Positions 1-64,000 of a DNA stretch of 64,000 nt are shown here, one piece after another. The notes under the pieces are model-generated. The model ran no database searches and was not told the origin of the DNA. It was given only the letters and a program-made list of their open reading frames with translations. A program made the translations under genes and the position numbers. Positions within the stretch are counted from its first letter, which is position 1, and each line of letters begins with the position of its first letter. The stretch is from Sphingomonas sp. C3-2 (lineage in GTDB: Bacteria; Pseudomonadota; Alphaproteobacteria; Sphingomonadales; Sphingomonadaceae): assembly GCF_033025475.1 (NCBI RefSeq), contig NZ_CP130322.1:496001-560000 (forward strand). The letters run 5' to 3'.

Positions 1-401
1 CCGTCCTTCAGCACCAGCCAGCCCCAACCCGAACCGAAATGGCCGATCGATTCGTCCTTGAGCTTGGTGAGCAGCGCGTCGGTCGAGCCAAAGGCTTCGT
101 CGATCATCGCCTGCAGCTTGGCCGAGGGCTGGCCGCCCTTGGGGCTGAGGCACTTCCAGAAGAAGCTGTGGTTCCAGATCTGTGCGGCGTTGTTGAACAG
201 GCCCTTGTCGCCGTCCTTCTTCGCCTTGTCGATCACCTGAAGCAGCGACAGACCGGCGAGGTTCTTTTCCTCGACCCAGCCATTGACCTTGTCGACATAG
301 GCCTTGTGGTGCTTGCCGTGGTGATAATCGAAGGTTTCGGCCGACATGTGCGGCTCAAGCGCGTCCTTCGCATAGGGGAGATCGGGCAGGATGAAGGGCA
401 T
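1..401 (-). CDS. sodB: Superoxide dismutase [Fe/Mn], N-terminal part (3' end outside window)
   Basis: Cytoplasmic superoxide dismutase, converting superoxide to hydrogen peroxide and oxygen with an iron or manganese ion. The 133 visible residues begin MPFILPDLPYAKDALEPHMS and contain the iron-binding histidine stretch DYHHGKHHKAYV and the NHSFFW segment of the family. Families of this type are about 200 residues, so roughly one third lies beyond the left edge. The ATG at 401 is preceded by GAGGTG at a good distance. The gene stands apart from pspF, which ends about 100 bases upstream on the same strand. Metal specificity cannot be decided from the visible part, although the close spacing and sequence style favour the iron type. 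Confidence 0.93.
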   Translation of the reverse strand, partial: MPFILPDLPYAKDALEPHMSAETFDYHHGKHHKAYVDKVNGWVEEKNLAGLSLLQVIDKAKKDGDKGLFNNAAQIWNHSFFWKCLSPKGGQPSAKLQAMIDEAFGSTDALLTKLKDESIGHFGSGWGWLVLKD

Positions 402-502
402 GACTCACCTCTTTTGGTTTGAAAACACGCCCTCCTAACGCATTGCGCGCAAAAAGGGCCGCGAATTGTTACGCTGGGCGCCAATATTTTCCATCAGCCG
501 CC

Positions 503-1543
503 CTATGGCAATTCGTGCCGCTTGAGCGCGTGACGCAACTGATCATAGCTCAGGTTGAGGCTTTTCGCGGTCGCCCGCTGGTTGAAGCGATTATGGGCGA
601 GCGCCGCCTCCAGGATCGCGCGTTCATGCGCATCGACCGCCTGTTTCAGATCGCCCACCAGATGCAGTTCGGTTGCGGGCGATGATGTCGGCGCGGTGGC
701 GACACGCACCGCCCCCTCCTCCGCGCGCTCCACTTCCTGCGTCACGCTGCCCGGCATCGGCCGCGAATGCCAGGGCGTGGCGAAGGGATCGAAGATGATC
801 GCATCGACCGCGCGTTCGGGATCGTCCCAGCGGTAAACCGCGCGTTCGACCACATTGCGCAGTTCGCGGACATTGCCCGGCCAGTCATGGCTGACGAGCT
901 GCGCTGCGGCGGTTTCCGAAAAACCCGGCCAGCGTTCCCAGCCCAACTCGGCGGCCATGCGCCGCCCGAAATGATTGGCGAGCACGGGCACATCCCCTTC
1001 GCGGACACGCAGCGGCGGGAGCGAGATCACCTCGAAGCTCAGCCGATCCAGAAGGTCGGCGCGGAACCGGCCTTTATCGACCATGGCCGGCAGATTTTCA
1101 TTGGTGGCGGCGACGATGCGAACATCGACCCGGATCGGATGACTGGAGCCGATGCGCGTCACCTCGCCATATTCGACCGTGCGAAGCAGCCGTTCCTGCG
1201 CCCCTTGCGACAAGGTGCCGAGTTCGTCGAGGAACAGCGTGCCGCCATCGGCTTCCTCGAACCGCCCGGCGCGCGCGCGGGTGGCGCCGGTAAAGGCGCC
1301 CGCCTCATGCCCGAACAGTTCGGCCTCGATCAGCGTTTCGGGAAGGGCTGCACAGTTCATGATGACGAGCGGCCCGTCCCACCGCGGGCTGAGGCGGTGC
1401 AGACGTTCGGCAACCAGTTCCTTGCCGGTACCCCGCTCGCCGATCACCAGCACGGGACGGTTGAGCGCCGCCGCGCGGCTTGCCCGCTCGACGGAATCGA
1501 GAAAGGCCAGCGACTGGCCGATGAAATGACTTTCGCGCTCCAT
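503..1543 (-). CDS. pspF: PspF, sigma-54-dependent activator of the phage-shock operon
   Basis: Enhancer-binding AAA+ protein that remodels sigma-54 RNA polymerase at the psp promoter; in the known system PspA holds it inactive until the inner membrane is damaged. From the chosen ATG at 1543 it is 346 residues: Walker A GERGTGKE (about 35-42), the sigma-54 contact loop GAFTGA (82-87), Walker B TLFLDE (102-107), and a Fis-type helix-turn-helix at the C terminus. It has no receiver or other sensor domain, as expected for PspF. The open frame continues upstream to 1672, but that extension would run through the divergent sigma-54 promoter and does not resemble the family. It is transcribed away from the psp operon. 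Confidence 0.92.
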
Positions 1544-1715
1544 TCCCAAGATTAGGGATATTTCCCAAAATTTGGCAATACTCACCAACTCAGAATAATG
1601 TAAATTATGCAAAATATCCCGAAAAATGGAGCTTTTCAAAAACTGGCACGCATCCTGCTTAGTTGAGAACAACTGCTTCTACGGAAGTGCAAATCAAAGG
1701 TTCAGGGAGGCCATT
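1544..1715. promoter_or_regulatory. pspF / psp operon divergent control region
   Basis: This 172-base AT-richer interval separates the start of pspF from the first gene of the psp operon. It holds the sigma-54 promoter at 1644-1658 and, upstream of it, the stretch where PspF enhancer sites would be expected. A near-palindrome GGGATATTTCCC lies at 1555-1566 and a related ATATCCC at 1614-1620; these are candidate activator half-sites, but no PspF consensus is certain for this group. The region between is AT-rich enough to bend or bind IHF. Function of the individual boxes is inferred. Confidence 0.55.
1644..1658 (+). promoter_or_regulatory. Sigma-54 (-24/-12) promoter of the psp operon
   Basis: TGGCACG at 1644-1650 followed by CTGCTT at 1655-1660 matches the sigma-54 consensus TGGCAC-N5-TTGC. 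The invariant GG (1645-1646) and GC (1657-1658) are separated by exactly ten bases, as required. Transcription would begin near 1670, about 45 bases before the first start codon. The divergent PspF gene supplies the matching activator, which makes this one of the firmest regulatory calls in the window. Confidence 0.9.
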
Positions 1716-1877
1716 ATGACCACCAGCAAGATCGGAAACACCTTCACCGCAATCGTCTGCACCGTTCTGTTCAGCGCCACCTGCGTGCTGAGCGCGGTGG
1801 GCCCGGCACAGGCCGCGGACACCGCCAAGACGAATGCCGGCGTGGTTACCGTTTCGGCCGACAGGATCTACGCCTGA
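1716..1877 (+). CDS. Small exported peptide, first gene of the psp operon
   Basis: A 53-residue open frame with a strong ribosome site (CAGGGAGG, 1703-1710) five bases before the ATG. Residues 1-33 form a typical signal peptide: a short charged start, a hydrophobic core rich in V, L, F and A, and a PAQA cleavage site. The mature part would be only about 20 residues (ADTAKTNAGVV and following). It is the first gene after the sigma-54 promoter and lies 84 bases before pspA, so it should be induced with the Psp response. I do not recognise a family. It could be a periplasmic stress signal or modulator of PspB/PspC, or merely a leader; the function is unknown. Confidence 0.7.
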   Translation: MTTSKIGNTFTAIVCTVLFSATCVLSAVGPAQAADTAKTNAGVVTVSADRIYA

Positions 1878-1961
1878 AGGCAGCCCCCGCCGGGGCGGAA
1901 TTCCCTTGCTCCGCCCCGGCACCCCAATGCCAAATACGTCGTCATCTCAGGAGTATCCAAA

Positions 1962-2630
1962 ATGGGAATTTTCTCACGAACCCGCGACATCATCGCCGCC
2001 AACGTCACCGACCTGCTCGACAGGGCGGAAGACCCGGCGAAGATGATCCGCATGATCATCCTCGAGATGGAAGAAACCCTCGTCGAAGTGCGCGCCTCCG
2101 CCGCCCGCACGATTGCCGACCAGAAGGAACTGCGCCGCCACATCCTGAAGCTGGAAAAACTGCAGGACAGCTGGATAGAAAAGGCCGAACTGGCGCTGTC
2201 GAAGGACCGCGAGGACCTGGCCAAGGCCGCGCTCGTCGAAAAGCAAAAGGCCGCCGACATGGGCGACCAGCTGAAGCACGAGATCGCGACGCTCGATGAA
2301 TCGCTGCGCGCGTACGAGGAAGACATCTCGAAGCTTCAGGGCAAGCTGCGCGAGGCCCGCGCCCGCCAGAATGCGATCATGACGCGGCTTGAAACCGCGC
2401 AGAACCGTATCCGTGTGCGCGAAGCCTATGCCGGCCAGAAGGTGGAAGAAGCCTTTTCGCGCTTCGAAGTGCTCGAACGCCGCGTCGACTTCGCCGAAGG
2501 CCGCGCCGATGCGCTGAGCCTGGGCGCGCAGCCCAAGACGCTCGAGGAAGAGTTCGCCGAGCTCAAGTCCGCCGAAAAGGTGGAAGCCGAGCTCGCCGCC
2601 CTGAAGGCCCGCGCAAGCAAGGAAGGCTGA
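1962..2630 (+). CDS. pspA: Phage shock protein A
   Basis: PspA/IM30 family peripheral membrane protein that oligomerises on damaged inner membrane, blocks proton leak and, when not membrane-engaged, binds and inhibits PspF. At 222 residues it matches the E. coli protein length. The N terminus MGIFSRTRDIIAANVTDLLD is the amphipathic helix that inserts into lipid, and almost all the rest is heptad-rich alpha-helix (charged E/K/R coiled coil), as in the ESCRT-III-like family. The ATG at 1962 follows CAGGAG at a good distance. It is separated from pspB by one base and belongs to the sigma-54 operon starting near 1670. Confidence 0.97.
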   Translation: MGIFSRTRDIIAANVTDLLDRAEDPAKMIRMIILEMEETLVEVRASAARTIADQKELRRHILKLEKLQDSWIEKAELALSKDREDLAKAALVEKQKAADMGDQLKHEIATLDESLRAYEEDISKLQGKLREARARQNAIMTRLETAQNRIRVREAYAGQKVEEAFSRFEVLERRVDFAEGRADALSLGAQPKTLEEEFAELKSAEKVEAELAALKARASKEG

Positions 2631-2631
2631 T

Positions 2632-2901
2632 ATGGAAGAGGTACTCGTCCCGATTTTCGTCGTCGGCTTCCTCTTCATCGGGATGCCCTGGCTGATCCTC
2701 CACTATGTGACCCAGTGGAAGCGCGCCGGCAGCATCACCCGCGAGGACGAAAACCTGCTCGACGAAATGCACGACACCGCCCGGCGGCTGGAGGAACGGC
2801 TGCACACGATCGAACGGATCATCGCAGCCGACAACCCCAACTGGAAGTCGGGGGAGCTTGGCGCCCCCTCCTCCATCACCCGCCCCGACCAGCGGCACTG
2901 A
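2632..2901 (+). CDS. pspB: Phage shock protein B
   Basis: Small inner-membrane protein of the Psp signalling relay that, with PspC, recruits PspA away from PspF. It has 89 residues: a single N-terminal membrane helix (about 5-27, VLVPIFVVGFLFIGMPWLIL), then a charged helix with heptads around DENLLDEMHDTARRLEERL and ending in IERIIAADNPNW. The E. coli protein is about 74 residues, so the C terminus is somewhat longer. The start follows pspA by one base, indicating translational coupling. The tail motif resembles those of the four small proteins farther downstream. Confidence 0.93.
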   Translation: MEEVLVPIFVVGFLFIGMPWLILHYVTQWKRAGSITREDENLLDEMHDTARRLEERLHTIERIIAADNPNWKSGELGAPSSITRPDQRH

Positions 2902-2940
2902 GCCGCGCGCAGACCGCACCAAATTCAAGGAGAGACTGAA

Positions 2941-3321
2941 ATGTCCGCCAGCCGCACCAAATTCTACCTCGACAAGCAGAACGCCAAGTGGATGGGCGTG
3001 TGCGCGGGGATCGCCGACTATACCGGGATCGATGTCACCTGGGTGCGCATCGGCATGGTGCTCGTCACCCTGATGGGTGGCTTTCCCTGGACGCTGATCG
3101 CCTATTTCGTAGCCGGCTGGGTAGCCGATGCGAAGCCGAGCGGCCTGTATACCAGCGCCGAGGACGCCAAGTTCTGGCAGGGCGTGCGCCAGTCTCCGGC
3201 GCGCAGCACCCGCGATGTCCGCGCCAAGTTCCGCGAGATCGATCGCCGTCTGGCCGATGTCGAAACCTATTACACCGCCAGCAATTCGAGCCTGGCCAAG
3301 GAAATCGACAGCCTGCGCTGA
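2941..3321 (+). CDS. pspC: Phage shock protein C (PspC domain)
   Basis: Inner-membrane partner of PspB in sensing envelope stress. The 126-residue protein opens with the PspC domain (FYLDKQNAKWMGVCAGIADY, about 6-26), followed by a short hydrophobic pair of helices (about 35-62, including GGFPWTLIAYFVAGW), and ends with a cytoplasmic or periplasmic helical tail to residue 126 that carries ETYYTASNSSLAKEIDSLR. A ribosome site (AAGGAGAG) precedes the ATG at 2941. The helical tail is again similar to the ends of the next genes, suggesting a shared assembly surface. The topology is predicted only from hydrophobicity. Confidence 0.93.
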   Translation: MSASRTKFYLDKQNAKWMGVCAGIADYTGIDVTWVRIGMVLVTLMGGFPWTLIAYFVAGWVADAKPSGLYTSAEDAKFWQGVRQSPARSTRDVRAKFREIDRRLADVETYYTASNSSLAKEIDSLR

Positions 3322-3356
3322 TCGCATGGCCGGGGCTGTGAACAGGGAGAGTGAAG

Positions 3357-3644
3357 ATGTTCCAGGGACCGATATTCGTGATCGCGATCGTGGCGATCTG
3401 CATCGGCGGCTGGCTGGTCTCGACATGGATCCGCGCAAAGCACGGTTATCCCATCGAAAATGAATGGGGTGGCACCGTTGATCGAAAAGATCCTGACGCT
3501 GATCGAAAAATACAACTGCTTTCGAGCGAAAACGAACATCTGAAGGCGCAGCTGCTGAGGCTTGAGGAACGCATCTCGGTGCTTGAGCGGATCGCCACCG
3601 ATCCCGCCGAACGCACCGCCCGCGAAATCGACGCACTCCGCTGA
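3357..3644 (+). CDS. PspB-like small membrane coiled-coil protein 1 of the extended psp operon
   Basis: A 95-residue protein with one N-terminal membrane helix (about 4-24, PIFVIAIVAICIGGWLVSTW), a linker containing RAKHGYPIENEWGG, and a C-terminal leucine-rich helix ending ISVLERIATDPAERTAREID. The ATG at 3357 is used because GGGAGA lies six bases upstream; an in-frame GTG at 3351 would leave no spacing. It is a close architectural match of the next gene, including the W-x-x-x-K-x-G-Y-P turn, so the two are probably tandem duplicates. The lay-out resembles PspB. Role inferred: auxiliary membrane component of the Psp response. Confidence 0.8.
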   Translation: MFQGPIFVIAIVAICIGGWLVSTWIRAKHGYPIENEWGGTVDRKDPDADRKIQLLSSENEHLKAQLLRLEERISVLERIATDPAERTAREIDALR

Positions 3645-3672
3645 TCGCCGGACGCAAGGGAGGAACGAAAAA

Positions 3673-3993
3673 ATGGACAAGATCGCGCTTTTCGAAACGC
3701 TTGCCCCCGCCGGAATGGTGATTGGCGCGATGGCGATCGCTGGATGGGTGCTCACCACCTGGCTCAGGGTGAAGAACGGTTATCCGCTGGACGGCGCCTG
3801 GGGCCAGGCCGTCTATCCGAAGCGGAACGACGAGGCGCTCGAGCGTATCAAGCTGCTGACCCAGGAAAATGCGCAGCTGCGCGCCGAACTGGGATCGATC
3901 AAGGACCGGATGGCCAATGTCGAGCGGATCGTCACCGATGAGGCGCACAGCCTCAATCGCGAGATCGAAGCGCTGCGCGGCCGGGCCAACTGA
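3673..3993 (+). CDS. PspB-like small membrane coiled-coil protein 2 of the extended psp operon
   Basis: A 106-residue paralogue of the preceding gene: membrane helix about 11-32 (APAGMVIGAMAIAGWVLTTW), the same RVKNGYPLDGAWGQ turn, and a coiled-coil tail with LTQENAQLRAELGSIKDRM and ending MANVERIVTDEAHSLNREIE. The ATG at 3673 follows GGAGGAACG. It lies 28 bases after its neighbour and 23 before the next gene, consistent with one transcript. The shared VERI(A/V)TD-x-A-x(n)-REIEALR end makes homology with the neighbours clear. No catalytic residues are seen; a structural or sensory role at the membrane is inferred. Confidence 0.8.
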   Translation: MDKIALFETLAPAGMVIGAMAIAGWVLTTWLRVKNGYPLDGAWGQAVYPKRNDEALERIKLLTQENAQLRAELGSIKDRMANVERIVTDEAHSLNREIEALRGRAN

Positions 3994-4016
3994 TAAAGAC
4001 AAGATCTGGGAGACGA

Positions 4017-4271
4017 ATGATGGGACCTTTTGAAATGGTGGTGTTGATCGTGGCGATCGTCACGGTCGGCAAGATCATCCAGGTTCGACACAAGCATGGG
4101 CAGGACTGGAAGGGCAATGCGGTCGCGACGGACGATCCCGAAGCCACCCGCCTGCGCGAGGAAGTGCGCACGCTGAAGGAACGCGTCGCGGTTCTGGAGC
4201 GGCTGGCGACCGACGATACCAGCAGCCTTGAACGCGAAATCGAAAAGCTGCGCGAACGGGATCGGGCCTGA
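4017..4271 (+). CDS. PspB-like small membrane coiled-coil protein 3 of the extended psp operon
   Basis: An 84-residue protein with a short membrane helix at 3-20 (GPFEMVVLIVAIVTVGKII), a polar linker, and a C-terminal coiled coil reading LREEVRTLKERVAVLERL followed by ATDDTSSLEREIEKLRER. The LERLATD-x(5)-LEREIE end is the same as in the two preceding proteins. Two ATG codons (4017 and 4020) follow GGGAG at 4008-4012; either is possible and the difference is one residue. It lacks the GYP turn. Likely part of the same stress-induced membrane assembly. Confidence 0.78.
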   Translation: MMGPFEMVVLIVAIVTVGKIIQVRHKHGQDWKGNAVATDDPEATRLREEVRTLKERVAVLERLATDDTSSLEREIEKLRERDRA

Positions 4272-4308
4272 TCTTCAGGCCCCCCGGAGAGGAAATGGGG
4301 ATAAGACC

Positions 4309-4548
4309 ATGAGTGACCTGACGCTATATGCCACCATTGCGCTAAGCAGCCTGGCTGCCATCGCCATGCTGACCACCGCGGCGCTGAAAGGCTGGACCGG
4401 CTGGCTCGAGCTGAAGCGCAGCGAACTGCAGCAGCAGCAAAGCCGGTTCGATGCGCCCACCGGCCATGCCGGATCGCGCATCGAGATCGCCGATCTCAAG
4501 GAACGCATCCGCAAGCTCGAGGCGATCGCCGCAGGCGTGGAGCTTTAA
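4309..4548 (+). CDS. Small membrane protein 4 of the extended psp operon
   Basis: The last gene of the apparent psp transcript, 79 residues, with a membrane helix at about 5-30 (TLYATIALSSLAAIAMLTTAAL) and a short C-terminal helix IEIADLKERIRKLEAIAAGV that matches the coiled-coil ends of the three preceding proteins more loosely. The ATG at 4309 is in frame to the stop at 4548 and follows GGAGAGGAAATGGGGATAAG. A glutamine-rich stretch (ELQQQQS) links the two parts. The next gene, sufE, starts 70 bases later and is probably a separate unit. Confidence 0.72.
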   Translation: MSDLTLYATIALSSLAAIAMLTTAALKGWTGWLELKRSELQQQQSRFDAPTGHAGSRIEIADLKERIRKLEAIAAGVEL

Positions 4549-4618
4549 CAAGCCCCACGCCCCTCTTTCGGCGAAAAGCGCTGGACCGCCCCTTGCGCCG
4601 CCTGCTAGCGCCCACGAC

Positions 4619-5032
4619 ATGACTGCCGTGAACCAGATCGCCGAAATCCAGGACGAATATGAATTTCTCGACGCCGACGATCGCTATCGTCTGCTGATCG
4701 ATCTGGGCCGGGCGCTTGAACCCATGCCCGATGCGCTGAAAACCGATGCCACGCTGGTGCGCGGCTGTTCGGCGGCGGTGTGGGTCTATCCGACGCGCCT
4801 CGACGATGGTCGGCTGCATTTCCTGGCCGACAGCAACGCCGCGATCACCAAGGGCATCATCGCGCTGATCCTGCAGATCGTTCAGGATCGCAGCCCGGCG
4901 GACATCGGCGGGCTTGCCATCGAGGATATTCTGGAGCCGTTCGACCTGCGCAACCAGCTGAGTTCGAACCGCACGCAGGGCATTCCCAACATGATCGCGC
5001 TGATCCGCGAAACGGCGAAGCGCTACGCCTGA
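4619..5032 (+). CDS. sufE: SufE-family cysteine desulfuration protein
   Basis: Accepts persulfide sulfur from the cysteine desulfurase SufS and hands it to the SUF iron-sulfur cluster machinery. The 137-residue protein shows the family features: an early YRLLIDLGRALEPMP segment, the active-site cysteine in LVRGCSAAVW (Cys50), and the DILEPFDLRNQLSSNR segment near the end. The ATG at 4619 is chosen because the upstream extension of the frame is not SufE-like. No other suf gene is in the window, so it is detached from the cluster. Its end overlaps by ten bases the end of the convergent ferredoxin gene. Confidence 0.92.
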   Translation: MTAVNQIAEIQDEYEFLDADDRYRLLIDLGRALEPMPDALKTDATLVRGCSAAVWVYPTRLDDGRLHFLADSNAAITKGIIALILQIVQDRSPADIGGLAIEDILEPFDLRNQLSSNRTQGIPNMIALIRETAKRYA

Positions 5033-5337
5033 TCGTCCAGAGGCAGCGCGAGTTCCTCGACCAGCGCCTCGATATCGGTTCCGGGCCTGACCAACCGCCA
5101 GTTGTGCGTATCGCGGCTGTCGACCAGAACCACGCCGTGCTTGGGACAAATGCCAAGGCAATCGACCTCGACCACGCCGAGGGATGATTTGCGGCTCTTT
5201 TTAGCCCCCGTCTCGCGCTTCAACGCCTTGGCGAGGCCGGTCTTGCCCTTGGGCCCAAAGCCTCCGCCCTGACGCTTGGAACATTTGCGGCAAACAAGCA
5301 GCGCAGCGTTCCAGTTGGAGGCGACCGAGGATTTCAT
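5023..5337 (-). CDS. (2Fe-2S) thioredoxin-like ferredoxin domain protein
   Basis: A 104-residue protein with four cysteines in the arrangement of thioredoxin-like 2Fe-2S ferredoxins: Cys16 and Cys19 (VCRKC), then Cys60 and Cys64 (DCLGICPKHG). The segment between is lysine/glycine rich (GGGFGPKGKTG). It is likely an electron carrier, partner unknown. The ATG at 5337 overlaps the stop of the J-domain gene by four bases, so the two are co-transcribed and probably coupled. Its 3' end overlaps the 3' end of sufE on the other strand, and the iron-sulfur link between the neighbours may be more than chance. Confidence 0.85.
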   Translation of the reverse strand: MKSSVASNWNAALLVCRKCSKRQGGGFGPKGKTGLAKALKRETGAKKSRKSSLGVVEVDCLGICPKHGVVLVDSRDTHNWRLVRPGTDIEALVEELALPLDDQA

Positions 5338-5861
5338 CCCGGTCGGCGTTCTTCCGCCTTGCGCAGCACCTCGAACGCGGCCTGGATGGCCTGAAAACGG
5401 ACGGCGGCCTGCGCATCGCCCGGCTTCACATCGGGATGATATTCCTTGGCCAGCCGCCGCCAGGCGCGCTTCACCGCCTCGAAATCGGCATCGTCTTCCA
5501 GCTCAAGCGCCTTCAGCGCGTTGAGTTCGTCACGCGAGCGACTGCCATCCCCCGGCCCGCCCCAGCCATAATATTCGCGTTCCTTGAACCCCGAATAATC
5601 GGCACGCTCGCGCTCCTCGCGCGCGGCCGCTTCCTCGGCGGTCAGCCCCGCGAAATAATCCCAGTTGCGGTTATATTCGGCGGCGTGCGCTTCGCAAAAA
5701 TACCAGCGATCCGGGCTGTTGGGGGATTTCGGCGCGGGCCGATCACCCACCGCCTCGCAGCCATGGCGATCGCACAGGCGCACCTTCGCCGCCTGGCGTT
5801 CGGCCTCATAACCGCGCCAGCGTGGGAAACCCCAGTCATAGGATCGGGAAGAACGCGCCAT
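5334..5861 (-). CDS. J-domain (DnaJ-like) protein with N-terminal Cys/His segment
   Basis: A 175-residue Hsp70 co-chaperone-like protein. The J domain occupies about 118-172, with the HPD motif at 142-144 (YHPDVKPGD) that stimulates DnaK ATPase. It is unusual in carrying the J domain at the C terminus. The N-terminal half contains Cys30, His33, Cys35, Cys56 and His59 (LCDRHGC and FCEAHAAEY), spaced as in a small zinc-binding fold. Two aromatic-rich segments (YDWGFPRWRGY; REYYGWGGP) flank it. It is followed by an overlapping ferredoxin gene. Substrate unknown. Confidence 0.88.
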   Translation of the reverse strand: MARSSRSYDWGFPRWRGYEAERQAAKVRLCDRHGCEAVGDRPAPKSPNSPDRWYFCEAHAAEYNRNWDYFAGLTAEEAAAREERERADYSGFKEREYYGWGGPGDGSRSRDELNALKALELEDDADFEAVKRAWRRLAKEYHPDVKPGDAQAAVRFQAIQAAFEVLRKAEERRPG

Positions 5862-5916
5862 TGCTCTTCACATAATGGCCAGCGGGCATGATGCAAGGAT
5901 CAAGCCCGCTGACGCC

Positions 5917-7923
5917 TTATCGCGGTGTCCTGAAAGTCACGGTCTGCTTCCGCGCGCCGCAGCCTGGGCCACCGTCTGGACGGAAGCTGGGGCGGAAACG
6001 AAAATCACCGATCATTCTACGGCCCGCATCGGCAAACACCGATGGCGGAAAAGCCACAAGCGTACGAATATTCGCGGTATTGCCATCAGCGCCGACGTCA
6101 TATTCGGTTGTGCTCCAGCCATCGAACCCCCAACGCAGGGCATCATCCGGGAAATCTGCACTGCTGGCGTTGGAGCGCAGGAGCACGGGACCATTATCCA
6201 GCGCGGCACATTGCCGGGCGCTCAACCCCGTACGCGCATAGGCATTTTCAGCCTCGGCCAGATTCTTGCTCACGACGGCGACATTGGCGAGCTCAACCAA
6301 CGCGGCAATCTTGTGCGGGTGTTTTTCCGGCAAGCCCGCATCATTCACAATCTGTTCGAGCACGGCCTTTTCGGCAGCAATGGACTTTGCGTCCGCATAA
6401 GCCTCGGCAAGGCGCAAGCGCGTGGCCGACCGGGCAAGGGGATCCGCCGCCACCTGCGGGTCGTCGAGCAACTGGACAAGCGCCTTGGCCTGATTGCTCC
6501 AGGACAATTCGCGCTTTCCGGTTCCGATAGTGCGCGCGCGCATCTCCGCGCCCAGCCACGCCATCGCCGGCCCGCCTGCCGCGCGTACCAAATCCGCCGA
6601 CTGACGCGCGAACTGCTGCTTCTCACTCCACCCAATGGTGGCATTGCGCGCCAGCGCCGCAAGACGCCCGGCCCGTTTCAGCGCATCTGCCGGGCTGGTG
6701 AGCTCGGATAATTCCGACTGCAATCGTGCAGCTTCTGAAGCATAGCTTTCGCCCGATCGGAACAGCGACACGCCCGTGCGCGCATACAGCCACTCGAAAG
6801 TCGCATTATCCAGATCGTTCATGAGCGAGGGGCGCGTGAAGCTGTTAGAGCAGCGCACTTCTACCCGCACGGCCGAGCGATAAAAGGCGGGCAGCTTCGC
6901 AAGCTCCGCGCTATCCCAACTCCACGCGCCCACCGTCCGGGCAAAGGCATAGGCCATTTCCCCCTGACGCGATGCATAGACAGGCTGCGCGTTCGCGACA
7001 GTGCCATCCTGGGCAATCTGGAACTGAATGATCGCCATGTCGTCGACCTTCAGATCCTCTGCGCCGCCACATTGCGGGAACGACATGCCGGACGGCGTGG
7101 GCAATCTTTGGTCAGACCGCCCTGCCCCGGTATAGGCAAACAGCTTGCGCGCATCTTCGTCGCGTTTCTGAAGCAATGCGACGGAAGCCGCATCGGATCG
7201 AATGGCGACATCCGCACCATCGACCCTTAAATCCAGACCGCCGCGCAGCTTGATCGCCTTTTCCAAGGATATCCGCGCCGCCGGCAGATCATTCTGGTTG
7301 AGCTGTATCCGCCCCAGAACGCCGTAGACGTTGCCGAGGATGCTTTTCTCCGTTCCGGCATCGGCCGAATAGAGGGCGAGCGATTTTTCGCCGTGAACGC
7401 GCGCATTTGGCGCATCAACGAACATCAGAACCCGGGACAGCGCAAAATGGATACGCGCGCGCTCCGCATCGGACGACGCATCGGCAAAGGCGAACTGATA
7501 CTGGGCAGCCGATCCAGCATGATCGAGTTGCCCTTCGAGCAAATACCCCAGAAGCATGCGCGCGTCGAAACGCTGAATTGCCAGGGCCGGCTTGTCGAGC
7601 CCCCCTTCCGACAGCGCGCCCCTCAAGGCCTGTACGGCGTCATCGGTGCGGCCTAGACGGCTGAGGGCATCGCCCTTGCGCACGCGCACGATGGCAAGGC
7701 TGGACTTGTTGTACGCCTTTGCGAGCAGGAAATCGCGCTCGAGCGCGGAAAAGTCCGCCAGCGCGGCTTCATGGTCCCCCGCGTTCAGGCGCGCCTCGGC
7801 GGCATTGAAACGCTGCTGCACGGCCGAAGGCTGAGCGGCCGCCACGCCCGATGGTTGCGTTTCAGCCTGAAGCGGCGACGCAAGCGCAGACGACAGGCAC
7901 AAGAGCCACAAATGCCGTTTCAT
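5917..7923 (-). CDS. Periplasmic TPR protein with two TonB-C-like domains
   Basis: A 668-residue exported protein with a signal peptide ending near residue 20 (ASPLQA/E). Residues about 35-265 are helical repeats of TPR character (LNAGDHEAALADFSAL; LGRTDDAVQALRGAL; NDLPAARISLEKAI). Residues about 280-360 (DLKVDDMAIIQFQIAQDGTV...) and the last 95 residues (YDVGADGNTANIRTL... FRFRPSF) look like two TonB C-terminal-type alpha/beta modules. Helices fill the stretch between. It sits alone between the dnaJ-like gene and rnpB. The role is unknown; TonB-C modules suggest contact with the cell wall or an outer-membrane receptor. The domain calls rest on pattern only. Confidence 0.8.
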   Translation of the reverse strand: MKRHLWLLCLSSALASPLQAETQPSGVAAAQPSAVQQRFNAAEARLNAGDHEAALADFSALERDFLLAKAYNKSSLAIVRVRKGDALSRLGRTDDAVQALRGALSEGGLDKPALAIQRFDARMLLGYLLEGQLDHAGSAAQYQFAFADASSDAERARIHFALSRVLMFVDAPNARVHGEKSLALYSADAGTEKSILGNVYGVLGRIQLNQNDLPAARISLEKAIKLRGGLDLRVDGADVAIRSDAASVALLQKRDEDARKLFAYTGAGRSDQRLPTPSGMSFPQCGGAEDLKVDDMAIIQFQIAQDGTVANAQPVYASRQGEMAYAFARTVGAWSWDSAELAKLPAFYRSAVRVEVRCSNSFTRPSLMNDLDNATFEWLYARTGVSLFRSGESYASEAARLQSELSELTSPADALKRAGRLAALARNATIGWSEKQQFARQSADLVRAAGGPAMAWLGAEMRARTIGTGKRELSWSNQAKALVQLLDDPQVAADPLARSATRLRLAEAYADAKSIAAEKAVLEQIVNDAGLPEKHPHKIAALVELANVAVVSKNLAEAENAYARTGLSARQCAALDNGPVLLRSNASSADFPDDALRWGFDGWSTTEYDVGADGNTANIRTLVAFPPSVFADAGRRMIGDFRFRPSFRPDGGPGCGARKQTVTFRTPR

Positions 7924-8002
7924 GATTTCCCCTCAATGATGGGAAGATCAATGCTGTCAGAGAATGGGAATTGCAACCAAATGCACAATGAACAGAAAGA
8001 AT

Positions 8003-8368
<366 letters not shown>

Positions 8369-8415
8369 ACCGCGCGACATAGGGCGGTGCGGCGCGCCTG
8401 CCAAGGGCGCGCGTG

Positions 8416-8784
8416 TCAGTTCTTGTCGAATCCGTGCATATGACGCGCCCATTGAAAACCGATGACCGCGCCCTTGACGGGCTGGATCATCGCGAGCGCG
8501 CACGAGGCGACCACGAGAGGCCAGAGGATAACCTGCACGCCAACCGCGATATCGAAGCTGAGATTGACCTCGATCACCAGCGGGATGAGCAGATGGCCGA
8601 GGATCAGGATCACCAGATAGGCAGGAAAATCATCCGCGCGCTGGGGCGTCCAGTCCTGATGGCAGGACGGGCAGGTTTCAACGGGCTTCAAAAAACGCTG
8701 GAACAGACGCGCGCCGCCGCAGGCCGGGCACTGACCCTTGAGCCCGTGCTTCAGCGCCGCCTTCAGATCGCGATCAGGCGTCAC
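8416..8784 (-). CDS. DUF983 family membrane protein
   Basis: A 122-residue protein with two CxxC pairs near the N terminus (GQCPACGG and ETCPSCHQDW), typical of DUF983 and likely metal-binding, followed by two membrane helices (about 56-76 and 82-106: AYLVILILGHLLIPLV; VILWPLVVASCALAMI). The function of the family is unknown. It starts at a GTG (8784) whose GTGA overlaps the stop of the amidase gene, so the two are translationally coupled. The gene ends 48 bases before the 5' end of rnpB, which is on the same strand, so rnpB must have its promoter there. Confidence 0.88.
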   Translation of the reverse strand: MTPDRDLKAALKHGLKGQCPACGGARLFQRFLKPVETCPSCHQDWTPQRADDFPAYLVILILGHLLIPLVIEVNLSFDIAVGVQVILWPLVVASCALAMIQPVKGAVIGFQWARHMHGFDKN

Positions 8785-9476
8785 GCCTCATCGCCCTGCG
8801 GGCGTGGCAAGAGAAGCGCCAGCAAGATGGCACGCATCTCGCCGTCAATCTCCCCGTCGAGCAATTCGGGGCGGAAGCGCCGCTGGAAGGCGACAATCGC
8901 CGCGCGCGGATCGCTCACGTCATAGCCGAAACGCTCCAGCGCCAGCAGGAAACCGCTTTCCGGCCATTCGGGATCGACCAGGTTCCTGGTGGGCCGTGGC
9001 AGCGCCAGACGATGGCGCGCGAGCCGCCCCCAGGGGAACAGCTCGCCCGGATCGGTCTTGCGCGCGGGCGCGACATCGGAATGGCCGACGATATTGCCGC
9101 GCGACAGGGCGTACCGATCCTTGATCTCGGCGACGAGCGGAATGAGTGCATCAATCTGCTCGTCGGGGAACGGGCGGTAACCGAACTCATGCCCCGGATT
9201 GACAATCTCGATGCCGATCGAAGCGCTGTTGATATCGGTGATGCCGCGCCAGTGCGCCCGCCCGGCATGCCAGGCGCGCTTGTCCTCATCGACCATGCGG
9301 ATGATCGTGCCGTCCTCGTCGATGACATAATGGGCAGAGACCTCGGCTGCGGGATCCTCCAGCCGGGCGATCGCCGCCTCGGCAGTTTCCATGCCGGTAT
9401 AATGCAGCACCAATATGGTGACCGGCAGCCTGCGCTCATTGAAATTGGGCGAAGGCCTTTCGATGAACCCGTTCAC
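8781..9476 (-). CDS. N-acetylmuramoyl-L-alanine amidase (AmpD family)
   Basis: Zinc amidase that removes the peptide from anhydro-muropeptides or peptidoglycan. The 231-residue protein has the metal and catalytic residues in LVLHYTGM (first His), AWHAGRA, and IVGHSDVAPARKTDPG (second His and the Asp ligand). The C-terminal third resembles a small peptidoglycan-binding helical domain (DPRAAIVAFQRRFRPELLDG). There is no signal peptide, which favours cytoplasmic recycling as in AmpD. The start is a GTG at 9476 that directly follows the stop codon of the upstream transporter gene. Confidence 0.9.
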   Translation of the reverse strand: MNGFIERPSPNFNERRLPVTILVLHYTGMETAEAAIARLEDPAAEVSAHYVIDEDGTIIRMVDEDKRAWHAGRAHWRGITDINSASIGIEIVNPGHEFGYRPFPDEQIDALIPLVAEIKDRYALSRGNIVGHSDVAPARKTDPGELFPWGRLARHRLALPRPTRNLVDPEWPESGFLLALERFGYDVSDPRAAIVAFQRRFRPELLDGEIDGEMRAILLALLLPRPQGDEA

Positions 9477-10367
9477 TCAACCTGCTTTCTGACGTTCGGC
9501 CGTCCGGATGGTGACGATCGCGACGCCCGTCATCGCCACCGCACCGCCAAGCATCATAATCGGCGTCAGCGGCGTCTCAAAGTACAGCGAGGCGACGACC
9601 ACAGAAATCACCGGCGCGGCCAGTGTCAGCGGCACAACCGTGGTGACCGGATGGCGCTGTAGCAGCCACGACATGGCGCCCAGCCCGCAAATGGTGGACC
9701 CGATGGCCGAAAAGACGATCCAGCCCATGTCGCGCACCCGCAGATCGGGCACCGCACGCAGCATTTCAGGTTCCTGCCACATCGCGATCGGCAGAAGGAC
9801 GAGCGTGCCCATTAACCCCATCCATGCATAGATCGTCAGGATCGGTACGCCGCGGATACGCCGCTGCAGAAGCGACGACATCGCCCAAATCACACTCCCG
9901 ATCGCCGTCAGCAAAAGACCCGGAATTTCCTTGCCCGCAGCGGGATCGAACACCAGCAGAACGACACCCAGAAACGACAGAAACATACCAATTATGCGGG
10001 TGATATGAATGCGTTCACCAAGGAATATGACAGCCAATATCAACGAAAATGGCGCCCCCAACTGCCCCGCGATCGCAAGCGCGCTGACATTGGTGGCAAC
10101 CGCAAGCGACCAGTTAACGAAGGCGTAGAACACCCCGCCGGACAGCACGCCAAGCAAAAGGAGATCGCGCATCCTGCCCGGCACGATGCGCAGCGCCGGC
10201 GCGCAGATCGCAAAGACGATCACCTGACGCAGCACGGCCGCAGTAAAGGGCCCCGCCGCCTCGACGCCCATCTTCACCGCGATGATGTTCAATCCCCAGA
10301 GGATGTTCATCATGATCGCGACGACAAGGTCTCGAGGGCCGAATCCGGAGGCAGGAGGTTGATTCAC
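9477..10367 (-). CDS. DMT-superfamily (EamA) transporter
   Basis: A 296-residue inner-membrane protein with ten predicted membrane helices in two EamA halves: the first half begins ARDLVVAIMMNILWGLNIIAV in style, the second has GLLLTAIGSVIWAMSSLL. Such proteins export or import small metabolites, often amino acids or nucleotide-like compounds, by proton exchange; the substrate cannot be predicted. The start is a GTG at 10367. It lies 42 bases after cheR in the same direction and is followed without a gap by the amidase gene, so the three downstream genes could share a transcript. Confidence 0.85.
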   Translation of the reverse strand: MNQPPASGFGPRDLVVAIMMNILWGLNIIAVKMGVEAAGPFTAAVLRQVIVFAICAPALRIVPGRMRDLLLLGVLSGGVFYAFVNWSLAVATNVSALAIAGQLGAPFSLILAVIFLGERIHITRIIGMFLSFLGVVLLVFDPAAGKEIPGLLLTAIGSVIWAMSSLLQRRIRGVPILTIYAWMGLMGTLVLLPIAMWQEPEMLRAVPDLRVRDMGWIVFSAIGSTICGLGAMSWLLQRHPVTTVVPLTLAAPVISVVVASLYFETPLTPIMMLGGAVAMTGVAIVTIRTAERQKAG

Positions 10368-10409
10368 AATATTGGTGATAGCCTGCCCACGACCGATGCC
10401 TACCCCTGT

Positions 10410-11237
10410 TCAGTGGCTGACGCCGGGCAATGGCCTGTAAAGCCCCCGTAACGCGCGATCGGGCGTGAAGCGTTCGGTTTGGCCGAGCACGGTTTCGCTG
10501 GCACCGAGCGCGAGCAACCCATCCGGCGCGATGCTTGAAGCCAGCCGATCGAACACGCCCCGGCGCACTACCGGCGAGAAATACATGAGGACGTTGCGAC
10601 AAAGGATGAGGTCGAAGCGACCGGGCGGCGGCGCATCGAGCAGGCTGTGTGCACGAAAGCGCAGCTTTGCGCGCAATTCGGGAAGCGCGCGCCAGTTTCC
10701 GTCCTGCTGATCGAACCAGCGCATCATCGCCCCCACCGGCAGACCGCGCTGAATCTCGAACTGCGAATAACGGCCGGACGCCGCCTGTTCGATCGCGCTT
10801 GCAGAAATATCCGTCCCCAATATTTCGATCGACCAATCCTGCCAGCGGGCCGGCTCCTCGCCGATCATCATCGCGATCGAATAGGCTTCCTGCCCCGTCG
10901 AACACCCCGCACACCAGATACGCAACTGACGCCGTTCCGCGCGCGCCCGGTGGAGCGCATCCAGCGCATCGCCACGCAGCAGGGAAAAGACGGAAAGATC
11001 GCGGAAGAAATAGGTTTCGTTGTTAAGAAGTGCCTCAACAATCTGATTTTTAAGCCGTTCTTCAGATACTCTGGAAGCTAGGGAAGCAAGTTCCGCAGGC
11101 GTTTGAAGCCCGCGAGACCGGAGCAAGGGTTTCAATGCCACATCGATGCGCCAGCTGCGATTGGGCGCAAGCTGCTGACCGGTTCGCGCTTCGAGCAAAT
11201 CCGTCAACGCGCGAACGGCACCCGGATCGGCGCTCAT
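10410..11237 (-). CDS. cheR: Chemotaxis protein-glutamate O-methyltransferase
   Basis: Adds methyl groups from S-adenosylmethionine to glutamates of chemoreceptors for adaptation. The 275-residue protein has the N-terminal helical CheR domain (about 1-70, with NETYFFRD at its end) and the SAM-binding domain with WCAGCSTGQEAYSIAM, LGTDISASAIEQA and FDLILCRNVLMYF. The ATG at 11237 overlaps the stop of cheB. It lacks the C-terminal NWRYF-binding TPR sometimes seen. It is the last gene of the cheA-W-Y-B-R group; no receptor gene is in the window. Confidence 0.95.
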   Translation of the reverse strand: MSADPGAVRALTDLLEARTGQQLAPNRSWRIDVALKPLLRSRGLQTPAELASLASRVSEERLKNQIVEALLNNETYFFRDLSVFSLLRGDALDALHRARAERRQLRIWCAGCSTGQEAYSIAMMIGEEPARWQDWSIEILGTDISASAIEQAASGRYSQFEIQRGLPVGAMMRWFDQQDGNWRALPELRAKLRFRAHSLLDAPPPGRFDLILCRNVLMYFSPVVRRGVFDRLASSIAPDGLLALGASETVLGQTERFTPDRALRGLYRPLPGVSH

Positions 11238-12325
11238 CGCGCGGGGTTCCTTGCACCCAGATGCCGGGCGATTTCATCGGGCGCAAAAACGCCGGCCGCC
11301 AACCCTGTGCGCACGACGCTTCCGGGCATCCCCCAGACGACCGAGGTCTCGCTGGACTGCGCCAGTATTTCCGCGCCGGCCGTGGCAAGGGTCTGCGCCC
11401 CCACGCTGCCGTCCCGTCCCATTCCGCTCATAACAATGCCGACCGCTTGCGCGCCAAAGGCAGACGCCATGGTTGCGAACATCGGGTCGACCGAAGGCAT
11501 GCAGCGTGTGGGCGATATGCCTGTATCGAGCCGGATGCGGGCACGGTCGCCGATCTTCTCGACGCACAGGTGCGCGCGCCCCGGAGCCACATAGAGCCTG
11601 CCTCGCGCCAGCCATTCGCCGGCGCAGGCGATCTGCGCGTTGCGCCCGGTCATCTCGCGGAGCTGCTGCGCGAAAAACGGCATGAAAATCTCAGGCAGAT
11701 GCTGGGTGATGAGGATCGGCGCATCGAACTCTGGCGGCAAGGCGCGGAAAAACTCCGAAATGGCATGGAGACCGCCTGTCGATGCGCCGATGCCGACACA
11801 GGCGATGGGCATAGCGAGCCACTGCGAACGAGAAGGCGCATCCGGACTGACCGCCAGATCCACGGGATCGATCTGCGGTGCCCCCCCATGATCGTCACGC
11901 GCGAGCCGCATGAGCCGCTCGGTCAACTGCTTCCCGAAGCCGCCGCTGAACACATATCGTCCCGGCTTGGCGAGCGTATCGGCAGCCCCCAGCGTGAGCG
12001 CCCGGACGGTTTCGGCAGCCCCCTGTTCGGCAAGTGCCGACACCACCAGGATCCGCGCGCCGCCGCATTTGGCAAGAAGTTCAGGCAAGGCGTCGATGCC
12101 GTTGCCGCCCGGCATTTCGATATCGAGCAGGATGATGTCGGGCCGGACCGTGCCGAGCGCTTCGAGCGCCTCGGGGGCGCCAGCGCATTCAGCGACGATG
12201 TCGAAAGACGGATGCGCCCCCACCATGCGCCGAAAGACGGCGCGCGCCACGGCTGAATCGTCGACGATCATCACGCGAACCGGCAGGTCCTGAACGGGCG
12301 CCCCCGCAAATGGCTGACTTGCCAT
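11234..12325 (-). CDS. cheB: Chemotaxis response regulator protein-glutamate methylesterase
   Basis: Removes methyl groups (and deamidates glutamines) from chemoreceptors when phosphorylated by CheA. The 363-residue protein has a receiver domain (about 14-130; phosphoacceptor Asp in ILLDIEMPGGNG) and a C-terminal esterase domain with the catalytic serine motif GIGASTGGLHAI and the histidine in ILITQHLPEIF; the aspartate of the triad lies in GMGRDGSVGA. Domain order and length are standard. It sits between cheY and cheR and overlaps cheR by four bases. Confidence 0.96.
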   Translation of the reverse strand: MASQPFAGAPVQDLPVRVMIVDDSAVARAVFRRMVGAHPSFDIVAECAGAPEALEALGTVRPDIILLDIEMPGGNGIDALPELLAKCGGARILVVSALAEQGAAETVRALTLGAADTLAKPGRYVFSGGFGKQLTERLMRLARDDHGGAPQIDPVDLAVSPDAPSRSQWLAMPIACVGIGASTGGLHAISEFFRALPPEFDAPILITQHLPEIFMPFFAQQLREMTGRNAQIACAGEWLARGRLYVAPGRAHLCVEKIGDRARIRLDTGISPTRCMPSVDPMFATMASAFGAQAVGIVMSGMGRDGSVGAQTLATAGAEILAQSSETSVVWGMPGSVVRTGLAAGVFAPDEIARHLGARNPAR

Positions 12326-12339
12326 CTGGTTGTGACCGC

Positions 12340-12708
12340 TCAGGCCAGCCCGACGATCTGCAATTTGCTTTCAAGCGTTTCCCGGTCAAAGGGCTTCATC
12401 ACATATTCGTCGGCGCCCGCCTCGATCGCCGCACGGATATGCCCCATGCCGTTCTCGGTGGTGCAGAAAACCACCTTGGGCTGATCAACGATATCGCTCT
12501 GACGCAGCGCACGCAGAAACTCCATTCCGCTCATCACGGGCATGTTCCAGTCGAGCAGAACGACGTCGGGCGCCGATTCAAGACAGCGTTCAAGCGCGTC
12601 CTTGCCATCAACCGCTTCATCGACAGAAAAATTCAATGTTTCCAATATGTGGCGCGCCACTTTTCGGATCACTTTCGAATCGTCAACGACCAGACATTTC
12701 TTCGTCAT
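12340..12708 (-). CDS. cheY: Single-domain chemotaxis response regulator (CheY-like)
   Basis: A 122-residue receiver protein without output domain. It has the acidic pair in KCLVVDDSKVIRK, the phosphoacceptor aspartate in VVLLDWNMPVMSG, the conserved threonine in VVFCTTENGMG and the lysine in VMKPFDRE. In the classical pathway CheA phosphorylates it and it binds the flagellar switch, but no flagellar gene is visible here. It sits 14 bases upstream of cheB in the same direction and 75 bases from cheW, so the operon appears continuous. Confidence 0.93.
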   Translation of the reverse strand: MTKKCLVVDDSKVIRKVARHILETLNFSVDEAVDGKDALERCLESAPDVVLLDWNMPVMSGMEFLRALRQSDIVDQPKVVFCTTENGMGHIRAAIEAGADEYVMKPFDRETLESKLQIVGLA

Positions 12709-12783
12709 GTGCGCACCCTTTAAGGCGGAAAGACCTTGGCGACGGAGGCTAAACGGAAAAGGGTAAGCAGCGAGTTAAGACGA

Positions 12784-13224
12784 TCAGGCAGCGAGCGAGG
12801 CCGCACCACCCGCCACCAGACCAGCCGCGTCAATGAGCAGCACCGATCCATCCTGATGATCGAGCATGGCGATGGCCGCCCGCGCCCAGCCCTCGCCCAA
12901 GGGCGAGCGGATCGGCACCGGCTCCGCATGCACCGCGCAGACATCGTCGACCCGGTCGACGATCAGGCCGTATCGGTGGCCATCGATCGCAACGACCACG
13001 GCAATCGCCTCCCGCCCCCGATCCGCTGCGGGAAGACCCAGCGCGAGGCGACAATCGATCACGCTGATCACCATGCTGCGGATGGCGGCCAGCCCGACGA
13101 CATGCGACGGAGCAAGCGGCACGGGCGTTATCCGCGACACACGGACAACCGAATCCACCGAACCGGCCGCAAGCGCGATCCGTTGTCCGGCAAGCTCTGC
13201 AAAGAGATAGAGGTCCTTCATCAC
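12784..13224 (-). CDS. cheW: Chemotaxis coupling protein CheW
   Basis: Adaptor that links chemoreceptors to the kinase CheA. The 146-residue protein is a single CheW beta-barrel domain: it begins MKDLYLFAELAGQRIALA and has LAAIRSMVISVIDCRLALGLP and the HRYGLIVDRVDDV strand typical of the fold. Its ATG at 13224 overlaps the stop of cheA by four bases, so the two proteins are made in a coupled way. Nothing unusual is seen except the slightly short C terminus. Confidence 0.93.
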   Translation of the reverse strand: MMKDLYLFAELAGQRIALAAGSVDSVVRVSRITPVPLAPSHVVGLAAIRSMVISVIDCRLALGLPAADRGREAIAVVVAIDGHRYGLIVDRVDDVCAVHAEPVPIRSPLGEGWARAAIAMLDHQDGSVLLIDAAGLVAGGAASLAA

Positions 13225-15593
13225 CGTGCCCCCCGGCCCGCCAGATTTTGCTGAAGCACCGACATCAATGCCGAACGGTCATAACGATAGACGCTGCCCA
13301 GCGAGGCGTCGGCGGTGTCCAACGTCGCGCGCAGCCGCAAGACCTGCCCGCTGGCAGGCGCTGCGGAAGCATCCGCCCCGGCATCGTCGGTGAGAATGAC
13401 CATATCGGCGTCGCCCAGCAGCTCGACCGGCTCGCCAAATATCACGCGGTAGCCCGCAGCCTCGACCAGCGGGCGGAGTATCTCGCGCGTCCAGGCATCA
13501 TCCTGATCGGGCAGAACACAGAGCGGACGCGACGCCGCCGGCGGGCTGATGCATCCCATGACATCCGAGAACAGCCAGAAGGGATCGAGCATCTCGATCT
13601 GACGCCCGTCGAGCAGGGCAACACCTGCGACAGGGCCAGCCGCAGAGGCTGGCGCAATGTCGGGGACCATCGAGACGATGTCGATCACCTCGTCAATCGC
13701 ATAGGCAAGTTCGAGATGCCCGTCGGTCAACCGCATGATCGCGATGCTTTCGCGGTCGCCCTCAAGCTCCCGGATCGCGCTCAACGGCACAATCCGCCCG
13801 TCGATCGCAAGGCGAAGCCGTCCACCGGCGAAGCCGATCTGCTCAACGGCAACATCCTCGATCCGTTCGACCACACCCAGCCTTATGCCGCGTTCGATAC
13901 CGTCGAGATCGCGGAAGAGCAGGACGGATACGGCTTCGCGCGCGTCGTCGATTATGTCGGCCGTTTCCTGGCGGGGCTGATCGAGTTCGGGCAAGGCGGC
14001 AATATGCGCGAGTTCGGCAATACCCGCCGGATCAAGCAGGAGCATCGGATGCCCCGTGTCGGGCAGGGTCATGCCCGCATAGGCCCCCGTCGCCATGATC
14101 GCGGGACAGGCGGGGCGGATCACGAGATCCTGACTGTCGAACAATTCGGCCACGCTGATCGCATAGGTCGCGCCGCCGAGCGGATTAACGACGACAAGCG
14201 AACGCGGTTCGCCCGTCTCTACGAGATCAAGTGCAAGCACCGCTTCGAGACGCACCACCGGAATGCGCTGATCACGGATACGCGCGATCTCGGCCCCGCC
14301 CAGCCGTTCGATCACCACCGAATGCCCATTTTCGCGGACGATTTCCTGGATCGCCGATTGCGGGATGGCAAAGCCCTGCCCCCCGGCGCCCACCGCCAGT
14401 GCCGGAATGATCGACAGCGTGAGCGGAACGCGGATCGAAATCGAAAGCCCCCGCCCCGGCTCGCTGGCCAGTTCGATGACACCGCCGATCCGTTCGACAT
14501 TGGAACGGACGACATCCATGCCAACGCCGCGCCCCGAAAGCGCGGTGACGCTGCGCGCGGTTGAAAGACCGGGCTCGAAGATCAACGCCAGCCGCGCATC
14601 GCGCGAAAGTCCTTCGGCCTTGGTTGCGCTGATGACCCCGGCCGAGAGTGCCCGACCAAGCAGCGCGTCGCCATCGATGCCGCGCCCGTCATCGCCTACA
14701 TCCAGCACGATCTGGTTGCCCGACTGACGCGCCGAAATACGCAAGCGCCCGGCGGCCGGCTTACCTGCCCGAAGCCGTTCCTCGGCCGGTTCGATACCAT
14801 GATCGAGCGCGTTACGGATGATATGGGTGAGCGGATCGCGGATCGCCTCGATCATTTCGCGGTCCAGCTCGACGCTGCCGCCATCGACGCTGAGTTCGAC
14901 GGTCTTGCCCAACTCGGTGGCCAGATCGCGCACCAGACGCGGGATCGTGCCGAACAGCTTTTCGATCCGCTGCATCCGCGTGCGCGTGATCGCATCGCGC
15001 ATATCGGCGATGCACAGCGAAAGTCGTTCGAACGCCCCTTCCAACTCGGGTTCGCTCCCCGCCGTGGCAATTCGCCGCGACAATTCATTGCGGGCGAGCA
15101 CGAGGTCCGAAACGCCGTTCATCATCCGATCGAGCAGATCGAGCGAGATGCGGATGCTGCGCATCCGGCCCCGTACAGCCGGTTCGGAAGGTGCGAGCAC
15201 GGCAGCGGGGTCGACTTCCTCGACGGCGGGCTGTTCAGCCAGTGCAGCGATGAGCCGGGCATCGTTTTCCGGAACGGCTTCGCCGGTGTCGAGCGCCTCG
15301 GTCAGTTCGGCGATACGGTCGATCACGGCGAGCACCGCGCTCACGACCTGACGGTCGGCGGTCCGCCGATCCGCGCGCAGATCGGCAAGCACGTCCTCAG
15401 CGGCGTGGCTCAGCTTTTCAAGGCGGGGCAGATCGAGGAAGCCACAGCTTCCCTTCACCGTATGGACAAAACGGAAAATCTTGTCGAGCCGCTCGCGATT
15501 TCCCGGATCGGCTTCCCAGGCGACAAGTTCGCCTGAAACCGACTCCAGCGTCTCGCGCGTCTCGGCAATGAAATCAGCGAGAATCTCGTCCAT
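13221..15593 (-). CDS. cheA: Chemotaxis histidine kinase CheA with extra CheW-like modules and degenerate receiver tail
   Basis: Sensor kinase of the chemosensory array, 790 residues. N-terminal Hpt domain with phospho-His44 (RFVHTVKGSCGF); then, after only a short linker, the dimerisation helices (about 150-215, LVLARNELSRR), the ATPase domain (N box RNALDHGIEPAEE; G1 VGDDGRGID; G2 SGRGVGMDVV), and a first CheW-like domain from about 385. Beyond it lie more CheW-like beta segments to about 690 (GIRLGVVERIEDV; LELAYAIDEVIDIVS) and a final 95 residues resembling a receiver fold without a clear phosphoacceptor. The usual CheY/CheB-binding P2 domain is not evident. Start ATG at 15593; a CtrA-like box lies 48 bases upstream. 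Confidence 0.93.
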   Translation of the reverse strand: MDEILADFIAETRETLESVSGELVAWEADPGNRERLDKIFRFVHTVKGSCGFLDLPRLEKLSHAAEDVLADLRADRRTADRQVVSAVLAVIDRIAELTEALDTGEAVPENDARLIAALAEQPAVEEVDPAAVLAPSEPAVRGRMRSIRISLDLLDRMMNGVSDLVLARNELSRRIATAGSEPELEGAFERLSLCIADMRDAITRTRMQRIEKLFGTIPRLVRDLATELGKTVELSVDGGSVELDREMIEAIRDPLTHIIRNALDHGIEPAEERLRAGKPAAGRLRISARQSGNQIVLDVGDDGRGIDGDALLGRALSAGVISATKAEGLSRDARLALIFEPGLSTARSVTALSGRGVGMDVVRSNVERIGGVIELASEPGRGLSISIRVPLTLSIIPALAVGAGGQGFAIPQSAIQEIVRENGHSVVIERLGGAEIARIRDQRIPVVRLEAVLALDLVETGEPRSLVVVNPLGGATYAISVAELFDSQDLVIRPACPAIMATGAYAGMTLPDTGHPMLLLDPAGIAELAHIAALPELDQPRQETADIIDDAREAVSVLLFRDLDGIERGIRLGVVERIEDVAVEQIGFAGGRLRLAIDGRIVPLSAIRELEGDRESIAIMRLTDGHLELAYAIDEVIDIVSMVPDIAPASAAGPVAGVALLDGRQIEMLDPFWLFSDVMGCISPPAASRPLCVLPDQDDAWTREILRPLVEAAGYRVIFGEPVELLGDADMVILTDDAGADASAAPASGQVLRLRATLDTADASLGSVYRYDRSALMSVLQQNLAGRGAR

Positions 15594-15641
15594 GCCCCGT
15601 TCGCTCCGGCGAATAACGGGGCCTTAGTGGCGCTTTTCTGG

Positions 15642-15656
15642 TTAAGAAGCGGTTTA
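15642..15656. promoter_or_regulatory. Candidate CtrA-like box upstream of cheA
   Basis: TTAA-N7-TTTA at 15642-15656 (on the minus strand TAAA-N7-TTAACC) is one mismatch from the CtrA recognition sequence TTAA-N7-TTAA. It lies between chpT and cheA, about 50 bases before the cheA start codon. CtrA governs motility genes in many alphaproteobacteria, and ChpT, the phosphotransferase that feeds CtrA, is the next gene. The box was found by eye only, so a chance match is possible. Confidence 0.35.
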
Positions 15657-15664
15657 GCGCCCGC

Positions 15665-16309
15665 TCAGGCTGCGAGCACCGCGCCGAAAAGAAGGAAAGC
15701 CTCATCCGGCTCGGAAATCTGGATCGAGCCGCCGGCCTCGACGACGATCTTGTGCGCCAGCCACGCAGCCGCCGCACGCGGCGTGAGGGCATCGTCCGCA
15801 ACGTCACCGAGCAGCGCCTTGCGCAGTTCCCCGTCGAGCACGAGCCGCGGGCCTTCGGCGCGCACGACGATCTCGGTGCCGTTTTCACCACGCTCGGCGC
15901 CGATATCGAGCCGCCCGCCGCGCACCAGCGCGTCGCCCGCTATGAGCGAAAGGTTGAGCAGCACCTTGATCGCGGTCTTGCTGAGCGAGACGTCGGGAAC
16001 CATCCAGCCAAGTTCGATCCGCCCGTCGCTGCCGAACAGCCCTTCAAGCGCGGCCTTGGCTTCGCGGGTGTCGACCTCTTCGCCGAAACCGCCCGCGGCG
16101 CCAAAGGCAAGACGAAAGAATTTCAGCTTGTTGGCCGAGGTCCGCGCGCTTTCATTGAGCAGTTCAAGGCAACGCGCGCGCATTTCGGGATCATGTTCAT
16201 CGGCGAGCAGTTCAAGGCCGTTGTTGAGCGCACCGACGGGGCTCAACAGATCGTGGCACAGGCGCGAACAGAGCAGGCTGGCAAAATCCACAGCGTTGAT
16301 CGACGACAT
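15665..16309 (-). CDS. chpT: Histidine phosphotransferase ChpT
   Basis: Homodimeric phosphotransfer protein that in Caulobacter carries phosphate from CckA to CtrA and CpdR. The 214-residue protein has a two-helix histidine-phosphotransfer segment with the phospho-histidine in SRLCHDLLSPVGALNNGLE (about residue 19) and a C-terminal domain that resembles a HATPase fold but has no ATP-binding N, G1 or G2 boxes (AWLAHKIVVEAGGSI). That degeneracy is characteristic of ChpT. It is separated from cheA by 71 bases and runs in the same direction, so it could head the same transcript, although a separate cheA promoter is likely. Confidence 0.9.
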   Translation of the reverse strand: MSSINAVDFASLLCSRLCHDLLSPVGALNNGLELLADEHDPEMRARCLELLNESARTSANKLKFFRLAFGAAGGFGEEVDTREAKAALEGLFGSDGRIELGWMVPDVSLSKTAIKVLLNLSLIAGDALVRGGRLDIGAERGENGTEIVVRAEGPRLVLDGELRKALLGDVADDALTPRAAAAWLAHKIVVEAGGSIQISEPDEAFLLFGAVLAA

Positions 16310-16393
16310 CCCGGGCCCCTTGAAACAATTTCACAATGAACTGACTTGGGCGGCCTTTTGGCGGAGCCGCCGCCGCGATGCAACCGGGCATGC

Positions 16394-16798
16394 TCAATCG
16401 ATCGCGAGTTCCATCGCGGCAAAGCATCCGTGCAGCCCATGCGGATCATCGGCCCGCCACAGCGTCGCCGCGCCGTTGGCGACGATCAGCCACAGCATCG
16501 CGGGATCGGTCACGGCGGCAGCATCCATCGCCGAGGGAGCAGCCCGTCCATTGGGGTGGCTATGATAATGGCCGATCATGCGGGCGCCCCCTGCGCGTTC
16601 CGCGCGTGCCTGTGCAAAGAGGGCGGCGGGATCGATCTCGAACCGGTCGGCGGGATTGCTCGCGACATTGGCGACGCGCTGCGCCGACACGATGCGCCCC
16701 CCCTCCCCGAGCAGCAGACCGCACACCTCCTGCGCGGCGTTTCGATCAGCGTGTTCGAGAATCTCGTTCAAAAGGGTTCTTGATATGCGGGCAACCAT
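16394..16798 (-). CDS. JAMM/MPN metalloprotease-domain protein (Mov34/MPN/PAD-1 family)
   Basis: A 134-residue stand-alone JAMM-fold protein. The zinc-site signature is complete: Glu24 (AAQEVCGLLL), His79 and His81 in GHYHSHPNG, then Ser89 and Asp92 (PSAMD). Bacterial members cleave isopeptide or cysteine-sulfur-carrier bonds, some serving in cysteine or siderophore synthesis; no sulfur-carrier gene is adjacent. The open frame can also start at a TTG at 16804; the ATG at 16798 is preferred. The start lies 18 bases from the divergently transcribed rluD start, so promoters must overlap. Confidence 0.86.
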   Translation of the reverse strand: MVARISRTLLNEILEHADRNAAQEVCGLLLGEGGRIVSAQRVANVASNPADRFEIDPAALFAQARAERAGGARMIGHYHSHPNGRAAPSAMDAAAVTDPAMLWLIVANGAATLWRADDPHGLHGCFAAMELAID

Positions 16799-16815
16799 AC
16801 CCAAATAGCCTAGCG

Positions 16816-17772
16816 ATGGACTTGGGGGTTTCCACTATAGAAACGCACATCGGTGAAACAGCCGGTGGATGGCGTCTGGACCGGGCACTGGCGGACGCCG
16901 TGCCCACGCTTTCGCGCGAACGCATCAAGGCGCTCATTTCGTCGGGCAATGTCCGCAACGAAGCGGGCGTGGCAGTGCGCGACCCTGCGGTGAAGGCGGT
17001 GGCTGGCAGCGCCTATGCGCTGGACATTCCCGCGCCGCGCCCGGCGCACAATATCGCACAGGATATCGCGCTCGAAATCGCCTATGAGGACGAGCATCTG
17101 ATCGTGATCGACAAACCCGCCGGGCTTGTCGTCCACCCGGCCGCCGGCAACCCCGACGGCACGCTGGTCAATGCGCTGCTGCATCACTGCGCGGGCAATC
17201 TCTCCGGCATCGGCGGCGTGGCACGCCCCGGAATCGTCCACAGGATCGACAAGGATACGTCCGGCCTGATGATCGCGGCAAAAACCGACCGCGCGCATGA
17301 GGGGCTGGCCAAGCAGTTTCAGGCGCACAGCATCGACCGGCGCTACCGCGCGATCGTGAACGGCCGGCCCAATCCTGCCAGCGGCACGGTTGACGCCCCC
17401 CTTGCCCGCTCGACCCAGAATCGCAAGAAGATCGCGATTGTGGGCGATGGCCGGGGGAAACGCGCGGTAACCCATTATCGTACGATCACCGCACTCAAGG
17501 ATGCGGCGCTGGTCGAATGCAGGCTGGAAACGGGAAGAACGCACCAGGTGCGCGTACATATGGCCTCGCTCGGCCACGCTTTGGTGGGAGATCCCGTCTA
17601 TGGCAGGACAAAGCCCTCGCACCGTACTATATTGAAGGAACTTGGATTCGAACGACAGGCACTGCACGCGGCGCATCTGGGGTTCATCCACCCGATCAGT
17701 AGAGAGGCTTTAGCCTTTGATAGTGAAATTCCGGCAGATATGCAGGAACTGTTCAGGGCGCTGCGTGTATAA
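16816..17772 (+). CDS. rluD: 23S rRNA pseudouridine synthase RluD-like
   Basis: Makes pseudouridines in helix 69 of 23S rRNA. The 318-residue protein has an N-terminal S4 RNA-binding domain (about 15-75, WRLDRALADAVPTLSRERIK) and the RsuA/RluA catalytic domain with GIVHRIDKDTSGLMI, in which Asp145 is the nucleophile, and the RTHQVRVHMASLGHALVGDP motif. The upstream open frame is ignored because the family starts at MDLGVS-like positions and the ATG at 16816 gives the full S4 domain. It is followed by rpoH after 56 bases on the same strand. Confidence 0.94.
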   Translation: MDLGVSTIETHIGETAGGWRLDRALADAVPTLSRERIKALISSGNVRNEAGVAVRDPAVKAVAGSAYALDIPAPRPAHNIAQDIALEIAYEDEHLIVIDKPAGLVVHPAAGNPDGTLVNALLHHCAGNLSGIGGVARPGIVHRIDKDTSGLMIAAKTDRAHEGLAKQFQAHSIDRRYRAIVNGRPNPASGTVDAPLARSTQNRKKIAIVGDGRGKRAVTHYRTITALKDAALVECRLETGRTHQVRVHMASLGHALVGDPVYGRTKPSHRTILKELGFERQALHAAHLGFIHPISREALAFDSEIPADMQELFRALRV

Positions 17773-17828
17773 CAATAAGATCCAGATGTTCGAGACTTCG
17801 GACACTGTTTCAGGGAGTATGTGAAGTC

Positions 17829-18737
17829 ATGGCCAGCAACACCAACGTCCCCGCGACGATCCCCGCACTGGGTGGTGAGCAGAGCCTCAACCGCTACCTC
17901 GCGGAAATCAAGAAATTCCCCATCCTGGCACCCGAACAGGAATATATGCTCGCGAAGCGCTATCAGGAACATCAGGATCCCGAAGCCGCAGCGCAGCTCG
18001 TCACCTCGCACCTGCGTCTCGTGGCCAAGATCGCCATGGGCTATCGCGGCTATGGCCTGCCCACCTCCGAATTGATTTCGGAAGGCAATATCGGCCTGAT
18101 GCAGGGCGTGAAGAAATTCGAGCCCGATCGCGGCTTCCGCCTCGCCACTTATGCGATGTGGTGGATCCGTGCGTCGATCCAGGAATATATCCTGCGCTCG
18201 TGGAGCCTGGTGAAGATGGGCACCACCGCCGCGCAGAAGAAGCTGTTCTTCAACCTTCGCCGAATGAAGAACAAGCTCGATGCATTCGAGGACGGCGACC
18301 TGCATCCCGACGACGTGCAGAAGATCGCAACGGATCTGGGCGTGTCCGAGGAAGACGTGGTCAGCATGAACCGTCGCATGGCGATGGGCGGCGATACGTC
18401 GCTCAATGTCCCCATGCGCGAGGATGGCGACGGCCAGTGGCAAGATTGGCTGCAGGACAATGAACCGCTGCAGGACGAACGTCTGGCCGATTCTCAGGAA
18501 CGCGATGTGCGTCACGAAATGCTCGTTTCGGCGATGAACGACCTGAACGAGCGTGAAAAGCACATCCTGAGCGAACGCCGCCTGACGGATGATCCGAAGA
18601 CGCTTGAGGAACTGAGCCAGGTGTACGGCGTATCGCGCGAACGTGTGCGCCAGATCGAGGTTCGGGCGTTCGAGAAGCTGCAAAAGGCGATGATGCGCAT
18701 CGCCGGTGAACGCAAGCTCCTCCCGGCGCTTGCCTAA
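17829..18737 (+). CDS. rpoH: RNA polymerase sigma-32 factor (heat shock)
   Basis: Heat-shock sigma factor directing transcription of chaperone and protease genes. The 302-residue protein shows sigma regions 1.2/2 (LVAKIAMGYRGYGLPTSELI; DRGFRLATYAMWWIRASIQE), the RpoH box QKKLFFNLR at 136-144 that separates it from vegetative and stationary sigmas, and region 4 with the helix-turn-helix YGVSRERVRQIEVRAFEKLQ. The ATG at 17829 follows CAGGGAG. Many alphaproteobacteria have two RpoH proteins; only one is seen here. Confidence 0.96.
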   Translation: MASNTNVPATIPALGGEQSLNRYLAEIKKFPILAPEQEYMLAKRYQEHQDPEAAAQLVTSHLRLVAKIAMGYRGYGLPTSELISEGNIGLMQGVKKFEPDRGFRLATYAMWWIRASIQEYILRSWSLVKMGTTAAQKKLFFNLRRMKNKLDAFEDGDLHPDDVQKIATDLGVSEEDVVSMNRRMAMGGDTSLNVPMREDGDGQWQDWLQDNEPLQDERLADSQERDVRHEMLVSAMNDLNEREKHILSERRLTDDPKTLEELSQVYGVSRERVRQIEVRAFEKLQKAMMRIAGERKLLPALA

Positions 18738-19608
18738 GCCGATAACCGAACGGCCCCCTCACCGCCCCGGCGGTGAGACGGACAAGAACCGCGCCCGTGC
18801 CACCCGGCATTTGGGCGCGGTATTTTTTTGTGGTTGCGCCCTGCTGATCGCGGCCCCGGCACAGGGCCAGGAAGCACGCGATTTCTGCCCCGATCGGCCC
18901 GGTCTGGGTACGCCCGCGTGCACGCTCGAGCCAGGCGTCGTGATGGTCGAACTGGGCGTGGCGGAATGGATGCGTGAAAGCGATTCGACGACGCGGAGCG
19001 ACACGATCGCAACGGGTGAGCTGCTGGTTCGGCTGGGCATTACCCCACAGCTCGAAGCGCAAATCGGCTGGGGTGGCTATGCGCATATGCGCGAACGCGA
19101 CAGGGCGACCGGTGTGCGGACCGATGATGACGGTGTCGGCGACCTCACGCTCGCGCTGCGCCGCAACCTCGCCAATCCCGATGGATCGGGGCTCAGCCTT
19201 GCGCTCATGCCCTATGCGACGCTTCCGATAGGAAGTGCGCCGGCGGGCGCGGGTGATTGGGGCGTCGGGCTGCTCATCCCGATCAGCTACGCGCTTGCAG
19301 GCGATATTTCGCTTGCCCTCACGCCCGAGGTGGATGCCGCCCCCGATAGCGATGGCAATGGCCGTCATCTGGCTTATGGCGCGGTGATCGGCGTCGAATT
19401 CCCCCTGCACAACATGGTTACCGCCACGCTCGAGCTGGCCGCCACGCACGACCGTGATCCCGATGGGCATAGCACCGAAACGCTCGCGGCCTTTTCGCTG
19501 GGCTGGCAACCCGCCGACGATTGGCAGATCGATGCCGGATCGAGTTTCGGGCTTAACCATGACAGTCCGGATTTTACCCTTTCACTAGGCGTTGCCCGCA
19601 GATTTTAG
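18706..19608 (+). CDS. Outer-membrane beta-barrel protein of the phenol-MetA-degradation transporter-like family
   Basis: Up to 300 residues, with a hydrophobic signal segment (GAVFFCGCALLIAAPAQGQ) and then alternating beta strands rich in LELA, LSLGW and ending VARRF, an aromatic C-terminal residue typical of outer-membrane barrels. It resembles the pfam13557 type (putative MetA-pathway of phenol degradation), whose role is uncertain. The start is unclear: a GTG at 18706 overlaps the end of rpoH by 32 bases, while a TTG at 18811 would begin right at the signal core but without ribosome site or charged N-region. A GC hairpin (18758-18777) lies in between. Confidence 0.7.
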   Translation: MNASSSRRLPKPITERPPHRPGGETDKNRARATRHLGAVFFCGCALLIAAPAQGQEARDFCPDRPGLGTPACTLEPGVVMVELGVAEWMRESDSTTRSDTIATGELLVRLGITPQLEAQIGWGGYAHMRERDRATGVRTDDDGVGDLTLALRRNLANPDGSGLSLALMPYATLPIGSAPAGAGDWGVGLLIPISYALAGDISLALTPEVDAAPDSDGNGRHLAYGAVIGVEFPLHNMVTATLELAATHDRDPDGHSTETLAAFSLGWQPADDWQIDAGSSFGLNHDSPDFTLSLGVARRF

Positions 19609-19664
19609 CGTGCAGATTGATGTCGGGCCTGTTCGTTTGAGGGCCGCTTCGCTAGCGTTGGAGC

Positions 19665-21053
19665 ATGACTGTTCTCGCCGACCTGATCCAGCCCGACAAG
19701 GGCCAGCCCGCCCGCACCATCCACATCGTCGACAAGCAAAATTTCGATGATTGGCTGGCCGCGCAGCCCGAACGGCACCGCACCGCGATCGACGCACAGG
19801 ATATGAAGCCAACGCCCTTTGCCCGCGCGATCCTGCCGGGCGACAAGGCGGACGACTGGTCGGTGGTAACAGTGGTTGCCGATCGCGTGCGGCTTTCGAG
19901 CTGGTGCCTTGCCAAGCTTGCCGAGACGCTGCCGGCGGGCACCTATCGCCTTGCCGAGGGGGAACCCGGCGCGGCGCTGTTCGGCTGGTTGAGCGCGCAA
20001 TATCGTTTCGACACCTATCGCAAGGATGAAAAGGCAGCCCCCGCGCGGATTTTGCTGACGGGTGAGGTAAACCGCATTGCCGATACCGTCCGCACGGCGA
20101 AGGCCACCGCGCGGGTGCGCGATCTCGTCAACACCCCGACGCTCGACATGGGCCCCGCCGATCTCGAAGCCGCCGTCGCGGCGCTGGCGCGCAAGCATGA
20201 CGGCGAATGCAAGGTGACGCGCGGCGACGAGCTGGAGCAAGGCTATCCGATGATCCATGCCGTCGGCATGGCGGCGGACAAGGCGCGCGCGCCGCGGCTG
20301 ATCGAACTGAGCTGGGGCCGGAAGGACGCGCCGCGGGTCGCGATTGTCGGCAAGGGCGTGTGCTTCGATACCGGCGGGCTCGACATCAAACCTTCGGCGG
20401 GCATGCGCCTGATGAAGAAAGACATGGGCGGGGCCGCACATGCGCTGGCGCTGGCCGGGCTGGTGATGGAGCATAACCTGCCCGTGCGGCTCCACCTGCT
20501 GATCCCCGCCGTTGAGAACGCGATTGCAGGCAACGCGCTGCGACCGGGCGATGTGATCATCAGCCGCAAGGGCCTGTCGGTCGAGGTGGCGAACACCGAT
20601 GCCGAAGGCCGCCTGATCCTGGCCGATGCGCTGGTTCGTGCAGTGGAGGATGAGCCCGAACTGCTCATCGACTTTGCGACGCTGACGGGGGCTGCACGCG
20701 TTGCGCTTGGCCCCGACCTGCCCGCGCTGTTCGCCAATGACGACGCGCTTGCCACGGACATGGCCGCCAATGGCACCGCCGAGGATGATCCGCTTTGGCG
20801 CCTGCCGCTCTGGACCGGCTATGACGACATGCTGAAATCGGATGTCGCCGATCTCAACAATTCGCCCGATGGCGGCTTTGCGGGATCGATCACGGCAGCG
20901 CTTTTCCTGTCGCGTTTTGTGCCGGATACGCTGCCTTGGGCGCATTTCGACACATTTGCCTGGCGCCCGAGCGCAAAGCCCGGCCGCCCCAAGGGCGGCG
21001 AGGCGCTTGGCCTGCGCGCGGCCTGGGGGCTGCTCCGCCAAAGATATGGCTGA
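19665..21053 (+). CDS. M17 leucyl aminopeptidase family protein
   Basis: Cytoplasmic zinc/manganese aminopeptidase of 462 residues. The catalytic domain contains the metal-site signatures GKGVCFDTGGLDIKP, MKKDMGGAAHALAL and NTDAEGRLILADAL, which hold the conserved lysine, aspartates, glutamate and arginine. The N-terminal macro-like domain is short and divergent, as in the PepB-type members. The ATG at 19665 starts 56 bases after the barrel gene. It likely takes part in peptide turnover; the neighbours give no more specific hint. Confidence 0.92.
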   Translation: MTVLADLIQPDKGQPARTIHIVDKQNFDDWLAAQPERHRTAIDAQDMKPTPFARAILPGDKADDWSVVTVVADRVRLSSWCLAKLAETLPAGTYRLAEGEPGAALFGWLSAQYRFDTYRKDEKAAPARILLTGEVNRIADTVRTAKATARVRDLVNTPTLDMGPADLEAAVAALARKHDGECKVTRGDELEQGYPMIHAVGMAADKARAPRLIELSWGRKDAPRVAIVGKGVCFDTGGLDIKPSAGMRLMKKDMGGAAHALALAGLVMEHNLPVRLHLLIPAVENAIAGNALRPGDVIISRKGLSVEVANTDAEGRLILADALVRAVEDEPELLIDFATLTGAARVALGPDLPALFANDDALATDMAANGTAEDDPLWRLPLWTGYDDMLKSDVADLNNSPDGGFAGSITAALFLSRFVPDTLPWAHFDTFAWRPSAKPGRPKGGEALGLRAAWGLLRQRYG

Positions 21054-21158
21054 TTTCGTAGGTCAAATGCGTTGGGCCTGAAACTGCATCCGATCTGAAG
21101 CGTTATGATCCCATGACGATGTCGTTCCGAACATCGCGCAGTGGTGATCAGAGGTTTC

Positions 21159-21515
21159 ATGGCTTTGAACAAGGCCCTTAACGGGTGGATGACGACATTG
21201 ACGGAATATGTGCGGTCGGGGGAGCCCGATCTTACCAACCGGCAAATGGCGCTTCTGCTGATCGTTTACCTCAGACCCGGCCCGCATACCGTGCGCGGTC
21301 TGGCCCACGATCTGAACGTATCGAAACCCGTTGTAACACGCGCCTTGAACAAGCTGGGTGCGCTCGGCTATCTGCGCCGACAACGCGACGATGCGGATCG
21401 CCGCAACATCTTTGTGGCGCAGACGCGTGAAGGGGCAGAATTTCTTGAAAGCTTCGCAGGACTCATCGCCCGAACAGGGCAACATTCCGAATCGCGAAAG
21501 CGCGAACGCGCGTAA
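21159..21515 (+). CDS. MarR-family transcriptional regulator
   Basis: A small winged-helix regulator (118 residues from the ATG at 21159; an in-frame GTG at 21141 would add six). CAGAGG precedes the ATG by six bases. The DNA-binding core is HTVRGLAHDLNVSKPVVTRA followed by LNKLGALGYLRRQRDDADRR, which is the wing with its conserved DxxDRR. The N- and C-terminal dimer helices are shorter than in classical MarR. Its 3' end overlaps the start of the NlpC/P60 gene out of frame by up to 89 bases, so regulator and wall enzyme are probably co-expressed. Confidence 0.85.
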   Translation: MALNKALNGWMTTLTEYVRSGEPDLTNRQMALLLIVYLRPGPHTVRGLAHDLNVSKPVVTRALNKLGALGYLRRQRDDADRRNIFVAQTREGAEFLESFAGLIARTGQHSESRKRERA

Positions 21516-22365
21516 GCATTTCGGCCTGAGCGGGCCGTCCATCGTTCTCGACCGACGGGTCAATGCCGTGCGCGGCGATATCGCCGATGTGGCGCTAGCG
21601 GGTGTGCTGTTCGCCCCCCATTATGCGCGCCCGATGCTGCGTCGATGCGCGGTGCCCGTGGCCGCCGTGCGCGCCAAGGCCAATGACGATGCCGAATGCG
21701 TGTCGGAATTGCTGCACGGCGAAAGCTTTCATGTCGTCGACCTGAGCGGCGGCTGGGCCTGGGGTTTCTGCGGGCATGATCATTATGTCGGCTATGTCCG
21801 CGCCGATGCGCTGGCGGTTGCCGAAGCCGGCCACTGGCGCGTCCAGTCGGCCAGCGCGGCGCTGCGTTCGGGCGCGACAGCCGATGCCGAAACGCTTGGA
21901 ACGCTGCCCATGGGCGCGATCGTGAGCGGCCGTGCAGACGGCGATCATCTGCTGACCGACGAAGGTGTAATCGCGCTCGCCGACCTGATCGCCGTGAACG
22001 GTCGACTCGATCCCGCTGCACAGGCCGAGAAGCTGCTGGGTGCGCCCTATCAGCGCGGTGGCCGCCACCATGCGGGCATCGACTGTTCGGGGCTTGTGCA
22101 GCTTGCTCTGTCCTTCGCGGGCATTGCGGCGCAGCGCGACAGCGATCTTCAGGAAGCAAGCCTGGGCGACGCATTGCCAGCGAACACCCCGCTCCAGCGC
22201 GGCGATGTCGTCTTCTTTCCCGGCCATGTCGGGATGATGGTGGACGCAGACCGCGTGATCCATGCCAGCACCCATTCGATGTCCGTCGCGATCGAGCCCC
22301 TCGCCGATCTCAAGGCGCGGCTCATCACCGACGACACTGTTTCCATGAAGGCAATTCGGCCATGA
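21427..22365 (+). CDS. NlpC/P60 family cell-wall peptidase with SH3b-like domain
   Basis: Cysteine peptidase that cleaves D-glutamyl-diaminopimelate bonds of peptidoglycan stem peptides. The C-terminal domain has the catalytic cysteine in AGIDCSGLVQLAL, the histidine in FPGHVGMMVDADR and a third polar residue at VIHAST. The middle part (about 60-190) looks like one or two bacterial SH3 modules (LHGESFHVVDLSGGWAWG). The first residues are not conserved; a GTG at 21427 is the best start after the marR overlap, a TTG at 21445 is an alternative. The stop overlaps the argC start by ATGA. No signal peptide is evident. Confidence 0.85.
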   Translation: MKGQNFLKASQDSSPEQGNIPNRESANARKHFGLSGPSIVLDRRVNAVRGDIADVALAGVLFAPHYARPMLRRCAVPVAAVRAKANDDAECVSELLHGESFHVVDLSGGWAWGFCGHDHYVGYVRADALAVAEAGHWRVQSASAALRSGATADAETLGTLPMGAIVSGRADGDHLLTDEGVIALADLIAVNGRLDPAAQAEKLLGAPYQRGGRHHAGIDCSGLVQLALSFAGIAAQRDSDLQEASLGDALPANTPLQRGDVVFFPGHVGMMVDADRVIHASTHSMSVAIEPLADLKARLITDDTVSMKAIRP

Positions 22366-23306
22366 CGATTTCGGTTTTCATCGACGGCGCAGCCGGCACC
22401 ACCGGCCTTGAAATTCGGGAACGGCTGGAAGGCCGCAGCGACCTGACGGTCGTCACGCTGCCCGATGCGCTCCGCAAGGATGCGGGTGCCCGCCGCGATG
22501 CATTGAACAGCGCCGATGCCGTCGTGCTCTGCCTGCCCGACGATGCCGCGCGCGAAGCCGTTGCGCTTATCGAAAATCCTGCCGTGCGCGTCGTGGATGC
22601 GTCGACCGCGCACCGCGTTGCCCCCGACTGGGTGTACGGCTTTGCCGAAATGGAGCCGGGCCAGCGCGAAAAGATCGCGCAATCGACCCGCATTTCCAAC
22701 CCCGGTTGCTATCCCACCGGCTTTCTGGCGCTTGTCCGCCCGCTCGTGCGCGCAGGGATCATCCCGGCCGATTGGCCGATGACGGTGAACGCGGTTTCCG
22801 GCTATTCCGGCGGCGGCAAGGCGATGATCGCGGCGTTCGAAAACAGCGATGCGCCGGATGCCACCGATACGGCGTTTCACATTTACGGCCTTGGCCTTGC
22901 GCACAAGCATGTTCCCGAAATGCAGGGGCATGGCGGGCTGGTGCATCCCCCGATCTTCGCGCCGGCAGTGACGCGCACCTATCGCGGGATGATCGTCGAA
23001 GTTCCGCTCCAACTGCGCGCGATGCCCAAGGCGCCGAGTCTTGCCGCCATTCGCGACGCGCTTTCGGCCGCCTATGCCGACAGTAAGCTGGTTTCGGTCG
23101 AGCACACCGACGATGTCGGCCAGCTGAGCATCGAACGCATCGCAGGCACCGACCGGGTCGAGCTGTTCGCCTTTGGCAATGAAGCGACCGGGCAGGCACG
23201 TCTCGTCGCGCTGCTCGACAATCTGGGCAAGGGCGCAGCGGGCGCCGCCGTCCAGAACCTCAACATTGCAACCGGGCTGGATGAACTGGCAGGGCTCAAG
23301 CTCTAA
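22362..23306 (+). CDS. argC: N-acetyl-gamma-glutamyl-phosphate reductase
   Basis: Third step of arginine biosynthesis: NADPH-dependent reduction of N-acetylglutamyl phosphate to the semialdehyde. The 314-residue protein belongs to the short type-2 ArgC group, with DGAAGTTGLEIRERL at the nucleotide site, the catalytic cysteine in SNPGCYPTGFLAL and a histidine-containing KHVPEMQGHGGL region. It starts with the ATGA overlap after the NlpC/P60 gene and ends 28 bases before a strong terminator. No other arg gene lies in the window. Confidence 0.93.
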   Translation: MTISVFIDGAAGTTGLEIRERLEGRSDLTVVTLPDALRKDAGARRDALNSADAVVLCLPDDAAREAVALIENPAVRVVDASTAHRVAPDWVYGFAEMEPGQREKIAQSTRISNPGCYPTGFLALVRPLVRAGIIPADWPMTVNAVSGYSGGGKAMIAAFENSDAPDATDTAFHIYGLGLAHKHVPEMQGHGGLVHPPIFAPAVTRTYRGMIVEVPLQLRAMPKAPSLAAIRDALSAAYADSKLVSVEHTDDVGQLSIERIAGTDRVELFAFGNEATGQARLVALLDNLGKGAAGAAVQNLNIATGLDELAGLKL

Positions 23307-23333
23307 GCCGCCGCCACCCCCACTGGAAAAGAA

Positions 23334-23362
23334 AAGGCCCGGCGATTGCCGGGCCTTTTTCG
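23334..23362. terminator. Bidirectional Rho-independent terminator between argC and mltG
   Basis: AAGGCCCGGC at 23335-23344, a four-base loop, and GCCGGGCCTT at 23349-23358 form a perfect ten-pair stem. A T-run follows on the plus strand and an A-run precedes it, so it serves both argC and the convergent mltG transcript. Confidence 0.92.
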
Positions 23363-23391
23363 TTATGCGTCGAACCGTTCGGGACAGGCTT

Positions 23392-24360
23392 TTACATTTC
23401 CCCGCGATCACGCCGGATCGCATACCATTTGCGAACATTGGCGTTGTGCTGGTCCAGCGTCTCAGCAAAGACATGGCCGCCCTTCCCGTCCGCGACGAAA
23501 TAGACGTAGCGCGTCTGTTCCGGATCGAGCACCGCCGCGATCGAATCGCGGCCGGGATTGGCAATGGGCCCAGCGGGCAGCCCGGCCCGCGCATAGGTGT
23601 TGTAGCCATTGTCCGCCGCCAGTTCCGATTTCAGGATACGCCGGCCCAACGGCTTGCCCTTGGTGATCGGGTAGATGACGGTCGGGTCGGCCTGCAGACG
23701 CATCCCCATTTTCAGGCGGTTGCTATAGACCGATGCGACACGCCGACGTTCGGAGGGAACGCCGGTTTCCTTTTCCACGATCGCAGCGAGATTAACCGCT
23801 TCTTGAGGCGAGGAAACCGCGGTGCCGGGCTTCCGTTCGGACCAAAGCTCGGCGAGCGTCTTCGTCATCGCATCCTGCATGCGCTTCAATACGGCAGCGC
23901 GGGTCTCGCCGCGCTGATAGCTGTAGCTGTCGGGAAGCACCGAGCCTTCGGCGGGAACAGCAACCGTCCCGGAGAGCAACGGTTCGGCCATCAGCTTTTC
24001 ACGGACGAGGATGGAAGGCATGCCCTCGGGAACCGTGACGAAGCGCTGCAGCGTCTTTCCGTCTTGCAGCATGGCGAGCAACGCGCGCCCGCTCATCCCG
24101 GGTTCGACCTTGTATTCGCCCGAATGAATCGGCGCATCGCCGCCCAGAAGCTTGGCAAATTTCAGGAACTGCTCCGCCGAACGGATCGCGCCGGCGTCTT
24201 CAAGCTGACGCGCGGCGGAGGTGAGACTCGATCCCGGCTTGACCAGAACCTCGATCTCCTTGTCGGCAGGTCCGGGGCCGATCCAGCCCCGGAATACCGT
24301 CAGCGCGGCAAGCGCAAGTGCGGCTGCAACGAGCAGCCCGAAGCAACCGAACCTGCGCAT
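23392..24360 (-). CDS. mltG: Endolytic transglycosylase MltG
   Basis: Inner-membrane lytic transglycosylase that cuts nascent glycan strands and sets glycan length. The 322-residue protein begins with a cytoplasmic stub and single membrane helix (about 6-24, CFGLLVAAALALAALTVF), followed by a LysM-like segment and the YceG domain with the catalytic glutamate in AAIVEKETGVPSER and the KTDPTVIYP-like QADPTVIYPITKGK stretch. The end ADGKGGHVFAETLDQHN is typical. It lies four bases after fabF in the same direction; the fabF-mltG pairing is common in this order of bacteria. Confidence 0.95.
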   Translation of the reverse strand: MRRFGCFGLLVAAALALAALTVFRGWIGPGPADKEIEVLVKPGSSLTSAARQLEDAGAIRSAEQFLKFAKLLGGDAPIHSGEYKVEPGMSGRALLAMLQDGKTLQRFVTVPEGMPSILVREKLMAEPLLSGTVAVPAEGSVLPDSYSYQRGETRAAVLKRMQDAMTKTLAELWSERKPGTAVSSPQEAVNLAAIVEKETGVPSERRRVASVYSNRLKMGMRLQADPTVIYPITKGKPLGRRILKSELAADNGYNTYARAGLPAGPIANPGRDSIAAVLDPEQTRYVYFVADGKGGHVFAETLDQHNANVRKWYAIRRDRGEM

Positions 24361-24364
24361 GCGA

Positions 24365-25624
24365 TCAGATGGCCTTCATCACCAGGCTGGCATTGGTGCC
24401 GCCAAAGCCGAAGCTGTTGTTGAGCACGGCCTTGATCTTGCGCTGCTTTGCCACGTGCGGAACGAGATCGACACCCGCGCAACCTTCGCTCGGATTGTCG
24501 AGGTTGAGCGTCGGCGGCGCGATCTGATCGCGCAGCGCGAGCAGGCAGAAGATCGCTTCCACGGCACCGGCACCACCAAGCAGGTGGCCGATAGCCGATT
24601 TGGTCGAGCTCATCGACAGGCCGCCAATGTCGCTGCCGAACAGGCGGCGAACCGCGCCCAGTTCCAGTTCATCACCCAGCGGCGTAGAGGTGCCGTGCGC
24701 GTTGATATAGTCGATATCGGCAAGCGAGAGACCCGACTTGCGCATCGCCATTTCCATCGCGCGGTAGGCGCCCGAACCTTCGGGATGCGGTGCGGTGACG
24801 TGATAGGCGTCGCCCGACAGGCCGTAACCGATCACTTCGCCGTAGATCTTGGCACCGCGCTTCTTGGCGCGTTCATATTCCTCGAGCACGACAACGCCTG
24901 CGCCCTCGCCCATGACGAAACCGTCGCGGTCCTTGTCATAGGGACGGCTGGCGCGGGTCGGATCGTCGTTGAACGCGGTCGACAGCGCACGGGCCTGCGC
25001 GAATCCGGCAATGCCCAGCGGGCAGATCGCGCCTTCGGCGCCACCGGCGAGCATGACATCGGCATCGTCCATCGCGATCATGCGCGCAGCATCGCCGATC
25101 GCATGCGCGCCGGTCGAGCAGGCGGTGACAACTGCGTGGTTGGGGCCCATCAGGCCGTATTTGATCGTGACCTGGCCGGTGATGAGGTTGATCAGGCGGC
25201 CATGGACGAAGTGCGGCGAAACGCGACGCGGGCCCTTTTCGTGGAGCACGATCGATTCGCTCTCGATGCCCGGCAGACCGCCAATGCCCGAGCCGATCGA
25301 ACTACCCGCACGCAGGCGCTCTTCCTCGCTCATGTCGGTCAGGCCGGCGTCTTCGAGCGCCTGGCCTGCGGCATCGATGCCGTAGACGATGAACGGATCA
25401 ACCTGGCGCTGGACCTTGTGATCGACGCGCTTACCAGCGTCGAACCCACATTCATGGTCGGCGGGCTTCACTTCGCAGGCGATGCGGCAGGCCTGATCGC
25501 TGGCGTCAAACCGCGTGATCGTACCCGCGCCGGATTTCGACGCGAGAATGTTTTTCCAAACGGTCTCGACGTCGCTTCCCAGCGGCGTGACCATACCCAA
25601 ACCGGTAACGACTACGCGGCGCAT
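24365..25624 (-). CDS. fabF: 3-oxoacyl-[acyl-carrier-protein] synthase II
   Basis: Condensing enzyme of fatty-acid elongation, joining malonyl-ACP to acyl-ACP. The 419-residue protein has the Cys-His-His triad: the nucleophile in VTACSTGAHAIGDA, the first histidine in INAHGTSTPLGD and the second in SAIGHLLGGAGAVE. Length and order are standard. It follows acpP after a gap of about 170 bases that contains a hairpin terminator, so it may have its own promoter or be reached by read-through. mltG follows. Confidence 0.97.
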   Translation of the reverse strand: MRRVVVTGLGMVTPLGSDVETVWKNILASKSGAGTITRFDASDQACRIACEVKPADHECGFDAGKRVDHKVQRQVDPFIVYGIDAAGQALEDAGLTDMSEEERLRAGSSIGSGIGGLPGIESESIVLHEKGPRRVSPHFVHGRLINLITGQVTIKYGLMGPNHAVVTACSTGAHAIGDAARMIAMDDADVMLAGGAEGAICPLGIAGFAQARALSTAFNDDPTRASRPYDKDRDGFVMGEGAGVVVLEEYERAKKRGAKIYGEVIGYGLSGDAYHVTAPHPEGSGAYRAMEMAMRKSGLSLADIDYINAHGTSTPLGDELELGAVRRLFGSDIGGLSMSSTKSAIGHLLGGAGAVEAIFCLLALRDQIAPPTLNLDNPSEGCAGVDLVPHVAKQRKIKAVLNNSFGFGGTNASLVMKAI

Positions 25625-25719
25625 AAATTCACTCCATCAGAGCGATTCCCCCAAGCGCGCCTTATACGCGGATATGCGCGCCCCCGGAATCACGGCAGAT
25701 TGATGCAAGGCAGAAACCA

Positions 25720-25762
25720 AAACGGCCCCCCGGCCCTTATGTCCCGGGTCGGGGAGCCGTTT
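25720..25762 (-). terminator. Hairpin terminator/attenuator between acpP and fabF
   Basis: Read on the minus strand, AAACGGCTCCCCGACCCGGG pairs with CCGGGGGGCCGTTTT-type sequence across a six-base loop, followed by a T-rich stretch (TTTTGGTTT). It could end most acpP transcripts and thus keep the carrier protein in excess over fabF. One mismatch and a bulge interrupt the stem. Confidence 0.65.
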
Positions 25763-25795
25763 CAAACTGTTTCGGCTCGTAAAAACGAGGCCGGA

Positions 25796-26032
25796 TCAGC
25801 CCTTGTTGGCGTCGATGAAGGAGATCGCATCCTTCACCGTCGAGATTTTTTCGGCGGCATCGTCAGGGATTTCCACGCCGAATTCTTCTTCGAAAGCCAT
25901 CACGAGCTCAACGATGTCGAGGCTGTCCGCACCCAGATCATCGATGAAGCTTGCTTCTTCGGTGACCTTCTCGGCTTCGACGCCGAGATGTTCGACAACG
26001 ATCTTCTTAACGCGATCGGCGGTCTCGCTCAT
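25796..26032 (-). CDS. acpP: Acyl carrier protein
   Basis: The central carrier of fatty-acid synthesis, 78 residues and very acidic. The 4'-phosphopantetheine attachment serine lies in [18 protein letters not shown], an exact DSL motif at about residue 37. Helices I-IV have normal lengths. A ribosome site (AGGAGCT) precedes the ATG at 26032. It lies between fabG (98 bases upstream) and the hairpin before fabF, the usual fabD-fabG-acpP-fabF order. Confidence 0.98.
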
Positions 26033-26130
26033 GCAGAGCTCCTTCTCTTAACGGTTGTTCACGGGTTGCACTAATCGCGAGGCGGAGAGCTTGCAACCCC
26101 CGCATCACATCTCTGCGCGCTTTCGCGTGC

Positions 26131-26868
26131 TTAAATCATCGCCATGCCGCCGTTCACGTGCAGCGTCTGGCCCGTGACATAAGCGGCTTCGTTGCTGGCA
26201 AGATAGGCGACAGCGGCGCCAATGTCACTGCCTTCGCCCAAACGGCCTGCCGGGATCTTACCGGTGAGCGCTTCCTTTTGCGCTTCCGGCAGCACATCGG
26301 TCATCGGCGAGGTGATGAAACCGGGGGCGACGCAATTCACCGTGATTCCCCGGCTTGCCAGTTCCTGCGCGAGCGCCTTCGACATGCCGACAAGGCCAGC
26401 CTTCGACGCCGCATAGTTCGCCTGGCCGGGATTTCCGGTGGCACCGACGACCGAGGTGATCGAAATGATGCGGCCCGTACGCGCCTTCATCATCGGCTTG
26501 GCAGCCGCGCGGCACAGGCGGAACGCCGCCTCGAGGTTGATGCGGATCACCTGATCCCATTCCTCGTCCTTCATGCGCATCGCGAGATTGTCGCGCGTGA
26601 CGCCGGCATTGTTGACGAGGATGTCGAGCTTGCCCAGCGCTTCGACCGCGCGGGGCACGAGGCCATCGACGGCTTCGGCATCGCCGAGGTTGCACGGCAG
26701 AATCACATGATCGCCGCCGATTTCGGCCGCAACCTTGGCCAGCGCGTCTTCACGCGTGCCCGACAGCGCAAGGCGCGCGCCCTGCGCGGCCAGAGCCTGT
26801 GCGACGGCCGAGCCGATGCCACCCGATGCGCCGGTTACCAGCGCGGTCTTGCCTGAAAGATCGAACAT
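26131..26868 (-). CDS. fabG: 3-oxoacyl-[acyl-carrier-protein] reductase
   Basis: NADPH-dependent reductase of the fatty-acid cycle, 245 residues, a classical short-chain dehydrogenase. The cofactor site is TGASGGIGSAVAQAL, the structural motif NNAG is present, and the catalytic Ser-Tyr-Lys are found in SITSVVGATGNPGQANYAASK (Tyr and Lys four apart). FabG identity rests on its position between fabD and acpP and the typical MFDLSGKTALVTGA start. It is 14 bases downstream of fabD. Confidence 0.97.
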   Translation of the reverse strand: MFDLSGKTALVTGASGGIGSAVAQALAAQGARLALSGTREDALAKVAAEIGGDHVILPCNLGDAEAVDGLVPRAVEALGKLDILVNNAGVTRDNLAMRMKDEEWDQVIRINLEAAFRLCRAAAKPMMKARTGRIISITSVVGATGNPGQANYAASKAGLVGMSKALAQELASRGITVNCVAPGFITSPMTDVLPEAQKEALTGKIPAGRLGEGSDIGAAVAYLASNEAAYVTGQTLHVNGGMAMI

Positions 26869-26882
26869 AATCCCAATTCCCC

Positions 26883-27821
26883 TTAAAGCGCCTTCAAGAG
26901 CGCTTCGATATCGTCCATCGAAATGATGCTGACCGCGTCTACCTCGCCGGTGGCGCTGCGTTTGACCATCGGGCCGAGCACCTTGCCGCCAAATTCGACG
27001 AAATGCGAAACGCCCGCGGCTTCCATCGCGATCACGGATTCGCGCCAGCGCACACGACCGGTCACCTGCTCGACGAGCAGATCGCGGATCGTATCGGACG
27101 CGGCGACCGGCGCGGCGGTGACATTGGCATAAACGGGCACGAGCGGTGCGCGCAGCGAGGCCTTGGCCAGCGCTTCGGCCATCGCATCGGCCGCGGGCTG
27201 CATCAGCGGGCAGTGGAACGGCGCCGAGACGGGCAGCAGAACGCCGCGCTTGATCCCGTGATCCTTCACCAGCGCGATGGCGCGCTCGATCGCGGCCCTG
27301 TGTCCGGAAATGACGACCTGGCCCGGATCATTGTCGTTGGCGACGGTGCAGACTTCGCCTTCGGCGGCGGCATCGGCCAGTGCCTGCGCCTTTTCGATAT
27401 CGGCACCGAGCAGCGCGGCCATCGCGCCCTCGCCCACCGGCACAGCAGCCTGCATCGCCTGACCGCGCAGCTTGAGGAGGCGCGCGGTGGTCGACAGATC
27501 AAGCGCGTCGGCAGCGCAAAGCGCGGTATATTCGCCAAGGCTGTGGCCGGCGACGAAATCGGCCTTGTCGGCCAGACGCACGCCGCCTTCCTTCTCAAGC
27601 ACGCGCAGCGTGGCGATGGCATTGGCCATGATCGCGGGCTGGGCGTTCTCAGTCAGCGTCAGATCGCCCTCGGGGCCTTCCGTCATCAGTGTGAACAGAC
27701 TCTGGCCGAGCGCGTCGTCCACTTCCTGAAACACTTCGCGGGCGGCCGGACTCGCATCGGCAAGCGCCTTGCCCATCCCAACGGACTGGCTACCCTGTCC
27801 CGGAAAAATGAATGCGCGCAT
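26883..27821 (-). CDS. fabD: Malonyl-CoA:ACP transacylase
   Basis: Loads malonyl groups onto ACP. The 312-residue protein starts MRAFIFPGQGSQSVGMGKAL, with the oxyanion-hole glutamine, and has the nucleophile serine in AGHSLGEYTALCAA (GHSLG), plus the catalytic histidine in VSAPFHCPLM. It is the first gene of the leftward fab operon. Its start lies 143 bases from the divergent TolC-family gene, where both promoters must lie. Confidence 0.97.
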   Translation of the reverse strand: MRAFIFPGQGSQSVGMGKALADASPAAREVFQEVDDALGQSLFTLMTEGPEGDLTLTENAQPAIMANAIATLRVLEKEGGVRLADKADFVAGHSLGEYTALCAADALDLSTTARLLKLRGQAMQAAVPVGEGAMAALLGADIEKAQALADAAAEGEVCTVANDNDPGQVVISGHRAAIERAIALVKDHGIKRGVLLPVSAPFHCPLMQPAADAMAEALAKASLRAPLVPVYANVTAAPVAASDTIRDLLVEQVTGRVRWRESVIAMEAAGVSHFVEFGGKVLGPMVKRSATGEVDAVSIISMDDIEALLKAL

Positions 27822-27964
27822 CGGCTTCTTCTGCTCCTGTTACAAATCGCGACACTAATTTCGTTGGCGCGGAAATCCAATTACGGCAGGGACTAGATAG
27901 CCAGATGGCCAAGCGCAAGCGGGGCCAGGCTTAGTTTGCGGTTCATTCGCGCTGAGGAGTAATC

Positions 27965-29365
27965 TTGCCGGTGCGCAAAAGACTTGTCCTTACCCTAGGG
28001 GCCAGCGCCCTTCTGACAGGCTGTGCGGCCGGGCCGGACTATCGCCCGACCACCGCAATCGATCTTGGCGTTCCCGATCAATATACCCGCGGCGGGGGCG
28101 AACCACTGTCCGCCGAAACGCTCGCCATATGGTGGCGCCAGTTCAACGACCCCGCGCTCGACACGCTGATCCAGCGCGCGCTGACCGCCAATCTCGATCT
28201 TGAACAGAGCGTCGCGCGGCTGCGGATTGCGCGCGAATCCCTGGTTCAGGCCAAGGCCGGCTTTATGCCCAGCGTCGATGCATCGGCCAGCGGTGGACGC
28301 AATTTCCGGAGCAATCAGGCTGACAGCAGCAGTTTCTCACTCGGCGGCGATGCGTCGTGGGAAGTTGACCTATTCGGGCGGATTTCCCGTTCGGTGGAAG
28401 CCGCGCGCGCGGATGCCGAAGGCGCCGAATTCGATCTGGCCGCCGTTCGCATGGCCATCGTCTCCGAAGTCGCGACCAACTATATCCAGCTTCGCCTGAA
28501 CCAGGAGCAGTTGCGTATCGCGCGCGACACGCTGGAAAATGACAGCGAGAATTTCGACATTGCGCGCTGGCGGGTGCAGGCCGGGCTCGTCTCCTCGCTC
28601 GACGAGGAACAGGCACGCGCCCAGCGCGCGCGTACTGCGGCGTCGATCCCGTCGATCGAAACCAGCTATGCGGGCGCGCTCAACCGGCTTGCCGTGCTGA
28701 CCGGCCAGGCCCCCGGCGCCGCGACACAGGCACTGGAAGCCGCAGCGCCCATCCCTGCTGCGCCCACGGACATCGCAACCGGCATTCCCGCCGACAGCCT
28801 GCGCCAGCGCCCCGATGTGCGCAGTGCCGAACGCACGCTGGCGGCCGCGACCGCGCGGATCGGCGTGGCGCAGGCCGCGCTCTATCCCTCGCTGCGGATA
28901 AGCGGGAATATCGGCACCAGCGCGCTTTCCTTGGGCGGGCTGACCGATGTGATCACCGCCGGACTGTTCGGTGGGATTTCGCAGATGATCTTTGACGGCG
29001 GGCGCACCCGATCGCAGATCCGCGCGCAGCAGGCGAGCGCCGACGGCGCCTTTGCCGCCTATCGCCAGACGGTGCTGGGCGCGCTCGAAGATGTGGAAAA
29101 CGGGCTCGTACGGCTCGATGCCTCGCGAACCCGGGCGACCGAGCTGCAGACCGCGCTCGACGCGGCAAACAATGCCGCGATCCTGGCGCGCAGCCAGTAC
29201 CGTGCGGGCCTTAGCGATTTTCAGACACTGCTCCAGATCGAACAGTCACTGCTCTCGGCACGCGACAGCGTCGCTTCGACCCGCGCGGACGAAGCGCTGG
29301 CGGTGGTTCAACTCTACCGCGCACTCGGCGGCGGCTGGCAGACAATGGATGGACGGACCCAATGA
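27965..29365 (+). CDS. TolC/NodT-type outer-membrane efflux lipoprotein
   Basis: Outer-membrane channel of a tripartite exporter, 466 residues. The signal peptide ends in a lipobox (ASALLTGCAAGPDY, acylated cysteine about residue 20), a mark of the NodT subgroup. Two OEP repeats follow (LVQAKAGFMPSVDASASGGR; RIGVAQAALYPSLRISG), with the periplasmic coiled coils. The start is a TTG at 27965, five bases after GAGGAG; a GTG at 27971 is the alternative. The stop overlaps the next gene by ATGA, forming one operon with adaptor, ATPase and permease. Confidence 0.92.
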   Translation: MPVRKRLVLTLGASALLTGCAAGPDYRPTTAIDLGVPDQYTRGGGEPLSAETLAIWWRQFNDPALDTLIQRALTANLDLEQSVARLRIARESLVQAKAGFMPSVDASASGGRNFRSNQADSSSFSLGGDASWEVDLFGRISRSVEAARADAEGAEFDLAAVRMAIVSEVATNYIQLRLNQEQLRIARDTLENDSENFDIARWRVQAGLVSSLDEEQARAQRARTAASIPSIETSYAGALNRLAVLTGQAPGAATQALEAAAPIPAAPTDIATGIPADSLRQRPDVRSAERTLAAATARIGVAQAALYPSLRISGNIGTSALSLGGLTDVITAGLFGGISQMIFDGGRTRSQIRAQQASADGAFAAYRQTVLGALEDVENGLVRLDASRTRATELQTALDAANNAAILARSQYRAGLSDFQTLLQIEQSLLSARDSVASTRADEALAVVQLYRALGGGWQTMDGRTQ

Positions 29366-30744
29366 ACGATTCGGCTCCCGCAGCGCAGACCGAGGCACAG
29401 GCCAGCCTTGACGATTTTCTGGGCGTGAAGCCGCAACAGCCCTGGAAAAAATGGGCGGTTTACGGCGCCATTGCACTGGCTATCGTGCTGGTTGCCACGC
29501 TGATCTGGCGCAGCTTTGCCAAGGATGAAAGCCCGCAATATGCGACCGCCTCGGTGGAACGCGGCGCACTGACGGTTACCGTTTCGGCGACGGGCAATAT
29601 CGAGCCAACCAACAAGGTCGAGGTCGGCTCCGAACAATCCGGCCTCATCACCGAGGTGTTCGTCCAGAACAATGACCGGGTCAGCAAGGGGCAGTTGCTC
29701 GCCAAGCTCGATCCCGCCCGGCTCCAGGATGCGGTGGTTCAGGCACAGGCCGGCCTTGCCGCGGCGGAAGCGAGCGTGGGCCAGGCCAATGCCACGCTTG
29801 TCCAGTCGCGCGCCAATCTCGCGCGGCTTGAGGAAGTGTCGCGGCTTTCGGGTGGCAAGGTGCCGTCGAAAACCGAGATGGACAACGGGCGCGCCGAATC
29901 CCAGCGCGCGACTGCCAATCTGCGTGCGGCCGAGGCGCAGGTGGCGCAGGCGCGAGCGCAATTGTCCTCGGCCAAGTTCAACTTCTCGCGCGCCTTCATC
30001 TACTCCCCGGTGACGGGGGTGGTGTTGTCGCGACAGGTCGAGCCGGGCCAGACGGTGGCTGCATCGTTCAATGCGCCGGTGCTGTTCGTGATCGCCGAAG
30101 ATCTGTCGAAGATGCAACTCGAGGTGAAGGTGGACGAGGCCGATGTCGGCCAGGTCACCGACGGGCAGCGCGCCGATTTCACGGTCGACGCCTATCCGGG
30201 GCGGAGCTTCCCCGCGCAAATCGAACGCGTCGACGTTGGCGCCAACGCATCAACTTCGTCCACTTCGTCGAGCAGCAGTTCCTCAACCAGCAGCAGCGGA
30301 TCGGTCGTCGCCTATACAGCGGTGCTTTCGGTCGCGAATCCCGAGCTGATCCTGCGCCCGGGGATGACCGCAACCGCCGAAATCGTGACGAGCGAAAAAA
30401 AGAATGTGCTGCTGGTGCCCAACGCGGCACTTCGCTTCACCCCAGATGCCGCGAGCAGCGCCCAGCCCGGCGGCGTCACCAGCATCTTGGTGCCGCGTGG
30501 TCCCCGTCGCGGCAACCGCGCCGAACGCGAAGTGGGTATCGGACGCGGCAGCCAGCGTACCATTTATGCGCTGGGCGCGAACGGCAAACCCCAGGCCGTT
30601 CAGGTGACCACGGGGGAGACCAATGGAACGCAGACCGAGGTGACGGGCAAGGACCTGAAGCCCGGTATGAAGATCATCACCGGCCTGCTCGCGTCAGGCA
30701 GCAGCGGAGCCCAGCCGCAGGGCCAGGGACGCCCGCGTGGCTGA
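29362..30744 (+). CDS. Periplasmic adaptor (MacA/HlyD family)
   Basis: A 460-residue membrane-fusion protein joining the inner-membrane ABC pump to the outer-membrane channel. An N-terminal cytoplasmic stretch precedes the membrane helix (about 34-52, VYGAIALAIVLVATLI); then come the biotinyl-lipoyl fold (SVERGALTVTVSATGNIEP), an alpha-hairpin with A/Q-rich heptads, the second lipoyl half and the beta-barrel. A serine/threonine-only run of about twenty residues interrupts the barrel near 295-315, encoded at about 30246-30300. The overlap of 8 bases with the ATPase gene indicates coupling. Confidence 0.93.
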   Translation: MNDSAPAAQTEAQASLDDFLGVKPQQPWKKWAVYGAIALAIVLVATLIWRSFAKDESPQYATASVERGALTVTVSATGNIEPTNKVEVGSEQSGLITEVFVQNNDRVSKGQLLAKLDPARLQDAVVQAQAGLAAAEASVGQANATLVQSRANLARLEEVSRLSGGKVPSKTEMDNGRAESQRATANLRAAEAQVAQARAQLSSAKFNFSRAFIYSPVTGVVLSRQVEPGQTVAASFNAPVLFVIAEDLSKMQLEVKVDEADVGQVTDGQRADFTVDAYPGRSFPAQIERVDVGANASTSSTSSSSSSSTSSSGSVVAYTAVLSVANPELILRPGMTATAEIVTSEKKNVLLVPNAALRFTPDAASSAQPGGVTSILVPRGPRRGNRAEREVGIGRGSQRTIYALGANGKPQAVQVTTGETNGTQTEVTGKDLKPGMKIITGLLASGSSGAQPQGQGRPRG

Positions 30745-31441
30745 GCAACCGCTGATCCGGCTGCGCGGCGTTACCAAGACGTTCGGTAGCGGCCCCACCG
30801 CCTTTCAGGCGCTAAAAGGTGTCGATCTTGACATCGCGCAGGGCGATTTCGTCGCCGTGATGGGGCCGTCGGGCTCGGGCAAGTCGACGACGATGAACAT
30901 TCTCGGCTGCCTCGACGTGCCCACTAGCGGCGAATTCCTGTTTCGCGGCCATCATGTCGAACAATTGAACCGCGACCAGCGCGCGCTGCTTCGTCGCAAA
31001 TATCTCGGCTTCGTCTTTCAGGGGTTCAACCTGCTCGCGCGGACATCGGCACTGGAAAATGTCGAACTTCCCCTGCTGTATCGCGGCGAGGAACGACGCA
31101 AGCGCCATGAGATGAGCATGGCCGCGCTCGACAAGGTTGGTCTGGCCGAATGGTGGGATCACACCCCTGCCGAATTGTCGGGCGGACAGCAGCAGCGCGT
31201 GGCGATTGCGCGCGCGATCGTCACCCAGCCCGATGTGTTGCTGGCCGACGAACCGACCGGCAATCTCGATTCCGAACGATCGGTGGAGATCATGCAGCTT
31301 CTCACCGGGCTCAACCGCGACAGCAACATCACCATATTGATGGTGACGCACGAGCCCGAAATGGCCGAATTCGCGCATACCGTCGTCCATTTCCGCGACG
31401 GGCTGGTCGATCGTCAACACCGTAACGGGGCGCATCGCTGA
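30737..31441 (+). CDS. ABC transporter ATP-binding protein (MacB/LolD type)
   Basis: A 234-residue ATPase that powers the adjacent permease. Walker A GPSGSGKSTTM, the Q-loop, the signature LSGGQQQRVAIARAI, Walker B VLLADEPTGNLDSE and the switch histidine in LMVTHEPEMAE are intact. The protein is of the LolD/MacB class rather than the exporter class. It starts with a GTG at 30737 inside the last codons of the adaptor gene. In classical MacB this domain is fused with the permease; here it is a separate gene. Confidence 0.95.
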   Translation: MAEQPLIRLRGVTKTFGSGPTAFQALKGVDLDIAQGDFVAVMGPSGSGKSTTMNILGCLDVPTSGEFLFRGHHVEQLNRDQRALLRRKYLGFVFQGFNLLARTSALENVELPLLYRGEERRKRHEMSMAALDKVGLAEWWDHTPAELSGGQQQRVAIARAIVTQPDVLLADEPTGNLDSERSVEIMQLLTGLNRDSNITILMVTHEPEMAEFAHTVVHFRDGLVDRQHRNGAHR

Positions 31442-32646
31442 TGCTGGGCACGACCATCACCCTCGCCTTTCGCGAAATCCGTCGGCACCTGCTCCGTTCG
31501 TTTCTCACCATATTGGGGATCGTGATCGGTGTCAGCGCGGTGGTGACGATGGTGACGCTGGGCAACGGCGCCACCCAGGCCGTGCAGCAACAAATTGCAG
31601 GGCTCGGCGCCAATATCTTGCAGATCCGCCCCGGTCAGGGCTTCGGACGCGGCGGTGGCGGCCCCCAGCCGCCCGATTTCAAGATGGAGGATGTCGAGGC
31701 GATCCGCGATCAGATCGCGGGCGTCCGTGCGGTGGCGCCACAGGCCCAGTCATCGGGCATGGCGGTGCGCAACGCCGCCAACTGGTCCACCACGATCAAC
31801 GGCACCACCAACGCCTTTTTCGCCGCGCAGCAATGGCAGGTGACGTCGGGCCGCACCTTTTCAACGCTTGAGGAGCAGGCCGGCAAGGCCGTGTGTGTCA
31901 TCGGCAACACCGTGCGCCAGAACCTGTTTCGCGGGGAGGACCCGGTCGGCGAGCGCTTTCGTATCCGCGACGTTTCGTGCGAGGTGATCGGCGTGCTCGC
32001 GACGCGCGGCCAGGGCGGGTTCGGCGATCAGGACGATATCGTGATCATGCCGATCAAGGCGGTGCAGCGCCGCTTTACCGGCAACCGCGACGTGCGCATG
32101 ATCCTCGTCGCGGTGGACGACGATTATGACACCGCAGCGGTGCAATCCTCGATCACCAGCCTGCTGCGCGAGCGCCGCAACATCAGCGGCGGCAAGCAGG
32201 ACGATTTCAACATCTTCGACACCAAGCAGATTTCCGAAACGCTGCAGGGCACGACCAAGATCCTGACCGCGCTGCTAGGCGCGGTGGCAGCGGTCAGCCT
32301 GCTGGTCGGTGGGATCGGGATCATGAACATCATGCTGGTGTCCGTCACCGAACGCACGCGCGAGATCGGCATCCGCCTCGCCATCGGCGCGGTGGGGCGA
32401 GAAGTGTTGATGCAGTTCCTCGTCGAAGCAGTCGTACTTGCCTGCCTTGGCGGATTGATCGGCCTGCTGCTCGCGCTCATCGCCAGCATATTGGCGGCGC
32501 CGCGTATCGGCGTGCCCTTCGTGTTCGACTGGCAGATCAACATGCTGGCCTTTGTCTTTTCAGCCGCGATCGGGGTGATATTCGGCTATTTCCCCGCACG
32601 CCGGGCTGCCTCGCTCAACCCGATCGATGCGCTCCGCCACGAATGA
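31441..32646 (+). CDS. ABC transporter permease (MacB-like, FtsX fold)
   Basis: A 401-residue inner-membrane protein: first helix at about 18-42 (LRSFLTILGIVIGVSAVVTM), a large periplasmic domain to about 275, and three C-terminal helices (about 280-305, 327-357, 361-385), with the FtsX motif LVGGIGIMNIMLVSVTERTREIGIR. The mechanotransmission architecture fits type VII ABC systems that push substrates through TolC rather than across the inner membrane. It overlaps the ATPase gene by one base. Likely substrates are lipids, peptides or drugs; unknown. Confidence 0.94.
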   Translation: MLGTTITLAFREIRRHLLRSFLTILGIVIGVSAVVTMVTLGNGATQAVQQQIAGLGANILQIRPGQGFGRGGGGPQPPDFKMEDVEAIRDQIAGVRAVAPQAQSSGMAVRNAANWSTTINGTTNAFFAAQQWQVTSGRTFSTLEEQAGKAVCVIGNTVRQNLFRGEDPVGERFRIRDVSCEVIGVLATRGQGGFGDQDDIVIMPIKAVQRRFTGNRDVRMILVAVDDDYDTAAVQSSITSLLRERRNISGGKQDDFNIFDTKQISETLQGTTKILTALLGAVAAVSLLVGGIGIMNIMLVSVTERTREIGIRLAIGAVGREVLMQFLVEAVVLACLGGLIGLLLALIASILAAPRIGVPFVFDWQINMLAFVFSAAIGVIFGYFPARRAASLNPIDALRHE

Positions 32647-32756
32647 GCGGGGCGCCGAGCCACGGTCATATGTTGTAAACCAATGGCGTTTAGAAACATG
32701 AACGGCACATGACTGCCATGTGCCTGATAACAGGCAGCGGGATCGCAATTCGCAGC

Positions 32757-33902
32757 ATGACGACAAGCTTCGACACCCTTGCCGCCGATCAGGCCAGTGC
32801 GCTTTCACCCACCTCCCGTCGCTGGGGGGATCGCTCGCGCGAAGAGGACGGGCGCGGCGTTTCCTTCGTCAACCGTCTGTTCGGCAAGCGGAGCGCCGAT
32901 AGTGCGCCGCCCCCTGCCGACGCGGACACCGAGTTCGACCAGATCGGCGCGTTCCTGCGCGCCAACCAGCTTTCGCCGACGCCGGACAATTACAACATCG
33001 CCTGGGAATATATGACTGCGCCGCATGGTCCGTTGGGCCGGGCCGTCAGCGCGATCATCGAGCGCGAAGGCCGGCTGGATGCATCGGCCGCGACGGCGCT
33101 TCTGACCCAGTACCGCGCACAGGATTCGGCCGAGGATCTCGCCGAAATGCTGACCAGGGCGCAAGGTTTTCTGTCCGACGGCACCGATCTGATCGAACGC
33201 GCCCGCGTCGATGCCAAGGCCTATGGCTCTGCCCTGTCCAACGAGATGGCGGAAATCGACCGCACCGGGCAAACGGCGAGCACGATCTCGGCACTCGCCA
33301 GCCTGACATCAACGATGATTCAGAAGGCCGCCGATGCCGAAAGGCAATTGCGCGATGCGTCGCAACAGATGGCCGACATGCAGTCCCGCCTCTCCCATGC
33401 GGAAAAGCTGGCGGAAAGCGACGCGCTGACCGGCCTTGCCAATCGCCGGGCGTTTGAACGGCTGCTGCGCACCGCCATCACCGAGAGCGAGCATGACCGG
33501 ACGCCCCTCTCCGTCGCATTTTGCGACATCGATCATTTCAAGCGGGTCAACGACACGCATGGTCATGCGACGGGCGACCGCGTCTTGAAATTCGTCGCCG
33601 GATTGCTCAGCCGGATCTCGAACGGCAATTGCCATGTCGCCCGCCACGGCGGCGAGGAATTCGTCATTCTGCTGAAAGGCAGGAACGCGCGGGAAGCCCA
33701 GCGCATTGTCGACAAGGCGCGCGTCGACCTGACCGAACACCACCTCACCTCACGCGAAACGCGCCAGCAGATCGGGCAGATCAGCTTTTCCGCGGGAATT
33801 GCCGACCTGCAACGCGGCGAGGAACCCAGCGGACTGTTGCACCGGGCCGACCGCGCGCTCTACCGCGCCAAGCAGGATGGCCGAAACCGGGTCTATTTCT
33901 AG
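32757..33902 (+). CDS. Diguanylate cyclase (GGDEF domain)
   Basis: Makes the second messenger cyclic di-GMP. From the ATG at 32757 (an ATG at 32709 would add 16 residues) it has 381 residues. The N-terminal two thirds are helical without membrane segments; the GGDEF domain starts near residue 205 ([19 protein letters not shown]), contains [15 protein letters not shown], and has an active GGEEF site ([12 protein letters not shown]). The RxxD inhibitory site before it is missing, so product inhibition may be absent. It stands alone, 110 bases after the permease gene. Confidence 0.9.
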
Positions 33903-34057
33903 TCCGCAGCTTGCACAGCGAGACGATTTCGCGTAACGCGCGGGCCAATCGGGCGCAGGCGGCAGCTTTGTGCTCCGGTTGCGTATTACGAAAGAAAGCC
34001 GGAGGGGCGTCCGCATGGGGCGGCGTCAGCGATCGGCCAAGACAAGGAAGTGCCTGC

Positions 34058-34462
34058 ATGGCTCTCTACGAGCACGTGTTCCTGGCGCGTCAGGACCTGG
34101 CTCAGGCCCAGGTTGATGCGCTGGCAGAAACCGCCACCAAGATCGTCGAAGACAATAACGGCAAGGTCGTGAAGACCGAGACCTGGGGTCTGCGTTCGCT
34201 CGCGTACAAGATCGCGAAGAACCGCAAGGCGCACTATGTCATGCTCGAAATCGACGCGCCCGCAGGCGTGGTCGCCGAACTCGAGCGCCAGACGGCGATC
34301 AACGAAGACGTCATTCGCTATATGACCATCAAGGTCGACGCCCATGAACAGGGCCCCTCGGTCATGATGCGCAAGAACGAACGCGACGGCCGCCGTGGTG
34401 GCCGCGGCGATCGCGAAAATCGCGAAGAACGCCCCCGTCGTGAAGCTGCTGACAGCGAATAA
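34058..34462 (+). CDS. rpsF: 30S ribosomal protein S6
   Basis: Small-subunit protein that pairs with S18 at the platform. The 134-residue protein begins [20 protein letters not shown] and has the family strand [20 protein letters not shown]; the C-terminal extension is rich in R, G, D and E ([19 protein letters not shown]), common in alphaproteobacteria. The ATG at 34058 follows AAGGAAG. It heads the rpsF-rpsR-rplI operon. A small hairpin (CTCCGG 33973-33978 with CCGGAG 33999-34004) lies in the leader. Confidence 0.97.
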
Positions 34463-34475
34463 GGAGCTCTAAACC

Positions 34476-34700
34476 ATGGCACGCCCATTTTTCCGCCGCC
34501 GCAAGAGCTGCCCCTTCGCCGCCAAGGATGCGCCGAAGATCGATTACAAGGACGTTCGTCTGCTTCAGGGTTTCGTCTCTGAACGCGGCAAGATCGTTCC
34601 CAGCCGCATCACCGCGGTTTCGGCAAAGAAGCAGCGCGAACTCGCCAAGGCGATCAAGCGCGCCCGTCATATCGGGCTCCTCCCCTATATCGTGAAGTAA
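34476..34700 (+). CDS. rpsR: 30S ribosomal protein S18
   Basis: A 74-residue basic protein, partner of S6 in the 30S platform. The core [19 protein letters not shown] and the terminal [11 protein letters not shown] are diagnostic. The ATG at 34476 follows AAGGAGC and lies 13 bases after rpsF; rplI starts 12 bases later, with the same type of ribosome site. Confidence 0.98.
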
Positions 34701-34712
34701 GGAGCTGATCCG

Positions 34713-35312
34713 ATGGATGTGATTTTGCTCGAACGCGTTGAAAAGCTCGGCCACATCGGTGACGTCGTCACCGTCAAGGACGGCTTTGCACGCAACTATC
34801 TCCTGCCCCGCAAGAAGGCGCTCCGCGCCAACGCGGCGAACAAGAAGATCTTCGACGCCAACCGCGCACAGATCGAAGCCGACAACGCAGCCCGTCGTAC
34901 GGACGCTGAAGCGGCATCGAAGGACGTGGACGGCAAGACCGTGACCCTGATCCGTCAGGCATCGAACACCGGCCAGCTTTATGGTTCGGTTTCGGTCCGC
35001 GACATCGTCGACGCACTTGAAGCGGACGGCGCCAAGGTCTCGAAGCAGATGGTTGTCCTCGAACGCCCGATCAAGGCGATCGGCGTCGAAACCGTCCGCA
35101 TCGCGCTGCACCCCGAAGTCTCGGTTTCGGTCAAGGTGAACGTCGCACGTTCGCCTGAAGAAGCCGAACTGCAGGCACAGGGCGTCGACGTGATGGCTGC
35201 AATGTTCGAAAAGGACGAAGCAGGCTTCACCGAGGAATATGATCCCAATGCAGAACCCGGCGACATCGCCGCGGCGACCGCAGAGGAAACGGAAGAGCAG
35301 GCCGAAGCCTGA
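34713..35312 (+). CDS. rplI: 50S ribosomal protein L9
   Basis: Large-subunit protein near the L1 stalk base. The 199-residue protein has the N-terminal rRNA-binding domain (MDVILLERVEKLGHIGDVVT; GFARNYLLPRKKALRA), the long central helix, and the C-terminal domain; an acidic alanine/glutamate tail of about 40 residues (EEAELQAQGVDVMAAMFE and beyond) makes it longer than the E. coli protein, a known alphaproteobacterial variation. It ends the operon just before a strong terminator. Confidence 0.97.
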   Translation: MDVILLERVEKLGHIGDVVTVKDGFARNYLLPRKKALRANAANKKIFDANRAQIEADNAARRTDAEAASKDVDGKTVTLIRQASNTGQLYGSVSVRDIVDALEADGAKVSKQMVVLERPIKAIGVETVRIALHPEVSVSVKVNVARSPEEAELQAQGVDVMAAMFEKDEAGFTEEYDPNAEPGDIAAATAEETEEQAEA

Positions 35313-35330
35313 TCCTTCCGAGCGATCAAA

Positions 35331-35368
35331 AAAAGGTCGTCCGAACCACGGTTCGGGCGACCTTTTTT
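35331..35368. terminator. Bidirectional terminator between rplI and folE
   Basis: AAAGGTCGTCCGAAC at 35332-35347 pairs with GTTCGGGCGACCTTT at 35351-35366 with one wobble, loop of three, then a run of six T on the plus strand and six A on the other side. It ends the ribosomal operon and can also stop the convergent folE transcript. Confidence 0.92.
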
Positions 35369-35434
35369 ATTGTGCGATTGAAACGCTGAAGCGCGTGCCG
35401 GGATGGCCGCGCTCAGGCGGCCATCCGTATTCGA

Positions 35435-36052
35435 TCAATAGCCCATCAGGCTCAGAACTTCCTTGCGGCTGCGGTCATCCTCGCGGAAGACGCCCATCAT
35501 CCGGCTCGTCGTCATGCCGACGCCGGGGGTACGGACACCGCGCGCAGTCATGCACGCATGGGTTGCCTCGATCACGACGGCAACGCCGTGGGGCTGGAGA
35601 TGCTCCCAGATGCAATCGGCGACTTCGGCGGTCAGGCGCTCCTGCACCTGCAAGCGGCGCGCAAAGCCATGGAGCACACGGGCCAGCTTCGAAATGCCGA
35701 CAACCCGGTCCTTGGGCAGATAGGCGATCGAGGCCTTGCCGATGATCGGCGCCATATGGTGTTCGCAGTGCGACTGGAACGGAATGTCCTTCAGCAGCAC
35801 GACCTCGTCATAGCCGCCGACTTCCTCGAACGTCCGGGAAAGATGATAGGACGGATTTTCGTCATAGCCCTGACAATATTCCTTCCATGCGCGGGCGACG
35901 CGCTTGGGCGTGTCAATCAGCCCCTCGCGTTCGGGATTGTCCCCTGCCCAGCGCAAAAGGGTGCGAATGGCCTCTTCCACATCCGCAGGCACCGCGATCT
36001 TGGCGGGCGGACTGACGAGGTCGCCATTCTCAGGTGAACCGGTGCTCTCCAT
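35435..36052 (-). CDS. folE: GTP cyclohydrolase I
   Basis: First enzyme of tetrahydrofolate synthesis, converting GTP to dihydroneopterin triphosphate. The 205-residue protein shows the zinc and active-site residues in SHCEHHMAPIIGKASIAY (Cys, His) and ATHACMTARGV (second Cys), plus GISKLARVLHGFARRLQVQE. GAGGAG lies a few bases before the ATG at 36052; longer upstream frames are ignored. It is convergent with rplI and divergent from the large TonB-receptor gene. Confidence 0.96.
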   Translation of the reverse strand: MESTGSPENGDLVSPPAKIAVPADVEEAIRTLLRWAGDNPEREGLIDTPKRVARAWKEYCQGYDENPSYHLSRTFEEVGGYDEVVLLKDIPFQSHCEHHMAPIIGKASIAYLPKDRVVGISKLARVLHGFARRLQVQERLTAEVADCIWEHLQPHGVAVVIEATHACMTARGVRTPGVGMTTSRMMGVFREDDRSRKEVLSLMGY

Positions 36053-36363
36053 GTAACTCCTCACTGTTAGTCCTTCGCCGCTACCATGTCCGGGTCGGAC
36101 CAACAAATCCATCCCGTGCCTCGGCATTGGCGTGAAATATTATTTTTGCACCGCAACAATTAAGCTGACGCTACGGCACTTGGATTTGACCAGATGTCTG
36201 GTGATGTAAAGTCTTAATAATTGTTGCATAGCCACAGCTTAGCAGAGTCAGCACGCCATTTCCGATTGTTGACGTTACCAGATGATGTGCGCAACAATCC
36301 GTTTACTGAGCCAAACAATGGCCACGCCTCAAAAGAGGCGACACAAAAAGAGGGGATGTTCTG
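36053..36363. promoter_or_regulatory. Long repeat-rich control region between folE and a TonB receptor gene
   Basis: This 311-base interval holds no credible gene. It is AT-richer than its surroundings and carries four copies of GCAACAAT or its complement: 36153-36161 (GCAACAATT), 36219-36227 (AATTGTTGC), 36264-36272 (GATTGTTGA) and 36291-36299 (GCAACAATC). They form two inverted pairs. A short perfect inverted repeat CCAGA-TG-TCTGG lies at 36190-36201. The spacing suggests binding sites for a dimeric regulator of the receptor gene; the regulator is not known. Confidence 0.55.
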
Positions 36364-39249
36364 ATGAAGAAGCGTTACCTGCTTGCCACGTCAACCCTTG
36401 CACTCGCCCTGTCGCCTCCTGCCGCTGCCCAAGATACGGGAACCAGTGATTTCGGTATCGCCGACATCGTCGTGACGGCGCAGCGTCAGTCCGAAAGACT
36501 TCAGGATGTCCCCATTTCCATCTCGGCTTTTTCAGCAGAAACGTTGGAAAAGCAACAGATAGACAACGCAACAGATCTGCAACTTACGCTTCCCAACGTC
36601 ACCTTTACCAAGACCAACTTCACGTCATCCAGCTTTACCATCCGCGGCATTGGTGATCTTTGCGTCGGCTTTTCGTGTGATCAGGCGACCGGCATCCATG
36701 TCAACGACATGCCGCTCGTATCGACCCGATTGTTCGAAACCGAATATTTCGATCTCGAACGCGTCGAGGTCCTGCGTGGCCCACAGGGAACGCTTTATGG
36801 TCGCAATGCGACCTCGGGCGTGGTCAACTTCATCACCGCGCGCCCGGACCTGACCGAGTTTCACGCCTCGGGCAGCTTCGAATATGGGAATTACGATTCC
36901 TACAAGATCAACGGGATGGTCAACATCCCGCTCGGCGAGACGCTGGGGCTGCGCGTCGCGGGCTATTATCTGAACCGGGACGGTTATACGAAGAACGAAT
37001 ATGACGGCAGCCGCATCGACGGGCGCGACCTTTACGCGCTGCGCGGTACGCTCAGGTTCGAACCGTCAGCCTCCACCACCATCGACCTGATCGGTTATTA
37101 TTTCCGCGAAAAGGACAACCGCTCGCGCATCCAGAAGCAACTTTGTCACCGCGATCCGACAGGCATTCTCGGCTGCCAGCCAGACAAGCTGGCCGATGAA
37201 TATGTGAACGCGAACGCCACGCTCGGCGTTATCCTCAGTTCGCGCGAATTCCTGTCCATCGCGGGATCGCCGGCTCTGGCCCCCTTCGGGCTCCAGAGCA
37301 TCTATGGCACCGATCTCTTTGCGGGGCAGACGCTGCCATCGGGCAACCGCAACGTTCGGCTGGATTACAACCCGACCTATTTCGCCGAGGAAATCCAGGC
37401 GATGGCCAAGATCCGGCAGGATTTGGGCGATAATTTCGCACTGACCGTGACGGGCGGCTATGCGCAAAACAAGGTGGATTCGCGAACCGACTATTATCTG
37501 GCCGCCGCCAACAACTTCACGGGCGCCGCGCTCCCAACCTTCCGCGCGGTGCTGGGCAACACGCCCGTTGGCCAAGCGCTGCTCGATTCGAACGGCAATA
37601 TCTGCGTGTCCGACACGACGGGGGCGTTCGGCGTCGGCTATGGCGGCGGCTTTATCGACAGCTGCGGCCCGGCGAGCATCGAATATGACCGCAGCGCCGC
37701 CAAGGTCCGGCAATATTCGATCGAAGGGCATATCGATTCCCGCTTCGACGGGCCGTTCAACTTCCTGCTCGGCGGTATCTACCTCGACTCAAAGACCACC
37801 AACGGCACCTATCAGGTCGCGGCGAGCGGGCTTGATTACGGCACTGCCGTTCTCGGCGGTGCGGCGTCGGGTGGCCAATATTATGTCGCCTCCCCTTATT
37901 TCGACGTCTCGGACCCGCTGTTTCGGCTCAAATCCTACGGCGTTTTCGGCGAAGTCTATTTCCAGGCCTCGGAAAAACTGAAGCTGACCGCAGGGCTGCG
38001 CTATTCGCACGACAGCAAATTCTCTCGTGCGCGTAACATCCTCTTCAACTTCCCGGTTCCGGTCGGCACCACCGACATTTTCGGCGTGCCGCGTGCGCCC
38101 GGCGCCTATGATGCCGACCCTAGCCTGCCGGGCGACCAGTTGTTCCGCGATGCCCGCGTCAAGTTCAGCGAACTCACCGGGCGTTTCGTCGTCGACCTCA
38201 AGCTTACCGACGACAACCTGCTCTACGCCTCCTATTCGCGCGGCTATAAATCGGGTGGCGTGAACCCGCCGTTCAACCCGGTCGATTTCCCGAACACACC
38301 GATCGGCTTCAAGCCCGAATTCATCAACGCCTTTGAAATCGGTACAAAGAACACGCTGATGAACGGCACGCTGCGGGCCAATTTCAGCGCCTTCTACTAT
38401 GATTACAAGGATCTGCAGCTCAGCCGCATCCTCAACAAGACATCGTTCAACGACAATACCGACGCCACCATATACGGCGTCGAGGCCGAATTGCTGATCC
38501 AGCCCGACCCGGCCTGGCTGTTCAACATCAACGCCAGCTATCTCAAGTCGAAGATCAAGAATTTCTCGACGATCGACACGCGCGATCCATCGGGCGGCCG
38601 TTCGGACACGGTGATCATCAAGAACCTGCAGGGCGCCAGCAACTGCGTCGTCATCCCCGGTGCCGGCGCCAATGGCGCCGCCGCCAACGCCTTTGTCGGT
38701 GCGGTCAACGGCGCGCTGGGACTGCAGGGGCCAGTCGCCGTTCCGGGCACCAATACGACGGGCGCCTTCTCCTTCTGCAACGTGCTGGCGGCAACGGCAG
38801 CCAATCCGTCGCCCGCGCTGCTCGCCGCCTTCGGCCTGCAAAGCGGGCCGCTGCCCTTCACCGTCACAGACGGCGTGCCTGTCGATCTGGACGGCAATGA
38901 ACTGCCACAGGCGCCGAACATCAAGGTATCGGTGGGCGGGCAATATACGCATGACCTGTCGAACGGGATGAACCTTGTCGCCCGCGGCGACATCGCCTTC
39001 ACCGGCGACTATTTCGCCCGCAGCTTCAACCGTCCGATCGACCGGATCAAATCCTATTCGGTCATCAACATGTCGCTCCAGCTCAACGGCACCGACGACA
39101 AATGGTTCGTCCGCGGCTTCGTCCAGAACCTGACCAACAACGGGGCGATTACCGGGCAATATGTGACCGACGCCTCGACCGGCCTGTTCACCAATGTCTT
39201 CACGCTGGAGCCACGCCGTTACGGCATCGCCGCCGGCTTCAAATTCTGA
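36364..39249 (+). CDS. TonB-dependent outer-membrane receptor
   Basis: A 961-residue active-transport barrel. A signal peptide ends in PAAAQD (about residue 22). The TonB box region is IADIVVTAQRQ, the plug domain runs to about 165 (LQDVPISISAFSAETLEKQ; GTLYGRNATSGVVNFIT), and the barrel ends with RRYGIAAGFKF, a terminal phenylalanine as usual. The gene belongs to the large sphingomonad receptor group whose substrates are sugars, terpenoids, aromatics or iron carriers; the substrate is not inferable. No transport partner lies next to it. AGAGGGG precedes the ATG. Confidence 0.93.
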   Translation: MKKRYLLATSTLALALSPPAAAQDTGTSDFGIADIVVTAQRQSERLQDVPISISAFSAETLEKQQIDNATDLQLTLPNVTFTKTNFTSSSFTIRGIGDLCVGFSCDQATGIHVNDMPLVSTRLFETEYFDLERVEVLRGPQGTLYGRNATSGVVNFITARPDLTEFHASGSFEYGNYDSYKINGMVNIPLGETLGLRVAGYYLNRDGYTKNEYDGSRIDGRDLYALRGTLRFEPSASTTIDLIGYYFREKDNRSRIQKQLCHRDPTGILGCQPDKLADEYVNANATLGVILSSREFLSIAGSPALAPFGLQSIYGTDLFAGQTLPSGNRNVRLDYNPTYFAEEIQAMAKIRQDLGDNFALTVTGGYAQNKVDSRTDYYLAAANNFTGAALPTFRAVLGNTPVGQALLDSNGNICVSDTTGAFGVGYGGGFIDSCGPASIEYDRSAAKVRQYSIEGHIDSRFDGPFNFLLGGIYLDSKTTNGTYQVAASGLDYGTAVLGGAASGGQYYVASPYFDVSDPLFRLKSYGVFGEVYFQASEKLKLTAGLRYSHDSKFSRARNILFNFPVPVGTTDIFGVPRAPGAYDADPSLPGDQLFRDARVKFSELTGRFVVDLKLTDDNLLYASYSRGYKSGGVNPPFNPVDFPNTPIGFKPEFINAFEIGTKNTLMNGTLRANFSAFYYDYKDLQLSRILNKTSFNDNTDATIYGVEAELLIQPDPAWLFNINASYLKSKIKNFSTIDTRDPSGGRSDTVIIKNLQGASNCVVIPGAGANGAAANAFVGAVNGALGLQGPVAVPGTNTTGAFSFCNVLAATAANPSPALLAAFGLQSGPLPFTVTDGVPVDLDGNELPQAPNIKVSVGGQYTHDLSNGMNLVARGDIAFTGDYFARSFNRPIDRIKSYSVINMSLQLNGTDDKWFVRGFVQNLTNNGAITGQYVTDASTGLFTNVFTLEPRRYGIAAGFKF

Positions 39250-39267
39250 CACCCAGGTCCGGTGCCT

Positions 39268-39301
39268 GCCCCCGTTCGCTGTCGGACGGGGGCTCTTTTT
39301 T
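39268..39301 (+). terminator. Rho-independent terminator after the TonB receptor gene
   Basis: GCCCCCGT at 39268-39275 pairs perfectly with ACGGGGGC at 39286-39293, loop of ten, followed by TCTTTTTT. It ends the receptor transcript and insulates the downstream repressor operon. Confidence 0.9.
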
Positions 39302-39327
39302 GAGCTGATAACATGGCCCTTGCGAAT

Positions 39328-39362
39328 CCATTAGATAATTCTAAATTAGAACACTCTAATGG
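39328..39362. promoter_or_regulatory. Nested palindromic operator upstream of the ArsR/BigR-like gene
   Basis: CCATTAGA (39328-39335) and TCTAATGG (39355-39362) are perfect inverted arms. Inside them, TTCTAAATTAGAA (39339-39351) is a second perfect palindrome. The element ends 13 bases before the repressor start at 39376 and resembles the AT-rich BigR-type operators. It very probably mediates autoregulation of the repressor-transporter operon. Its presence also argues against translation starting at the upstream ATG at 39313. Confidence 0.75.
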
Positions 39363-39375
39363 ATTTATTCGACCG

Positions 39376-39717
39376 ATGACTGAACTGTCCCCTGGCGTCT
39401 TTGCCGAGCAGGCGCGTGCCGCCACAGCATTGCTGCGCTCGCTCGCAAACGAGAACCGGCTTCTGATCCTCTGCCATCTCGGCAGTTCGGGTGAATTGCC
39501 CGTAAACGATCTGGTTGCCCGCGTGGGGCTTGGCCAATCGGCCCTGTCGCAGCACCTTGCCCGCCTGCGCGACGAAGGGCTGGTCGCGTCCCGCAAGGCT
39601 GGCCAGCATGTCTATTACCGGCTTTGCGATCCACGCGCAGAGGCCATCCTCGCGCTGCTGCACGACATGTTCTGCCCCGAACTGGGCGCCGCTCTCTCCT
39701 CCATTCCTGCAAAATAA
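39376..39717 (+). CDS. ArsR/BigR-like sulfur-responsive repressor
   Basis: A 113-residue winged-helix regulator. The N-terminal part reads ALLRSLANENRLLILCHL with Cys33, the recognition region is GLGQSALSQHLARLRDEGLV, and the C terminus has Cys84 and Cys100 (HDMFCPELG). Two conserved cysteines at the positions of Cys33 and Cys100 form the persulfide or disulfide switch of BigR/SqrR-type proteins. The next two genes are YeeE/YedE parts, the usual partners. The in-frame ATG at 39313 is rejected because the operator lies within that extension. Confidence 0.85.
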   Translation: MTELSPGVFAEQARAATALLRSLANENRLLILCHLGSSGELPVNDLVARVGLGQSALSQHLARLRDEGLVASRKAGQHVYYRLCDPRAEAILALLHDMFCPELGAALSSIPAK

Positions 39718-39727
39718 CGGATTTCCA

Positions 39728-40153
39728 ATGCTTCCCCTTGCCCCTCTTCAGGCGATAGCGGGCGGGCTGCTGATCGGTAGCGCCGCCGGACTGTTCCTGC
39801 TTCTCACCGGACGGATCGCCGGCATCAGCGGGCTGACCGCCAATGCGCTGGGCATCGCGCGGGCGCCAGCCGCGCGCTCCGTTGCCATCGCGTTCATCGT
39901 GGGTCTGCCGATCGGCACCGGGCTGATCGCGCTGTTCCGTGCGCCGTCGATCACCGTCACCCAGTCCGTCCCGCTGCTGATCGCAGCCGGCCTGCTCGTC
40001 GGTTTCGGCACCCGGCTTGGCAATGGGTGCACCAGCGGCCACGGCCTGTGCGGAATTGCACGCCTCTCGCCGCGATCGCTGTTCGCAACAATCACCTTCA
40101 TGATTGTCGCGATGGCCTGTGTCGCGCTTGTCCGTCCGCTGCTGGGAGCCTGA
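39728..40153 (+). CDS. YeeE/YedE family transporter, first subunit
   Basis: A 141-residue membrane protein with four hydrophobic helices and the family motif GNGCTSGHGLCGIARL, containing the two cysteines that handle thiosulfate or sulfide in YeeE-type carriers. Alone it is half of a full YeeE protein; the second half is the next gene. It begins 11 bases after the repressor. The likely job, from family knowledge, is movement of sulfur species such as sulfite, thiosulfate or sulfide; direction is unclear. Confidence 0.85.
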   Translation: MLPLAPLQAIAGGLLIGSAAGLFLLLTGRIAGISGLTANALGIARAPAARSVAIAFIVGLPIGTGLIALFRAPSITVTQSVPLLIAAGLLVGFGTRLGNGCTSGHGLCGIARLSPRSLFATITFMIVAMACVALVRPLLGA

Positions 40154-40155
40154 CC

Positions 40156-40599
40156 ATGCGCACGACACTCTATGCACTCGTCTGCGGCATCCTCTTCGGC
40201 GCGGGGCTCGCGGTTGCGGACATGATCAATCCTGCGCGCGTGCTCGGTTTTCTCGACCTGTTGGGCAACTGGGACCCGTCGCTCGCCTTCGTTATGGGCG
40301 CGGCACTCCTTCCAGCAACGCTCGCCTGGCGGGTGAGCCGGCGCATGGCAAAGCCGGTGGCCGCTGCAGCCTTCTCCGTGCCCGCCAACCGCCATATCGA
40401 CACACCCTTGCTGGCGGGCGCTGCGCTGTTCGGTGCAGGTTGGGGACTTGCCGGTTTCTGCCCCGGCCCGGCCCTTTCGGGCCTTGCACTCGGCCATTGG
40501 CAGAATGGCGTTTTCGTGGGCGCCATGCTGGCGGGTATGGCGCTGCACCGCGTGGTGATGGACCGTCCCGTCCGGAAGGTTCCCGCCCCGGCGGCCTAG
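40156..40599 (+). CDS. YeeE/YedE family transporter, second subunit (DUF6691 type)
   Basis: A 147-residue membrane protein with four helices, complementary half of the preceding gene. It has GILFGAGLAVADMINPARVLGF and GWGLAGFCPGPALSGLAL, including a conserved cysteine in the family FCPGPAL motif. It begins two bases after its partner, so the two subunits are translated together in equal amounts. The operon repressor-YeeE-YeeE is common near sulfide detoxification genes, none of which is seen here. Confidence 0.87.
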   Translation: MRTTLYALVCGILFGAGLAVADMINPARVLGFLDLLGNWDPSLAFVMGAALLPATLAWRVSRRMAKPVAAAAFSVPANRHIDTPLLAGAALFGAGWGLAGFCPGPALSGLALGHWQNGVFVGAMLAGMALHRVVMDRPVRKVPAPAA

Positions 40600-40716
40600 A
40601 CGGGCCTCATACCGATGGCCGCGATGTTACTCCTTCTGCATCGCGGTCGTCCGGTTCCCCGCCCCCTTCCCCGGGCGTAGACTATGGCCGAGCAAAATGG
40701 CCAAGGGGATAGCGGG

Positions 40717-41742
40717 ATGGACGAAACGCCCCGACGATTGCGTCGGCAAATGGCCAGCGCGCGGCCGACCGAAAAGGTCATCACGATCGTTTCGCCCTGT
40801 TATCAGGAAGAGGATAATGTCGAGCGCTGCTATCAGGCGGTGAAGCGGATTTTTGATGAGTATCTTCCCGGATATCGCCGCGAGCATGTTTTCAGCGACA
40901 ATGCCTCTACCGACAACACCGTTGCCATATTGAAGGAAATCGCGCGCAACGACCCGGCAGTGAAGGTTGTCGTCAACGCACGCAATTACGGGTTGTTTCG
41001 ATCCACCTTCAACGCGCTGCAATATGCGCGCGGCGATGCCGTGCTGCTGATGCTGCCGGTCGACCTGCAAGACCCACCCGAACTGATCCCGGAGTTCGTC
41101 AAGTTGTGGGAACAGGGCTATGAAGTCGTCGCCGGCGCCCGCGCCGAACGGCGCGAAGGCTGGGTCATGCGTGCCTGCCGGCGGACCTTCTACACGCTCG
41201 TCAATTCGCTCGCCGATTTCGACATTCCGGAAAATGTGGGCGAGTTCCAGTTGGTCGATCGCAAGGTGCTGGATGCGATGCTCGATCACCGCGATCAATA
41301 TCCCTATATCCGCGGGCTCGTCGCCTCGGTCGGCTTTCGGCGGATCATCGTTCCCTATACCTGGGTCGAACGGCGGAACGGGAAATCGAAACTGCGGCTG
41401 GGCACGCTGATCGATCAGGCGCTCAACGGCATATTCTCCTTTTCCAGCCTGCCGATGCGTGCAGCTACGCTGATCGGCTTTGCCCTCTCCGCACTGTGCC
41501 TGCTCTATGCGCTGGCGATGGTTGTCGCCTATTTCCTGATGCCCGGGGTGGCACCGCGCGGAACCACGACGCTCATCGTCTCGGTCTTCTTCCTGTCGGG
41601 CGTGCAACTGGCGTTTGTCGGCATGCTCGGCGAATATGTCGTCGCCATCCACGCCCAGGTGCGGCACGGCGCATCCGTCGTCGAACGCGAACGGGTGAAT
41701 ATCGACGAAGGGGAAAAGAACTGCACGCCGCACCTGTCCTGA
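40717..41742 (+). CDS. Family-2 glycosyltransferase (polyprenyl-phosphate type)
   Basis: A 341-residue GT2 enzyme of the dolichol-phosphate-mannose/ArnC class that transfers a sugar from a nucleotide to undecaprenyl phosphate. The GT-A domain has TIVSPCYQEEDNVERCYQ and the DXD-type VDLQDPPELIPEF, and VGEFQLVDRKVLDAM. Two C-terminal membrane helices follow (about 250-280, 285-318: LIGFALSALCLLYALAMVV; LIVSVFFLSGVQLAFVGMLG). The ATG at 40717 is preceded by AAGGGGAT; the ATG at 40684 has no ribosome site. The next gene overlaps its end. Confidence 0.9.
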   Translation: MDETPRRLRRQMASARPTEKVITIVSPCYQEEDNVERCYQAVKRIFDEYLPGYRREHVFSDNASTDNTVAILKEIARNDPAVKVVVNARNYGLFRSTFNALQYARGDAVLLMLPVDLQDPPELIPEFVKLWEQGYEVVAGARAERREGWVMRACRRTFYTLVNSLADFDIPENVGEFQLVDRKVLDAMLDHRDQYPYIRGLVASVGFRRIIVPYTWVERRNGKSKLRLGTLIDQALNGIFSFSSLPMRAATLIGFALSALCLLYALAMVVAYFLMPGVAPRGTTTLIVSVFFLSGVQLAFVGMLGEYVVAIHAQVRHGASVVERERVNIDEGEKNCTPHLS

Positions 41743-42692
41743 TCGTCGGCGGGGCGGGGTTTATCGGATCGCATCTCGCGGCGCGACTGCTCGAGCAAGG
41801 TCGCGATGTTCATGTCATCTTGCGCCCCTGCAATACCGGTTGGCGGCTGAACGGGCTGTGCCGGCCGCCAACGCTCCACCATCTGGACATTGCCGATGCC
41901 GCTGCACTGGAACAGTGCCTGCGCAGCGTTGCGCCCGCGCAGATCATTCATCTTGCGACCAACACGGCGGGGAGCGCGCGGCACGGCGCCAGCGGGCGTG
42001 CTGACGCCGATGGGCAGGACGTTGCCCTGCTCGCCGCGTTGCTCGGCATAGCGGCCGCGCTGCCCGCCCCGCCGCGCACGTTCATCCGCAGCGGATCGAT
42101 CGCCGAATATGGCCCGGTCGTCGATCCCGCCGGCGAGGATATGCCGCCGCACCCGACGACCGCCTATGGCTGTGTGATGCTGGAATGCACCCGCTATGCC
42201 CAGCGGATTGCCCCGAGGCTGCCGTTCACCGTCCGCACGGCCCGCCTTGGCCATACTTACGGGCTGCTCCAGCCGACCAGTTTTCTGATTCCAGCCCTTA
42301 TCAACGCCTGCCTCATGGGCGATCCCTTCCATGTCAGCCGCCCCGACGACACGCGCGACCTGACCCATATTGACGACATCGTCTCGGGCCTGTGCGCGCT
42401 GCTCGATGCGCCTGATGACACGCCCGACATACTCAACCTGTCCCGGGGCGAAGGCGTCTCGATGCGCATGGTTGCGGGGATTATTGCAGATGCCACGGGA
42501 TGCCCTGCCGGTCTTCTTTCCTTTGGCCCAAGACATGATCCATCACTGCAATGCGCAAGCCCAAGCCTGGCGACAATGCATCTCGGCTGGACGCCCCGGA
42601 TCGACGCCGTGTACGGTCTGGCCGCATTGGTGAGGCAGACGATTACCACAACCATGCCGTCCCGCGCCCCCTGCGCCACCCTTGCCAGTTGA
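41721..42692 (+). CDS. NAD-dependent epimerase/dehydratase family protein with probable CTG start
   Basis: A 323-residue extended SDR: VLIVGGAGFIGSHLAARLLEQG is the dinucleotide site (shown in pieces), LATNTAGSARHG and SGSIAEYGPV follow. At the active site the usual YxxxK is YGCVM (TAYGCVMLECTR), so the catalytic lysine is missing. There is no ATG, GTG or TTG before the Rossmann motif in this frame; a CTG at 41721 follows AAGGGG with seven bases spacing and gives a perfect N terminus. It overlaps the glycosyltransferase gene by 22 bases. The activity is uncertain. Confidence 0.75.
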   Translation: MHAAPVLIVGGAGFIGSHLAARLLEQGRDVHVILRPCNTGWRLNGLCRPPTLHHLDIADAAALEQCLRSVAPAQIIHLATNTAGSARHGASGRADADGQDVALLAALLGIAAALPAPPRTFIRSGSIAEYGPVVDPAGEDMPPHPTTAYGCVMLECTRYAQRIAPRLPFTVRTARLGHTYGLLQPTSFLIPALINACLMGDPFHVSRPDDTRDLTHIDDIVSGLCALLDAPDDTPDILNLSRGEGVSMRMVAGIIADATGCPAGLLSFGPRHDPSLQCASPSLATMHLGWTPRIDAVYGLAALVRQTITTTMPSRAPCATLAS

Positions 42693-42804
42693 GCCCGAGG
42701 CAGCCGCGCCTCATCCGGTTCTCCCCCCATTCGACCGGATCGCAACCTCCGCCTGCACTGAAATCCGGTTGCGGAGTTGGCGGATGGTGAAGTAGCGACG
42801 GCCA

Positions 42805-43686
42805 ATGACTATGCCGCTACCGGCACTCCCCGGCATTCTGGAAGCGCGTGATGACGATCGCGTCGTAAAAGCGCGCCTTGAAGTTCCAGGGATGGTCGTT
42901 GAGCTTTGTGATTTTCCGCCGCTGCGGAGCGAAGACCGCGTCACCTGCGAAAGCGAAACGATTCTGAGCTTGGGTCTGTCGCCGCTGCTGCCAATATGTT
43001 CGGGGCGTTACGCCTCCGGGACATATAGTCGATTTGCCCGTCTCGGCGCGCTTATCCTGCGTCCAATGGGTATGCCGCTGGAATTTCGCCACGCAGGGGG
43101 TGAGTTCACAAGTGTTCGCTGCCGTTTTGCATCTACCGACAGATTAAAACAGCCCGGCGAAAGCTGGTCGGACGCCGAACTTGAGGCATGCCTTCATATC
43201 GCCGAGCCGCGGGTTGAGTATGCCATGATCCGCCTGGCCGAGGAATGTAAGCAACCTGACGCAAACAGCGCCGCGATCGTGGCCAGTCTCGGCGAACTCA
43301 TTCTGGCTGATCTCGCGCGCTATTTTCAGGCCGTACGGACCCGCGCGACAAGCCGGAAGGGCGGTTTGCCGGCCAGCCATTTACGACGAATTTCCGAACA
43401 TATAGAAAACAGCACGGCACCGCCCAGCATCTCGGATCTGGCGGCGTTATGTGGATTGAGCACCAGCCACCTGATGCGCGCCTTTCGGCAGAGCACCGGC
43501 AAAAGCGTGGCCAAATATGCCGAGCATATCCGCATGTCCAAGGCCAAGACCCTGCTTTCCGAAAGCGATCTTCCGATCAGCGAAATCGCCACGAGACTGG
43601 GCTTCTCCACCCCGGCTGCATTTTCCCACAGTTTTCGGCGCGTCACGGGGCATACACCGCGCGATTATCGTAGTTCGATTGGATAG
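42805..43686 (+). CDS. AraC-family transcriptional regulator
   Basis: A 293-residue regulator with an N-terminal cupin-like or helical effector domain and a C-terminal pair of helix-turn-helix motifs (SISDLAALCGLSTSHLMRAF and LPISEIATRLGFSTPAAFSH with FRRVTGHTPRDYRSS). It begins 113 bases after the epimerase and faces the leftward SDR-EthD operon, with only 54 bases between their 3' ends. It may regulate the accessory cluster, but no operator could be assigned. Start at the ATG 42805 is supported only by frame. Confidence 0.88.
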   Translation: MTMPLPALPGILEARDDDRVVKARLEVPGMVVELCDFPPLRSEDRVTCESETILSLGLSPLLPICSGRYASGTYSRFARLGALILRPMGMPLEFRHAGGEFTSVRCRFASTDRLKQPGESWSDAELEACLHIAEPRVEYAMIRLAEECKQPDANSAAIVASLGELILADLARYFQAVRTRATSRKGGLPASHLRRISEHIENSTAPPSISDLAALCGLSTSHLMRAFRQSTGKSVAKYAEHIRMSKAKTLLSESDLPISEIATRLGFSTPAAFSHSFRRVTGHTPRDYRSSIG

Positions 43687-43740
43687 CGCCGGTGGCGCGC
43701 CATCAACGCCCTTGGCGGGTATGACGGCGCGCCAGTTGCG

Positions 43741-44505
43741 TCAGCGGCACATGACGCCACCGTCCACGAACATCGTATCACCCGAAATATAGGCGCCTTC
43801 GGCCGACGACAGAAAGGCAACGGCGCGGGCAATCTCGATCGGTTGTCCCATATGACCGATGGGGATACCGGCCTCGACAGCCGCGCGTGCTTCCGGGCCA
43901 TCAATATATCGCCCGAGCTGCGGTGTTTCGATAAAGCCGGGGCAGATTGCGTTCACGCGTATTCCGTGAGGCGCATATTCCTTCGCCGCAGACTTGGTCA
44001 GGCCCAATACGCCGTGCTTCGCCGCCGTATAATGGGGAAGCCCCGGTGCCGCCATCACCCCCGCGCCCGAACAGTTGTTCACGATCGAACCCCCACCGCA
44101 TTTCAGCATGGCGATGATTTCATGCTTCATGCTGAGGAAGATGGAACTGAGATTTGTGCGGATAACCTGATCCCAGTCGGACAATGACTGTTCGTGGAAA
44201 GGCGCAACGGCTCCGGTCATTCCGGCATTGTTGAAGGCGATGTCGAGGCGGCCGAAATGATCGACGGTCTGCTCCACCATCGCGGCGATGGCTTCTGGTT
44301 CTTCCACATCGGCCTGAATGAAAATGGCGGTGCCACCGGCCGCCAATATCCGTTCAACGGTCTCGCGCCCGCGTTCCGCGGTGCGCGCAACGACGGCAAC
44401 GCGTGCCCCCCGCTCGGCCAGATACTCGGCGGTGGCCTGCCCTATGCCGCTGCTTGCGCCGGTGACAAGGGCGACCTTGCCGCTCAGGTCCATGGGTGTG
44501 CTCAT
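43741..44505 (-). CDS. Short-chain dehydrogenase/reductase (classical SDR)
   Basis: A 254-residue NAD(P)-dependent oxidoreductase. TGASSGIGQATAEYL binds the cofactor, NNAGMTG follows, and the catalytic Ser-Tyr-Lys lie in NCSGAG and PHYTAAKHG. The end IGHMGQPIEIARAVAFLSSAE with YISGDTMFVDGGV is like that of hydroxysteroid and cyclohexanol-type dehydrogenases, but the substrate cannot be named. The ATG at 44505 overlaps the stop of the preceding EthD-like gene (ATGA). A longer upstream frame is discarded. Confidence 0.92.
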   Translation of the reverse strand: MSTPMDLSGKVALVTGASSGIGQATAEYLAERGARVAVVARTAERGRETVERILAAGGTAIFIQADVEEPEAIAAMVEQTVDHFGRLDIAFNNAGMTGAVAPFHEQSLSDWDQVIRTNLSSIFLSMKHEIIAMLKCGGGSIVNNCSGAGVMAAPGLPHYTAAKHGVLGLTKSAAKEYAPHGIRVNAICPGFIETPQLGRYIDGPEARAAVEAGIPIGHMGQPIEIARAVAFLSSAEGAYISGDTMFVDGGVMCR

Positions 44506-45236
44506 CCTTGGATATCCTGCAGCGCATCTGCATCCTTCCACCCGCCGGGACGGTAGGCGCTGGTGATCATCACAGAGACGTTGGGAAGATCGAGGAAGCG
44601 CGCGACATTCGCCATTTCTCGCGCATAATTGGCCTTGTAGACCTCCTCGGATCCATTCGCCTTCCAGAAGACAAGCGGATCAGTCATCGCCTCGATCGGA
44701 TAGCATTCCTCGACAATCCCGTCCCACGCCGGCGCCCCTGGGGTCAGCACACGGGTTATGATATTCTGGCAATAATAGAATGTATCCTGCGTTTCCACGC
44801 CAACCCGGGTCTGATCCCGCATCCAGATTTCCATGTAACCCTCGCGGGTTATGCCCGGTAGCTTGAACAGGAATGCCAGTTGCGAAAAACCGCGTACGCG
44901 GCCGTCCGCATCCGGCGTCTCGGTGTTGGGCAACACGGTCGATTCTGCCACGGCATAGCCTGCGATGCGCGGAGCAATGCTGTTCAATATGGCTTCCACC
45001 GGCGCCCGTTCATGAGCAGCGTTCAACCAGAAGGCGACCATCGCAGTTGGGGCCGGCTGTACCGGCTCGGCCCTGAGCGGCGCGCCGGCGGCAACCGCCT
45101 CATCGACGATGTTGATCTGGAGCCGGTCGACCGGGAGCGAAAGCAACCTGTCCCGAACGTTTCCGAGCAACATCGCATTGAACTGTTCGATGGGCTGGGA
45201 GTCCGGTTTCCAGAGTACGTAGATTATCTTTTCCAA
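44502..45236 (-). CDS. EthD-domain-like protein of the catabolic cluster
   Basis: A 244-residue protein with two similar halves of dimeric alpha/beta-barrel type: IIYVLWKPDSQPIEQFNAML near the start and AFLFKLPGITREGYMEIWM in the second half, each followed by a predicted QNI or INIVDEA strand. This matches EthD-like proteins, which assist ether or ring degradation or act as isomerases or dehydratases. The start is a TTG at 45236, with GGAG about eight bases upstream; the overlapping ATG in another frame is not used. It is coupled with the SDR gene. Function unproven. Confidence 0.72.
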   Translation of the reverse strand: MEKIIYVLWKPDSQPIEQFNAMLLGNVRDRLLSLPVDRLQINIVDEAVAAGAPLRAEPVQPAPTAMVAFWLNAAHERAPVEAILNSIAPRIAGYAVAESTVLPNTETPDADGRVRGFSQLAFLFKLPGITREGYMEIWMRDQTRVGVETQDTFYYCQNIITRVLTPGAPAWDGIVEECYPIEAMTDPLVFWKANGSEEVYKANYAREMANVARFLDLPNVSVMITSAYRPGGWKDADALQDIQG

Positions 45237-45396
45237 AGCGCTTCTCCATCCTCTCCATACGCGTGCAAATCAGCCAACGCATACGCAGCGCGCGTCTTTC
45301 TGGGACAGATTTTCCTAGGCAAGCAGGCGCACGGCGTCACCGCCATTGATGGTCGCAAACTTGCGCGCACGGATCATAAATATCGCCAGACGATCA

Positions 45397-46059
45397 TCAA
45401 TTTGGAGCATGCCCCTGCTCGGGGACGCAAGCACCTCTTTGAAGAAAACCATTGAGCAGCGTTCGGACAATGCGTGAGGCCTCGGCGGCGGCCGATATCT
45501 CCGCTCTAAAGCCCGGTCGAATCGACGCCATCATGACGACGGCGCTCGTGAGTTCGAGCAAAGTCATAGCCACTTCTTCAGGGCTGCTCGTCAGCATGGT
45601 CCGATCGGGATGCTGAGCAATATAGGTTACAAGACGCTGCTTCGTCTGGGTTTCCATGGTGACATGGAAGGCTTCGAAGATTTCCTCAAGCTTGATCGCT
45701 TCGCTCAGGAAGAGGCGGAAGATGCCGAGATAGAGAGGGTCGGTCGCCGCCGCGATGATGTTCGTCAGGATATCGACCAGCCCGATTTCCATCGGCTGGG
45801 GGGCGACATTGTCGGTTATCCTGGCAAGGTGATTGTCGAGGACATGCTGGATCACCGCCTTAAGCAGCTTCGCCTTGCTGCCATACCGGGCATAAATCGT
45901 CGGCTTGCCCACATTGGCAGCCTCGGCGATCCGGTCGATCGAGGTCCCCGCATAGCCATCGCGCGCAAAAATCGCGGCGGCCGTGTCAAGGATCCGCAAG
46001 CTCATGAGCTTGGCGTCCTCGCGTTTCGGCCTTCCGCCGCGTCCCATCGATTTCGTCAA
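45397..46059 (-). CDS. TetR-family transcriptional regulator
   Basis: A 220-residue regulator. The N-terminal helix-turn-helix reads ILDTAAAIFARDGYAGTSID followed by RIAEAANVGKPTIYARYGSK, with the conserved Y-x-R-Y-x-S-K. The ligand domain is divergent. It is divergent from the SnoaL/TonB-receptor operon; a perfect 17-base palindrome lies in the space between. It runs in the same direction as the EthD-SDR operon, 160 bases upstream of it, so it may control both arms of the cluster. That link is inferred from position. Confidence 0.9.
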   Translation of the reverse strand: MTKSMGRGGRPKREDAKLMSLRILDTAAAIFARDGYAGTSIDRIAEAANVGKPTIYARYGSKAKLLKAVIQHVLDNHLARITDNVAPQPMEIGLVDILTNIIAAATDPLYLGIFRLFLSEAIKLEEIFEAFHVTMETQTKQRLVTYIAQHPDRTMLTSSPEEVAMTLLELTSAVVMMASIRPGFRAEISAAAEASRIVRTLLNGFLQRGACVPEQGHAPN

Positions 46060-46163
46060 CTTCAGTTTCCCACGTTCGTCCGCTTGCCTCGTCTGTCTAG
46101 CCGATACGGCTTCCCATGCAATTCACATGCACAGGTCAACATCCACCTTCACGCGCTTTACAG

Positions 46164-46180
46164 AACTTAACGGTTAAGTT
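46164..46180. promoter_or_regulatory. Probable TetR operator (AACTTAAC-G-GTTAAGTT)
   Basis: AACTTAAC at 46164-46171 and GTTAAGTT at 46173-46180 are perfect inverted arms of eight bases around a central G. The element lies in the 160-odd bases between the TetR start at 46059 and the leader frame at 46227, exactly where an operator controlling both directions is expected. Confidence 0.8.
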
Positions 46181-46226
46181 AATATGATTCGCAGAACAAA
46201 ATACAGGCCAAGGGGAGAAGGTCAGT

Positions 46227-46286
46227 ATGCAGGATGCGGTCATTCGCAATTTCACCACCGCGTCGGTTGATCGACCGGGCGCATGA
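46227..46286 (+). CDS. 19-codon leader reading frame coupled to the SnoaL gene
   Basis: A short frame starting with ATG at 46227, right after a strong ribosome site (GGGGAGAAGG at 46212-46221), encoding MQDAVIRNFTTASVDRPGA. Its TGA stop (46284-46286) overlaps the ATG of the SnoaL gene at 46283 as ATGA. The SnoaL gene has no ribosome site of its own, so translation probably proceeds through this leader. I see no regulatory codon run. Conservation would decide whether the peptide matters. Confidence 0.5.
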   Translation: MQDAVIRNFTTASVDRPGA

Positions 46287-46750
46287 GCATGTCCGCTGAC
46301 CAGTCCAGGATGACCATATCCTTCCTGATTCAGGATCGGCTTTTCGAATTTGGCCGCGCCGTCGACAGCAAGCAGTTTCACAGGCTCGACGCGGTCTTCG
46401 ATCAGGATGCTGTCGGAATCTATAATGGTGCGAACAGCCATGAGACGGCCGCCCAGTTGATTGCGGCGATGCATCACAATCTGGGCGTCAATTCGCACTG
46501 CGGCGTCAGCCAGCACAACATCCTCAATGTTCAGGTCGTGCCGGACGGTGACGTCGCGGCCGAGAGCCGGGCCTATTTCTACGCGATCCATGCCGGAGTG
46601 GGCGCCTATGACGGGCAGCTGTGGAAAACCTGGGGCGAGTATAACGACTTCTGGGTACTGACGGCGGCCGGCTGGCGTATTCGCGAGCGCCGCTACACGA
46701 CATTCTTCAGTGAGGGCCCGGCCGAAATTGTGACCGCAAAACCAACCTGA
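46283..46750 (+). CDS. SnoaL-like (NTF2-fold) protein 1
   Basis: A 155-residue protein of the NTF2/SnoaL fold, which includes dehydratases, isomerases and hydrolases acting on polycyclic or steroid substrates. Typical parts are the helix RLFEFGRAVDSKQFHRLDAVFD, the GIYNG strand with an acidic residue, and the sheet AESRAYFYAIH...GEYNDFWVLTAAGWRIRERRYT. The ATG at 46283 overlaps the stop of the 19-codon leader; ATGs at 46289 and 46310 are other possible starts. It leads the rightward arm before the TonB receptor. Confidence 0.82.
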   Translation: MSMSADQSRMTISFLIQDRLFEFGRAVDSKQFHRLDAVFDQDAVGIYNGANSHETAAQLIAAMHHNLGVNSHCGVSQHNILNVQVVPDGDVAAESRAYFYAIHAGVGAYDGQLWKTWGEYNDFWVLTAAGWRIRERRYTTFFSEGPAEIVTAKPT

Positions 46751-46807
46751 CAACAAGCACATTATCGGGGCCGTCGGAGAACGGTCGTCGATTTCAAGGA
46801 GGGGAAG

Positions 46808-49414
46808 ATGCAGACCATGACGATCGCGCCCAATGGCGCGAGCGAACGCTCGACTATTGTTCCGAGGTTGCGGCTCGGTCGACCGAAGCGCAAAGGCGCA
46901 TCAGCTATTAGACTGAGCCTCCTTGCGGGAATAGCCGCCATGGCTCCGACCGCGCCGTCCTTTGCGCAGGAGGGACCTGCGGCGTCGTCGAGCGAACCCG
47001 GTATCAGCGATATCGTCGTCACCGCCCAGCGGCGTGAGGAGCGCAATCAGAGCGTCCCCATCGCGATCACGGCCTTCTCCCAGGAAAAGCTGACACAGAA
47101 CAACATCACCGGCGCACAGGATCTGAGCGGTCTTGTCCCGTCGCTCGTCGTCGGCGCGAACGGCTCGGGCTCGCGCGACACCCAGTCGCCGACGTTGCGT
47201 GGTCAGGGCGCGACATTTCAGGGGGCATCGGCGGTCGTCATCTATATGAACGAAGTGCCTCTGCCCGCTGCAGTGACGCTCAATCAGCAGGGTGGTCCCG
47301 GCAACTTCATCGATCTTGAAAATCTTCAGGTTCTGGCGGGGCCACAGGGCACCTTGTTCGGTCGGAACACGACTGGTGGCGCCATGCTGCTCGTCCCCCG
47401 CAAGCCGACTGATCAGCTTGAGGGATATGTTGAGGGCAGCATCGGCAATTACGATTTGCGCGGACTCGAGGGCATGGTGAACGTGCCCATTGTCGAGGAC
47501 AAATTACTGGTCCGGGCCGTTGGCGCGTATAACGACCGCGCAGGCTTTACCCGGGACGTCGTCTGGAACAAGCGCCGCGACGATGTGCATTGGTATACCG
47601 GGCGCATCGGCATCATGATGAAGCCGGTCGAGCGCTTCTCGAATTACCTGATGATGTACGGCACACGGTCCAGCACCAATGGCACGGGCTTCATCAATAC
47701 CGGCATCAATATTGCCGGCATGTCTGCATTCGGCCTGTGTCAGGAAGGGCCCTCCATTCCTGCTATGGTCTCTTCGTGCGACGTCTACAGGAAGCAAGCG
47801 GAACTGGCCAATGAGCTTGGTCCCCGCAAGACTCGGCTTGGCGTGGACGAATTCCAATATGTTCGAACCTGGGGGTTGACGAACACCACCAGTTACGAGC
47901 TGACCGACGAACTGACTCTGCGCAATATCGTAAGCTATCAGCGCTTCAAGGGGAGCTACAGCTACGACAGTGACGGTACCCCACTACAACAAAACGATCA
48001 GAACCCTACGCGCTATCCAGATTTTCCGGTGTCCGGCCTCTCCGAATTCGGGCTACCCTTGGCTGGCTTCAATAATTTGCCCGGCAACACAGCCCCCCGC
48101 GACAATCTTCGTGCGCTAACCGAGGAGTTGCAGCTTCAGGGCGCTATGCTCGACGACCACCTGAACTTTACGGTCGGTGGTTTCTACTATGATCAGAAGC
48201 CGGTCGGCCCGATGAATGGACCGCAGATCGTGTTCTGCCCAGCAGCCTTTACCGGCTTTCCCATCCCAGGCACGGCCGCGTGCAGTGCGCAGCAGGTTCA
48301 GGTCGGGATATCGACCCGTTCGAAGGCCCTTTACGGTCAGGCCACGCTTGATTTCGGCGTCGCCGCGCCTGAACTCGATGGTCTGCGGTTGACAGCGGGA
48401 TACCGTTACACATGGGACACGGTGAAGGGCTTTGCCCGCTTGTACACGCCGGTAGAAGGCACGGGGAACGTCGTCTGCGGTAGCGACGCTCAGATGGTCC
48501 CGGTCGGCGAGGAAGCCCGCTGCGGCTTCAGCGCAACGCTCAAGAGCAGGGCACCGACATGGACGTTCGGCATCGATTATCAGGCAAACCGCAACCTCCT
48601 CCTATATGCAAAGGTGAGCCGTGGCTTCAAAGCGGGTGGCTTCAACACCTACTCGGTGCGTCCATCGACGCGGACGTATGAACCGGAAAAGGTGACATCC
48701 TACGAAACCGGGTTCAAATCCGATTGGCGCCTTGGGGCGATCCCTTTGCGTTTTAACGGAACCTATTATTACTCGGATTATAATAATATCCAGCGAGTGA
48801 CCGGAGATTTCAATCCGGAGACGAATGCTGGTGGCGCGCAGTTTTTGGGTGCGTCAGCGCGAATTCAGGGAGTCGAGGCCGAAGTTACCGTTCGTCCCAT
48901 CCCCGAACTCGAACTTGGCGGCAACCTCAGCTACACGGACGCCGACTATCGGAATTTCACCTACACGCCGCTTTCCCCCACGCTGGCCTGCAATGGCCTG
49001 GTGCCAGCCGGCGGCACGGCGGATGCCAGTTGCAATCCCTTCCAGTATGTCACCCCGTGGATCTACAATCTGAATGCGGCGCTGACGCTACCCGTTCCAG
49101 ATTCCGTGGGTGAGATCAGCCTGACGGCGAACTATTCGCACCGTTCGGATCAGAACACCGAGGCGCTGTTGCCACCTTCACAGCAGCCCGGCTCGATCCT
49201 CACGGGCTATGGCCTGCTCAACCTTTCGCTCAATTGGCAGGACGTTGGCCAGAAGGGTGTCGATCTGACCTTCTTCGTGACCAACGCGACCAACAAGCTC
49301 TACCGGATCAGCAATACCAATCTCTACCAGTCCCTGCTGACGGCCGCATCGGTCTACGGGGAACCGCGCATGTACGGGCTCAAGCTCCGCTACCGCTTTG
49401 GGGAAGGCCGATAA
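46808..49414 (+). CDS. TonB-dependent outer-membrane receptor of the catabolic cluster
   Basis: An 868-residue receptor with an unusually long charged start before the signal core (SLLAGIAAMAPTAPSFAQ, cleavage near residue 54). The TonB box is ISDIVVTAQRR and the plug contains SVPIAITAFSQEKLTQNNIT and GPQGTLFGRNTTGGAMLL. The barrel ends MYGLKLRYRFGEGR, without the usual final aromatic because four residues follow the phenylalanine. Surrounded by SnoaL, SDR and EthD-like genes and a TetR repressor, it is probably the importer for the substrate degraded here. AAGGAGGGG precedes the ATG. Confidence 0.92.
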   Translation: MQTMTIAPNGASERSTIVPRLRLGRPKRKGASAIRLSLLAGIAAMAPTAPSFAQEGPAASSSEPGISDIVVTAQRREERNQSVPIAITAFSQEKLTQNNITGAQDLSGLVPSLVVGANGSGSRDTQSPTLRGQGATFQGASAVVIYMNEVPLPAAVTLNQQGGPGNFIDLENLQVLAGPQGTLFGRNTTGGAMLLVPRKPTDQLEGYVEGSIGNYDLRGLEGMVNVPIVEDKLLVRAVGAYNDRAGFTRDVVWNKRRDDVHWYTGRIGIMMKPVERFSNYLMMYGTRSSTNGTGFINTGINIAGMSAFGLCQEGPSIPAMVSSCDVYRKQAELANELGPRKTRLGVDEFQYVRTWGLTNTTSYELTDELTLRNIVSYQRFKGSYSYDSDGTPLQQNDQNPTRYPDFPVSGLSEFGLPLAGFNNLPGNTAPRDNLRALTEELQLQGAMLDDHLNFTVGGFYYDQKPVGPMNGPQIVFCPAAFTGFPIPGTAACSAQQVQVGISTRSKALYGQATLDFGVAAPELDGLRLTAGYRYTWDTVKGFARLYTPVEGTGNVVCGSDAQMVPVGEEARCGFSATLKSRAPTWTFGIDYQANRNLLLYAKVSRGFKAGGFNTYSVRPSTRTYEPEKVTSYETGFKSDWRLGAIPLRFNGTYYYSDYNNIQRVTGDFNPETNAGGAQFLGASARIQGVEAEVTVRPIPELELGGNLSYTDADYRNFTYTPLSPTLACNGLVPAGGTADASCNPFQYVTPWIYNLNAALTLPVPDSVGEISLTANYSHRSDQNTEALLPPSQQPGSILTGYGLLNLSLNWQDVGQKGVDLTFFVTNATNKLYRISNTNLYQSLLTAASVYGEPRMYGLKLRYRFGEGR

Positions 49415-49492
49415 ACAAATTCGGGCGAACGGGGTGACGTCCTCGCCCCCCGCCCCTCCATTCAAATCATTGGTCAGTTCAGAGGAAAAACA

Positions 49493-50002
49493 ATGAACAG
49501 TGAGCAAATCGCCTCGATCGAAGCCCGACTAGCGGAAGTCGAAGCCCGGCTGGAGATCATGGATCTCGAGGCCGAATATGCCCGGTCGTGGGACGCCGCC
49601 GATCCCGAGGGGTGGGCAGAAGTCTTCACCAGTGACGGCGTCTTTGAAATGAGCCCTGTCGGGATCCAACCCAATCGCCTTCAACGCGGACACATCGAAC
49701 TGGCAGCATTCTGCCGCGAAACATCGACCCATTATCGCGGGCTCCACTACATGCACCTGCCGCGGCTCAGCATCAACGGTGATGTGGCCTATGCCCGGCT
49801 CCATTTTGAATGGATCGGCCTGTACAACCCCCGGGAAAATTACCGCGGTCGACGCGACGCCGCCGGATATTACGACGTCACCTACCGAAAGGAGAACGGC
49901 CGCTGGCGCATGGCGCACCGGCTTGAGAAGCAAATCACCGGGCAAATCGCGGACGGTTACGACATCTACCTGTCTGAGAGTTTTCCCTCCACGACAGCCT
50001 GA
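49493..50002 (+). CDS. SnoaL-like (NTF2-fold) protein 2
   Basis: A 169-residue SnoaL_4-type protein starting with a charged coiled segment (EQIASIEARLAEVEARLEIM) and the fold motif EAEYARSWDAADPEGWAEVF, in which the Tyr and Asp are the usual catalytic positions in bile-acid dehydratase-like members. Later HYRGLHYMHLPRLSINGDVA and GYYDVTYRKENGRWRMAHRL complete the barrel. It is the last gene of the rightward arm, 78 bases after the receptor. It differs clearly from SnoaL protein 1. Confidence 0.83.
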   Translation: MNSEQIASIEARLAEVEARLEIMDLEAEYARSWDAADPEGWAEVFTSDGVFEMSPVGIQPNRLQRGHIELAAFCRETSTHYRGLHYMHLPRLSINGDVAYARLHFEWIGLYNPRENYRGRRDAAGYYDVTYRKENGRWRMAHRLEKQITGQIADGYDIYLSESFPSTTA

Positions 50003-50030
50003 AGCCCTCCGGCACAGGATGGCGGAACAA

Positions 50031-50075
50031 GTGCTGCCACGCACGCGATGAAAGCGTGGCAGCACGAAACCTTTT
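50031..50075 (+). terminator. Long hairpin, probable terminator of the catabolic operon
   Basis: GTGCTGCCACGC at 50031-50042 and GCGTGGCAGCAC at 50054-50065 pair perfectly over twelve bases with an eleven-base loop. Only a short T-run (CCTTTTC) follows ten bases later, so termination efficiency is uncertain. Confidence 0.5.
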
Positions 50076-50207
50076 CACCCGACATGGATGATCGCTCTGC
50101 CCTTCTCGCAGCGCGCAGCGATACTGACGGCACGGGGTTTAGGACTACTACGACCCGAGCGCGGGGTCGAAAGCGTCCCCTCGAGCGGACGGAATTCGCT
50201 ATATTAG

Positions 50208-50284
50208 TGGTGCGCCCGACAGGATTCGAACCTGTGGCCCCCAGATTAGGAATCTGATGCTCTATCCTGCTGAGCTACGGGCGC
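50208..50284 (-). tRNA. tRNA-Arg (anticodon CCT)
   Basis: On the minus strand GCGCCCG at 50278-50284 pairs with CGGGCGC at 50212-50218; the D, anticodon and T stems fold normally. The anticodon loop is TTCCTAA, giving anticodon CCT (decodes AGG). The T loop reads TTCGAAT. Discriminator A is followed by an encoded CCA (TGG at 50208-50210), total 77 nt. Confidence 0.97.
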
Positions 50285-50364
50285 ATTTCGCAGTGCCTGT
50301 GGAGGCGACAGGATTTTCCTAATCTTGACCGGGAAGGCGGTCAACGTGCGAAGTCGCGTGTGAC

Positions 50365-50814
50365 CTAGTTTCTTGCCTCGGGCGGGACAACGGGCAAGGG
50401 CAAGGCGGCGATCTCGACGCCTTCCTCGATCAGTTCGCGGGCCTGCTCGGGCGTGGCCTGTCCGTGGATCGACTTGCGCTCGATTTCGCCCAGATGCATC
50501 GCCTTGGCGCGGTCGGCAAAGTCGCCGCCCACCCAATCCGAATCCTTGAGCATTTCGGCCTGCGCCTGCGCGAGCGCGGCGTACACGGCCTTTAGCTTCT
50601 CGTCGTTTCCGCCTTCGCGTGCAGGCGCGACCTCCGACCTGCGGTTGCCTTTTGCCGCGACATTCGGCGCCATCACTGCCTTTTCAACCTTATTGTCCCC
50701 GCACAAGGGGCACGAAATAAGACCGCGCTCGCGCTGGCTTTCATAATCGGAGGAGGATCCGAACCAAGCCTCGAACACATGGCCGTCCCCGCATCGAAGA
50801 TCGAAAACGATCAT
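50365..50814 (-). CDS. DUF1178 family protein
   Basis: A 149-residue protein with a C4 zinc-ribbon-like start (MIVFDLRCGDGHVFEAWF...LISCPLCGD) typical of DUF1178, whose function is unknown. The C-terminal region has AKAMHLGEIERKSIHGQAT, a conserved patch in the family. The ATG at 50814 overlaps the stop of the carbon-nitrogen hydrolase gene by ATGA, so both are in one transcript with grxC and comF upstream. Confidence 0.9.
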   Translation of the reverse strand: MIVFDLRCGDGHVFEAWFGSSSDYESQRERGLISCPLCGDNKVEKAVMAPNVAAKGNRRSEVAPAREGGNDEKLKAVYAALAQAQAEMLKDSDWVGGDFADRAKAMHLGEIERKSIHGQATPEQARELIEEGVEIAALPLPVVPPEARN

Positions 50815-51641
50815 TTCGCGCGCTCCGGTGCCGGTATCTCACGCCGATGTGCAAGAACCGGAATCCGCGCACGCACATCGGCGATGCGCGCCAGATCGAT
50901 CTCGGCAAAGCCAATGCCCGGCGCATCGCCCATGTCGAGCAGCACTTCACCCCACGGATCGATCACGAGCGAATGACCATAGGTTTCACGGCCATCTTCA
51001 TGGATGCCCGTCTGCGCAGCGGCGACGACGAAACAGCCGGTTTCGATCGCGCGCGCGCGGAGCAGCGTATGCCAGTGCGCCCGCCCCGTCGGCACGGTGA
51101 AGGCGGCGGGCAAGGCGAGTATTTCGGCGCCGGCGGCCGACAGCGCCTGAAACAGCGCCGGAAAGCGGAGATCGTAGCAAATGGCGAGGCCCAGCACGCC
51201 TGCGGGCGTATCGATCAGCGTCGTGCCGTCCCCAGGCGCGTAAGCAGCCGACTCCCGCCAGCTTTCGCCTGTCGGCAGATCGACATCGAAGAGATGCATC
51301 TTGTCGTAGCTGGCGCGGACCATACCCCGATCGTCGATCACGAAGCCACGGTTGACGAGGCGTCCGTCGGCACGCTCGCCCGAAAGCGCGAGCGAACCGA
51401 TATGGATCCATAGCCCCTGTTCGGCCGCAGCCGCCCGCGCTGCGCGCAGCACCGGATCATGCGCGGCATCACGCAGGCGCCCGCGCGAACGCTCCCTGTC
51501 GCGATCCAGAAGCCCGGTCATTTCCGGGGTGAACAGCATCCGCGCACCGCCGGCACGCGCCTCACGCGCAGCCGCGCTCAAAGTGGCGGCATTGGCCGCG
51601 GGATCGATCCCGCTCGTCATCTGCAACAGGGCAATACGCAT
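50811..51641 (-). CDS. Carbon-nitrogen hydrolase (nitrilase superfamily, Nit-like)
   Basis: A 276-residue amidase. The Glu-Lys-Cys triad is seen in ARMLFTPEMTGLLDRD, ASYDKMHLFDVD and GLAICYDLRFPALFQ. The RALDPRAE-like end HRREIPAPERAK and length match the Nit1/Nit2-type subgroup that acts on deaminated glutathione or omega-amides (family knowledge). It is followed by DUF1178 with an overlap and preceded by grxC after 11 bases; linkage with glutaredoxin fits a glutathione repair role. Confidence 0.93.
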   Translation of the reverse strand: MRIALLQMTSGIDPAANAATLSAAAREARAGGARMLFTPEMTGLLDRDRERSRGRLRDAAHDPVLRAARAAAAEQGLWIHIGSLALSGERADGRLVNRGFVIDDRGMVRASYDKMHLFDVDLPTGESWRESAAYAPGDGTTLIDTPAGVLGLAICYDLRFPALFQALSAAGAEILALPAAFTVPTGRAHWHTLLRARAIETGCFVVAAAQTGIHEDGRETYGHSLVIDPWGEVLLDMGDAPGIGFAEIDLARIADVRARIPVLAHRREIPAPERAK

Positions 51642-51652
51642 GGTTTTTCCGA

Positions 51653-51922
51653 TCAGGCCGCGAGCAGCGGATCGAGTCTGCCGTCGGCCTCAAGCGCATA
51701 AAGATCATCACAACCGCCAATGTGCCGGCCATCGATAAATATCTGCGGAACGGTGGTGCGGCCATGCGCGCGGCTGATCATCTCTTCCCGCTTCGGCCCG
51801 CCGTTGGAAATCTCGAACTCTTCGAAGGACGCGCCCTTCGCATCGAGCAACGCCTTGGCACGCGCGCAATAACCGCAGGTAAACTTGGTATAGATCTCGA
51901 TCTTCGGCATGCGTTCCATCAT
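51653..51922 (-). CDS. grxC: Glutaredoxin 3
   Basis: Small glutathione-dependent disulfide reductase of 89 residues. The active site is CGYC in IYTKFTCGYCARAKALL; glutathione-binding residues lie in TVPQIFIDGRHIGGCDDL. The start at 51922 overlaps the stop of comF (ATGA); ATGs at 51919 and 51910 also exist. It belongs to the leftward comF-grxC-nit-DUF1178 transcript. Confidence 0.94.
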   Translation of the reverse strand: MMERMPKIEIYTKFTCGYCARAKALLDAKGASFEEFEISNGGPKREEMISRAHGRTTVPQIFIDGRHIGGCDDLYALEADGRLDPLLAA

Positions 51923-52701
51923 CCTTTCCCTGCGAGGTGTGGTTCCGCGCCGCCATTGTCAACATCGGACTGCAGCACGCGCGCCCAGCACAGGAGGATA
52001 ACCCTTTTCGCCCCTGCCCTTTTGAGCGCCCGCGCGCAGGCATTGGCGGTAGCACCGCTGGTGTAGACATCGTCGATCAACCAGATCGTTCGCCCGGTAA
52101 TATTGGCGCGCGCGTCAGCCGCAACACGAAAGGCGCCCCGCACCGCCTTGGCCCGCGCCTTCGCCCCAAGGTTACGCAGAGATGGTGTGGCGCGCGTTCT
52201 TTTCAGCAATGCTGGCGCCAACGATACCCCCGTCTGTCGGGAGACAAGCCGTGCGATCAGCATCGACTGGTTATACCCCCGCGACCACAGCCGCCATCGG
52301 TGGAGCGGAACCGGAACGAGCAGACCCGATGGCCCATCCGCTTCCTCGGCAACGACAAAACGCCCAAGCTGACCGGCGATGATATGCGCCATGCCCGGAC
52401 GCCTGCCATATTTGAGCTTGAGCACGACACGCCGCGCCATCTCGCCGTAAACCACCGCCGCGCGTACACCATCATGATCGGGCGGCGACGCGAGGCATGG
52501 GCCACAGTGTATTCCCGCCATTGCCGTTGGCGGCAATGGCACCCCGCAGGCCGCACAGCCCCCGCCCCCCAGAAATTCCATCTGCTGCCAGCAGGAGATG
52601 CAGAAGCGGTGATCGCCGTCGACCACCGTGCCGCAGCCCGGGCAGCGCGGGGGCAGCGCAAAATCGCAAATCGAACGCAGGAAGGAAGCTGCCGACCGCA
52701 T
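51919..52701 (-). CDS. comF: ComF family protein (phosphoribosyltransferase-like)
   Basis: A 260-residue protein. The N-terminal zinc-finger segment has CPGCG, FCISCW, CAACG and GPCL; the C-terminal PRTase fold has the VPVPLHRWRLWSRGYNQS helix and the phosphate loop WLIDDVYTSGATANAC. ComF helps DNA uptake in competent bacteria but most copies are of unknown role. The ATG at 52701 (AAGGGG upstream) is chosen; an ATG at 52743 adds 14 residues but then only one base separates it from the divergent gene. Confidence 0.9.
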   Translation of the reverse strand: MRSAASFLRSICDFALPPRCPGCGTVVDGDHRFCISCWQQMEFLGGGGCAACGVPLPPTAMAGIHCGPCLASPPDHDGVRAAVVYGEMARRVVLKLKYGRRPGMAHIIAGQLGRFVVAEEADGPSGLLVPVPLHRWRLWSRGYNQSMLIARLVSRQTGVSLAPALLKRTRATPSLRNLGAKARAKAVRGAFRVAADARANITGRTIWLIDDVYTSGATANACARALKRAGAKRVILLCWARVLQSDVDNGGAEPHLAGKG

Positions 52702-52744
52702 CCGCCCCTTGTCCAACGCACGGCGCTGTTGCACAAGCGCCATC

Positions 52745-53608
52745 GTGTCAGCCCCCGAACTCTTTGATCGACGCCTGCGGCGGCTTCGCCGCGACCGCGC
52801 AACCGCAACATTCGCGGAATATGATTTTCTGCGCACGCACATGGTGGAGGAAATTCTCGATCGCCTCGACAGCGTGAAACGGGAATTTTCCTGGGCGCTT
52901 GATCTTGGATCGGCAGACGGATCGCTGGCAAACGCGCTGCGCGCGCGGGGCATGAAGGTTGTGCAGGCAGATCCCGGCTATGCTTCGGCGCAGCGCCTGG
53001 GCGGCATCCAGTGCGACGAAGACCGCCTTCCCTTTGCCGATGAGAGCTTCGATCTGATCGTTCAGGCCGGCGGGCTGGAAAGCATCAATGACGTGCCCGG
53101 TGCGCTGACGCTGGCCCGGCGTGCGCTGCGGCCTGATGGTTTGTTCCTCGGCACCTTTGCCGGTGCCGGTAGCCTCAGCGCACTAAAGGCTGCGGCGCTG
53201 GCCGCCGACATGGCGCTCGGCGACACGCTGCGTGCGCGGATCCACCCGCAGATCGACGTTCGCTCAGCGGGGGACCTGTTGTCGCGCGCGGGCTTCGCGC
53301 TTCCGGTTGCGGACAGCGCGGCGCTGACAGTCCGCTACGGCAGTCTGTTCGGCCTTCTGCGCGATTTGCGCGGCATGGCAGCCACCAATTTGCTGACGGC
53401 GGACCGTGCGCCGCTCAGCCGCCAATGGCTTTCCGCAGCAGCGGAAAATTTCGCAGCGCGCGCCGAGGCCGATGGCAAGACGAGCGAGACGTTCGAAATC
53501 ATCTGCCTGACGGGATGGGCGCCCAGCCCCGATCAACCCAAGCCTGCACGCCGGGGCAGCGCCACCAAATCGCTCGCACAGGCGCTGAAAACCTCCGAAA
53601 AGGGTTAG
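52745..53608 (+). CDS. SAM-dependent methyltransferase (NDUFAF5/BioC-like)
   Basis: A 287-residue class I methyltransferase. SAM motif I is ALDLGSADGSLANAL; motif II region is VVQADPGYASAQRLG; then FADESFDLIVQAGGLESIND. Its length, the F-A-E-Y-D-F-L start and the DLRGMAATNLLT stretch match alphaproteobacterial homologues of NDUFAF5 and BioC. A GTG at 52745 is the only reasonable start. The gene is divergent from comF, whose start is at most 43 bases away. The 3' end overlaps by four the convergent NUDIX gene. Confidence 0.87.
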   Translation: MSAPELFDRRLRRLRRDRATATFAEYDFLRTHMVEEILDRLDSVKREFSWALDLGSADGSLANALRARGMKVVQADPGYASAQRLGGIQCDEDRLPFADESFDLIVQAGGLESINDVPGALTLARRALRPDGLFLGTFAGAGSLSALKAAALAADMALGDTLRARIHPQIDVRSAGDLLSRAGFALPVADSAALTVRYGSLFGLLRDLRGMAATNLLTADRAPLSRQWLSAAAENFAARAEADGKTSETFEIICLTGWAPSPDQPKPARRGSATKSLAQALKTSEKG

Positions 53609-54003
53609 ATCAGGGCTTCCAGCAAGCCGATCAGGGGCTTGTCGGCGGGGGGCATCTCAAGCCCGTGCAACTGTACCGGACGAACCCATTTCAACCCGTC
53701 CGCATCCAAAGCCGCGGGCGTCCCTTTCCACTTGCGGCAGATATAGAGCAACAGCACAAGGTGTTTGCTACCGAGCGGCTCACTCGCGAACCCCGCTGGC
53801 GCCAGGCACGCGGTGTGCGTTTCAATGCCCAGTTCTTCGTGGAGTTCACGAACCAGTGCGGCCTCCGGCGTTTCGCCGGCCTCCACCTTGCCGCCTGGAA
53901 ATTCCCACAACCCCGCCATGCTGCGATCCGCGCTGCGCTGCTGGACAAGCACCCGGCCATCGGCATCTACCAGCGCCGCCGCAGTCACAAACAGCATGTC
54001 CAT
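53605..54003 (-). CDS. mutT: NUDIX hydrolase, MutT-type (8-oxo-dGTP diphosphatase)
   Basis: A 132-residue pyrophosphatase that clears oxidised nucleotides. The NUDIX box is complete: GGKVEAGETPEAALVREL continuing into HEELGIE, with the glutamates for metal binding. It starts MDMLFVTAAALVDADGRVLV, as in MutT proteins. It is convergent with the methyltransferase gene, sharing four bases at the ends, and divergent from the pilin gene to its right. Confidence 0.9.
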   Translation of the reverse strand: MDMLFVTAAALVDADGRVLVQQRSADRSMAGLWEFPGGKVEAGETPEAALVRELHEELGIETHTACLAPAGFASEPLGSKHLVLLLYICRKWKGTPAALDADGLKWVRPVQLHGLEMPPADKPLIGLLEALI

Positions 54004-54085
54004 CGCAATCTATTCCCGTCTTCTAGCAAATTATTAATTCAATTATGCCTAACCCTGTTTTAGGGAAAAACGCGTGGGGCAGGCA

Positions 54086-54274
54086 ATGATGATCGGATCG
54101 AAGACGGCATTTTCCAATTTTCGGCGCGATCAACGTGCTGCAACCGCAATAGAATATGGCCTGATCGCGGCGCTGATTGCCATCGCCGCGGTTGGCGGTA
54201 TGAACAGCTTTGGCGGGGGACTGAGGGGGATGTGGGGGTATATCTCGAACGAGGTTCTGACCGCTACCTCCTAA
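54086..54274 (+). CDS. Flp/Fap-type pilin 1
   Basis: A 62-residue Flp family type IVb pilin. The prepilin-like segment AATAIEYGLIAALIAIAAVG with the conserved E and Y at +5/+6 after the processing site is plain, preceded by a basic leader (FRRDQR). The C terminus is short (GGGLRGMWGYISNEVLTATS). Two adjacent ATGs at 54086 and 54089 follow AGG. The neighbouring gene encodes a second pilin; no tad or cpa assembly gene lies in the window. Confidence 0.85.
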   Translation: MMIGSKTAFSNFRRDQRAATAIEYGLIAALIAIAAVGGMNSFGGGLRGMWGYISNEVLTATS

Positions 54275-54380
54275 GCGGGGATTTTGTTTACCAAATTAAA
54301 ACCCTCCCGCCATTATCATCACACATGTCGATGGGGGGCGACCCGGTCGACGGGACGCTGGACTATCAAGGAGACCGGAT

Positions 54381-54557
54381 ATGAAGTTCCTCAAGAAGTT
54401 TCTTCGCGACAACAAGGCCGCAACGGCCATCGAATATGGTCTGATCGCTGCCCTGATCGCGGTGGCTGGCGTAGGTGCATTCACCGCTCTGGGCGAACAG
54501 ATCAACACCACGATGACGAACGCCAAGGACGCGATGGCTGGCAATTCCGCTGGTTAA
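54381..54557 (+). CDS. Flp/Fap-type pilin 2
   Basis: A 58-residue pilin paralogue, MKFLKKFLRDNKAATAIEYG followed by LIAALIAVAGVGAFTALGEQ, with a basic leader then the Flp core. AAGGAG lies nine bases before the ATG at 54381. It ends at 54557 and is followed at once by a terminator. It shares AATAIEYGLIAALIA with pilin 1 but has a different tail (MTNAKDAMAGNSAG). Likely the major subunit given its better ribosome site; assembly genes must be elsewhere. Confidence 0.88.
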   Translation: MKFLKKFLRDNKAATAIEYGLIAALIAVAGVGAFTALGEQINTTMTNAKDAMAGNSAG

Positions 54558-54565
54558 CATCTAAC

Positions 54566-54593
54566 CGGGCGGCGGTTTCCCGCCGCCCGTTTT
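54566..54593 (+). terminator. Rho-independent terminator after the pilin genes
   Basis: CGGGCGGCGG (54566-54575) and CCGCCGCCCG (54580-54589) form a perfect ten-pair stem around a TTTC loop, followed by TTTT. It ends the pilin transcript before the convergent M48 protease gene. Confidence 0.9.
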
Positions 54594-54600
54594 CATTTGA

Positions 54601-56070
54601 TCAATACGTCACAATCTTCACACGCTGCCCCGCCTGCAGCCGCGCATTCGACTGAAGCGCATTGAGCGTCAGAAAACGCTCCTGCTGATAATCGGCATAG
54701 GCCATGCGCCGCGAGAGCGTCTGCACCGTATCGCCTGCCTTCACCGTCACCACCTGAACGCGGCGCGGCTTGATTGCGGCGACATCAGCGGCCGTCAGCT
54801 TCCGAACGCTTTGATACAGCGAATTGAACAGCCCGCTATTGTTCACCGGTGTGATCGCCACGAAGTGATAGGCCGTTTGCGGCCCGAACTGATAGGCGAA
54901 AACCGTGACGCCGACCACGCCCTGCTGGGTATTGGCGCGGGCCGACGCATAGGCCGCATCGATACCGTTCACGCTTGTGCGTTGAATTTCACCATAATCG
55001 ACCCGCCCCTGCCCGCTGCCAAGCGCGCTGAACACGGAATCGATATAGGCGGGCAACCCGCCTGAAGGAATCGCGCCGCCCGCAAATTGCGCCTGCCCGC
55101 CCGACCCGTTGATCGTGACCGCCTGGGTTCCGTTGGCCATGGCAAAACCCTGCGGCACGGTGAAGCTGAGCTTCAGATCGGGATGGCGGAAGGTGCGGCC
55201 ATCGACAATCCCCTGCTTGGGATCGTCCTCGTACAGCACGCCGTTCAATGCATTCATGAACGCATCGCGGTTGCGGACACCGCCTGCCACGCCCGTTTTG
55301 CGCGCCTGCGTAAGCGCGCGCGAGACGCGGCTTCCCGGATCGGGATGCGTGCTCGCCCATTCGGGGGCCGAACGCGCTTCGCCTCCGCGAACACGAGCTT
55401 CGAGCGCGGTCTGCGCCGCCAGCGATGCAAGCATCGACGACGAGGCTGCCGGGTCATATCCCGCCTTGGCGAGATAGCGGATGCCAAGATCATCGGCTTC
55501 ATATTCCTGGGTGCGCGAAAAACGCAGGGTCAGTAGCTGACTGCCCGTGCCGATCCCCTGCTGCAGCATCTGCCCAAGGCCCGAATTGCCGGCCACCGCG
55601 CCCACCAGAACCTGCCCGAGAACGCCGAGGATCGAGTTTCGCGTGGCCGCCTTTTGCCGCTTCTGGGAATGCTGGGCGGCCACATGGCCAACCTCGTGTC
55701 CCAGCACTGATGCCAGTTCGGCCTCGTCATTCATCAGCGCCAGCAACTGGCGCGTGACATAGACATAGCCGCCGGGGATGGCGAAGGCGTTGTTCACCGG
55801 CGAATTGAGCAGCGTGATCGTGAAATCGCTCTGGCTGTTCGATAGCCCGGACTGAACGGCGATCTTGCGCCCAACCTGCGTCACATAGGCGGCCTGGCTG
55901 CCCGAATAAGGCCCGCCAAATTCCTGCAACAACTCAGGATGCGCCTTGGCGCCGACCTGCTTGTCCTTCGCCGAGATCGACTGGGCCTGCTGCGCCACTG
56001 AGGGGACGGCAATTGCGCCCCCTGCGACAGCCAATCCCGCGATTCCAGACAAAAGCCACTTCTTCGCCAC
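54601..56070 (-). CDS. M48 family metalloprotease with C-terminal LysM-like domain
   Basis: A 489-residue periplasmic zinc protease of the BepA/YcaL type. Signal peptide MAKKWLLSGIAGLAVAGGAI with cleavage near SVAQQ. The active site is LGHEVGHVAAQHS; the third ligand is in EYEADDLGIRYL. The C-terminal part has a LysM-like start VVTVKAGDTVQTLSRRMA. A GTG at 56070 follows AAGGGG by seven bases and is preferred over a TTG at 56091. Such proteins trim misassembled outer-membrane proteins. It is convergent with the pilin operon and upstream of nothing in the same direction. Confidence 0.9.
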   Translation of the reverse strand: MAKKWLLSGIAGLAVAGGAIAVPSVAQQAQSISAKDKQVGAKAHPELLQEFGGPYSGSQAAYVTQVGRKIAVQSGLSNSQSDFTITLLNSPVNNAFAIPGGYVYVTRQLLALMNDEAELASVLGHEVGHVAAQHSQKRQKAATRNSILGVLGQVLVGAVAGNSGLGQMLQQGIGTGSQLLTLRFSRTQEYEADDLGIRYLAKAGYDPAASSSMLASLAAQTALEARVRGGEARSAPEWASTHPDPGSRVSRALTQARKTGVAGGVRNRDAFMNALNGVLYEDDPKQGIVDGRTFRHPDLKLSFTVPQGFAMANGTQAVTINGSGGQAQFAGGAIPSGGLPAYIDSVFSALGSGQGRVDYGEIQRTSVNGIDAAYASARANTQQGVVGVTVFAYQFGPQTAYHFVAITPVNNSGLFNSLYQSVRKLTAADVAAIKPRRVQVVTVKAGDTVQTLSRRMAYADYQQERFLTLNALQSNARLQAGQRVKIVTY

Positions 56071-56141
56071 GCACAATCCCCTTGCCAACAATAGCTGTCA
56101 AAACGGGCGAAAGATCGGAACGGTTCCGAAATCGGGGAGGC

Positions 56142-57089
56142 TTAAAGCCCCCCGATCGAAAGGAATTTCTGGCGACGATCCTTGCGGAGCGCATCCGGGC
56201 TCAGCGCACTGAGCGAATCGATCTCCTCGCCAATCGCGGTTCCGAGCGCCTTGATCGCCGCAGCGGGATCGCGGTGCGCGCCGCCCATCGGTTCGGCAAC
56301 GATACGGTCTGCCACGCCCAAGGTTTTCAGATGCTGCGCGGTAATCCGCATCGCATCGGCCGCGTCGCTTGCCTTGTCGGCGGTACGCCACAAAATCGAT
56401 GCGCAGCCTTCGGGCGAAATCACGGCATACACCGCATGTTCGAACATCAGCACGCGGTTGGCGGCAGCCAGCGCAACCGCCCCGCCCGAGCCGCCCTCGC
56501 CCACAATCGCGGCGACCATCGGAACGCCGAGTTCAAGGCACTTCTCGGTCGACCGCGCAATCGCTTCGGCCTGACCCCGCTCCTCGGCCTGAACGCCCGG
56601 AAAGGCGCCCGAGGTATCAACGAGCGTGACAACGGGAATACGGAAACGATCGGCCAGTTCCATCAGGCGGATCGCCTTGCGATAGCCCTCCGGCTTGCCC
56701 ATACCGAAATTGTGACGGATGCGGCTGGCGGTATCATCGCCCTTTTCATGGCCGATAACCATGACGCGGCGGCCGCCCAGCATGCCAAGCCCGCCCATGA
56801 TCGCCTTGTCGTCCGCAAAGGCGCGGTCGCCGGCCAGCGGCATGAAATCGTCGAGCAGCCCGGCAATATAATGCTTGAAATGCGGGCGCTCCGGATGGCG
56901 CGCAACCTGCGTCTTCTGCCAGGGCGTCAGCTTGGCATAGGTATCGCGCAGCATCTTGTCTGCCTTGGCTTCAAGGCGTGCGACATCCGCCTGAATATCG
57001 ACGGCACCCGTTTCTGCGGTCTTCCGCAGATCGGCAATGCGCGATTCAAGTTCGGCGATCGGTTTTTCAAAGTCGAGAAAGCTAACCAT
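56142..57089 (-). CDS. accA: Acetyl-CoA carboxylase carboxyltransferase subunit alpha
   Basis: Transfers carboxyl groups from biotin to acetyl-CoA, making malonyl-CoA. The 315-residue protein begins with the coiled [20 protein letters not shown] helix and carries the crotonase-type motifs [36 protein letters not shown] and [17 protein letters not shown]. It follows xerD after 12 bases. The xerD-accA pairing is common in this order. Confidence 0.97.
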
Positions 57090-57101
57090 CGGTGACGGGG
57101 G

Positions 57102-58031
57102 TTAAGCGCGCAAAGGGCCGCCGTCAACGCGTGCCTGCATTGCGCCGAGCGGATGATTGCGATTGACGAGTTCGACAAGCCGCCTGCTGTCGACATGCGT
57201 ATATATTTGGGTGGTGCCGATATCGGCATGACCAAGCATCGCCTGAAGCGCGCGCAGATCCGCGCCGCCCTCAAGCAGATGCGTGGCAAAGGCGTGGCGC
57301 AGCACGTGCGGACTGATTCTTTCAGGTGGAATTCCGGCCCGCGCGCCAAGCTCACGAATAAGCTGGTACAATCGGATTCGGCTGAGGTGCGACTTGCCCG
57401 ACGGAAAGAGCCACAGCGAATCATCGGACACATGATCGAGCCACGCAGAGACAGCATGGCGGGCACGATCCGAGATCGGCACCAGCCTTTCCTTCCCACC
57501 CTTGCCCTTCAGGATCAGGAACGGCCGATCCCCCACCAGCGCGTTGCGCGGCAGTGATACGAGCTCGCTGGCGCGCAGCCCCGAACCGTAAAGCAGTTCG
57601 ATGAGCGCCGCGAGCCGCACGTCGAGCGGCCGGGGATGTTCGATACCCAGCGCCGCCTCGATCTCGCCGAACAAACGCGACACGTCCTCGTGGCCCAAGA
57701 TGCGCGGCAAGGGGCGACGCGTGGCCGGGCGCGGAAGCGCTGGCGACGGATCATCCGCGCGAAACCCTTCGTCCAGCAGAAAGCCGTAAAACCGCCGGAG
57801 CGCCGCCGCCTTGCGTGCCACTGTCGACGAGGCAAGCGCCGCCCAGCTTTCGGACAAGATCGTCAGCATCGCCTGATCTGCCTCGACAAGGCGGCCGTCA
57901 AGAACGCCGGATGCCCCGCGCAGATCGGTGCGATAGGCAGCGAGCGTATTGCTTGCCGCCCCGGCTTCCGCCGCAAGCATCTCGAGAAAGCGGTCGATCA
58001 GCGCCGAATCCGATCCGGCAGGCGCGCTCAC
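57102..58031 (-). CDS. xerD: Tyrosine recombinase XerD
   Basis: A 309-residue site-specific recombinase resolving chromosome dimers at dif with XerC. N-terminal SAM-like domain (LIDRFLEMLAAEAGAASNTL), C-terminal catalytic domain with Arg in YGSGLRASELVSL, Lys in KGKGGKERLVPI, His-x-x-Arg in SPHVLRHAFATHLLEGG, and His/Tyr in LGHADIGTTQIYTHV. A GTG start (58031) overlaps the stop of the preceding gene (GTGA). It is the housekeeping recombinase, not a phage integrase. Confidence 0.95.
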   Translation of the reverse strand: MSAPAGSDSALIDRFLEMLAAEAGAASNTLAAYRTDLRGASGVLDGRLVEADQAMLTILSESWAALASSTVARKAAALRRFYGFLLDEGFRADDPSPALPRPATRRPLPRILGHEDVSRLFGEIEAALGIEHPRPLDVRLAALIELLYGSGLRASELVSLPRNALVGDRPFLILKGKGGKERLVPISDRARHAVSAWLDHVSDDSLWLFPSGKSHLSRIRLYQLIRELGARAGIPPERISPHVLRHAFATHLLEGGADLRALQAMLGHADIGTTQIYTHVDSRRLVELVNRNHPLGAMQARVDGGPLRA

Positions 58032-59839
58032 AAGCGGGTCAGCGCCTCTGCCGCGATCATCCGTGCCTCCGCCTCAAGCCCCACCTGCCGCAATGCGGAG
58101 ACGATATGGTAGAGATGCGCCGCCGGCACATGCTGCCATTCGCGCGTCTGCATGCCGACAGCCGCCAGCAGCGCGACCGTGCCCTGCTGGCCATTCGCGG
58201 CAGCCCGGCCAAGCAGATTGCTCCACTTGCTGGTCCGCGCGATATCGGTGTTCAGATCGGCCGCGATGCCCTGCGCGTCTTGAAGGCTGATGCGCCCCAG
58301 ACCGGCGAGCGCCGCGATAAACAACGCGCCCTTATGCGGATCGACGCTGCCCGCATAATCGCCCGCGCGCCCCGCATTGACGGCCACGCGGGGTCGCTGC
58401 GAACCGACCGCGAGCAACGCCCAACCATCGTCCGAATCCCCAACGACACGCGACCAAAGGTCCGCGCGGTTGTCGAGCCCGGCGGCATACATCGACGCCA
58501 GCAGCAACGGCGTGTCATCCGCCAGATCGGCGGACGCCGGAACGCGGCCCGCCGCTCGGGCGGTCAGGATCAGGCCGGCAAAACGCGCCTGCGCGTCTTC
58601 GCCATTGCCCCAAAGATCGCGCATCGCCGCCATACGATCATCGATATCGGCCGCTGCATAGGCATCACGCAGCTTGATCATCGGCGTGCCCGCGATTTCG
58701 GACGGATCGGTCCGATCGAGCAGGCCGCCATAGAGATCGACCAGCGCCGCGCTGGAAAGCACGCCCAGCACCGCCGCATCGCGCCCGGCGCCCAGCAATT
58801 CGCTGTCAGGCAGGAAAGGCGCGCGAATGCGCCAGCCCTGCACCTGCGGGCCCACCGTCTTGAACAGGCGCTCGGGGATAGGCACGTTCACCGCCGCGGC
58901 CAAGCCGTAGCGCCAGCTATTGAGCGTGTTGACCTTATCCCACTCGATCGTCACCGAGCGGCGGCCATTGGCCCCTGCCCCGACGACCTTTTCGGCCAGC
59001 AAAAGATCGATCGTCCGGCGCCCGCGCAGCCGTGTGTTGCGCGCCTGTTCGATGGCGGCGGTGGCCGTACCGGGTTCGCCCGACAGCGCCGCACACATCG
59101 CGCGTGCGAGCATCCAGCCGGTATCGCGGCTGACGGCGGAGGCCGGTTCGACAAGCGGGCAGAGCCCTGCCGGATCACCCAGCGCCAACTGGGTCTGCAT
59201 CGCGACCGCGAACAGCCACGGCGAATATTGGTTCGCATCGACACTTTGGATGAGCAACCGGGCGGAATCCGCCTCACCCATGCGCAAAAGCAGCCATGCG
59301 CGTTCGGCAACCCAATCGGGCGCACTTACGCCCGAGGGCGTCGGCACATTGGAAAGCAGCGCCCGGCGCAGCAGGATCGATTCCCAGCGCGACGGCAGCG
59401 GCGCGTTCAGCCGCCGCATCAGATGAACGAGCGCGCGCCCATCGGTTCCGGCAAAGGCGTCGTCGCCCAGCCCGCCCGTGCTGCGATAAAGCGGCCCAAC
59501 CGCGCCCAGCGGGCGCACAGGTTCGGGCGGAAGAAGCGATGCGAACGCATCTTCGGGCAGTGCCTCCCCATCAGCACCAGGTTCAGCGGCGGGAAGCGTT
59601 TCAGCGGGGTTCGCGGCATTGGACGGCGGTGCAACAGGCGCGGCCGGTGCAGTCGGAGAAGCCCCGCGATCGGGCGTGGAAGGCGCCTGCTGTGGCGGCG
59701 GCGCGCTTGCCGGATCGCCGAAGCCGGGCGGCAACAACGATTCGGGCGCTTCCTGCCCCAGGGCGGGAAGGCCGACCAGAATGCCGGCGCCGGCAAATGC
59801 CAGCGCGAATGCCGATGCCTTATTGCGCCAGAGTTTCAT
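58028..59839 (-). CDS. Large exported TPR-like/proline-rich protein of the xerD-aroK region
   Basis: A 603-residue protein with a signal peptide (AFALAFAGAGILVGLPALGQ), then a long proline/alanine-rich linker (about 35-95), then a helical array rich in L and A with TPR-like spacing (WVAERAWLLLRMGEADSARL; MQTQLALGDPAGLCPLVE). No enzymatic motif is seen. The frame could start earlier but the ATG at 59839 gives the signal peptide. It overlaps the 45-residue membrane gene upstream by 20 bases and xerD by four. Found at the same place in related genomes by my recollection of the gene order; role unknown. Confidence 0.78.
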   Translation of the reverse strand: MKLWRNKASAFALAFAGAGILVGLPALGQEAPESLLPPGFGDPASAPPPQQAPSTPDRGASPTAPAAPVAPPSNAANPAETLPAAEPGADGEALPEDAFASLLPPEPVRPLGAVGPLYRSTGGLGDDAFAGTDGRALVHLMRRLNAPLPSRWESILLRRALLSNVPTPSGVSAPDWVAERAWLLLRMGEADSARLLIQSVDANQYSPWLFAVAMQTQLALGDPAGLCPLVEPASAVSRDTGWMLARAMCAALSGEPGTATAAIEQARNTRLRGRRTIDLLLAEKVVGAGANGRRSVTIEWDKVNTLNSWRYGLAAAVNVPIPERLFKTVGPQVQGWRIRAPFLPDSELLGAGRDAAVLGVLSSAALVDLYGGLLDRTDPSEIAGTPMIKLRDAYAAADIDDRMAAMRDLWGNGEDAQARFAGLILTARAAGRVPASADLADDTPLLLASMYAAGLDNRADLWSRVVGDSDDGWALLAVGSQRPRVAVNAGRAGDYAGSVDPHKGALFIAALAGLGRISLQDAQGIAADLNTDIARTSKWSNLLGRAAANGQQGTVALLAAVGMQTREWQHVPAAHLYHIVSALRQVGLEAEARMIAAEALTRL

Positions 59840-59957
59840 TCGCGACCGGCTTTTCCACCCGGGTTTGCGGCTTTTCGCTGGCAAGCGTGGACAGGAAATA
59901 CAGCCCGCCGCCAATGACGACGAGGAGAATGACAAGGTTCCGGATCAGACGCGACAT
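59820..59957 (-). CDS. 45-residue single-span membrane protein
   Basis: A very small membrane protein: MSRLIRNLVILLVVIGGGLY as a basic start and membrane helix, followed by a polar tail ending VEKPVANETLAQ. AGGA lies a few bases before the ATG at 59957; an open frame further upstream is ignored. Its end overlaps the start of the 603-residue exported protein by 20 bases, suggesting coupled synthesis. It is divergent from aroK, whose start is 98 bases away. The function is unknown. Confidence 0.72.
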   Translation of the reverse strand: MSRLIRNLVILLVVIGGGLYFLSTLASEKPQTRVEKPVANETLAQ

Positions 59958-60055
59958 GAATTTCCTATGCGTTGCGGGGGCAATCACGGCAAGTGTGAAG
60001 CGATATGTCACGGCCTTTTGCCCCATGGCAACGGTGTGTGTATAGCCCCCGGTCA

Positions 60056-60610
60056 ATGCAGACCGAACACGTCATCATCACGCCGCCGCTCGACCGCCCC
60101 ATCGTGCTTGTGGGGCTGATGGGCGTTGGCAAATCGACCGTGGGCAAGCGGCTGGCCGTGCGCCTCGACATCCCCTTCGTCGATGCCGATCATGAGATCG
60201 AGGAAGCCGCCGGGCTGGCGATCCCCGAGATATTCGACCGTTACGGCGAATCCTATTTCCGTGACGGCGAACGCCGCGTGATCGCCCGGCTGGTCGACGG
60301 CCAACCCAAGGTGATCGCAACGGGCGGCGGCGCCTTCATGCAGGATGAAACCCGCCAGTTGATCCTCGAAAAGTCGCTGGCGATCTGGCTGGATGCCGAC
60401 ATCTCCGTTCTGGCCCACCGTGTGGGCAAGCGCGACAATCGCCCGCTGCTGCGCGGAAAGGATCCTGCCACGGTGCTTACCGAACTGGCCGCGATCCGGA
60501 ACCCGGTCTACGCGCAGGCCCCGATCCATATCCGCAGCCAGCCCGCACCGCACGACATTACCGTCGACAAGATTCTGAACGCCCTGCAGGGAAGAAAAAC
60601 AGACCAATGA
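60056..60610 (+). CDS. aroK: Shikimate kinase
   Basis: Phosphorylates shikimate in the aromatic amino-acid pathway. The 184-residue protein has Walker A in LVGLMGVGKSTVGKRLA, shikimate-binding DADHEIEEAAG, the arginine in RDGERRVIARL and GGGAF, and the lid RDNRPLLRGKDPA. The ATG at 60056 gives the normal N terminus. It overlaps aroB by four bases. Confidence 0.96.
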   Translation: MQTEHVIITPPLDRPIVLVGLMGVGKSTVGKRLAVRLDIPFVDADHEIEEAAGLAIPEIFDRYGESYFRDGERRVIARLVDGQPKVIATGGGAFMQDETRQLILEKSLAIWLDADISVLAHRVGKRDNRPLLRGKDPATVLTELAAIRNPVYAQAPIHIRSQPAPHDITVDKILNALQGRKTDQ

Positions 60611-61704
60611 CCATCGTTCCCGTCGCGCTGGATGCGCGCAGCTATGACGTCCGAATCGAAAATGGTGCGCTGGACCGGGCCGGTGAACTGCTATCCCCGT
60701 GGATCCGCCGCAACCGCGCGGTCATCATCACCGATGCGCACGTGGCCGAACATCAGTTGCCCCGCCTTCAGGCCACGCTGGCCGGTATCGAACAGCATGT
60801 CATCACGCTGCCCGCCGGCGAGGCGACGAAATGCTGGGCGCAGCTTGAAGCGCTGACCGACCGGCTGCTCGAACTCGAAGTCGAGCGCGGCGACAATATC
60901 ATCGCGCTGGGCGGCGGCGTGATCGGCGATCTTGTCGGCTTCGCGGCATCGATCCTGAAACGCGGCTGCGGCTTCATCCAGATTCCGACGACGCTGCTCT
61001 CGCAGGTCGACAGTTCGGTTGGCGGCAAGACCGCGATCAACAGCCGCGCCGGAAAGAACCTGATCGGCGCCTTTCACCAGCCGCGCTTCGTGCTGATCGA
61101 TCCCGATGTGCTGGATACGCTGCCGCTGCGCGAACAGCGCGCCGGTTATGCCGAAGTCGTCAAATACGGTCTGATCAACGATGCGGAATTCTTTGGCTGG
61201 TGCGAGGAAAACGGCCCAGCATTGCTGGCCGGCGATGCCGCCGCACGCAGCCATGCGATCGAAAAGAGCGTGGCCGCAAAGGCGCGGATCGTGATCGCGG
61301 ACGAGCGCGAGACCGCCGATCTGCGCGCGCTGTTGAACCTTGGCCATACGTTCGGGCACGCACTGGAAGCCGAAACCGGTTTTTCAGACACATTGCTCCA
61401 CGGTGAGGGTGTGGCCGCCGGTATGGCGCTCGCATACCGCTTTTCCGCCGCACAGGGGCTATGCCCCGCCGAGGATGCGGAACGCGTGGCGGCACATCTG
61501 CGCGCGATGGGGCTGCCCGACGGGCTGAAAGCGGCGGGGATCAGCGCAAGCGGCGAAACGCTGGTCGAGCACATGCTCCACGACAAGAAGATGGCGGCAG
61601 GCACCCTGCCCTTCATCCTCGCGCGTGGGATCGGCCAGTCCTATGTCGACAAGCAGGTCTCGCTGGCCGACGTGGCGGCGTTCCTCAACGCGGAACCGCG
61701 CTGA
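60607..61704 (+). CDS. aroB: 3-dehydroquinate synthase
   Basis: Second step of the shikimate pathway, making 3-dehydroquinate from DAHP with NAD and a divalent metal. The 365-residue protein has GGGVIGDLVGFAASI, IPTTLLSQVDSSVGGKTAIN, and the metal histidines in LNLGHTFGHALEAE and LLHGEGVAAGMALA. The ATG overlaps the aroK stop. Together they form a two-gene operon facing DUF423 at their 3' end. Confidence 0.97.
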   Translation: MTIVPVALDARSYDVRIENGALDRAGELLSPWIRRNRAVIITDAHVAEHQLPRLQATLAGIEQHVITLPAGEATKCWAQLEALTDRLLELEVERGDNIIALGGGVIGDLVGFAASILKRGCGFIQIPTTLLSQVDSSVGGKTAINSRAGKNLIGAFHQPRFVLIDPDVLDTLPLREQRAGYAEVVKYGLINDAEFFGWCEENGPALLAGDAAARSHAIEKSVAAKARIVIADERETADLRALLNLGHTFGHALEAETGFSDTLLHGEGVAAGMALAYRFSAAQGLCPAEDAERVAAHLRAMGLPDGLKAAGISASGETLVEHMLHDKKMAAGTLPFILARGIGQSYVDKQVSLADVAAFLNAEPR

Positions 61705-61707
61705 GGA

Positions 61708-62037
61708 TCAGTGCCGCAGCGCGGTGAAGGCCAGCCAGAGCCACCCGACAATCAACAGCGTGCCTCCAATCGGCGTGATCGCGCCGAACCAGCGGGGCGC
61801 GCCAAGCGCCATCGCATAGAGCGTGAATGCAAAGATCGCGGCCCCCACGAGGAAGGCGATCGCGGGCCCCTTGCTGCCCAGCCGATCGAGCACCGCCAGC
61901 GCGGCGACGGCGTGGATAAGTTGATAGCTTGCCCCGGTCTTCAGCCATTCGGCGGCTTCACCCGAAGCGCCGTGCGCGCCAAAGGCCCCCGCCGCCACGG
62001 CAATTCCCCCCGACAGGGCGATCAACGCCAGCCACAT
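61708..62037 (-). CDS. DUF423 family small membrane protein
   Basis: A 109-residue inner-membrane protein of DUF423 with four helices: the N-terminal ALIALSGGIAVAAGAFGAHG, AVAALAVL, AIAFLVGAAIFAFTLYAMAL and the final PIGGTLLIVGWLWLAF. The function of the family is unknown. The ATG at 62037 overlaps the kefB stop (TGATG); a GTG at 62046 is possible. It ends three bases from aroB on the other strand. Confidence 0.9.
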   Translation of the reverse strand: MWLALIALSGGIAVAAGAFGAHGASGEAAEWLKTGASYQLIHAVAALAVLDRLGSKGPAIAFLVGAAIFAFTLYAMALGAPRWFGAITPIGGTLLIVGWLWLAFTALRH

Positions 62038-63809
62038 CAGCCACACTCCCCTCTGTTCATCGGATTGCCCGGCCGGAACATCATTTCCTTGGCCGCATAG
62101 AGATCACCCGCCTCCGCCTGCTTCTCCAGCCGTGCCAGATCGCGGCGGCGATATTCGACCTCAATCTCGTCGATGCGGTCGGACGCGATATCGAGTTCGC
62201 GGAGCGCCTCGCGCCCGACGGTTACCGCCGATTCGAAGATTTCACGCACGGTCCCGGCAGCGCCCGCCCGGCTGAACTGGATAAGCTGGCGCCGATCAAA
62301 GGCGCGCATCAGGAAACGCGCGTCCGGAAAGGCATGGGTGATGCTTTCGAGCTGTTCGCCATTGAAACTGCGGTCATCAATGCAGAAGACGATCAGACGC
62401 GCCTTGTCCGCCCCAGCCTTGCGCAAAAGATCGATCCGGCGACCATCGCCATAATAGACCTTGAGCCCGAAGGTGCTCGACAACTGGATCTGGCTGGGCT
62501 TGCGATCGATAAGCGTGACGGCGATCCCCTCCGCCATCAGCATCTGCGCGACAGTCTGCCCAAACCGGCCATAGCCGATGACGAGCGCGCGTGCCTGCGA
62601 TGCGGCTTCGGGGCCATCGAGATCGTCGGTCGCGTCACCCGTCTTTTCAAAGCGGCGCGCGAGCGCGAGCAGGAACGGTGTCGTCGCCATCGACAGCGTG
62701 ACCACCGCGCTGAACAGGCTGGCGGCCTGCGGCTCGATCAGCAGCGCATCCTGCGCCTGGGTAAAGAGCACGAAACCGAATTCGCCGCCCTGGCTGAGCA
62801 ACAGACCAAGGCTGAACGCCAGCCGGTTGCCAAAGCCAAAGGCGCGCGCCAGCAGGAAGATGACCAGCGTCTTGGTGATGACGAGCGCGGCTGCCATGCC
62901 GATGACATAGACCGGATAGGTGAGCACCGCCTGGACATCGAGCACCATGCCAACCGCGAGGAAGAATAGCCCGAGCAGGATCGAACGGAACGGCTCGACA
63001 TCGCTTTCAATCTCATGCCGATAGGGTGAATCCGCGAGCATCACCCCGGCCACGAACGCGCCTAGCGCGGCGGACAGATGCAGCATTTCCATGAGCGCGG
63101 ACGCCGCAAAGACCGTGAACAGCCCGATCACGACGAAAAGCTCGCGTTCGCCGAGATGCCCGACCAGCCGCAAGAGCGGCGTCAGAATGAAGCGACCGGC
63201 AAGCACCAGACCGATGATCGCCACCACCGTATAGATGCCAAGCAGCCAGCCCGGCGGTGCGCTGGGATCCGCGGGCGCGCGCGACAGTGCGGCGATGATC
63301 GTGATCAGCGGAATGATCGCGAGATCCTGGAACAACAGGATCGAAAAGGCGCGCTCCCCAAAGGCGGTGTTGATCCGCCCGGAGGATTTGAGGCTGGGAA
63401 GCACCTGCGCGGTCGACGAAAGCGCAAGCGGCAGCCCGAGCGCGATGGCCGCCCCCCAAGTGAAACTGGACGACAGGTAAACCACGCCCGTGATCGCGAT
63501 GCCGCAGAGCACGACCTGCGCCATCCCGATCGCGAAAATCTCCTTTCGAAGCCGCCACAGTCGCGCAAGATTGAGTTCGAGCCCGACGATGAAGAGCAGC
63601 AGGACGATGCCGATTTCGGCGATATCGAGCTTGGATTCCCCGCCCCCGACAAGACCGAGCACATGCGGCCCAATCACCACGCCCGCGACAAGATAGCCAA
63701 GCACCGCGCCCAGCCCCAGCCGCCGGAACAGCATGACGGAGAAGAGCGCCGCGCCCAGCAGCACTACCCCTTCCTTGAGAAGCAGGTCTGCAGGGGCTTC
63801 AGCGGTCAT
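62037..63809 (-). CDS. CPA2-family cation:proton antiporter with RCK domain (Kef-like)
   Basis: A 590-residue membrane antiporter, K+ or Na+ for protons, like KefB/KefC. Twelve or thirteen membrane helices span residues 1-385 (GIVLLLFIVGLELNLARLWR; LGLPLALSSTAQVL; GYLVAGVVIG). The RCK/TrkA-N domain begins near 405 (ALVIGYGRFGQTVAQML) and binds NAD(H) or nucleotide. The C terminus lacks the glutathione-gated Kef motif that I could verify, so Kef is only a type. It overlaps by one base the genes on each side. Confidence 0.93.
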   Translation of the reverse strand: MTAEAPADLLLKEGVVLLGAALFSVMLFRRLGLGAVLGYLVAGVVIGPHVLGLVGGGESKLDIAEIGIVLLLFIVGLELNLARLWRLRKEIFAIGMAQVVLCGIAITGVVYLSSSFTWGAAIALGLPLALSSTAQVLPSLKSSGRINTAFGERAFSILLFQDLAIIPLITIIAALSRAPADPSAPPGWLLGIYTVVAIIGLVLAGRFILTPLLRLVGHLGERELFVVIGLFTVFAASALMEMLHLSAALGAFVAGVMLADSPYRHEIESDVEPFRSILLGLFFLAVGMVLDVQAVLTYPVYVIGMAAALVITKTLVIFLLARAFGFGNRLAFSLGLLLSQGGEFGFVLFTQAQDALLIEPQAASLFSAVVTLSMATTPFLLALARRFEKTGDATDDLDGPEAASQARALVIGYGRFGQTVAQMLMAEGIAVTLIDRKPSQIQLSSTFGLKVYYGDGRRIDLLRKAGADKARLIVFCIDDRSFNGEQLESITHAFPDARFLMRAFDRRQLIQFSRAGAAGTVREIFESAVTVGREALRELDIASDRIDEIEVEYRRRDLARLEKQAEAGDLYAAKEMMFRPGNPMNRGECG

Positions 63810-64000
63810 CAGTTCTTATCCCTTGCCTTGTGCGCCGCCTCGGCCGCTGCCTCGAAAGCAAGGCGGATGGACGCATGACGCGCGCTGTGCGGTCGCGCGG
63901 CCGCAAAAATATCAAGCCCCGGCCAGTCGCCCGGATCGTCCCGCTCGCCCGCCAGATAAGCCGCAAGCGCCGCGCTGGCGGTATCAAGTTCTTCGGCCGT
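63809..64000 (-). CDS. C-terminal end of a probable iron-sulfur cluster scaffold (NifU/IscU-like) protein, 5' part outside window
   Basis: The last 63 codons of a gene that starts to the right of the window. The visible residues include AALAAYLAGERDDPGDWPGL and the terminal HSARHASIRLAFEAAAEAAH followed by KARDKN. They resemble the end of the IscU-like scaffold proteins found next to Kef-type genes in sphingomonads (arginine-rich RHxxIxLxxEAA); the assignment is tentative because the cysteines are not in view. The stop (63811-63809) overlaps the kefB-like start by one base (TGATG). Confidence 0.6.
   Translation of the reverse strand, partial: TAEELDTASAALAAYLAGERDDPGDWPGLDIFAAARPHSARHASIRLAFEAAAEAAHKARDKN

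Follow-up and report, generated by a model that had tools for sequence, protein, structure and literature searches.

Knowledge of the Psp response comes mostly from the minimal PspA-PspB-PspC set of enterobacteria, and to our knowledge there is no settled account of how PspB and PspC perceive damage. Sphingomonads are degraders of solvents and pollutants, for which membrane stress is a central matter. The protein AOL22920.1, cited below, is presumably from a member of the Sphingomonadaceae.

E. coli PspB associates with itself and with PspC by way of membrane parts (PMC3068692). The leucine zipper of PspC is required both for the interaction with PspA and for induction, and the PspC fragment 69-119, together with PspB, interacts with PspA; the topology of the PspC tail is under debate in the same study (PMC3068692). 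Duplicates of PspB occur in some psp operons, AOL22920.1 being an example, and a divergent PspB can form the C-terminal end of PspC (Ravi et al. 2024, PMC11237479). The available portion of the main text of that survey devotes one sentence to the subject and does so without orthogroups, copy numbers, taxonomic extent, a PspC-type tail or co-loss. Orthogroups, copy number and co-loss are likewise missing from the accessible main text of a 2022 survey of Psp systems (PMC9239133), in which sphingomonads are not mentioned. A literature search of partial coverage retrieved no study of psp in sphingomonads.

The locus described here contains four genes, D1 to D4, that follow pspC in tandem. With a probability that we put at roughly 55%, they encode a family of single-transmembrane (TM) proteins that are homologous to PspB and to the tail of PspC, that belong to the distal part of the psp operon and whose tails serve as modules contacting PspA or PspB/PspC.

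The psp locus and its distal genes

The window, that is, the entire 64-kb stretch of DNA that was analysed, spans positions 496001-560000 of a 3.53-Mb genome consisting of one contig (G000:C1). The gene order is superoxide dismutase and pspF, both on the minus strand, followed by a leader peptide gene, pspA, pspB, pspC, D1-D4 and sufE (Table 1). Beyond sufE come genes for a ferredoxin-like protein and for a J-domain protein on the minus strand. The likely start of pspF is the ATG at 1543, although the open frame extends to 1672.

Table 1. Features of the psp locus; positions are those of the window
Feature	Position	Strand	Characteristics
pspF, sigma-54 activator	503..1543	-	TIGR02974, 484.6 bits (cut-off 443.55)
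Sigma-54-type -24/-12 site	1644..1659	+	TGGCACGCATCCTGCT, 1 mismatch; upstream of the psp genes
Leader peptide, 53 aa	1716..1877	+	N-terminal hydrophobic/signal segment; first gene of the operon
pspA	1962..2630	+	TIGR02977, 281.4 bits, above cut-off; PF04012, E 5e-38
pspB	2632..2901	+	TIGR02976, 80.3 bits (cut-off 51.7)
pspC	2941..3321	+	TIGR02978, 128.4 bits (cut-off 104); C-terminal tail EIDRRLADVETYYTASNSSLAKEIDSLR
D1, 95 aa	3357..3644	+	TM helix, KHGYP turn, coiled-coil tail with REIDALR end
D2, 106 aa	3673..3993	+	TM helix, KNGYPLDGAWGQAVYPK turn, coiled-coil tail; best-conserved member
D3 (orthogroup D3b), 84 aa	4017..4271	+	TM helix and tail; nearest to PspB
D4, 79 aa	4309..4548	+	TM helix and short tail LKERIRKLEAIAAGVEL; mostly last in the array

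The four plus-strand open reading frames that the initial annotation had read as an extension of the psp operon are present. Each is preceded by an SD-like sequence, and the intergenic gaps are short, with 35 nt after pspC, 28 after D1, 23 after D2 and 37 after D3. Co-directional, closely spaced genes downstream of pspABC together with a divergent pspF give the locus the layout of a psp operon that includes D1-D4. A search of the plus strand from pspC to sufE revealed no terminator, and nothing in the sequence ends a transcript before 3357, in agreement with the earlier view that the operon continues past pspC. Cotranscription of the psp genes through D4 is likely. A -24/-12 site with at most one mismatch was found in 57 of 81 pspA upstream regions, that of the window included, as compared with 6 of 1620 shuffled sequences; taken singly, the site in the window is at chance level (16 sigma-54-type matches with up to two mismatches in the window versus 32.6 expected).

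Relationship of the D proteins to each other and to PspB and PspC

An N-terminal membrane helix followed by a C-terminal helix, as had been proposed for all four proteins, draws support from AlphaFold2 modelling of D2 and D4. The D2 model consists of helices H2-34 and H53-102 (mean pLDDT 76), with a low-confidence loop at the KxGYP region between the membrane helix and the long helix, and the D4 model comprises two helices, H2-47 and H55-74 (mean pLDDT 84). The related ends that had been noticed in three of the proteins are those of D1 (LERIATD), D2 (VERIVTD) and D3 (LERLATD), and the KxGYP turn reported for two is RAKHGYP in D1 and RVKNGYP in D2.

Comparison of the family alignments by hhalign yielded E-values of 8e-32 for D1-D2, 1.6e-24 for D1-D3b and 2e-19 for D2-D3b, as against 1e-3 to 1e-2 for the reversed controls of the D1-D3 comparisons. 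The tails of the window proteins match in each pair (D1-D2, D1-D3, D2-D3) over 28 ungapped residues at the lowest value attainable with 500 shuffles preserving the hydrophobic pattern (p = 0.002). D1, D2 and D3 are true paralogues beyond reasonable doubt. D4, the weakest member of the family, is devoid of the second half of the tail; it is linked to the profiles of D3a and D3b, two orthogroups described below, at 93-94% probability and more weakly to D1 and D2. The mutual homology within the D family exceeds what coiled-coil composition accounts for, being strong among D1-D3 and moderate for D4 by way of D3a/D3b. The conserved tail positions (R, E, I and L, and nearly T and R) all fall within the last 25 residues, and most of them are generic coiled-coil residues. 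Pfam scans of single D sequences returned a mixture of coiled-coil names (bZIP, ZapB, DUF4164) and were discarded as evidence. A sequence search of the PDB with the D profile retrieved nothing but coiled coils of a generic kind (influenza HA2, SYNZIP), with E > 0.007, which were judged meaningless, and PspC had no solved relative by sequence.

The profile-profile comparison that the initial annotation had proposed relates the D proteins to each other and D1-D3 to PspB. Against the NCBIfam PspB model (TIGR02976), D3 scored 22.1 bits (E 1.4e-4, residues 5-69) and D1 15.6 bits (E 0.014), both below the cut-off of 51.7; D2 and D4 were not among the matches listed. The tail part of the NCBIfam PspC model matched D2 (E 6.6e-4) and D3 (E 2.4e-3). 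None of D1-D4 reached a curated PspB or PspC cut-off, and D4 matched neither NCBIfam model and remained below 1% probability against PspB or PspC in hhalign. When the whole genome was searched, the PspB model placed PspB first and D3 second at E 9e-4, with the next decoy at 0.23, and the PspC model ranked PspC, another PspC-domain protein and then D2, D3 and PspB (E 0.004-0.04), with the next decoy at 0.4. In hhalign, D1-D3 attained probabilities of 76-94% against PspB, over most of their length, and of 78-95% against the PspC tail. Single pair scores need care because FtsB, a decoy of the same architecture, reached 4-40% against the D profiles (40% with D3b) and the reversed control of D2 against the PspC tail still gave 65-70%; coiled-coil similarity inflates scores. 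Run against the psp proteins of E. coli alone, without decoys, the D3b model (E 7.6e-5) and the D3a model (E 8.8e-4) found PspB, with E-values scaled to a proteome of 4300 proteins. Judged from these profiles, D1-D3 are homologous to PspB and to the PspC tail, at a lower strength than to each other.

By eye, D1 RLEERISVLERI resembles PspB RLEERLHTIERI, and the subsequent D1 segment T.......EI..LR resembles T.......EI.SLR of PspC. The D tails therefore combine a PspB-like first half with a second half otherwise confined to PspC. The earlier description of the proteins as PspB-like is borne out by the D1-D3 profiles, although even D3 misses the family cut-off. The claimed match to the tails of PspB and PspC applies to D1-D3, where it is weaker than their mutual match, but does not extend to D4, which has no direct significant match. 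In the shared tail, the first half is of the PspB kind, but the second corresponds to PspC and not to PspB.

Like PspB (TIGR02976/PF06667), the D proteins are small, possess an N-terminal TM helix and a C-terminal coiled coil (RLEERL..IERI) and are encoded in the psp operon, and D3 aligns over residues 5-70 of 75. Unlike the PspB proteins of E. coli and of the window, D1-D4 have no C-terminal (H/N)PNW, and D1-D3 carry the additional PspC-like segment after the coiled coil. With the PspC tail (TIGR02978, positions 74-121 approximately, the part of the model that alone is matched) D1-D3 share an ungapped stretch of 28 residues that ends in EI(D/E).LR and contains about 9-11 identities. However, the D proteins lack the PspC domain proper (TIGR02978/PF04024; a cryptic TM plus a TM), and their tail is attached to an unrelated single TM helix. 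PspD and PspG of enterobacteria are comparable in that they, too, are small membrane proteins by which the psp regulon of a particular lineage has been enlarged, but E. coli PspD has no such coiled-coil tail and was not matched by the D models.

Arrays in the Sphingomonadaceae and relatives outside the family

The family is understood here as a GTDB-type family, and the relatives studied are Sphingomonadales (Sphingomonas, Novosphingobium, Sphingopyxis, Erythrobacter and others). The D array comprises 3-9 genes, mostly 4-6, in 80 D2-bearing loci of Sphingomonadaceae, a selection that biases the frequency of D2 among them; loci L001-L030, in which short flanks lowered the D counts, were excluded. 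D4 is the last array gene in 76 of the 80 loci. The gaps within the arrays of relatives have a median of 22 nt, and 96% of the 406 gaps are shorter than 100 nt. A tree divides the array genes into five orthogroups, D1, D2, D3a, D3b and D4, with modest deep support, which is to be expected of proteins this short; D3a is missing from the window and from two congeners. The five orthogroups are old, and they lend substance to the initial view of an expansion of PspB/PspC tails within the psp operon that specialised into distinct types. The largest arrays are those of Sphingosinicella terrae, with nine D genes (three D1, two D2, one D3a, two D3b and one D4), and of a Sphingomonadaceae MAG, with eight (L060/L068).

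Values of dN/dS, obtained from independent close pairs of single-copy orthologues since the all-pairs version was saturated and mixed paralogues, were 0.21 for D2, 0.28 for D1, 0.31 for D4, 0.33 for D3a and 0.39 for D3b, compared with 0.19 for PspA, 0.27 for PspB and 0.21 for PspC. The D genes are under purifying selection, in most cases about as strong as that on PspB.

In an even draw of 200 Sphingomonadaceae genomes, PspA was found in 187 and a match to the D model at E <= 0.01, which can also pick up the PspC tail, in 188. Strong D members occurred in 182 of the 187 PspA-bearing genomes, the other five (G050, G076, G098, G118, G191) containing weak matches alone. The locus of G050 (L222, G050:C2:88500-95500) has intact pspFABC genes, with sufE about 60 nt further on, and no D gene. 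It is the one verified psp locus without an array, and the core psp system there therefore needs no D genes. Among the 13 genomes without a PspA match, 12, from seven genera, yielded no match to the D model; in the remaining one, G083, a six-gene array is cut off by the end of the contig (L223). Inspection by eye of about 45 genomes placed the strong D matches within about 3 kb of pspA. A variable D set in nearly all relatives suggests a family-wide enlargement of the PspBC sensor.

Applied to 385 genomes of the class, the D2 model recognised members in Sphingomonadaceae only, apart from two borderline matches, and a broader D model gave one to three matches in other families of the order, some of them D3-like. 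The psp operon of the sister family f180 (L226-L228) includes a single D gene, which is separated from pspC by a second pspC-like gene, short and tail-less. In other families of the order a D3-like copy is situated outside psp at varied loci, and the neighbours of these orphan genes (L174-L187) include RND pump genes (L177, L186) and an integrase-like gene. Two copies lie near dut (L181/L229, L230) in G380, a genome of a different alphaproteobacterial family, at a distance of about 80 kb from its psp genes. From this distribution, the oldest type is probably a D3-like protein, and the multi-type array is a feature of the Sphingomonadaceae, an order of events deduced from the genomes compared. 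Given the D3-like singletons outside psp operons, duplication of pspB is not the sole possible origin of the array.

Proposed function of the D proteins

Owing to their homology, the D tails are candidates for modules that contact PspA or PspC, and the D proteins are most likely additional subunits, anchored in the membrane, that would bind PspA or one another alongside PspB and PspC. It is proposed that D1-D4 form the distal portion of the PspF/sigma-54-dependent psp transcript and that each protein presents a PspB/PspC-type helical tail, presumably on the cytoplasmic side, on its own membrane helix with its own turn. The tails would act as further modules for PspA binding or for pairing with PspB/PspC. 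When the membrane is stressed, PspA would be retained at the inner membrane by hetero-oligomers that PspB and PspC form with D proteins, and these would also promote the release of PspF. The variable helix and turn may provide each D type with its own partner or stimulus and in this way bring about a division of labour among the types.

In a different scenario, which we regard as rather unlikely, the D proteins are effectors or scaffolds that, like PspD and PspG, anchor PspA oligomers or stabilise the membrane and send no signal to PspF. The genes are distal in the operon and multi-copy, PspF, PspA, PspB and PspC are complete without them in the array-less locus, and a copy number between 3 and 9 would suit a dose-dependent structural role. 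Arguing against a purely structural function is the nature of the conserved part, a tail shared with PspC that in E. coli is tied to PspA interaction and induction (PMC3068692); moreover, five old orthogroups suggest distinct roles and not mere dose.

The origin of the proteins could also be independent of PspB and PspC. An orphan D3-like alphaproteobacterial protein would then have been recruited into the psp operon and multiplied, its function might lie outside the control of PspA, and the likeness to the tails of PspB and PspC would reflect an old common coiled-coil ancestry or convergence. The D3-like singletons at varied loci in other families, for instance next to RND pump genes or near dut, are in keeping with such a course, and the scores of the D proteins with PspB exceed those of the FtsB decoy by 1-4 orders of magnitude only. 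We nevertheless consider it improbable: D and PspA are jointly missing from 12 genomes of seven genera, the single D gene of the sister family resides inside the psp operon, and the PspB and PspC models rank D2 and D3 ahead of the remaining proteins encoded in the genome. Least convincing to us is a negative feedback in which the D tails, having no activating effect, are competitors of PspC for PspA and so damp or reset the response. Synthesis of the D proteins only when the operon is on, after PspA, PspB and PspC, and a PspC-like tail without the PspC domain would agree with titration, but the sequence offers nothing that separates activating from competing tails.

If the D proteins are contact modules of the kind preferred here, a bolder version may be entertained tentatively, namely a modular, expandable sensor array in which one conserved PspA-docking tail is mounted on 3-9 single-TM proteins per genome, each adapted through its membrane helix and turn to a partner or stimulus of its own. 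Were this true, Sphingomonadaceae would sense membrane damage through many parallel inputs and not through a single PspBC pair. Several variants of the PspB/PspC tail exist naturally in the family, each mounted on a separate helix, and their natural gains and losses give 0-9 copies; they constitute a ready experiment for distinguishing the sensing part from the part that contacts PspA.

In a public annotation these genes appear as 'hypothetical protein', so that what seems to be a family-wide component of a well-known system goes unnamed. S. parapaucimobilis displays the same gene order as the window, and its genes lying between pspC and sufE are annotated as hypothetical proteins, as is the gene at the position of the leader peptide. 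In many relatives this position is occupied by an open reading frame of 45-70 aa with one hydrophobic stretch and an end such as ...LA or ...YA; these frames are highly variable in sequence. In S. parapaucimobilis YK209 (L221, NZ_CP155749.1) the entire sod-psp-sufE block is located on a replicon of 880 kb that is registered as a plasmid.
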